Positions 1 through 32,426 of a stretch of 32,426 nucleotides of DNA are shown here, piece after piece. Location of the stretch: positions 1 through 32,426 of the forward strand of contig DYQJ01000006.1 in assembly GCA_020719345.1 (NCBI GenBank), given 5' to 3'. The translations under genes were made by a program, and so were the position numbers. This DNA is from Draconibacterium orientale (lineage in GTDB: Bacteria > Bacteroidota > Bacteroidia > Bacteroidales > DYQJ01). Under the pieces are notes generated by a model. That model made no database searches, was not told the origin of the DNA, and saw nothing but the letters and a program-made list of their open reading frames with translations. Numbering within the stretch: position 1 is the stretch's first letter; each line of letters begins with the position of its first letter.

Positions 1-53
1 TTCGCAAAGAAAAAAGTGTCAACTACTTTTAAGCATTTATGAAAGATGCCCAA
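1..53. repeat. Partial copy of palindromic element, inverted relative to 31962..32118
   Basis: ttcgcaaagaaaaaagtgtcaactacttttaagcatttatgaaagatgcc closely matches the reverse complement of about 31966..32015 (ggcatctttcataaccgcttaaaagtagtttacacttttttctttgcgaa). Confidence 0.85.
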
Positions 54-127
54 ATAACAAACAATTAATTATTTCATGAAATACAAAATCTAATTTTGGT
101 TAAAAATTGAAAAAAAAATATTTAAAA

Positions 128-158
128 TTGGTATTTTGAATTTATATTTTTATATTTG
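128..158 (+). promoter_or_regulatory. Bacteroidetes-type promoter (TTG-N20-TATATTTG) upstream of terD pair
   Basis: ttg(128-130), 20-nt spacer, tatatttg(151-158); matches the TTTG/TAnnTTTG consensus. Confidence 0.6.
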
Positions 159-220
159 CATATAAGTTTATATTAAAATTTGTAATATTTTTTATTTTAG
201 TCTTTTAAATATTTAAAGAA

Positions 221-784
221 ATGGCAATTAATTTAGAAAAAGGTCAGAGAATTGATTTAACAAAAACAAATCCGAGTGTTAAATCTTATAGAGTTGGTTT
301 GGGGTGGTCAGCTAATGCTGCTGTGGGAGCTACATTTGATATAGATGTGAGTGCATTTATACTTGGGGAGAATCAAAAAAGAGTTTCGGATTCCCACTTC
401 GTGTTTTACAACAATTTGAAATCGCCTAACGATTTTGTAGTACATACCGGAGATAATTTGACAGGCATTGGTGAGGGCGATGACGAGGTTTTATTGGTTG
501 ATTTTTCTAAGGCTACCGACATGGAGAAATCAATTGTATTTGTTGTAACTATTAACGATGCCGAGATAAAACGTCAGAATTTTGGACAAATAACCAATGC
601 ATACATTCGTATATTAAATCATGAGACAAACGAAGAACTTGTGAAATACGATTTGAGTGAAGATTACAGCATAGAAACGTCGCTTACTTTTGGCAGATTA
701 TACTTAAAAGATGGACAATGGCGATTTGAAGCAGTAGGAACAGGAATGCGAGGTGGTTTACAAGATTATTTGAATATTTATTAA
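221..784 (+). CDS. TerD family protein
   Basis: MAINLEKGQRIDLTK..., HTGDNLTGIGEGDDE motif typical of TerD-domain stress proteins. Confidence 0.88.
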   Translation: MAINLEKGQRIDLTKTNPSVKSYRVGLGWSANAAVGATFDIDVSAFILGENQKRVSDSHFVFYNNLKSPNDFVVHTGDNLTGIGEGDDEVLLVDFSKATDMEKSIVFVVTINDAEIKRQNFGQITNAYIRILNHETNEELVKYDLSEDYSIETSLTFGRLYLKDGQWRFEAVGTGMRGGLQDYLNIY

Positions 785-790
785 ATAATT

Positions 791-1357
791 ATGTCAATAA
801 ATTTAGTAAAAGGACAAAAAATAAATCTGCAAAAAGCAGATGGCTCTACTCTGACGAGGGTCTTCATGGGACTTGGTTGGGATGTGGCAACTGGTATTTT
901 CGGTTTGGGCGGAGACATAGATTTGGATGCTTCGTGTGCAATGTTTTCTGAAACTAATCAATTTGTTGATAGTGTGTCGTTTAGACATCTAAAAAGTAAA
1001 GATGCTTCAATAAAACATAGCGGCGATAATTTAACCGGTGCCGGAGACGGTGATGACGAGGTTATCAATGTTGATTTGACTGCGGTCTCCCCTAATATTA
1101 AAAGTATAGTTTTTACTATTAATTCTTTTCGTGGACAAACTTTTGATAAGATTAAAAATTGTAAAGCCCGTTTGGTGGATAGTATAACAAATGTGGAGAT
1201 TTGTAATTATCATCTGTCCGAAAAGGGTAGCCATACCGGATTGATTATGTGTAAGTTGTACCGACATAATAACGAATGGAAAATGGCAGCAATAGGTATT
1301 CCTTGTAACGGGGCAACGATAGAGAGCATTGCAAATGAGATACAACAATGTCTATAA
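791..1357 (+). CDS. TerD family protein (second tandem copy)
   Basis: MSINLVKGQKINLQK..., MGLGWDVATG, DIDLDASCAMF, HSGDNLTGAGDGDDE TerD motifs. Confidence 0.92.
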   Translation: MSINLVKGQKINLQKADGSTLTRVFMGLGWDVATGIFGLGGDIDLDASCAMFSETNQFVDSVSFRHLKSKDASIKHSGDNLTGAGDGDDEVINVDLTAVSPNIKSIVFTINSFRGQTFDKIKNCKARLVDSITNVEICNYHLSEKGSHTGLIMCKLYRHNNEWKMAAIGIPCNGATIESIANEIQQCL

Positions 1358-1564
1358 TTAGTACAGATTTATGGAGAACTTTAATAAAAAGTTCTCCTTT
1401 GTTTGTTAAAGAAAAAGTAGAATTGACGCAAAAATGTTCTGGTTAGGACTGCCCCAATTTTTATTCAACGAAAACTTATTATTTGTAAAGGCAGTAAAAA
1501 AAGCAGAGGATATTATATTCTTTAACAAGATTAATAAGAAAATAATTTTTAATATTATAAAAAA

Positions 1565-3559
1565 ATGTGTGGAATTTTTGGCTTTATATCTCATAATAAA
1601 TCAATTACAGACGACAGAAAAATTGATATAGTTCGGAAACTTTTTTTACTCTCCGAGTCGCGTGGCAAAGAAGCTTCAGGGTTTGCTCTAAAAACGGACA
1701 CTAATATTCACGTTTTTAAAAATCCGCATCCGTCAAATGTTTTGTTGAAATCGCAATTATTTGGAAAATATTTTTACAATAATACCGAAATTCAATTCAT
1801 TGGACACTCCAGATTAGTTACAAACGGAATGGAACAGTATAATACAAATAATCAACCAGTTATAAAAAACGGCATTGTAACTATTCACAACGGTATTATT
1901 ACTAACGAAAAAGAAATTTGGGAAAAAATTAATAATAAAAATAAATTTTCGGACTTAGACAGCGAATTAATACCTACATTATTAGATATTTATAAAAATC
2001 AAAATCAAACGCTGCTCAATTCTGTAAAAACGTTTTACAACCAAATTTATGGAATGACAAATATTGCTTTATTTTTTAACAACAAAAATAATTTATTGCT
2101 CGCCACCAACAACGGCTCATTATATTTTGTAACGGATAAAGAAAACAAATCTTTTATTTTTGCCTCCGAATTTTATATCTTAGAAACTTTAATCAAACAA
2201 CTTAATTTAACGGAGTTCTTTCAAATAGAAAATATAACTCATTTAATACCAAATACTTGCTGTTTGCTGAATACCAATAATTTTAAATTATCTAAATTTA
2301 ATTTTAATGATATTACCGAAAAAACAGAATTTGAAAACATAGAAAATATTAATAAAGAATTAGAAATAAACGATTTATCCGCGAAAGATAAAAATTTCCA
2401 ATTTGCAACTATTCAAAAATTAATCCTTTCAAAAGAATATGAACTGCATTATGAAAATTGCAAAACACAGATAGACAAATTAAAACGTTGCACAAAATGT
2501 ATTCTGCCCGAAACTTTTCCGTTCATACAATTTGACGAACAAGGAGTATGCAATATTTGTAAATCTTACCAAAAAGTCCCCATCACAGGAGCCGAGCAAT
2601 TAGTAAAAGATGTAGAAAAATATAGAAAAAATAACGGAAAACCCGATTGTATAGTTGCATTTAGTGGAGGACGAGATAGTAGTTATTCGTTGCATTATAT
2701 CAAAAATATTTTAAACCTAAATCCTATTGCTTATTCTTACGACTGGGGCATGATAACCGACTTAGCACGTAGAAATCAGGCACGTATGTGTGGAAAACTT
2801 GGTATTGAACATGTACTCATCTCGGCTGATATTCGCAAAAAACGAGCAAATATACACAAAAACGTTTCGGCGTGGCTCAAAAAACCGCATCTCGGAACCA
2901 TTCCACTTTTCATGGCAGGAGATAAACAATATTTTTATTTCGCACAAAAATTGAAAGAACAAAATAATATTGATTTGCTCGTAATGGGCGAAAATCTATA
3001 CGAAAAAACGCTTTTTAAAACAGGGTTTAGTGGTGCAAAACAAGATAATAAGGGTTACATGGCTTATCATATTTCTACCAAAAATAAAATTCAAATGGCT
3101 ACTTTTTATATGAAACAGTTTTTAACAAATCCTGCATATATTAATAGTTCAATTTTTGACACCATAGGAGCATTTTTTTCGTATTACGGAATAAAACATG
3201 ATTATTTGAATCTTTATCAATACATACAATGGAACGAGCAAGAGGTTGATAACGTATTACTTAATGATTACGATTGGGAAATTTCCCCCGACACTACGAC
3301 TACGTGGAGAATCGGAGACGGTACCGCCGCTTTTTACAATTATATATATTATATAGTTGCCGGTTTCTCCGAAAACGACACTTTAAGAAGCAATCAAATT
3401 CGTGAAAACATGATAGACAGACAAACAGCATTACAAAAATCCATACAAGAAAATCAGCCACGTTGGGATTCTATAAAATGGTATTGCGACACAATAAAAA
3501 TTGATTTTGACTTTGCCATAAAAAAAATAAATAATATCAAAAAATTGTTTGCAATATAA
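1565..3559 (+). CDS. Class II glutamine amidotransferase domain fused to N-acetyl sugar amidotransferase (PseA/WbpG-like, PP-loop)
   Basis: N-terminal MCGIFGFISHN (Cys2 nucleophile) and GHSRLVTNG; C-terminal CTKCILPETFPFIQFDEQGVCNICKSY zinc-binding motif and PP-loop VAFSGGRDSSYSLHYI. Confidence 0.88.
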   Translation: MCGIFGFISHNKSITDDRKIDIVRKLFLLSESRGKEASGFALKTDTNIHVFKNPHPSNVLLKSQLFGKYFYNNTEIQFIGHSRLVTNGMEQYNTNNQPVIKNGIVTIHNGIITNEKEIWEKINNKNKFSDLDSELIPTLLDIYKNQNQTLLNSVKTFYNQIYGMTNIALFFNNKNNLLLATNNGSLYFVTDKENKSFIFASEFYILETLIKQLNLTEFFQIENITHLIPNTCCLLNTNNFKLSKFNFNDITEKTEFENIENINKELEINDLSAKDKNFQFATIQKLILSKEYELHYENCKTQIDKLKRCTKCILPETFPFIQFDEQGVCNICKSYQKVPITGAEQLVKDVEKYRKNNGKPDCIVAFSGGRDSSYSLHYIKNILNLNPIAYSYDWGMITDLARRNQARMCGKLGIEHVLISADIRKKRANIHKNVSAWLKKPHLGTIPLFMAGDKQYFYFAQKLKEQNNIDLLVMGENLYEKTLFKTGFSGAKQDNKGYMAYHISTKNKIQMATFYMKQFLTNPAYINSSIFDTIGAFFSYYGIKHDYLNLYQYIQWNEQEVDNVLLNDYDWEISPDTTTTWRIGDGTAAFYNYIYYIVAGFSENDTLRSNQIRENMIDRQTALQKSIQENQPRWDSIKWYCDTIKIDFDFAIKKINNIKKLFAI

Positions 3560-3571
3560 AAAATTTTAACT

Positions 3572-4075
3572 TTGTTCTTTAATTTCATTATCAATGAATA
3601 CGGAACAGGGTTTAGAAGAATTAAAAACTGGCTAAAAGATTATCCTGAAATCACACTTGAAATCCAAGATTTAAAAGATTTATTTAAAATAAATATTATT
3701 TCTCAAAATTTTAAAAACTTACAAGAAATCACCGATAACGATAATAAGGTCACCGATGACGATAATAAGGTCACCGATGACAATAATAAGGTCACCGATG
3801 ACGATAATAAGGTCACCGATGACGATAATAAGGTCACCGATGACGATAATAAGGTCACCGATGACAATAATAAGGTCACCGATAAACTTTCACAAACTCA
3901 ATTTTTGATTATAGAACTAATAAATCAAACTCCTGAAATTACAACAAATGCGATGTCACAAAAAATTGATATCTCACAACGAAAAATAAAAGAAAATATA
4001 GCAAAATTAAAGAAGATGAAAATAGTAGATAGAATAGGAAATACCAAAAGCGGACGATGGAAAATTATAAAATAA
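3572..4075 (+). pseudogene. C-terminal fragment of AlbA_2/RecG-like ATP-binding protein with tandem VTDDDNK repeats and winged-helix C-terminus
   Basis: NEYGTGFRRIKNWLKDYPEITLEIQ resembles the C-terminal region of AlbA_2/ATP-dependent helicase-like proteins; TPEITTNAMSQKIDISQRKIKENIAKLKKMKIVDRIGNTKSGRWKII is wHTH-like. No upstream AlbA_2 domain and no plausible ATG start. Confidence 0.65.
3731..3883 (+). repeat. 21-bp tandem repeat, 7 copies plus partial (accgatgacgataataaggtc)
   Basis: Seven near-identical 21-nt units encoding TDDDNKV, differing mainly at gac/aac and gat/aat codons. Confidence 0.95.
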
Positions 4076-4082
4076 AAACATA

Positions 4083-4275
4083 ACCAAGTTTGTGTTTAAC
4101 CCGATAAAAACGTAACTCAAGTTCGCATTTAACCCGATAAAAACATAACTCAAGTTCGCATTTAACCCGATAAAAACGTAACTCAAGTTCACATTTAATC
4201 CGATAAAAACGTAACTCAAGTTCACATTTAACCCGATAAAAACGTAACTCAAGTTTGTATTTAACCCAATAAAAA
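4083..4275. repeat. 33-bp tandem repeat, about 6 copies (ataaaaacgtaactcaagttcgcatttaacccg)
   Basis: Six direct 33-nt units, with variation at cg/ca/tg and cgt/cat positions, immediately upstream of the DUF4143 ATPase ATG. Confidence 0.93.
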
Positions 4276-4282
4276 CGAAAAT

Positions 4283-5536
4283 ATGGATTATATTAAAAGA
4301 CAAATTAAGCAACAAATAGTTGATCATTTAGATAAAAAAGAAATAACTATAATTGCAGGATCAAGACAAGTAGGCAAAACTACTCTTATTAAAGAAATAT
4401 ATAATGAGTTGATAAACAGTAATAAAAAAGTTTTATTTTTGAATTTAGACAATGATAATCATGCAAGTTATTTTAAGACGCAAGATTTTTTATTACAAAA
4501 AATAGAGCTGGAAATAGGAGAAACTGGTTTTGTGTTTATTGATGAAATTCAACGCTTGCATAATGCCGGTTTATTTATGAAAGGAATTTACGACCGCGAT
4601 ACAAAATATAAATTTATTATCACTGGCTCGGGCAGCTTAGAGCTTAAAGAAAATATACATGAGTCGCTTGCCGGAAGGAAGCGCATTTTTGAAATGATGC
4701 CCGTAAACTTTATTGAATTTGTTAATTATAAGACCAAATATAAATATCAGAACAAGTTATCTCTTTTTTTTGAAACAGAAAAAGAAGCTACGTTGGATTT
4801 ATTAAATGAATATCTGAATTTTGGCGGATATCCGAGAGTAGTAACAGAAAAACTGATTTCCGAAAAATTGAAAATAATAGATGACATTTTTAATAGTTAT
4901 ATAGAAAAAGATTTGGTCTATCTTTTGAAAATTGAGAGACCAGAAACTTTTGAACTTTTGATTAAAATTTTGGCGGTAAATACAGGTAACATTATTAATT
5001 ACAATGAATTAGCTACACAAACAAATTTGTCGGTACCAACTGTTAAAAATTATTTATGGTATGCCGAAAAAACTTTTTGTATTAATTATACTTCGCCATA
5101 TTACACCAATCCGCTGAAAGAAATTACCAAGTCACCGGTTTACTTTTTTACGGATATCGGTTTGCGAAATTATGCTATAGGAATGATGGGACGTTTGAAT
5201 TTGAATCAGCACTTCGGTTTCGTCTTTCAAAACTTTGTATATAATGCACTTAAAGAACTTTTACGATGGAAAAATCAAAAAATACATTTCTGGCGAACAA
5301 CAGACAAAGCAGAAGTGGATTTTGTTATCAATAAGCAAACAGATTTGCTACCGATAGAAGTGAAATATGGAGAAATAAACAAGACGACAATTTCTCGCTC
5401 GTTCAGAAATTTTATAGAAAAATACAAACCCAAACAGGCAATAATAATAAATAGAAATTACGCAGCAAAAGAAATAATTGACGATACCGAAGTTATTTTT
5501 TTGCCTTTCTACAAAATGTACGAATTTTTTTTATAA
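4283..5536 (+). CDS. AAA ATPase with DUF4143 domain (AAA_14)
   Basis: Walker A AGSRQVGKTTLI, Walker B GFVFIDEIQ, ITGSGSLELKENIHESLAGRKRIFEMMPVNFIEF, C-terminal FWRTTDKAEVDFVI...LPIEVKYG. Confidence 0.92.
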   Translation: MDYIKRQIKQQIVDHLDKKEITIIAGSRQVGKTTLIKEIYNELINSNKKVLFLNLDNDNHASYFKTQDFLLQKIELEIGETGFVFIDEIQRLHNAGLFMKGIYDRDTKYKFIITGSGSLELKENIHESLAGRKRIFEMMPVNFIEFVNYKTKYKYQNKLSLFFETEKEATLDLLNEYLNFGGYPRVVTEKLISEKLKIIDDIFNSYIEKDLVYLLKIERPETFELLIKILAVNTGNIINYNELATQTNLSVPTVKNYLWYAEKTFCINYTSPYYTNPLKEITKSPVYFFTDIGLRNYAIGMMGRLNLNQHFGFVFQNFVYNALKELLRWKNQKIHFWRTTDKAEVDFVINKQTDLLPIEVKYGEINKTTISRSFRNFIEKYKPKQAIIINRNYAAKEIIDDTEVIFLPFYKMYEFFL

Positions 5537-5589
5537 AATAATTATGTTAATATTTAAAATTGTTTACTTTTGTAAAAATTTATATACAC

Positions 5590-5958
5590 ATGACAATCAG
5601 TGACCAAATATATAGACAAATAATGTGGGACTACTCAATACCCAAAGAAGAAATAGAGAAATTGCTCAGCGGCGAAATACAATATGCCGGACATTACGAC
5701 TATACAGCGTTGGCAGTAAAGATATTTAATAACTTGTCGTGGTATCAAATAATTAAGATATATTCATTGGAAAAAATACAAGAATTATTGACCGAAGATT
5801 TTATTAACAAAATAAGATTTAAAACGTTAAAACAAAATTATGAAAGCTTACGAAAAATACTTTGTAAAGAAACTTTACCCGATGCAAAATGGGGTACTGC
5901 AAATGATGACACAAGAAGATACCCCGTTTTATCTAACAGGTGGTACAGCTTTAAGTAG
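5590..5958 (+). CDS. DUF6922-like / putative antitoxin partner of AbiEii toxin
   Basis: Small ORF directly before and overlapping an AbiEii-type gene; ATG at 5590 (ORF track start at 5560 is TTG). MWDY..., LRKILCKETLPDAKWG...LSNRWYSF tail. Confidence 0.55.
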   Translation: MTISDQIYRQIMWDYSIPKEEIEKLLSGEIQYAGHYDYTALAVKIFNNLSWYQIIKIYSLEKIQELLTEDFINKIRFKTLKQNYESLRKILCKETLPDAKWGTANDDTRRYPVLSNRWYSFK

Positions 5959-6580
5959 ATTTTATTTTGACCACCGATTTAGTGATGATTTGGATTTTTT
6001 TGTCAACGAAGACCAAAAATTTATTGAGTATATCAAAAGAATACAAGCAAAATTAGAGCAGCTGTGTAAAACTAATAATTACATTTATGATACCCGAAAA
6101 ATTAGAATAACTGAAACATTTTGCCAGTTTTTTATTGAAAGTGATAAAACTACCTTGAAATTAGATTTTGTTAATGATATAGAAACCAGATTTGGAAATA
6201 TATTGATAACTAAAGAAAATATAAAAATTGACACGCTTCAAAATATTTTATCTAACAAAATATCGGCGCTATTTAGATACGAAACAAAAGATATAGTTGA
6301 TATATGGTTCATCGCCAAAAACTATTACTTTAATTGGGAACAAATTATTAATGAGACAAAAGAAAAAGAACTCGGAATAGACCCTATTGCAGTTGCTGAT
6401 ATTATTCAAACGTTTCCAAAAGATAAATTGTGCGAAATTAAGTGGACTATAGATTTTGACTTAGACCTTATTTACAATGACTTAACAACTATAGTGAAAG
6501 ATATTATTAGTGGAGCAGACAACTCGTTAAGCAAAACAGACATTAATATAGCCAATGCGAAACCTACTTTTTTTAATTAA
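5840..6580 (+). CDS. Nucleotidyltransferase AbiEii/AbiGii toxin family protein
   Basis: PFYLTGGTALSRFYFDHRFSDDLDFFV motif (GG-TALS...DLDFF). Start may be 5840 or Met at 5882. Confidence 0.85.
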   Translation: MKAYEKYFVKKLYPMQNGVLQMMTQEDTPFYLTGGTALSRFYFDHRFSDDLDFFVNEDQKFIEYIKRIQAKLEQLCKTNNYIYDTRKIRITETFCQFFIESDKTTLKLDFVNDIETRFGNILITKENIKIDTLQNILSNKISALFRYETKDIVDIWFIAKNYYFNWEQIINETKEKELGIDPIAVADIIQTFPKDKLCEIKWTIDFDLDLIYNDLTTIVKDIISGADNSLSKTDINIANAKPTFFN

Positions 6581-6585
6581 ATTGA

Positions 6586-7659
6586 TTGGAAATGGAAATT
6601 AGAAAGAACTTTTTGTTTTTCTTTGTGCATCCTTCTAAATATTACTTGTTTAGAACAACTATTAATACATTAAAATCCAAAGGACATAATGTAGACGTAG
6701 CAATTATTTCCAAAGACGTACTCGAAGAATTGATTAAAAATGAAGGCTGGGAGTATATAAATGTTTTCCCCGAAGGACGCCGAAGTAAGAAGACGAATTT
6801 TATTTCAATATTATGGACTACCTTTATAAATCTTATAAAAACTATAAATAGATTAAACAAAATTATTAAAAATAAAAAATATGATTTATTCATAACCGAT
6901 GATTGTCTGGTTTTTAATGGTTGGCTAAAAAAAATAAAATCTATTTTTTTTACAGATAACGAACTTTCTACTGTTCCAGAAACTGCTTTTTTTCTAATGT
7001 TTTGTACTAAAATTTTAGCCCCTGCATCCGTTTATCTGGGAAAATATGAACATAAAAAAAACGGATTTGATAGTTACAAAGAATTAGCATATTTGCATCC
7101 TGATTATTTTATACCTTCAGAAGAAGTTGTGAAACAGTTTAATCCTGAATTAAAAAAATACTTCGTTATAAGACTTGTTTCCATGACCGCAAGTCATGAT
7201 AGATTTATAAAAGGAATTTCTAACAAAAATTTGCAATATCTAATAAATATATTAGAAAAAAAAGGACAAGTTTATATTTCTTCAGAACGAGAATTACCAG
7301 ATACATTTCAAAAATATTGTTTAAAAATTAAACCAAATGAAATAAGTCATGTTTTATCTTTTGCAGAAATGTTTATAGGTGATAGTGGTACAATGTCTTC
7401 CGAAGCGGCTTTATTAGGAACACCAACAATTATGATTCATGATTTTGTTGACCGGTTGAAAGTAATGCAGGAAAAAGAAAACAAATATAAATTAATGTTT
7501 TGTTTTAAAAATGCACAATTTGACGAGATGTGTAAAAAGATAGAAGAATTATTAGAAATAGAAAACATAAAAATTGAATGGAAAAAACGACAAGAAAATA
7601 TGTTATTAGAAAAAGAAGATGTTAATACTTTTATTATAAAAATGATAGAAAAAATATGA
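6586..7659 (+). CDS. DUF354-like / glycosyltransferase-fold (UDP-GlcNAc 2-epimerase-like) protein
   Basis: NFLFFFVHPSKYYLFRTTINTLKSKGHNVDVAIISKDVLEELIKNEGWEY; FIGDSGTMSSEAALLGTPTIM nucleotide-sugar-binding-like motif. Confidence 0.7.
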   Translation: MEMEIRKNFLFFFVHPSKYYLFRTTINTLKSKGHNVDVAIISKDVLEELIKNEGWEYINVFPEGRRSKKTNFISILWTTFINLIKTINRLNKIIKNKKYDLFITDDCLVFNGWLKKIKSIFFTDNELSTVPETAFFLMFCTKILAPASVYLGKYEHKKNGFDSYKELAYLHPDYFIPSEEVVKQFNPELKKYFVIRLVSMTASHDRFIKGISNKNLQYLINILEKKGQVYISSERELPDTFQKYCLKIKPNEISHVLSFAEMFIGDSGTMSSEAALLGTPTIMIHDFVDRLKVMQEKENKYKLMFCFKNAQFDEMCKKIEELLEIENIKIEWKKRQENMLLEKEDVNTFIIKMIEKI

Positions 7660-7712
7660 TAACGATAGTTGATTACGGACTGGGAAATTTAAAATCTATT
7701 GCCAATATGTGA
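7656..7712 (+). pseudogene. hisH: Truncated hisH (imidazole glycerol phosphate synthase glutaminase subunit-like) 5' remnant
   Basis: ATG ATA ACG ATA GTT GAT TAC GGA CTG GGA AAT TTA AAA TCT ATT GCC AAT ATG TGA = MITIVDYGLGNLKSIANM*, the characteristic HisH N-terminus; start overlaps the DUF354 gene stop (ATGA). Confidence 0.85.
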
Positions 7713-7730
7713 ATATAATAAAAAAATGAT

Positions 7731-9575
7731 ATGTGTGGAATTAGTGGAATAATTAATTATAACAACAAAGAAATTGATAAAAAGCAAATAGAAGATATGC
7801 TTATTTCAATAAAACATCGTGGACCCGATGGACAAGGAATATTTATTGATAATAATTTAGCGTTAGGACACGTTAGATTAAGCATAATTGATTTATCGGA
7901 GCAAGCGAATCAACCAATGTTTTCGGAAAATAAGGAAATATCTATAGTTTTTAATGGAGAAATTTATAATTATAAAGAAATTAAAGAACAATTACAAAAT
8001 AAATACAATTTTCAAACAAATTCTGATACCGAAGTTATTATTTATGCCTATAAAGAATGGGGTAAAGATTGTTTGCATAAATTTAATGGAATGTTTGCAT
8101 TTGCTATTTACGACAAATCAGAAGGAACTGTTTTTTTGGTACGAGACAGATTTGGTATAAAACCTTTTTTTTACTATAATGACGAAAATAATTTTATTTT
8201 TAGTTCCGAAATAAAAGGAATACTCGCAAGTAATATAACTAAAGCCGAGATAAATGAAAAATCATTATTCTATTTCATTGTTTTTAATCGTACCGACCAT
8301 GTAGAAGATACTTGTTTTAAAAAAATTAAAAATTTGCGTCCAGGACATTTTGCTACAATTAATCTTAAAACTAACGAATTAGTTATAAAACAATGGTATT
8401 TTTTACCAGAAATAAAAGAGAATACATTATCTTTTAATGACAATAAAAATTTATTACATGAAAAACTAATTAAAAGCATAAAATTACATTTAGTAAGCGA
8501 CGTTCCGGTAGGGTCGGCATTATCGGGAGGCATTGATTCATCCATAATTGTTAGTCTAATGCGTGAAAATTTACCAAAAGATAGTTTGATAAGTTCTTTT
8601 TCGGCTGTTTATGATAAAAGTTGGGATAAAGATGAAAGTAAATATGTAGAATCGGTAGTTAATGAAAAAAGCATTGATGCAAATTATGTTTATCCGACTT
8701 CAGAAATGTTGCTTAAAGAAATTGACGACTTAATTTTAAAACAAGAAGAACCATTTGCGAGTGCCTCTATTTTGGCAAGTAGAAAAGTTTACCAAGAGGC
8801 GAATAAGAAAAATATTAAAGTATTGCTTAACGGACAAGGTGCTGACGAGATTTTTGCTTATGACTATATGGCAGCCTTCTATTTTTATGAAATATTTGTA
8901 AAAATAAAATGGTTAAAACTAATAAAAGAATTATTTTTGTTTAATAAAAAACAGTCGCATTCAAAATTTACGTTTCAACTTTTCGCTTTTTTGTTAGCGC
9001 CCAAGTTTATGAAAAATCGGCTTATATCATTATCTAATAATATAATAAATAAAGATTTTTTTGAAAAATATAAAAACGAGAGTAATTTTAGCCAAACATT
9101 TTTTGCAACCAAAACATTAAATGAGAATGTTAAAAATCATATATTAATGAAATTACATCATTTGCTTAGAGTTGAAGATAAGAACTCTATGTCTTTTTCA
9201 GTTGAAGGCAGAGTACCTTTTTTAGAGCATCAATTAGTTGAATTTGCATTAAATATACCTGCCGAGTATAAAATAAAAAATGGAGAAGTAAAATATATAC
9301 TTAAACAAAGTATGAAAGAACTTTTACCGGAAATAATTTTTAATAGAAATAATAAAATAGGATACGAAACCCCTATGGATAAATGGTTTAGAGAAGAACC
9401 TTTAAAATCGGAAATTGAAAAAATGTTATCTGAAAAAAATCAAGCAATGTTAAAATACTTAAATATAGATTTTATAAAACAAAAATGGCACGAACATCTT
9501 GCAGGTAAGAATAATGGTTCTACTATATGGAAATATTTTTATTTGACAAAATGGAGTAATTATTATTTTAACTAA
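7731..9575 (+). CDS. asnB: Asparagine synthase (glutamine-hydrolyzing)
   Basis: MCGISGIINYN, HRGPDGQGIF, VFNGEIYNY, SALSGGIDSSIIVSLM, GQGADEIFAYDY, VEGRVPFLEH. Confidence 0.95.
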   Translation: MCGISGIINYNNKEIDKKQIEDMLISIKHRGPDGQGIFIDNNLALGHVRLSIIDLSEQANQPMFSENKEISIVFNGEIYNYKEIKEQLQNKYNFQTNSDTEVIIYAYKEWGKDCLHKFNGMFAFAIYDKSEGTVFLVRDRFGIKPFFYYNDENNFIFSSEIKGILASNITKAEINEKSLFYFIVFNRTDHVEDTCFKKIKNLRPGHFATINLKTNELVIKQWYFLPEIKENTLSFNDNKNLLHEKLIKSIKLHLVSDVPVGSALSGGIDSSIIVSLMRENLPKDSLISSFSAVYDKSWDKDESKYVESVVNEKSIDANYVYPTSEMLLKEIDDLILKQEEPFASASILASRKVYQEANKKNIKVLLNGQGADEIFAYDYMAAFYFYEIFVKIKWLKLIKELFLFNKKQSHSKFTFQLFAFLLAPKFMKNRLISLSNNIINKDFFEKYKNESNFSQTFFATKTLNENVKNHILMKLHHLLRVEDKNSMSFSVEGRVPFLEHQLVEFALNIPAEYKIKNGEVKYILKQSMKELLPEIIFNRNNKIGYETPMDKWFREEPLKSEIEKMLSEKNQAMLKYLNIDFIKQKWHEHLAGKNNGSTIWKYFYLTKWSNYYFN

Positions 9576-9580
9576 AAACA

Positions 9581-10813
9581 ATGAATATATTATTTATAGC
9601 TAATTGTGAATCAGTTCATACAGTTCGTTTTGTAAACGAATTTGTAAAACGAGGTAATAATGTGATAATGCTTTCAGCTACTCCTTATTTGGGTAGGACA
9701 GTTGAATATACAGCGGACATTAAGCACATTGAATTTCTTAAACTTTTCACAAAAATATTTAATTTTCTATTTAAAAACAAAATAAAGAATTTTAATCCAG
9801 AAAACTCGCATCCTTTGCATCCATTTAATTTTCTTATATTTTTTCGTATGATTTATCTTTTCTTTTTTGTAAATAAAATCATAAAAAAAGTGGATTTTGA
9901 TGCTGTTTTTTCAATTAATTTAACCACTAATGGTGTTTTTGCATCAAGAATAAAAAGACACGTAAAAAAAATTTGCTGCACTTTAGGTTGCGATTTAAAA
10001 CTTGCTAAATGGTATTCCGTAAAAGAAATAACTAATAAACGATTTGTTGTTAAATATGTTGATAGACACATTGATTATTTTATCAGTTACAACGAAGTTC
10101 AAATATTAAATTTTTTTAAAACTAAAAATTTATTCTCTAATTTAGATAAAATAAGATATATCAATGGATTAGGAGTTGATGTAGAATTGTTTAATCCAAA
10201 ATATAGAAATGTTGAACTCAAAAAAAAATATTATGGTTTAGACGAAACCAGCATACTTGCAGTATGTTTCCGTCAACCTCGTCCTTATTTTGATTTCGCA
10301 ATAATTTTATTACAATTAAAAAAAATAATAACGAAATATCCTAATTTTTATTTTGCAATAGGAACAGGTGGTTTAGAATTTCCTGCACTAATAAAGATAG
10401 TAAAAGAAAATAACATGGAGAAAAACATATTGATGATGCCCAATATTCAATATAAAGATTTACATCTTTACATTTCACAAGGCGATATTTATATAGATCC
10501 AATTAATATATCAAAATTTCCGGAAACTATTTCTATGGGTATTTCGGGTTCACTTTTGGAATCTATGGCATGTGGTTTAATTCCTGTAATAGGTAGACGC
10601 CCTGGATTAGAAAGTTTTTTTGATGCAGAACTACAAGATTTATTGATATATAATAATTTAGAAAATGATATTTATAATTATATAGAAAACGTAATAGAAA
10701 ATAAAAATAATGAAATATTAAAACAAAAATTAAGAGAAATAGTCCATAATAAATCAAATTGGTATAAAACTATAGAATTAATTGAAACCTTATTTAAAAT
10801 AAAAACAGTGTAA
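9581..10813 (+). CDS. Glycosyltransferase family 4 (GT-B)
   Basis: MNILFIANCESVHTVRFVNEFVKRGNNV..., C-terminal SGSLLESMACGLIPVIGRRPGLESFF. Confidence 0.85.
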   Translation: MNILFIANCESVHTVRFVNEFVKRGNNVIMLSATPYLGRTVEYTADIKHIEFLKLFTKIFNFLFKNKIKNFNPENSHPLHPFNFLIFFRMIYLFFFVNKIIKKVDFDAVFSINLTTNGVFASRIKRHVKKICCTLGCDLKLAKWYSVKEITNKRFVVKYVDRHIDYFISYNEVQILNFFKTKNLFSNLDKIRYINGLGVDVELFNPKYRNVELKKKYYGLDETSILAVCFRQPRPYFDFAIILLQLKKIITKYPNFYFAIGTGGLEFPALIKIVKENNMEKNILMMPNIQYKDLHLYISQGDIYIDPINISKFPETISMGISGSLLESMACGLIPVIGRRPGLESFFDAELQDLLIYNNLENDIYNYIENVIENKNNEILKQKLREIVHNKSNWYKTIELIETLFKIKTV

Positions 10814-10828
10814 ATAAAAAATAAATCT

Positions 10829-11540
10829 ATGAATGAAACTATTTACAATTGGAATGATGTAATGAATACTGAAACTCCTTATTTAGTAGCAAAATGGGAA
10901 GATAATAAAGATTATGTCGCTTTGCTTTTAAAACATTCTAAACCTGGCAAGTGGTTAGATGTCGGCTGTGGAATAGGAAATTTTGTAGAATGTTGTAATA
11001 GGTATGGTATTGATTGTATTGGTGTTGAAGGTCATGAATCAGCCAAAGAAATAGCACAAAAACGATTCCCGCAAATACAAATTGATATTAATGATATTAC
11101 AGATTCTTTATCTTATGAAGATAATACTTTTTCGGTAGTTTTTTGTAATCAAGTTATAGAACACATTTCAAACGCAAAAACTAATAAACGAAATCTACCG
11201 AGTACTAAAAGATGATGGTATAGCATTTATTAATATGCCAAGTATTTATAACAAAGAAGGAAGAAACGAACCATCTCACATTAATTGTATGTCAATTAGT
11301 CAATTAAATAATTATCTAAAAATATCTGGATTTGCAGAAATATATCCAACTGTTTATCCGAAATTTTTATTTGGTAATAACTTTATTAGCAAAGCTGTTA
11401 GTGGTATATTATTTTTTATTTTACCTTATGATTTTTTTACCTCAAACACAGCGACAATAGCAAAGAAGAAAATAGAAAGTAATTCGCTTAAAATATTTAG
11501 TAAAAGAAAATATTATATAGATAAAATGTTGAGATGGTAA
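10829..11540 (+). pseudogene. Class I SAM-dependent methyltransferase, split by a frameshift at A-run 11176..11180
   Basis: ORF 10829..11215 has WLDVGCGIGNFVECC and VVFCNQVIEHISNA; shifting frame in the A-run restores ...LINEIYRVLKDDGIAFINMPSIYNKEGRNEPSHINCMS through 11540. Confidence 0.85.
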
Positions 11541-11600
11541 TGTAATTATGACCTTATTTATACATATATAATGAACACAACAATAAAAAATTGAAAAATT

Positions 11601-12446
11601 ATGAATGATTTTTTAAGATGCCCGTCTTGTTTTGAGAATAAGTTAATCTTTAACGAAAGTAATCTTTTCTGTGATAATTGCAAAACAAAATATGAATTAT
11701 ATAGTAACAAACCTGTATTGGTAAATAATGAACATAAATTAGTGAGTTATGGTAAAGTATTAGTTAATAAGTCTGAAGATGATTTTAAACAAGAAGCCGA
11801 ATGGTCAAAAGAATTTATTGATTTAATTCCTAAGGGTTCCGGTTATTTACTTGATTATGCTTGTGGTGGAGGCGCCAGAAAATTGTGTGAACAAAAAGGA
11901 TATAATTACATTGGCGTTGATTATTTCAATGACTATGGAGTAACAGTAATTGCGCATGGCGAAAATTTACCATTTAAAGATAATACTTATTCTGTTGTTA
12001 CAAGTAGTGCAGTAATGGAACATATACCAAACCCTTGGCGTGCATGTAGTGAAATATGCCGAGTTTTAAAAACAGACGGATATTATGTTGGTTCAACTGC
12101 CTTCTTATATCCTTATCACGAAAGCTCCCACTATAATATGAGTCATCTTGGCGTTAAATTAATGTTAGAGCAAGCAGGATTAAAAGTAATAAAAATAATT
12201 CCATGGAATTCTTCAGGTTTTGAAGCAATATTAAAAACATTTATAGGACTTCCATTATTGTATTTTTTAGTTTATCCTTTAATTTGGTCATATAATATTC
12301 TTTTTTATTTAAGAAAATTATCTATGAAAAGCTTTTTAATTATTTATAGAAAAAATGAAGTTAAGAAAAGAAGAATAATTGAATATATTGAAGAAGATAA
12401 ACTTCGTTTTACTTCAGAATTTACATATCTGGCAGTTAAAAGATGA
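11601..12446 (+). CDS. Class I SAM-dependent methyltransferase with N-terminal zinc-ribbon (Trm112-like)
   Basis: LRCPSCFENKLIFNESNLFCDNCKTKYEL; YLLDYACGGGARKLCEQKGYNYIGVDYF; VVTSSAVMEHIPNPWRACSEICRVLKTDGYYVGSTAF. Confidence 0.88.
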   Translation: MNDFLRCPSCFENKLIFNESNLFCDNCKTKYELYSNKPVLVNNEHKLVSYGKVLVNKSEDDFKQEAEWSKEFIDLIPKGSGYLLDYACGGGARKLCEQKGYNYIGVDYFNDYGVTVIAHGENLPFKDNTYSVVTSSAVMEHIPNPWRACSEICRVLKTDGYYVGSTAFLYPYHESSHYNMSHLGVKLMLEQAGLKVIKIIPWNSSGFEAILKTFIGLPLLYFLVYPLIWSYNILFYLRKLSMKSFLIIYRKNEVKKRRIIEYIEEDKLRFTSEFTYLAVKR

Positions 12447-13732
12447 GAACCAAGATTTTAAGCTATTATAATAAGTTTGTATCCTATAAATTTGTTAAAG
12501 ACTCTATATATTCTTTAATTAGTTTTGTAATACTTGCTATTAGTGGAATAATTATAAATGTATTGATTGGAAATGCTTACGAAGCTTCCGGGCTTGGCAT
12601 TTTCAATCAAACGTTAGCTTTGTATATGATTTTTTCTATGGTTTCTTCCTTAGGTTTAAATTCAGCTGTAATTAAATTTTCGGCAGAGCATAAAGAAAAT
12701 CATTCGGAATTACAAAATATTTTTTCTTCGGCATCTTTTATAACATTCTTGTTTTCAGTTTTTTTTGTCATTTTAATAATTATTATAACATTTTTTTTTC
12801 CTGCAATCTTTTTTAATTCGGAAGTTACTAAGGCAACAACAATAATTTGTTTGAGCTTACCGTTTTTTTCACAAAATAAAATTTTCACTGCGTTAACAAA
12901 TGGTTTACGGCACATGAAAATATATTCTATAATTCAATCATGTCGTTGGTTATTAATCATTTTATTAATAACTATATCTATTTTATTGAAAAAAGAAATA
13001 TATTTTATATTTTATAGTTTTATAATTACGGAGGTGTTACTTTTTAGTTTTTTTAGTTTTTTCTACTATAAGTATTTCTCATTTAAAATAACTAATAATA
13101 AGTGGTTTAAAATAAATTTAATATTTGGCAGTAAGTCCATTTTTGTCAGTTTTTTATCGGAATCCAATAGCAAAATAGATGTTTTTTTTATAAGTTTCTT
13201 TTTATCAAATCATCATGTAGGCATATATACTTTTGCAGCTGAAATTGTAAAAGGTTTGTTATCTTTTGCTTCGGTTCTGCAACTAAATATAAATCCCATT
13301 GTATCAGAATTATGGGCAAAGCAAGATGTAAGCGCAATTCAAAAATATACTAATAAAATTTCAAAAATAATGAAATTAGTTATGTTATTTTTTCTAATTG
13401 TTGCTGCAATCTCATATCCTATTTATGTATATTTGTTTACCAAAGACGAAACTTTTGTTGAGTCAATTCCGATTTTTTATATTTTACTTGTAGGAGCTTA
13501 TTTGCCGTCAGTTTACTATTTTGCCGGCGCTTATTTAACGATGGCTAATTTTTTAAATACCGTCTTAAAACAGCTAATAATTATATTGACATTCAATATA
13601 TGCGCCTGTATTATTTTTATTTATTTTTTTGATTTATATGGGGCAGCAATTTCTACATCTTTAACTTATACTTTTATAATCTTAATAATCAATTATTTTG
13701 TAAAAAAGAAGATGAAAATCTCGCTTTTCTAA
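12443..13732 (+). CDS. Oligosaccharide flippase (Wzx-like, MOP superfamily)
   Basis: Multi-spanning hydrophobic protein with GLGIFNQTLALYMIFSMVSSLGLNSAVIKFSAEH, in polysaccharide-cluster context; overlaps the upstream gene by 4 nt. Confidence 0.8.
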   Translation: MRTKILSYYNKFVSYKFVKDSIYSLISFVILAISGIIINVLIGNAYEASGLGIFNQTLALYMIFSMVSSLGLNSAVIKFSAEHKENHSELQNIFSSASFITFLFSVFFVILIIIITFFFPAIFFNSEVTKATTIICLSLPFFSQNKIFTALTNGLRHMKIYSIIQSCRWLLIILLITISILLKKEIYFIFYSFIITEVLLFSFFSFFYYKYFSFKITNNKWFKINLIFGSKSIFVSFLSESNSKIDVFFISFFLSNHHVGIYTFAAEIVKGLLSFASVLQLNINPIVSELWAKQDVSAIQKYTNKISKIMKLVMLFFLIVAAISYPIYVYLFTKDETFVESIPIFYILLVGAYLPSVYYFAGAYLTMANFLNTVLKQLIIILTFNICACIIFIYFFDLYGAAISTSLTYTFIILIINYFVKKKMKISLF

Positions 13733-13844
13733 AAAAAATTAAAATACGCTTGACTTTTAAAATATTTTGTGAAATTGTAATTACTCTAAAAAATTTTAGT
13801 TATTTTTGTGAATCAAATATTATCTTTATTCATTAAACTTATTT

Positions 13845-15113
13845 ATGAAAAAAAATATAGATATAATTATAAAATTTTTTACTTCTGATTTGTGGAAACT
13901 TGACCACCGCGTCATGAAATTCCCAAAACGTTGGGGAATCGTTATATTGAAAATATTGACTCTCGCCATCCGAAAATATGACCAGAACGACTGTTTTACT
14001 AAGGCTTCGTCTTTAACTTTTTTTACCTTGTTGTCCATCGTTCCGGCAATAGCAATGGGATTTGGAATAGCTAAGGGCTTTGGTTTAGAAGAACTTATGG
14101 AGAATGCTCTGCGAAAGAACCTTACTGGACAAGAAGAAGTAGCCGAATACATGCTCAGCTTCTCGCGCTCTATGTTAGAGACTACCAAAGGAGGAATTAT
14201 TGCCGGAGTAGGATTAATCATGCTTTTCTGGACGGTCATAAAACTGATAGATAAAATTGAACGTGCCTTTAACCACTCATGGAAAATAGATAAAACACGA
14301 AACTGGTCTCGCAAAATATCTAATTACATGACTATTATTATAACGGCGCCGATATTGATTATTTTGTCAAGCAGCATGACAGTATTTATCAAAACAATAG
14401 TAAATTCGGCTACCAGCAAATTTACGATACTTGAATATGCCTCTCCATTGTTGATGTTTTTTATTGAGATGGCACCATATATTATTGTCTGGCTGTTGTT
14501 TATGTTAATATATTATATTATTCCTTTCACTAAGGTAGAAATAAAAGCTGCACTCATCGCCGGAATCATCGCTGGAACAATATTTCAATTAACACAATGG
14601 GCATATATCAATTTTCAAATCGGCGTTGGAAGTTATAATGCCATATATGGAAGCTTTGCTGCATTGCCGCTTTTTTTGATATGGATGCAAACAAGCTGGT
14701 ACATAACACTCTTCGGCGTAGAAATTAGTGTCAGCATACAAAATTTTAGCAAAATACGATTTGACATAGAAAAGATGGACATCAGTATAAATCAACGAAA
14801 CAGCATCGCTGTACAAACAGTTAATATTATCTTTAAAAATTTGAAAGATAATGGTGAGCCGCTGACGACAACTGACATTGCAAACCGTATGAATATACCC
14901 GAATTTTACGTGCAAAATATCATCACCGAACTGTTAGCACTGAAAATCATCGTTCCTCTTTACAATGAAGATACTGAAGACGAACTTAAATATTTGCCGA
15001 TGATAGACATTAACAGTCTAAGCGCAAAAGACCTGACCGACAAGCTCTTAAATAATAATTCCTCTAATTTTGACTTTCAAGACGTAAAACTCACTAATGA
15101 ATTAACGAATTAA
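13845..15113 (+). CDS. YihY/virulence factor BrkB family membrane protein
   Basis: KASSLTFFTLLSIVPAIAMGFGIAKGFG, IERAFNHSWKIDKTRNWSRKISNYM, GSYNAIYGSFAALPLFLIWMQTSWYITLFGVEIS. Confidence 0.93.
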   Translation: MKKNIDIIIKFFTSDLWKLDHRVMKFPKRWGIVILKILTLAIRKYDQNDCFTKASSLTFFTLLSIVPAIAMGFGIAKGFGLEELMENALRKNLTGQEEVAEYMLSFSRSMLETTKGGIIAGVGLIMLFWTVIKLIDKIERAFNHSWKIDKTRNWSRKISNYMTIIITAPILIILSSSMTVFIKTIVNSATSKFTILEYASPLLMFFIEMAPYIIVWLLFMLIYYIIPFTKVEIKAALIAGIIAGTIFQLTQWAYINFQIGVGSYNAIYGSFAALPLFLIWMQTSWYITLFGVEISVSIQNFSKIRFDIEKMDISINQRNSIAVQTVNIIFKNLKDNGEPLTTTDIANRMNIPEFYVQNIITELLALKIIVPLYNEDTEDELKYLPMIDINSLSAKDLTDKLLNNNSSNFDFQDVKLTNELTN

Positions 15114-15246
15114 TAAATATTATGAACTTTTTGAAAATATCAGCGATAATCTAATATCTATTAATCAAATTGATGCTGATTTATTACAGTATAAATTGAA
15201 AAATAATAAAAGTTTTAGAGGAGAATAAAAATAATCGCCATATTTT

Positions 15247-15930
15247 CTAATTGTTTATCAATTCGTTAATCATTTGTATTTTAGCGAAATTATGAAATAT
15301 GTCTTTTTCTATGTTTAGAAAATTGTCGTTTGCTCGGCTAAATTTAATAGTGCCATTCTCAAGATAATGAATTTCATCACAAATAGACGTTAAACTTTCT
15401 AATATATGTGAGGTAATTAATATAGTTTTTTGTCTTTGTTTTAGCTGTATAATAATCATTTGCACGACCTTACAAGTTTCTAAATCCAGACCATTAAATG
15501 GCTCGTCCAATATTAATATCGGTTTGTCTAATTTTAATACCCCAAGCAGTGCGAGTTTCTTCTTCATGCCGGTAGAATAATTATCAATCAAATTCTCCAG
15601 AGGCAGTTCAAATATTTTGTTCCATGCCGGTAAGTCAAATTTTTTATTTTCAAATAGACTCAAATATTCGGTGGCAGTAATATTAGAATAGAAGAAATTT
15701 TCTGTTTCTAAATACGCTATCTGTTTCTTTGTAAATTTTTGATTATCAAGCATAATTGTTCCTTCATTTGGTTTTAGTATCCCAAAAATGGTATTTAATA
15801 AAGTTGTTTTTCCGGCGCCATTTAATCCTACGAGTCCATGTATTTTGTGCTGTAGCATCTTAAGATTGAGTTTATTTATAATATTAATCTCTTTCTGATA
15901 GTGAACAGATAAATTGTCAATTGTAATCAT
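15247..15930 (-). CDS. ABC transporter ATP-binding protein
   Basis: Walker A GLVGLNGAGKTTLL, signature NYSTGMKKKLALLGVL, Walker B PILILDEPFNGLD. Confidence 0.95.
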   Translation of the reverse strand: MITIDNLSVHYQKEINIINKLNLKMLQHKIHGLVGLNGAGKTTLLNTIFGILKPNEGTIMLDNQKFTKKQIAYLETENFFYSNITATEYLSLFENKKFDLPAWNKIFELPLENLIDNYSTGMKKKLALLGVLKLDKPILILDEPFNGLDLETCKVVQMIIIQLKQRQKTILITSHILESLTSICDEIHYLENGTIKFSRANDNFLNIEKDIFHNFAKIQMINELINN

Positions 15931-16879
15931 TCAAATATAGTATTAAATTTTTTTTTGCTTTATAATAATAAATCGGTATCATAACAAATATTATCGGGAG
16001 GAAGAAAAAAGTTATTGTCAATATAATTGTATTTGCTTGCAGCTCTGCATTGGGATAATACATGGCATATTTTAAAAGTATAGCGAATACAATAAATAGT
16101 AAACTTATAGCAAAAATAATAGTTACAATCATATAGTGCTGATAATTAAAGATTAAAAACATTAAAATTATCGGCAGTTGTATAAAAATAAAAATTATTA
16201 AGTTAGATTTTAATTTTTTGCTAATAAATATGTTCGGTGCGAGTTCGTTTATCTCAATAATATTTCGCGGTTCGCAAAGTATGTAAAAGGTTGAAAATAT
16301 TAATGTATTGATAATAAGAACAATCGGAGCCGTACCTATCCAAAATCCTAATGCGACAGCAATTATATTTAGCGGAATTATAAAATAGAAATTTTGTCTC
16401 AGTCCGCTTTTTATTTCAAAACAGTCATTCGGTATAATTTTCAATATTTTATTGTTTATATTTTCTTTTCTTTTCTTAATAGAGATATTAATAAAAGGAA
16501 TTATTGCAGTTCCTAATATAAGATAACCTGTTAAAATATAGTTCTTTAGAATTATTAGCTGTACCAGAAATGGCAGTAAAAGGATTAAATACTCGGACAG
16601 ATAAATAAGTTGTGGTTTATCAGTAATAATATTTATAAAAGTCTTATCTTTTCTTCGGATATGAATAAAAAATATTGTCGCTATTATGAATATAATTGTT
16701 ATAACAGCACTACGAGTTTGTTGTAACTGCTTGAAAATAAACGCCAATAGCAGAATAGTTATAATAAGAAGTATGATAATTCTAAATATTCCGATGCTTG
16801 CTATATTTCGGTATGTCTGCTTAATACGTATTGATAAAATTTTAGCTATCATTTTAAATATAAATTTCTTTTTCCACAA
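15917..16879 (-). CDS. Membrane protein, probable ABC transporter permease partner
   Basis: Hydrophobic 320-aa protein overlapping the ABC ATPase start by 14 nt. Confidence 0.65.
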   Translation of the reverse strand: MWKKKFIFKMIAKILSIRIKQTYRNIASIGIFRIIILLIITILLLAFIFKQLQQTRSAVITIIFIIATIFFIHIRRKDKTFINIITDKPQLIYLSEYLILLLPFLVQLIILKNYILTGYLILGTAIIPFINISIKKRKENINNKILKIIPNDCFEIKSGLRQNFYFIIPLNIIAVALGFWIGTAPIVLIINTLIFSTFYILCEPRNIIEINELAPNIFISKKLKSNLIIFIFIQLPIILMFLIFNYQHYMIVTIIFAISLLFIVFAILLKYAMYYPNAELQANTIILTITFFFLPIIFVMIPIYYYKAKKNLILYLNDYN

Positions 16880-18227
16880 AAAATAAGAATAGCGAAACTA
16901 CCAACAAATCAGCCGAACCTCCGGGCGAGATGTTATATTTTTCACAAAATTTTATTAATTCGCTGTATTCTATCTTATTATCAATTACTTGACGGGCTAA
17001 TAATTTTAGTTGTTCCAGCGTTTCTATGCCTTTGCGATAGACGATATTAGAGTCGTTATTATGTGCAATTATAGTTAATAATGTTTTTTCTAAAGCATAA
17101 GATATTTTCTGTTTATCATTAAAAAAATCTTTATCAAAAATGTGTCGGAGTGTTTTGATGCTATAATTAAATACCGTCGGCATCCCTTGTTCTACCTCTG
17201 CTCGTATGCCTGAGAAGCCATATAAAAGAAAACATAATTCGCCGTTGGTTTTTTTTGCGGTGTCAGATTTGTTATTTAATTCGTTATTAACTATATCTTT
17301 ACAGATGAGTTTTACTGTTTCAACAAATTTTTCTTCTGAAAAAGTTTGATATTTAGACAATATATATGCTACAGAAAAAACTGATATTCCGAGCAGGAAG
17401 ATGAGTCCTTTTTGAGTGTTTACATTATTGGTTGTCTTGAACATTTCTTGTTCCATTTGTATTCCTATTTCACGAATCAAAGCGAGTACATTTGTAAATT
17501 CTGCCTCATAATCATATCCTAATTCTGCAAAATTTCTAATAAACGGGGCAAGCGTAGCGGTAGAATTAATAAACATGTAATAGTTCATATCCGAGTGCGA
17601 ACCATCATTAAAAAAATCTACCAATCCTGGCTTAGGGGAGAATGACACCTCGTAAATCATTGATTTAATGGCAAATTCAACTAATTTATTAATAATATTG
17701 TTCTTTTTTTGTTTGTACAAATAATTTCGTATTTCTGTAAAAATATTGTCTCGCAGTTCCGAATAAGTATGTTTTCGCTCTCGCATACAGATAATAGCTG
17801 CTTCATTTTGACAGATAAAACATTTTTTCAGTTTTCCGGAGCTAATGTTCTCTGCTTTTTCATTACATACATCTAAGTCAATAACTCGTCCTATATAATG
17901 TTTGTTTTCAAAGAGTTCACAAATTCTTTTTATTTCGTGGGCGCTATAAAAATCTTTTCGCAAAGTCCAGAGAACATAATTGCCTGCCAAAATATCATTA
18001 CAATCTATTTCTTGTACAATATTTATGCGATTGGCGGCGAGCCATATTTTTATCTCGCTTTTTATTGTCTCAAAAAAGATGTCTATTAGTTCATCTTTTT
18101 TTGGAATACCCGGAATATTTAAGCTAAAACTAATAATTATTTTATTTTCGGAAGCTAATTTTTTCTTTATTAGCATTCTTTGTTCTCTCTGAATTAAAAT
18201 ATTGTCTAATAATATGTTCTCCATCAT
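16854..18227 (-). CDS. citXG: CitX-CitG fusion (citrate lyase holo-ACP synthase / triphosphoribosyl-dephospho-CoA synthase)
   Basis: N-terminal CitX-like region (REQRMLIKKKLASENKIIISFSLNIPGIPK...GRVIDLDV...KKCFICQNEAAIICMRERKHTYSEL), C-terminal CitG motif VSFSPKPGLVDFFNDGSHSDMNYYMFINS. Confidence 0.85.
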   Translation of the reverse strand: MMENILLDNILIQREQRMLIKKKLASENKIIISFSLNIPGIPKKDELIDIFFETIKSEIKIWLAANRINIVQEIDCNDILAGNYVLWTLRKDFYSAHEIKRICELFENKHYIGRVIDLDVCNEKAENISSGKLKKCFICQNEAAIICMRERKHTYSELRDNIFTEIRNYLYKQKKNNIINKLVEFAIKSMIYEVSFSPKPGLVDFFNDGSHSDMNYYMFINSTATLAPFIRNFAELGYDYEAEFTNVLALIREIGIQMEQEMFKTTNNVNTQKGLIFLLGISVFSVAYILSKYQTFSEEKFVETVKLICKDIVNNELNNKSDTAKKTNGELCFLLYGFSGIRAEVEQGMPTVFNYSIKTLRHIFDKDFFNDKQKISYALEKTLLTIIAHNNDSNIVYRKGIETLEQLKLLARQVIDNKIEYSELIKFCEKYNISPGGSADLLVVSLFLFFVEKEIYI

Positions 18228-18238
18228 TTATTTTTTTT

Positions 18239-18319
18239 ACCACAAAGGAATGAGAGGAATGAAAGTTTTACAAAGACGCAAATTTAGATAAACTTTCATT
18301 CCTTTCATCGCTATGTGGT
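18239..18319. repeat. Imperfect 30-bp inverted repeat (26/30) with 21-nt loop
   Basis: accacaaaggaatgagaggaatgaaagttt (18239-18268) vs aaactttcattcctttcatcgctatgtggt (18290-18319). Confidence 0.9.
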
Positions 18320-18323
18320 TTAA

Positions 18324-20894
18324 TTATAAGATAATTATCTTTTTAAAATAATAATTCTGGTTGACCATAGTTTTGAGAAAATATACTCCTTTTGGTAATC
18401 CTGCGAGATTTATTTGTGAGATATTATTGTCAATAAAATTATGGTAAACTATTGTTCCGCTGCAATTATAAATATTTATTTCTATTTTGTCATCTAAGTT
18501 ATTAACTATATTGAAAATACCTTTATTAGGATTAGGAAATAAAGTTATCAATTCGTTAGTATCTTTAATATTTACAATCAATTGCAATTTTACATCAACA
18601 TTTACATCGGCATTTAAGTTTATATTTCCGTTATAGATGACATAGTTTTCAGCCGTAACAGTATATGCAATGTTGTCATTTGGGAGAATATTAATAAAAG
18701 TGGTTTTTCCGTTGCTGTCCGTATATTGTGCGTCATAATTAGCAATCTCAATTTTCGCATTAGCAATAGGAGTTGCAATAGGCAATGTTTCATCGGTTAC
18801 CGAGAAGGTTATATCATAATTAAGTATGTCTTTTTCAGCGGGAAATAATATTTCATCTACCCATGCGCAGTCGCTTCCTTCCGATGAGTTATCATCTTTT
18901 TGATAGCTCCATTTGTAAGTGTGCGTTCCTTCTTCTACAAAGAAGCTTGCTGATGTCCAGTCTTTTTCTCCCGACCATTTAGCTTTTTCTATATTGTCAA
19001 TATAAAAATATAAAAAATCCCAGCCATCTTCGGAAGATACTTTAACAAAAAATGTTATCTCACCTTCATGTGTGTTTTTAGTTATTGTCATGTTTGTTTG
19101 TTCCGAATTAGTTATTTCGGCAGATTTAATAGACCAGTTACCTTGGTAAAAAGTTTGATTTGTTCGTGTCCATAGTCCATCAGGAAAGTTAAAATCAGTC
19201 GGGATATTATTTTCAAATCCGACTGGGATACTTTTTCTAAGCAAAAAATCAACGACATTGTTAGTAAGCGTAATATCAACATTTTGACTAAGCGATGCAT
19301 AATTAGTTTTTGAGGCACGTATATTATAAGTATTTTCTGGGACTTGATAAATGGTATAATGTCCGTTTTCATCTGTTAGCACCGGTGCATAATCATGGTC
19401 TAATATTTCTATAGTAGCTCCTTGTATTGGTGTTTTTGTAATTGTTTCTGTTACTGTACCTGTAATGTCTACAATATTAGCATCTTGGAGTATGACGTCT
19501 TTTATAATAGTCTGATTATTAGCGACAGTTATAGTCCATGTTTGCGATTTATAACCTTCGCTTGAATATATAACCTCGTATGTACCAGCCGCTATAGGTC
19601 TGTGATAGTCACCTGATGTTAGGTCAGTATAAACTTCGGAGCCGTCTTTGTCATGCGACTTGATAAATATTTGGGCATTTAAAGGTTGATTGTTAGAATT
19701 TTTGACTGTTCCATGTATTCCGTAGGTGGCTTCTTTAATAAATTGAATTAAAGAATTTTTGTTATAGTTCCAATATGCGTTTAGTTCGCTTGAAGGGATA
19801 AGTTTTTCTAATGAACATTCTATCGTTATTTTTCGGCAGTGGTGCCAGTAGTTCATATAGTCTTGTATTCCTCCTTCTACTTCGTACCAGTCTCCTCCTT
19901 GTGTAACTCCAGACTCTGTAATATCATCCATGTATCCTGTGTATTGTTGTCTGGCGAGCTGGACATAAGTAGCGGATACGTTTTCAAGCCATTGTGTATC
20001 AGGGTGCGGATTTTCTATAGTTTTCCATGTGTCCCACGGATAGTTCATTACCTCTGCTCCGCCGTGGAAGCTTCCTCCCATAATAAAGTTATGTGCAGAT
20101 GCGAAGTTCATCATTGCTATTGTTTCGGCTTGCCATGTTCCTGTTGGATTTTGTCCCCCTACTGGGTCTGGGAAATTTCTATTTATATCTTTAGAATTTT
20201 CGTTATATCTTTCGGCATTTGCGACGGTTTGATTTTCTATGGCATTATCTGAGTCCGGAATTGTGCGATAAGTTCCATCCGGGTTGATGTTAGGATTTAT
20301 CCATATTTCTACGTCGTTGACCAGAGCTGTGATGTCTTCGTAACCGGGTTTGTTATAGTTTACAAGTAAATGGTCGGCGAGTCGAAGTAGCAATATCATA
20401 CCAGTAATTTCGTCTCCATGCATAGTAGAGGTGTAAAAAAATTCGGGTTCGGCTTCTTTATCTTTAACGTTGTCGCTTATTTTCAAGACATACAGCTCGC
20501 GTTGGTCGTGAGTTGTTCCGAAACTTTGCAATTTACATATTTCCGGATAGTCTGTTGCCATCTTTTGCAGCATTTCTTGGTAAACTTCGTATATCGGATA
20601 TTTGTCCCAAGTGGACATCTGTGCAAGCGTTGTCGCCATGACAATATTTTTCGCACTCGCCGAAGGTTTGTCCATGAATTGTATTTTGTATTTGTATTTA
20701 GTAAACTCGGCGAGTTCGTCTTCATTAGCATACGCCCAGATGGTGTCATTACGATAGTTATCTATGGAGATGAGTCGGGTTATGGTACGAAGTTCTTTTT
20801 TGTTATCTAATTTGAACTTAAAATAATAAATCTGCTGCGCATAAGATGTCGTTGCGAAGAAAAGCACAAAGAGTAAGTATAAAATTTTTTTCAT
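18324..20894 (-). CDS. M14 family zinc carboxypeptidase, secreted, with carboxypeptidase-regulatory-like repeats and T9SS type A sorting domain
   Basis: Signal peptide MKKILYLLFVLFFATTSYAQ; STMHGDEITGMILLLRLADHL; NPNINPDGT; SRNFPDPVGG-like region; GGSFHGGAEVMNYPW; C-terminal LFPNPNKGIFNIVN...LPKGVYFLKT. Confidence 0.93.
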   Translation of the reverse strand: MKKILYLLFVLFFATTSYAQQIYYFKFKLDNKKELRTITRLISIDNYRNDTIWAYANEDELAEFTKYKYKIQFMDKPSASAKNIVMATTLAQMSTWDKYPIYEVYQEMLQKMATDYPEICKLQSFGTTHDQRELYVLKISDNVKDKEAEPEFFYTSTMHGDEITGMILLLRLADHLLVNYNKPGYEDITALVNDVEIWINPNINPDGTYRTIPDSDNAIENQTVANAERYNENSKDINRNFPDPVGGQNPTGTWQAETIAMMNFASAHNFIMGGSFHGGAEVMNYPWDTWKTIENPHPDTQWLENVSATYVQLARQQYTGYMDDITESGVTQGGDWYEVEGGIQDYMNYWHHCRKITIECSLEKLIPSSELNAYWNYNKNSLIQFIKEATYGIHGTVKNSNNQPLNAQIFIKSHDKDGSEVYTDLTSGDYHRPIAAGTYEVIYSSEGYKSQTWTITVANNQTIIKDVILQDANIVDITGTVTETITKTPIQGATIEILDHDYAPVLTDENGHYTIYQVPENTYNIRASKTNYASLSQNVDITLTNNVVDFLLRKSIPVGFENNIPTDFNFPDGLWTRTNQTFYQGNWSIKSAEITNSEQTNMTITKNTHEGEITFFVKVSSEDGWDFLYFYIDNIEKAKWSGEKDWTSASFFVEEGTHTYKWSYQKDDNSSEGSDCAWVDEILFPAEKDILNYDITFSVTDETLPIATPIANAKIEIANYDAQYTDSNGKTTFINILPNDNIAYTVTAENYVIYNGNINLNADVNVDVKLQLIVNIKDTNELITLFPNPNKGIFNIVNNLDDKIEINIYNCSGTIVYHNFIDNNISQINLAGLPKGVYFLKTMVNQNYYFKKIIIL

Positions 20895-21009
20895 ATTGTA
20901 AAAATTAAAATTATTTATAATTTCAAGATAGTTATTTTTTCAAATGTTGCATTTAAACATAAATTAAATTAGTTCTTGAAAAGTATTATAAAAATTTTCT
21001 TTTTCTTTG

Positions 21010-21032
21010 ATTCCTTTCATATCTTTGTGGTT
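21010..21032. repeat. Half-copy of the 18239..18319 inverted repeat
   Basis: attcctttcatatctttgtggtt vs attcctttcatcgctatgtggtt (18298-18320), 20/23 identical. Confidence 0.7.
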
Positions 21033-21174
21033 AAAAATAAGTTAGCATATTTTATGAATTATTGAGGTTAGTGCCAATGTCAGAAAGGTAAAATAAATTT
21101 GTGAATGCTAATAAAACATATTGTTGAAACAATGTCTTCAATACAGCTAAAAATTGAAAAAGATATGCTTAAAG

Positions 21175-21205
21175 TTGGTACTTTCAATTTCTATTTTTAT
21201 ATTTG
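21175..21205 (+). promoter_or_regulatory. Bacteroidetes-type promoter (TTG-N20-TATATTTG)
   Basis: ttg(21175-21177), 20-nt spacer, tatatttg(21198-21205). Confidence 0.55.
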
Positions 21206-21231
21206 TCTCTAAATTTATACTAAAGCCCATA

Positions 21232-21333
21232 AGTAAAATAAAAAAAATAACTTCGGAATTTATAATTTACAACTACTTGATATTCAAGCAAAAGCCAAAT
21301 TATAATTCTGAATTTATAATTTATAATTTACTT
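21232..21333 (+). repeat. Dispersed about 100-bp repeat, copy A
   Basis: ataacttcggaatttataatttacaactacttgatattcaagcaaaagccaaattataattctgaatttataatttataattta; matches copies at 21921 and 32240. Confidence 0.93.
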
Positions 21334-21361
21334 ATTGAAAATTATTATAATCCTTAAAAAT

Positions 21362-21922
21362 ATGTCCACAGAAATATCTCATATTATTTCAAAAGAAGAT
21401 TTAAAGCTGTATTCCAGAATATTGTTTTTTATTGAACTCGTTATTTTTGCAAGTATTTATTATCTTACAAAATTTGCGTTTGAGCCGTTTGTAATTTGGG
21501 ACAGCATATTAAATTTATCAGCTCAAATAAAGGTCATTAGTTTTTTTTCTATAATATTTTTCGGAGGAATATTGCATGAGTTAATTCATGCAATATTTTT
21601 CGCGGTATTTAATAAACGAGGTTGGAAAATGATAAAATTTGGTGTAAAAATCAAATTATTAGCATTATACTGCCATTGTTCCGAACCTATTTCTGTAAAA
21701 CATTACCGAATTGTTGCTGTTATGCCGCTACTCTTCTTAGTAGGTATTACGTTAATATTGTTTTTAGTTACTCAATATTTTTGGTTCATTCTATTATCTT
21801 TTTTATTTTGTTTCACCAGCAGTGGCGACTTAATCCTTTTATTTACACTAAGAAAATTAAGCAAAGAGACACTTATAAAAGACCATCATTCCGAAGTAGG
21901 ATATATTTATATTGCTGATTAG
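21362..21922 (+). CDS. DUF3267-like integral membrane metalloprotease
   Basis: HELIHA (HExxH) motif within GGILHELIHAIFFAVFNKRGWKMIKFGV, several TM segments; ATG at 21362 preferred over upstream TTG. Confidence 0.75.
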   Translation: MSTEISHIISKEDLKLYSRILFFIELVIFASIYYLTKFAFEPFVIWDSILNLSAQIKVISFFSIIFFGGILHELIHAIFFAVFNKRGWKMIKFGVKIKLLALYCHCSEPISVKHYRIVAVMPLLFLVGITLILFLVTQYFWFILLSFLFCFTSSGDLILLFTLRKLSKETLIKDHHSEVGYIYIAD

Positions 21923-22037
21923 TAAAATTTAAAAAATAACTTCGGAATTTATAATTTACAACTACTTAATATTCAAGCAAAAGCCAATTTATAATTCTTA
22001 ATTTATAATTCTTAATTTATAATTTATAATTTACTTA
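21921..22037 (+). repeat. Dispersed about 100-bp repeat, copy B
   Basis: agtaaaatttaaaaaataacttcggaatttataatttacaactacttaatattcaagcaaaagccaatttataattcttaattt..., with extra ttcttaatttataa units. Confidence 0.93.
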
Positions 22038-24836
22038 ATTGCTATTTATTTCTATTTCAAATCCTATAACAAGAATATCATCTGTTTGTACGCTTTCGTC
22101 CTTCCACTGGGTTATTCTTTCATCAAAATATTTGCCTTGCTGCTTCATTTCTACTGCTTTTAAATCCAAAATCAATTTGCGTAAATTGTGCTTCATAAAT
22201 TTGCGTTTAGATTCGCCTCCAAACTGGTCTGTGTAACCGTCAGTGAATAGATAATATTTGTCGTGTGGCAGGATAGTAATTATATTGTTGGTAAAATTTT
22301 TCCTGTTTCTGCTTGCATGTATGCCTATCGGCATCTTATCTACTTTAAATTCAATGATTTCGTCTTCTCTAAGTAACCAGAGCGGATTGTAAGCACTTGC
22401 AAATTGCATCTCTTTGAGATTCTTGTTTATTATACAAATAACCATGTTCATACCGTCTTTGGAATCGGAGCTTATGTCGTTTTGATTTAATGATTCTATC
22501 ACATTATGAGAGAGTTTGTCCAAAATATTTGCAGCGTTGATATTAGAATTATTTAATCTGTTCAAATATAGGTCAGATATGTCCTCCAAAAAAGATATGC
22601 CGAGCATACTCATAAAAGCTCCCGGAACCCCATGTCCTGTGCAGTCGGCTACCGCAATTAACGAGTAATTAAGTATTTGCTTCGTCCAATAGAAGTCGCC
22701 GGAGACAATGTCCTTTGGTTTAAATAAAATAAAATACTGCTCTATCGCCATATTTTTATTAAATTTTAATAATGCTTCCTGAATTCTTTTGGCATATTCT
22801 ATGCTGTCGGTTATTTGTTTTGTTTGTTTAACTATCTCGTCTTTTTGTTTGATTAGCTCTTTGTTGATGACCATTATTTCACTTTGTTTCTGCTCTAACT
22901 CGTCAAAAGCTTGATTTAAAACTGTCGTCGTTGTTTGCAATTCCTCCAATTTTTCATCCAGTTCAATGCTTTTAGGCATCAGCTCGTCTCTTTGTGCGAG
23001 CAGCTCTTCTTTTTGATTTAAAATTTCTTCGCGCTGATTAATAATTTCTTCGTGTGCGAGTTTTATCTCGGTGATATCACTGTCCACTGCGATAATCTTA
23101 ACTACCTTTTCATGTTCTATTATTGGGGTAATACAAGTTTGTGTCCACAGAGTCATACCATTTTTTGTGGTATGCTTATTTTCATAAGTAAAAGATTTCT
23201 GAGTTATTTTGCAATTTTTCAAGATATATCCTATCCTGTCATTATTGCTAAAATCAACTATATTTCGTCCATATTTTTTCACAAATTCTTCTTGTTCGTA
23301 TCCGTAAACTTCTTTGAGAGCTCGGTTAGTCCATTCTAAATTTCCACCTGCATCAAGAATAAAGACCACATTTTGTGTATTACTTGCTACAATAGACAGC
23401 TTTTCTAATTCTATATTTGTCTCATTAATAATCTCGTTCACGCTTTTGAGCTCTTCTAAGGTCTCGTATAATTCTACGGTGCGCTCTTTTACTCGTGCAT
23501 CAAGACTCTTATTAAGTTCTAATATTTCGTTATGCAAGTTTTCACTCTCTTTGGCGAGATAGAAATGACAATTCTCTGGACGATTGAGTCCATTGAAAAT
23601 AGCGACAGCCATCTGAGTACAGGAACCGTAGCCACATGCCGAACAATTATACATGTCTTTATCTGAAAATTTGTACATGGACTCATATATATTTAGCAGC
23701 TCTATCTCGTTGGGAGTTTGAATAGTATTGTTTGCGGAACGGTCAGTATAGTCGCGGTTATATATATTGTGATGCCAATATTTTTCTAAAAGTTGGTCTA
23801 TTGATTGTTTGTTATCTTCCTGATTTATTTTCTTATAATGCGCCTGCTGATTTATGTTTCGTTGATTTATCCAAAATTCTATTTCGTCTGGGGATTTTTC
23901 TACATTCAATGTAAGCGGTCCGGCATTGCAACCGTTTTCACAATTCAAACAGTCTATGAAAAGAGGCTGAAATCCACTTGATATTATCTCCGGTAATTTA
24001 TCAAGATATTTATAAATAGTATGTACGCCCTCTATTTTCCTTGAAATATGTCTAATATCCGGAACAATGCGCTCTATGGTACTGATTAATCCGCCGGGAG
24101 TAGAAAATAAAACAGCGCGCTCTGCCTCAGGATTTTCATAATACTCGTCTTGTAGAGAGTTCAAATCAATATTTTTATCTTTCAAATATTTGTCAATAGA
24201 TTGATAAGCGACATTAAAATCGCCATACCCGGTCTGTTCAAATTCTCGCTTTTTTGCGTTGCAAGGCGAGATAACAGCAACTTTAAAGTTCTTATATTGC
24301 GGATAAAACTCATCTATCATCTTTATAGTGTGCAACATCGGACTGTGACGAGGCACCAAATATTTAATCAATTCGGGACGGTAAATTTCTATATATGTAA
24401 CAATAGCCGGACATGCTTGCGAAATTGCTATCTTAGGTTTGACAGTAAATATGTACTCAAGATACGATTTAACAGTCAATTCGGCTCCGAAGCTAACATC
24501 TAAAACGGCTTTTATGCCCATAGATTTTAACCACGCATTAATTTTTAGGTATTGATTAGGAAAATTAGCCGCGATAGATGGGGCTACTACTGCTACAATA
24601 TCTTGATTCTCCTGCAATGATGCTATTAGACTATCAAAATCATCTATGAAACTACGCGCCGCGTGAGTGCAGGCACGTATGCAGCTCCCACACGCAAGAC
24701 ACATGTCTTCGTTTATGCTAACAGTTTCGCCACTGACATTGTTACAGTACTTAACCGGACAAATAGTAATACAAGCATGACAATTAACACATTTTTCTTT
24801 ATCTAAACTGATGACTTTTATTAAATTTATTGCCAT
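22035..24836 (-). CDS. Sensory [FeFe]-hydrogenase-like protein: 2x[4Fe-4S] - hydrogenase large-subunit-like domain - FeS domain - PAS - SpoIIE phosphatase
   Basis: CVNCHACITICPVKYC and CLACGSCIRACTHAAR ferredoxin motifs; H-cluster-region cysteines in SQACPAIVTYIE, ISPCNAKKREF, DCLNCENGCNAGP; FeS motif YNCSACGYGSCTQMA; PAS NVVFILDAGGNLEWTNRALKEVYGY; SpoIIE SGDFYWTKQ...VADCTGHGVPGAFMSMLG...LFTDGYTDQFGG. Confidence 0.92.
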   Translation of the reverse strand: MAINLIKVISLDKEKCVNCHACITICPVKYCNNVSGETVSINEDMCLACGSCIRACTHAARSFIDDFDSLIASLQENQDIVAVVAPSIAANFPNQYLKINAWLKSMGIKAVLDVSFGAELTVKSYLEYIFTVKPKIAISQACPAIVTYIEIYRPELIKYLVPRHSPMLHTIKMIDEFYPQYKNFKVAVISPCNAKKREFEQTGYGDFNVAYQSIDKYLKDKNIDLNSLQDEYYENPEAERAVLFSTPGGLISTIERIVPDIRHISRKIEGVHTIYKYLDKLPEIISSGFQPLFIDCLNCENGCNAGPLTLNVEKSPDEIEFWINQRNINQQAHYKKINQEDNKQSIDQLLEKYWHHNIYNRDYTDRSANNTIQTPNEIELLNIYESMYKFSDKDMYNCSACGYGSCTQMAVAIFNGLNRPENCHFYLAKESENLHNEILELNKSLDARVKERTVELYETLEELKSVNEIINETNIELEKLSIVASNTQNVVFILDAGGNLEWTNRALKEVYGYEQEEFVKKYGRNIVDFSNNDRIGYILKNCKITQKSFTYENKHTTKNGMTLWTQTCITPIIEHEKVVKIIAVDSDITEIKLAHEEIINQREEILNQKEELLAQRDELMPKSIELDEKLEELQTTTTVLNQAFDELEQKQSEIMVINKELIKQKDEIVKQTKQITDSIEYAKRIQEALLKFNKNMAIEQYFILFKPKDIVSGDFYWTKQILNYSLIAVADCTGHGVPGAFMSMLGISFLEDISDLYLNRLNNSNINAANILDKLSHNVIESLNQNDISSDSKDGMNMVICIINKNLKEMQFASAYNPLWLLREDEIIEFKVDKMPIGIHASRNRKNFTNNIITILPHDKYYLFTDGYTDQFGGESKRKFMKHNLRKLILDLKAVEMKQQGKYFDERITQWKDESVQTDDILVIGFEIEINSN

Positions 24837-24854
24837 ATCATTTTTTTTACTTTG

Positions 24855-24886
24855 TAAATATAAATATTTTTTTGTATTTATTCAAA
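24855..24886 (-). promoter_or_regulatory. Putative promoter of the hydrogenase-like/SpoIIE gene (TTTG-N20-TATATTTA on minus strand)
   Basis: Minus strand ttttg-aataaatacaaaaaaatatt-tatattta; -7 box deviates in last base. Confidence 0.4.
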
Positions 24887-24999
24887 ATATAGCAATAAAT
24901 ATGAAAAATATTTCAAAAAAAAATTTTTATAAAAAAAACTCATATTTAATAATAATTATTATACTTTTGCACGATTTTTAATACAAATAATTTTTCAAA

Positions 25000-26661
25000 A
25001 TGGAAAAGATTTTTTACCCTAAGTTTTTTAGTGTAATAAAAAAAGGCATTTCAAAAAAACAAATAGGGACAGATGTTTTATCCGGTGTGGTTGTCGGTAT
25101 TGTTGCGTTGCCACTTGCTATAGCTTTTGCTGTGGCAAGCGGAGTATCACCGGAGAAAGGATTAATAACAGCAGTAGTGGCAGGTTTTTTAATATCTTTT
25201 TTAGGAGGCAGCAGAGTGCAGATAGGAGGACCTACCGGAGCTTTTATCGTGATAGTTTATTCTATTGTAGAGAAATATGGTATTGACGGATTAATTATTT
25301 CTACTATATTAGCCGGTATTTTATTAGTTCTTTTCGGTGTCTTAAAATTGGGAAGCTTGCTAAAATTTTTCCCGCATCCACTGGTTGTAGGATTCACCAG
25401 CGGAATAGCGCTGGTCATTTTTTCCACACAAGTTAAAGATGCTCTTGGACTTGATATTGCTAAGGTGCCTTCCGAATTTGTTGATAAATGGGAATTATAT
25501 TTTCAAAGCATGAGCAGCTTCAATCCTATTGCATTGGCGTTGACTATTGCCACTATTTTAATCGTGTTATTTTCTAAACATTTGACTAATAAAGTTCCCG
25601 GCTCCTTTGTCGCAATAATAGTAATAACGGCAGCAGTTCAAATATTAGGTTTGAATGTTACTACGATAGAGACTTTCTTTCATGAAATACCGAGTGATAT
25701 AAATATTACTATTCCGAATATCAAAATAAGTGACCTCTCTCATTATTTGCAACCGGCAATCACTATCGCTTTGCTTGGCGGTATAGAATCGCTGTTGTCG
25801 GCGGTCGTAGCAGACGGGATGATAGGAAGCAATCATCGTTCTAATACGGAGCTGATAGCACAAGGAATAGCCAATATAATAACACCTTTTTTCGGTGGAA
25901 TCCCTGCAACAGGCGCAATAGCAAGAACAGCTACCAATATACGAAACGGAGGACGAACACCTATCTCTGGGATGGTACACGCCGTTACATTACTTTTGAT
26001 AATGTTGTTCTTTGGTAAATGGGCAAAACTTATCCCGATGTCGTGTCTGGCTGGTATATTGATAGTTGTAGCTTATAACATGAGTGAGTGGCGCTCTTTT
26101 ATTTCTATTTTTAAATCTTCATGGTTTGATATATTAATCTTGTTATCAACCTTGTTATTAACAGTTATAGTAGATTTGACCGTAGCAATCGAGGTAGGTA
26201 TAGTTTTATCTTCTTTGTTGTTTATGAAACGAATGTCAGATATAAATAAAGATATCCAACTCAATGTGGACTCCGATGTCTTAGAAGATTACTCTTCCAT
26301 TCCTCCATACATCAGTATTTATGAAATAAATGGTCCTTTATTTTTTGCCTCCGCCAAACAATATTGTGAGGTCTTAAAAAATAGCGGCTCAAAAAGTAAA
26401 ATAATGATCATTCGCATGCGAAATGTACCTTTTGTTGATAATACCGGAGTTCATAATTTTAAAGCAGCGTTAAAAATCTTGCAAAATGCTGATACAAAGA
26501 TTATTCTGTCCGGCGTAAATGATAAAGTAAGAACTGATTTAGATAAAAACCGAGTGAGCTTCCTCATCGGAAAAGCAAATATTTTCAATAATTTTGATGA
26601 AGCTTTGCGACATGCAAAAAAAATAGTAGAGAAAACGGCAGTCTATTCAGTGGAAGAATAA
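25000..26661 (+). CDS. SulP family inorganic anion transporter with C-terminal STAS domain
   Basis: DVLSGVVVGIVALPLAIAFAVASGVSPEKGLITAVVAGFL, GGPTGAFIVIVY, HPLVVGFTSGIALVIF, STAS MRNVPFVDNTGVHNF. Confidence 0.96.
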   Translation: MEKIFYPKFFSVIKKGISKKQIGTDVLSGVVVGIVALPLAIAFAVASGVSPEKGLITAVVAGFLISFLGGSRVQIGGPTGAFIVIVYSIVEKYGIDGLIISTILAGILLVLFGVLKLGSLLKFFPHPLVVGFTSGIALVIFSTQVKDALGLDIAKVPSEFVDKWELYFQSMSSFNPIALALTIATILIVLFSKHLTNKVPGSFVAIIVITAAVQILGLNVTTIETFFHEIPSDINITIPNIKISDLSHYLQPAITIALLGGIESLLSAVVADGMIGSNHRSNTELIAQGIANIITPFFGGIPATGAIARTATNIRNGGRTPISGMVHAVTLLLIMLFFGKWAKLIPMSCLAGILIVVAYNMSEWRSFISIFKSSWFDILILLSTLLLTVIVDLTVAIEVGIVLSSLLFMKRMSDINKDIQLNVDSDVLEDYSSIPPYISIYEINGPLFFASAKQYCEVLKNSGSKSKIMIIRMRNVPFVDNTGVHNFKAALKILQNADTKIILSGVNDKVRTDLDKNRVSFLIGKANIFNNFDEALRHAKKIVEKTAVYSVEE

Positions 26662-26742
26662 TTTTTTTTATATAAATTAAAAACTTTTTTATATTTAATA
26701 TTATTTTTTTACCTTTGCAAATAAACAAAAAATATAAATAAA

Positions 26743-27393
26743 ATGAATAAAGTTGTTAGAATTACATTACAATTAGGTTTATTGATTGTTGCTATTATTT
26801 TAGCGTATTTCTTAGTGGAGAGTATTATGCAGCCGATTCGTTTTGATGAGGCATACAGACGCCAGTACGAGATGGTCAAACAACGCTTGATAGAGATACG
26901 AGATGTGCAGGTGGCTTTTAAGTACAATCACGGAAATTATACTGCCGATTTTGACTCGTTAATTGCGTTTGCAAAAAATGACTCCATGAAGGTAATAAAA
27001 GCTTCTGGCTCAGTTCCAGACAGTATTTATTTGCAATTCGGTCGCGTTAAAGGAGAAGAAGAAGCGTTGAAGTTGGGCATCATAAAACGTGACACAGTAA
27101 AAATTAGCGTTCTCGACTCGTTATTCAAACCGCATCACGTGGTAGACTCTTTAAAATACGTGCCTAATACTGGCGGTAAACTTATTGAACTTGAAACTAA
27201 TATACTGGCAACAATGTCCGGCGTCAATGTATCTGTTTTTGAAGCAAGAGTGCATAATAATGTATTTTTAAAGCACTTAGACAGACAAGCAGTGATAAAT
27301 CTAAATGACGAAGCTAAACAAAACAAGAAGTATCCCGGATTAAAAGTGGGTTCAATTATTGAAGTTACTAATAATTCAGGTAACTGGGATTGA
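26743..27393 (+). CDS. Conserved hypothetical protein with N-terminal TM helix
   Basis: Intact ORF with TACCTTTG -7 box at 26710-26717; single hydrophobic N-terminal helix. Confidence 0.7.
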   Translation: MNKVVRITLQLGLLIVAIILAYFLVESIMQPIRFDEAYRRQYEMVKQRLIEIRDVQVAFKYNHGNYTADFDSLIAFAKNDSMKVIKASGSVPDSIYLQFGRVKGEEEALKLGIIKRDTVKISVLDSLFKPHHVVDSLKYVPNTGGKLIELETNILATMSGVNVSVFEARVHNNVFLKHLDRQAVINLNDEAKQNKKYPGLKVGSIIEVTNNSGNWD

Positions 27394-27432
27394 TGTGACG
27401 AACTATTGATGTTGTTCTATCTAAGACAAACA

Positions 27433-27500
27433 CAATTTTCTATGACAAAAATATCTAATTATATTATATGAATTATTGTCATAGAAAGTTGTTGTTTTTA
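27433..27500 (+). terminator. Hairpin with T-rich tail between 27393 and 27541
   Basis: caattttctatgacaa (27433-27448) pairs with ttgtcatagaaagttg (27476-27491), followed by ttgttttta. Confidence 0.55.
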
Positions 27501-27538
27501 TTTTAACGTAATTTTTTTTCAATAAATAATTAAATATA

Positions 27539-28369
27539 ATGGAAACTTTTGCCCATTTTGATGAATCGTTCAATCTTAATAAGACTTCTACATACAATTT
27601 AACTCTGCATTTTTCTAAGGATTATTATGCGTACGTGTTAAAAGATACGATACGCAAACAGTTTGTCGCTATTAAAAAAGGAGAATATCCGGAACAAAAA
27701 CGAACACTTATTACAGATAAAATAAAAGATGCCATAAAAAGTGATGTCTATTTGAATAAGAGTTATAAATCTGTGGACATCGTCTTTCGTTCAAATAAGT
27801 TCACGCTGGTGCCGACGGCTATTTTTAATAAACAAAATATTAAAACGTATTTTAACTTCAACAACGAGATAAAACCCGAAGATGAAATACATTTTAATAA
27901 ACTTAATGAAACGCAAGCAGTTAATCTCTTCGTCGTACCTTCTGCTATCACTACTTTCTTAGTTAATAAATTTCCCGAAGTAAAATTCTTTCAACATTCC
28001 AGCAATATTATTGAACTGTTAATAGCCGAATCTAAAAAGAGTAACTCCGAATATCCTACTTTTTATATCAACTTCTCAAGAGACGACTTTGATATTATAG
28101 CCGTTAAAAAAGGACAGCTACTCTTCTATAACAATTTCTATTACAAGACATGCGAAGATTATCTGTTCTATTTCTTAAATGTCATTAGAAATATGGAATA
28201 TAATAATGATAAAATTGATGTCATTCTCTCCGGAGAGATAACTCCTAAAATGGAATTGTATCTTAATTCTTACAAATATTTTGCTAACTATAAATTCGCA
28301 CAAGTAATGAATAATTTTACTTATAATTTTGAGGTAGCCGAACATATTTTATCTAATATTTTATACTAA
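27539..28369 (+). CDS. DUF3822 family protein
   Basis: HFSKDYYAYVLKD, VPTAIFNKQNIKTYFNFNNEI; immediately upstream of rsmD, the usual Bacteroidetes neighbourhood. ATG is at 27539. Confidence 0.75.
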   Translation: METFAHFDESFNLNKTSTYNLTLHFSKDYYAYVLKDTIRKQFVAIKKGEYPEQKRTLITDKIKDAIKSDVYLNKSYKSVDIVFRSNKFTLVPTAIFNKQNIKTYFNFNNEIKPEDEIHFNKLNETQAVNLFVVPSAITTFLVNKFPEVKFFQHSSNIIELLIAESKKSNSEYPTFYINFSRDDFDIIAVKKGQLLFYNNFYYKTCEDYLFYFLNVIRNMEYNNDKIDVILSGEITPKMELYLNSYKYFANYKFAQVMNNFTYNFEVAEHILSNILY

Positions 28370-28372
28370 ACC

Positions 28373-28915
28373 ATGAGAATAATAAGTGGAGAAAAAGGCG
28401 GACGAATATTCTCGCCGCCTAAGATTTTTGTGGACAGACCTACCACTGACCTGGCTAAAGAAGGATTATTTAACATACTTGCAAATCGTTATGAATTTGC
28501 CGAGACGACCATACTTGACCTCTTTGCCGGTACAGGAAGCATAGGATACGAGTTTGCCTCAAGAGGAAGTAAAAGAGTGGTCGCAGTTGATATAAATCAA
28601 AAATATGTAGATTTTATCAACCGAACTTATACTTCGCTTTTTGAAGATAATAAAAATTTTATAGCGCTAAGAGCAGATGTCTTCCGATTTATTGAAAAAA
28701 ATACGCTAAATTATGATATTATTTTTGCAGACCCACCTTTTGACTTAGAACTAACCCCTAATATTCCGGATATTTTGTTTGCTAATAAAACATTGAAACC
28801 GGAGACACTATTTATTTTAGAACATTCGGAAAATATGAGCTTTGAAAAACACAACTTCTTTCATGAACAACGAAGATATGGAAAATTAAAATTCTCTTTC
28901 TTCATCGCTAAATAG
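28373..28915 (+). CDS. rsmD: 16S rRNA (guanine(966)-N(2))-methyltransferase RsmD
   Basis: MRIISGEKGGRIFSPP...RPTTDLAKEGLFNIL, ILDLFAGTGSIGYEFASRG, DIIFADPPFDL. Confidence 0.95.
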   Translation: MRIISGEKGGRIFSPPKIFVDRPTTDLAKEGLFNILANRYEFAETTILDLFAGTGSIGYEFASRGSKRVVAVDINQKYVDFINRTYTSLFEDNKNFIALRADVFRFIEKNTLNYDIIFADPPFDLELTPNIPDILFANKTLKPETLFILEHSENMSFEKHNFFHEQRRYGKLKFSFFIAK

Positions 28916-28973
28916 TTTAAAACCAAATATTAACTTTTTATTCTTTAAACTAAAAAACTAAAAACTAATTTAT

Positions 28974-31577
28974 ATGAATCAATTAATATTTAAAGTTTTA
29001 AAGCAAAGCCATAAGTTAGAAGAATATGATGATTCTACTTTGTTTGCCGATAAATATGATTTCCTAAAAAATCATTTTTTTAACGAAGCCAATTTCACTA
29101 ACGTGCCGAAAAACTTTGATTATCACAAATTTAAAAAAGACTTTGAACATTGGCTAACTACTACCAAAAAATTAAATCAGGAAACTTCTATATTAGAAGA
29201 TATTGATTTGATTAAATATCACGACACAAGCGCTATCAAAAATAAATTCGGAATAGGAGGAAGCTTTTATATCTTTTTTTATACTTTTCAAGATGTTTTA
29301 TTGTATAAAATACAAAGCTCGCAATGGTTAGATGAATTTAGCGTCAAACAAAGTAAATTTAATTTCGCTAAATTAGTGCAAAACGACTATAAAACAGAAA
29401 TTTATCAATTTATAGAAAAATATATTACAGATAAATATTTTGCAGAAGAAGATTTAAAGAGATATATAGAAAATAATTGCTACGTGGAAAATTTTTCGCA
29501 GCACCAAAAAAACTGGTTCTTTTGCAATAAACAACAAGACGAATATTTGCTTGCCGCTTTGGAAATCTCGCAAATGAGAAAAGCACCAATAGATTTTGGG
29601 GAGCAGATAACATGGAAATATATTTTGACAACGCATCACTCCTCGCTTATCGCTTTAAATACAGAAAACGAAATAGAAGATATTTTTGAAATATCTAATA
29701 AAGAGATGACCGTTAAAACCGAAATAGGTAAAGACCCCGTCAGCGTTGGAGAATATCAATGGCTCTGCTCACGACAAAACGAGAAAAAATATCATGACAT
29801 AAAAAACTGCGTCCCCATAGAAAAATACAGCCGACTCTACGAAATAGCACGACTCAACTGGTTAACTAAAATAAAAAACAATCAACTTTTTGCTAATGAC
29901 ATATTTAATTTCTTAACCGCAACACGTCAAGACCCTATTGACGAGTTTACGCTGTTTTTTATTAACATAGAAAATATTAACAATAAAGATATTATTAATA
30001 AGTTTGCCGAAGAAGATAGACTCATTAATATTATAAAAAAAATATTGAAGAACCAAGAAAGTGCCTCCGCCTTGATTAGCTGGTACGAAAAATGGCATTT
30101 CTCTTTAGTTACTACCGTAGCACTTATATACATACTCACCAGAGTCCCAGAAGATACAAACGACTTTAGCAAAATTCTCCCTTTTCACCGCAAAATACGG
30201 GAACTTTTTTATAAAGAAGAAAAAGATAAAATAAACAAAATTATCTTTGACATCAACTTCTGTAAACATTTGATTAAGTGTAATGAAAATAAAGAAGCGA
30301 TAATTCTATTAGAAGACCATCTGAAAAATCTGCCGGATGAAACTTTGTTAGACCTATTGCCGGCTCACAACTTAGACATTACAAGCACTGCAAGCGGACA
30401 AACGTTAAAAATAAAAATTCTTGATATGCTCGTACTCGCTAACGAGAAAGATAAATCAGTAATCAATTCGTTGCAACTCGCAATGTTACAGCCACTGGTA
30501 CGACAACGTCTGGAGCAGCTAATAACCAATTCTTCTGACAATCTAAAAATGCGAGCCGAAGAAATTAAACATCTCTTAGAAATTGGCGGACTGCTGTCAG
30601 AAGAAGATATTTATACAGATGAAATATATAACTCGCTAAAAAGAAAAGACATAGAAGACCGTCTGCGACACCCAGCGATGAGAAATGCCTCCACGCTAAA
30701 TAATTTTCAAACATGGATAGCAACAGTTAAAATTCCAGACTATTCTATTATTAAATCTTATGCCGAGCCACTGAATATTAAAAATTATCCTGAACTCAAT
30801 AATATTATCTCGGATATTAAAATTGCTTTAGAATTAGAAAAAGTAGAGCCATTCATCTCGCGAGGAGATAAATCCGTAGGAATAACAAGCTTTGAAGCCG
30901 AAATACCGTTTATTATCATCGGAGGAGAGCATTTGAATAAAGACTCGCAATATCATCTTACTTCTAACGAGTTCAAATTTGCGCTGGGATTAGAGTTAGC
31001 ACATCTTTTTTTCAAGCACTCCCGCATAACTGCAAATGATGTGTGGAGAGGAGCAATGGACAAAAGTATTTTCTTAGTAGATGCATTACTTTCTATTTTA
31101 CCCGTAGTCGGAATATTAGGGAAATCGTTTAGCTATTTTGAAAAACTAAGCTCCTTTGCAGGATTCTTACAAAAAACGGAAAAGATAACGAATATTACTT
31201 CTAAAAGTCAAGTCATTTTAAATAGTACCGGACAAGCAGTTAATTTGTACCAAAAAATATCAAAGAAAGAAACCGAGATGGCGCGTGAACAAGAGATGCT
31301 TGCCATCTCAAGACTAATGCAATTAACCGCAGACCGAGCAGGACTACTTTTTTGTGGAAATATTAAAGCTGCAGTACGCTCCATGTTCTTAGTATCCAGA
31401 AATTATGCCTCTGAACTCCACGTAATAGAGAAATACGGATTAGAGAAATTCATCTTAAAACAAGATGAAACCGGAAATTTCGTAAATCAAGAGTTTTCAC
31501 TCAGAATAGCGAATCTCTTTTCATTCTATTTATCAGACGATTACGTGACGCTAAAAAATGAAATAAAAATGAAATAA
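28974..31577 (+). CDS. Large conserved hypothetical protein with C-terminal M48-like region (degenerate HExxH)
   Basis: FKFALGLELAHLFFKHSRITANDVWRG resembles HELAHxxxxHSR regions but first His is Leu; DRAGLLFCGN downstream. Confidence 0.6.
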   Translation: MNQLIFKVLKQSHKLEEYDDSTLFADKYDFLKNHFFNEANFTNVPKNFDYHKFKKDFEHWLTTTKKLNQETSILEDIDLIKYHDTSAIKNKFGIGGSFYIFFYTFQDVLLYKIQSSQWLDEFSVKQSKFNFAKLVQNDYKTEIYQFIEKYITDKYFAEEDLKRYIENNCYVENFSQHQKNWFFCNKQQDEYLLAALEISQMRKAPIDFGEQITWKYILTTHHSSLIALNTENEIEDIFEISNKEMTVKTEIGKDPVSVGEYQWLCSRQNEKKYHDIKNCVPIEKYSRLYEIARLNWLTKIKNNQLFANDIFNFLTATRQDPIDEFTLFFINIENINNKDIINKFAEEDRLINIIKKILKNQESASALISWYEKWHFSLVTTVALIYILTRVPEDTNDFSKILPFHRKIRELFYKEEKDKINKIIFDINFCKHLIKCNENKEAIILLEDHLKNLPDETLLDLLPAHNLDITSTASGQTLKIKILDMLVLANEKDKSVINSLQLAMLQPLVRQRLEQLITNSSDNLKMRAEEIKHLLEIGGLLSEEDIYTDEIYNSLKRKDIEDRLRHPAMRNASTLNNFQTWIATVKIPDYSIIKSYAEPLNIKNYPELNNIISDIKIALELEKVEPFISRGDKSVGITSFEAEIPFIIIGGEHLNKDSQYHLTSNEFKFALGLELAHLFFKHSRITANDVWRGAMDKSIFLVDALLSILPVVGILGKSFSYFEKLSSFAGFLQKTEKITNITSKSQVILNSTGQAVNLYQKISKKETEMAREQEMLAISRLMQLTADRAGLLFCGNIKAAVRSMFLVSRNYASELHVIEKYGLEKFILKQDETGNFVNQEFSLRIANLFSFYLSDDYVTLKNEIKMK

Positions 31578-31615
31578 AAAAAAATGAAAAAAAATGAAAA
31601 ATTCTTGCAAAAAAA

Positions 31616-31647
31616 TTTGGTACTTAAAAAAAAGTTTCTTATCTTTG
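31616..31647 (+). promoter_or_regulatory. Promoter of tRNA-Glu (TTTG-N20-TATCTTTG)
   Basis: tttg(31616-31619), 20-nt spacer, tatctttg(31640-31647). Confidence 0.7.
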
Positions 31648-31738
31648 TAACGTCAAAAATGATAAACAAGTTCACAACAAAAAGATGAATATACAAAAGA
31701 CAATATACGAAGATCAAGTATCAAAGTTAATATAAAAT

Positions 31739-31810
31739 GGTCCGGTCGTCTAACGGTTAGGACGTCAGATTTTCATTCTGATAATCGGGGTTCGATTCCC
31801 CGTCGGACTG
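31739..31810 (+). tRNA. tRNA-Glu (anticodon TTC)
   Basis: Cloverleaf: acceptor GGTCCGG/TCGGACT, D arm GTC..GAC, anticodon stem TCAGA-TTTTCAT-TCTGA, T arm CGGGG-TTCGATT-CCCCG. Confidence 0.95.
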
Positions 31811-31824
31811 CACCATAATCAGTA

Positions 31825-31854
31825 AGCCCTGCACTAATAGCGCAGGGCTTTTTT
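31825..31854 (+). terminator. Rho-independent terminator after tRNA-Glu
   Basis: AGCCCTGC-actaatagc-GCAGGGCT followed by TTTTT. Confidence 0.9.
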
Positions 31855-31858
31855 GTTG

Positions 31859-31941
31859 ACTATTTTCTAAAATAGCAGAAATAACCACCGATAAAATCGG
31901 TGGACTAATAAAAGCAATATTTTACAACTCCTACGGAGTTG
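31859..31941. repeat. Three consecutive short perfect hairpins (REP-like)
   Basis: CTATTTT-ct-AAAATAG (31860-31875), CCACCGAT-aaa-ATCGGTGG (31885-31903), CAACTCC-tac-GGAGTTG (31925-31941). Confidence 0.8.
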
Positions 31942-31961
31942 ATAAATAAAATTAACATAAT

Positions 31962-32118
31962 TTAGGCATCTTTCATAACCGCTTAAAAGTAGTTTACACT
32001 TTTTTCTTTGCGAAACTCTGCGAGAAATTGATAATCAAATATTTCACGCAGAGTCTCGCAAAGGTAAAAACGCAAAGTTTCGCAAAGAAGTGTAACCTAA
32101 TAAATGAAACATGCCTAA
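31962..32118. repeat. 157-bp MITE-like palindromic element with TTAGGCAT/ATGCCTAA ends
   Basis: ttaggcatctttcataacc...ctttgcgaaactctgcg ... cgcagagtctcgcaaag...cgcaaagtttcgcaaagaagtgtaacc...gaaacatgcctaa; ends perfectly inverted over 8 bp, internal 17-bp IR with one mismatch. Confidence 0.8.
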
Positions 32119-32191
32119 TTTATTCTTACTTTTTAGGATTACAAATAAATCTGCCCTTTTATTTATCATAAATAAAAATAAATGAAAAAAA

Positions 32192-32223
32192 TTTGCAACT
32201 AAAATAAAAAAAAAATATTTTTG
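32192..32223 (+). promoter_or_regulatory. Bacteroidetes-type promoter (TTTG-N20-TATTTTTG)
   Basis: tttg(32192-32195), 20-nt A-rich spacer, tatttttg(32216-32223). Confidence 0.5.
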
Positions 32224-32239
32224 TATAGTAAAAATACGT

Positions 32240-32335
32240 AAGTAAATTATAAATTAAGAATTATAATTTGGCTTTTGCCTGAATATCAAGTAGTTGTAAA
32301 TTATAAATTCCGAAATTATTTTTTAAATTTTACTA
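32240..32335 (-). repeat. Dispersed about 100-bp repeat, copy C (inverted orientation)
   Basis: Reverse complement reads agtaaaatttaaaaaataatttcggaatttataatttacaactacttgatattcaggcaaaagccaaattataattcttaatttataatttactt. Confidence 0.93.
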
Positions 32336-32357
32336 ACGTTGGGAAGAAGTATTATTT

Positions 32358-32426
32358 ATGTGTGATAATAAAGTGGTAGCGTATAAAAATAGTGACCAAA
32401 ATTCAAATTTACTGATTTTTCATATA
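32358..32426 (+). CDS. 5' end of an ORF running off the window (MCDNKVVAYKNSDQNSNLLIFHI...)
   Basis: ATG at 32358 open to window end, downstream of the promoter at 32192..32223; too short for family assignment. Confidence 0.35.
   Translation, partial: MCDNKVVAYKNSDQNSNLLIFHI

Follow-up and report, generated by a model that had tools for sequence, protein, structure and literature searches.

The gene on the minus strand at 22035..24836 encodes a single polypeptide in which an [FeFe]-hydrogenase-like sensor is joined to a PP2C phosphatase, and this fusion protein probably lets the cell switch a protein in direct response to a hydrogen (or redox) signal. The reading that best accounts for the data, and which we favour with somewhat better than even confidence, is that of an H2 or redox sensor controlling the dephosphorylation of a SiaC-like protein. 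The ORF starts with ATG and lies in a stretch of DNA of 32,426 nucleotides, analysed as a whole and referred to below as the window. Its features are as follows.

22035..24836, minus strand: whole gene, sensory [FeFe]-hydrogenase-like/PP2C phosphatase fusion, 933 aa (ORF, Pfam, NCBIfam)
24657..24809, minus strand: two N-terminal 4Fe-4S sites, residues 10-60 (Pfam Fer4_10), with ligands C16, C19, C22, C26 and C46, C49, C52, C56 (invariant in 40 relatives)
23916..24602, minus strand: [FeFe]-hydrogenase H-domain, residues 79-307 (PF02906, 3.9e-31, and predicted fold match to [FeFe]-hydrogenases)
24396..24422, minus strand: L1 motif SQACPAIVT, residues 139-147, putative H-cluster ligand C142 (alignments)
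24243..24272, minus strand: L2 motif ISPCNAKKRE, residues 189-198, putative H-cluster ligand C192, conserved K195 (alignments)
23919..23954, minus strand: L3 motif DCLNCENGCNAG, residues 295-306, putative ligands C299 and C303, clade-specific extra C296 (alignments)
23565..23651, minus strand: C-terminal FeS site Cx2Cx4Cx16C, C398, C401, C406 and C423 (PF04060; invariant)
23448..23567, minus strand: predicted helix/coiled coil joining sensor to PAS, residues 424-463 (AlphaFold secondary structure)
23067..23366, minus strand: PAS domain, residues 491-590 (PF13426, 1.4e-10)
22773..23075, minus strand: predicted continuous 101-residue helix linking PAS to phosphatase, residues 588-688 (AlphaFold)
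22050..22766, minus strand: SiaA/SpoIIE-type PP2C phosphatase, residues 691-929 (PF07228, NF038263, predicted fold match to 6k4e)

The original prediction had proposed that one 933-aa ORF joins ferredoxin-type motifs, an H-domain, an extra FeS domain, coiled coils, a PAS domain and a complete phosphatase. Pfam, NCBIfam and AlphaFold confirmed this order and added the minus-strand orientation; all four families suggested for the search (Fe_hyd_lg_C, FeS, PAS and SpoIIE) were matched. Pfam placed Fer4_10 at residues 10-56, Fe_hyd_lg_C at 79-307 (109 bits against a cut-off of 22.1), the FeS family PF04060 at 396-424, PAS_9 downstream of the FeS site, and SpoIIE at 726-927 (3.4e-15), and it detected no MCP domain in the protein. 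A SiaA-like C-terminus was recognised by NCBIfam at residues 640-929 (1.7e-47). In residue alignments, the acidic motifs of the phosphatase, with the aspartates that bind metal in SiaA/SpoIIE enzymes, correspond to D713, D730, D865 and D918/D919, and a conserved SIEYAKRIQ helix forms the end of the 101-residue linker. The predicted folds are of hydrogenase type and of PP2C type. The AlphaFold model of sensor residues 1-460 (40 sequences) had a pLDDT of 93 and a pTM of 0.89, and its best PDB matches were [FeFe]-hydrogenases, with TM scores of about 0.6-0.65. The full-length model (pLDDT 80) had a pTM of 0.50, and the relative placement of its domains is therefore not reliable; its C-terminus resembled the SiaA PP2C structure 6k4e with a target TM score of 0.86.

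Four cysteines, C142, C192, C299 and C303, align with the four H-cluster ligands of group A enzymes. They lie in the motifs QACPAIV (L1), SPCNAKKRE (L2) and DCLNCENGC (L3), while the C-terminal FeS site consists of CSACGYGSC plus C423. All 16 ligand cysteines (four of the H-cluster, 12 of FeS sites) were invariant in 40 aligned sequences, and in a wider count each H-cluster ligand was kept in 45 of 45 clade sequences. We strongly infer that the H-domain carries an H-cluster. The surroundings of the putative cluster are altered. At the position of the group A proton-transfer cysteine the window protein has A141 (Pro in most of the clade), and the EExxE segment is deleted. Ser and Leu replace CpI Met353 and Met497 (numbering from PMC8163306; equivalent positions assigned from the present alignment), as reported for TamHydS (PMC8163306). 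Together with the Cx2Cx4Cx16C motif, described for groups C and D (PMC8163306), and the downstream PAS domain, these features bear out the claimed likeness to sensory group C enzymes. Q140 and C296 are specific to the clade. The L3 spacing, C-x3-C in both group A and the window clade, differs from that of H-domain/histidine-kinase sensors (L008:7903-9894, minus strand, and relatives), in which L3 is one residue shorter and reads C-E-G-C.

The altered second sphere and the lost proton path would also fit a general FeS redox sensor, in which the domain carries 4Fe-4S clusters but at no time the 2Fe subsite, and the phosphatase is informed of redox potential or O2; several Fe-S sites of the protein would respond to redox. 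We consider this unlikely, since the four H-cluster ligands are invariant in 40 aligned relatives and HydG is encoded in the genome of the window and in most other genomes with the fusion. The genome of the window (3.81 Mb, 95% complete) encodes HydG (508 bits), HydE (344 bits) and HydF (493 bits) and a HydABC-type gene set (a 2Fe-2S thioredoxin-like protein, a NuoF-like protein and a 594-aa HydA). A second sensor with an H-domain, this one fused to a histidine kinase, is also encoded. As the original prediction had noted, no hydrogenase or maturase genes were recognised elsewhere in the window, and neither siaBC nor hyd genes stand alongside the fusion gene itself. An FeS redox sensor had been expected to go with the absence of hydEFG and of any HydA from the genome and loss of the bridging cysteine; maturases, HydA and cysteines are all present. 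Other genes of the window include a CitX-CitG fusion gene (16854-18227, minus strand), near which no citrate lyase genes were recognised in the window, two TerD-family genes side by side (221-1357) and an 867-aa ORF (28974-31577) with neither a Pfam match above cut-off nor an NCBIfam match.

HydG was also found in 13 of 14 other genomes that carry the fusion. It was not detected in G405, a 91% complete genome with two strong HydA genes, where a missing contig is the likely reason. In another genome (G678, 98% complete), the fusion was the sole PF02906 match at E values up to 1e-15, and a divergent hydE-hydF-hydG operon adjoins it (L158). The sensor is thus the only visible client of these maturases, which further argues against a protein that binds 4Fe-4S clusters only, although a catalytic HydA may merely be absent from the G678 assembly. 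Maturase genes also accompany kinase-fused homologues. In Bacteroidetes GWF2_35_48, a histidine kinase is part of the same chain as the homologous core, REC and REC-SpoIIE genes come next, and the whole set sits between hydE-hydF and hydG (L155). In G161, hydG and a kinase-fused homologue belong to one gene run, with two REC/kinase genes between them. At a further locus (L009:7667-9221), a TM1266-like gene and a LuxR/NarL-type response regulator gene lie downstream of hydG.

Genome searches and ORF analysis yielded 15 complete fusions of H-domain, FeS site and PP2C in one chain, distributed over 14 other genomes from 10 families, mostly of the window's order; a sixteenth runs off a contig edge. 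A fusion unique to the window's genome, and a chimera or chance fusion in this metagenome-assembled genome, were thereby rejected: the architecture recurs in 15 ORFs and the 16 ligand cysteines are invariant, so the joining of sensor and phosphatase is not due to chance. In one genome (G562, L167:4785-8258), an internal TAA interrupts an H-sensor ORF, and a PAS-PAS-SpoIIE ORF comes within a few bases of its end; the pair may represent a fusion that has been broken or split. Among the sequences collected, the related core is joined to MCP domains in 21 (the tree includes 20 of these) and to histidine kinases in two. The tree, of 86 sequences, placed the window protein in a clade of 44 (96/95), within which PP2C and MCP forms clustered, separate from the histidine-kinase-linked group, the clostridial PAS sensors and groups A/B. 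Its sensor core is thus nearest to those of chemoreceptor-linked proteins (HydDB C2-like), and not to the clostridial PAS sensors whose SpoIIE phosphatase is a separate gene (C3-like); these subgroup names are provisional because the tree was built without HydDB reference sequences. The PP2C domains of the fusions were scattered among resident phosphatases in a quick, weakly supported tree, which does not favour a single origin of the phosphatase part. The closest match to the window PP2C domain was a paralogue from its own genome (52% identity).

Evidence for the substrate came from the gene neighbourhood of another fusion. In G888, siaB (158 bits, cut-off 85), siaC, an ion-channel-like gene and the fusion form one gene run with gaps of 5-30 bases (L178), and the phosphosite residue of this SiaC is Ser. 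Since siaB and siaC share an operon with the fusion, SiaC phosphoproteins are the likely substrate class, and we have moderate confidence that a SiaC-like protein is the substrate of the window phosphatase. The window's genome encodes 19 SiaC proteins, several of them adjoined by SiaB-family (DUF6272) genes, and most of those inspected contain a site resembling the SiaC T68 peptide LLYLNTSSIK. The same genome has 65 SpoIIE phosphatase domains, and with so many candidates on both sides the assignment of partners is uncertain. Genome-wide (G000), the SpoIIE-type domains and SiaC-family phosphoproteins make up a large Ser/Thr partner-switching network.

The phosphatase might instead act on a STAS anti-anti-sigma protein, or on the STAS domain (Pfam) of the SulP transporter encoded by the divergent neighbouring gene (25000-26661), a view that departs from SiaC dephosphorylation only at the last step. 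The genome does contain STAS proteins, one of them encoded beside a HATPase_c_2 gene, but no SulP homologue was found alongside other fusions, the phosphatase is SiaA-like and the G888 fusion is accompanied by a siaB-siaC pair. We therefore regard a STAS substrate as improbable. As a conserved partner, SulP was rejected: comparison of 17 loci revealed no conserved neighbours of the fusions.

We propose that HydE, HydF and HydG of the genome would equip the H-domain with a complete H-cluster. The conformation of the H-domain would then change when H2 is bound or slowly turned over or, less specifically, with the redox poise of the clusters. That H2 is the signal is held with moderate confidence. 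In TamHydS, H2 does not reduce the C-terminal cluster (PMC13104023); an electron relay is therefore unsupported, and conformational coupling alone is assumed. The change would travel through the C-terminal FeS domain, the coiled coil, the PAS domain and the 101-residue helix to paired PP2C domains and set their activity, in either direction. Control of PP2C activity through a coiled-coil linker has been reported for RsbU and suggested to extend to many PP2C phosphatases (PMC12143880). The phosphatase would strip phosphate off Ser/Thr of a SiaC-family protein, a SiaB-family kinase would oppose it, and dephosphorylation would free or capture the effector of SiaC.

The H-domain could also be vestigial or structural, with the PAS domain sensing the real ligand. 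PAS domains are common sensors, and their copy number varies among the fusions. This variability also speaks against them as the true sensor, as does the G888 fusion, in which no PAS domain was detectable, whereas the conserved part of the relatives is the H-domain with its cysteines; we consider a sensing PAS domain very unlikely. Least probable of all is that the H-cluster senses CO, or has slow hydrogenase activity with a product that is no signal, the phosphatase being regulated independently: H-clusters bind CO and turnover in sensory enzymes is low (PMC11376134), but CO tolerance is reported to be unusually high in group C/D enzymes (PMC8163306), and the fusion of the related core to outputs of the MCP, kinase and PP2C types implies signalling.

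Sensory [FeFe] hydrogenases were proposed more than a decade ago, and in the open-licence literature searched, their sensing role is without direct proof or a known signalling mechanism. With sensor and enzymatic output in one polypeptide, H2 sensing could be read in vitro as phosphatase activity, and where the maturases seem to serve the sensor alone, the genome offers a clean genetic test. More tentatively, and with confidence falling somewhat short of even, we suggest a complete pathway from H2 to Ser/Thr phosphorylation, in which H-cluster sensor-phosphatases would drive SiaB/SiaC switches throughout the window's order of Bacteroidota, and some genomes would keep hydEFG solely for sensor maturation.

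Phosphatase-linked sensory hydrogenases have been proposed before. HydDB lists a phosphatase-linked group, C3, and a chemotactic group, C2, both putative (PMC5037454), and a Ruminococcus albus sensor with a phosphatase subunit has been proposed to sense H2 (PMC6776011); the window protein likewise ties an H-domain sensor to a Ser/Thr phosphatase. At a clostridial locus (L022), SpoIIE is encoded by a separate gene beside the H-domain hydrogenase gene and the sensor belongs to another clade (C3-like, in the tree without HydDB references), whereas the window phosphatase is SiaA-type and part of the same chain. The most similar sensor cores (about 50-60% identity), which form one well-supported clade with the window protein, in many cases carry MCP domains and are HydDB C2-like, while the window output is PP2C. 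The missing proton-transfer Cys, the C-terminal FeS motif and the Ser/Leu second sphere are shared with group C/D sensory enzymes such as TamHydS; a phosphatase is not reported for chains of that type, and Q140 and C296 occur only in the window clade. The phosphatase has the acidic motifs and predicted PP2C fold of SiaA from the SiaABCD system of Pseudomonas aeruginosa (PMC7647112), a likeness extended by the association of the G888 fusion with siaB and siaC, but the H-domain sensor replaces the N-terminal part of SiaA. The order of sensor, long helical linker and PP2C domain recalls RsbU/RsbP-type phosphatases, for which the available text of PMC12143880 does not name hydrogenase-type sensors. 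We found no report of a same-chain sensory [FeFe] hydrogenase-phosphatase fusion in the open-licence literature. The present case stands apart by its single chain, by a SiaA-type phosphatase attached to a core that otherwise goes mostly with chemoreceptors, and by the linkages to siaBC and hydEFG.
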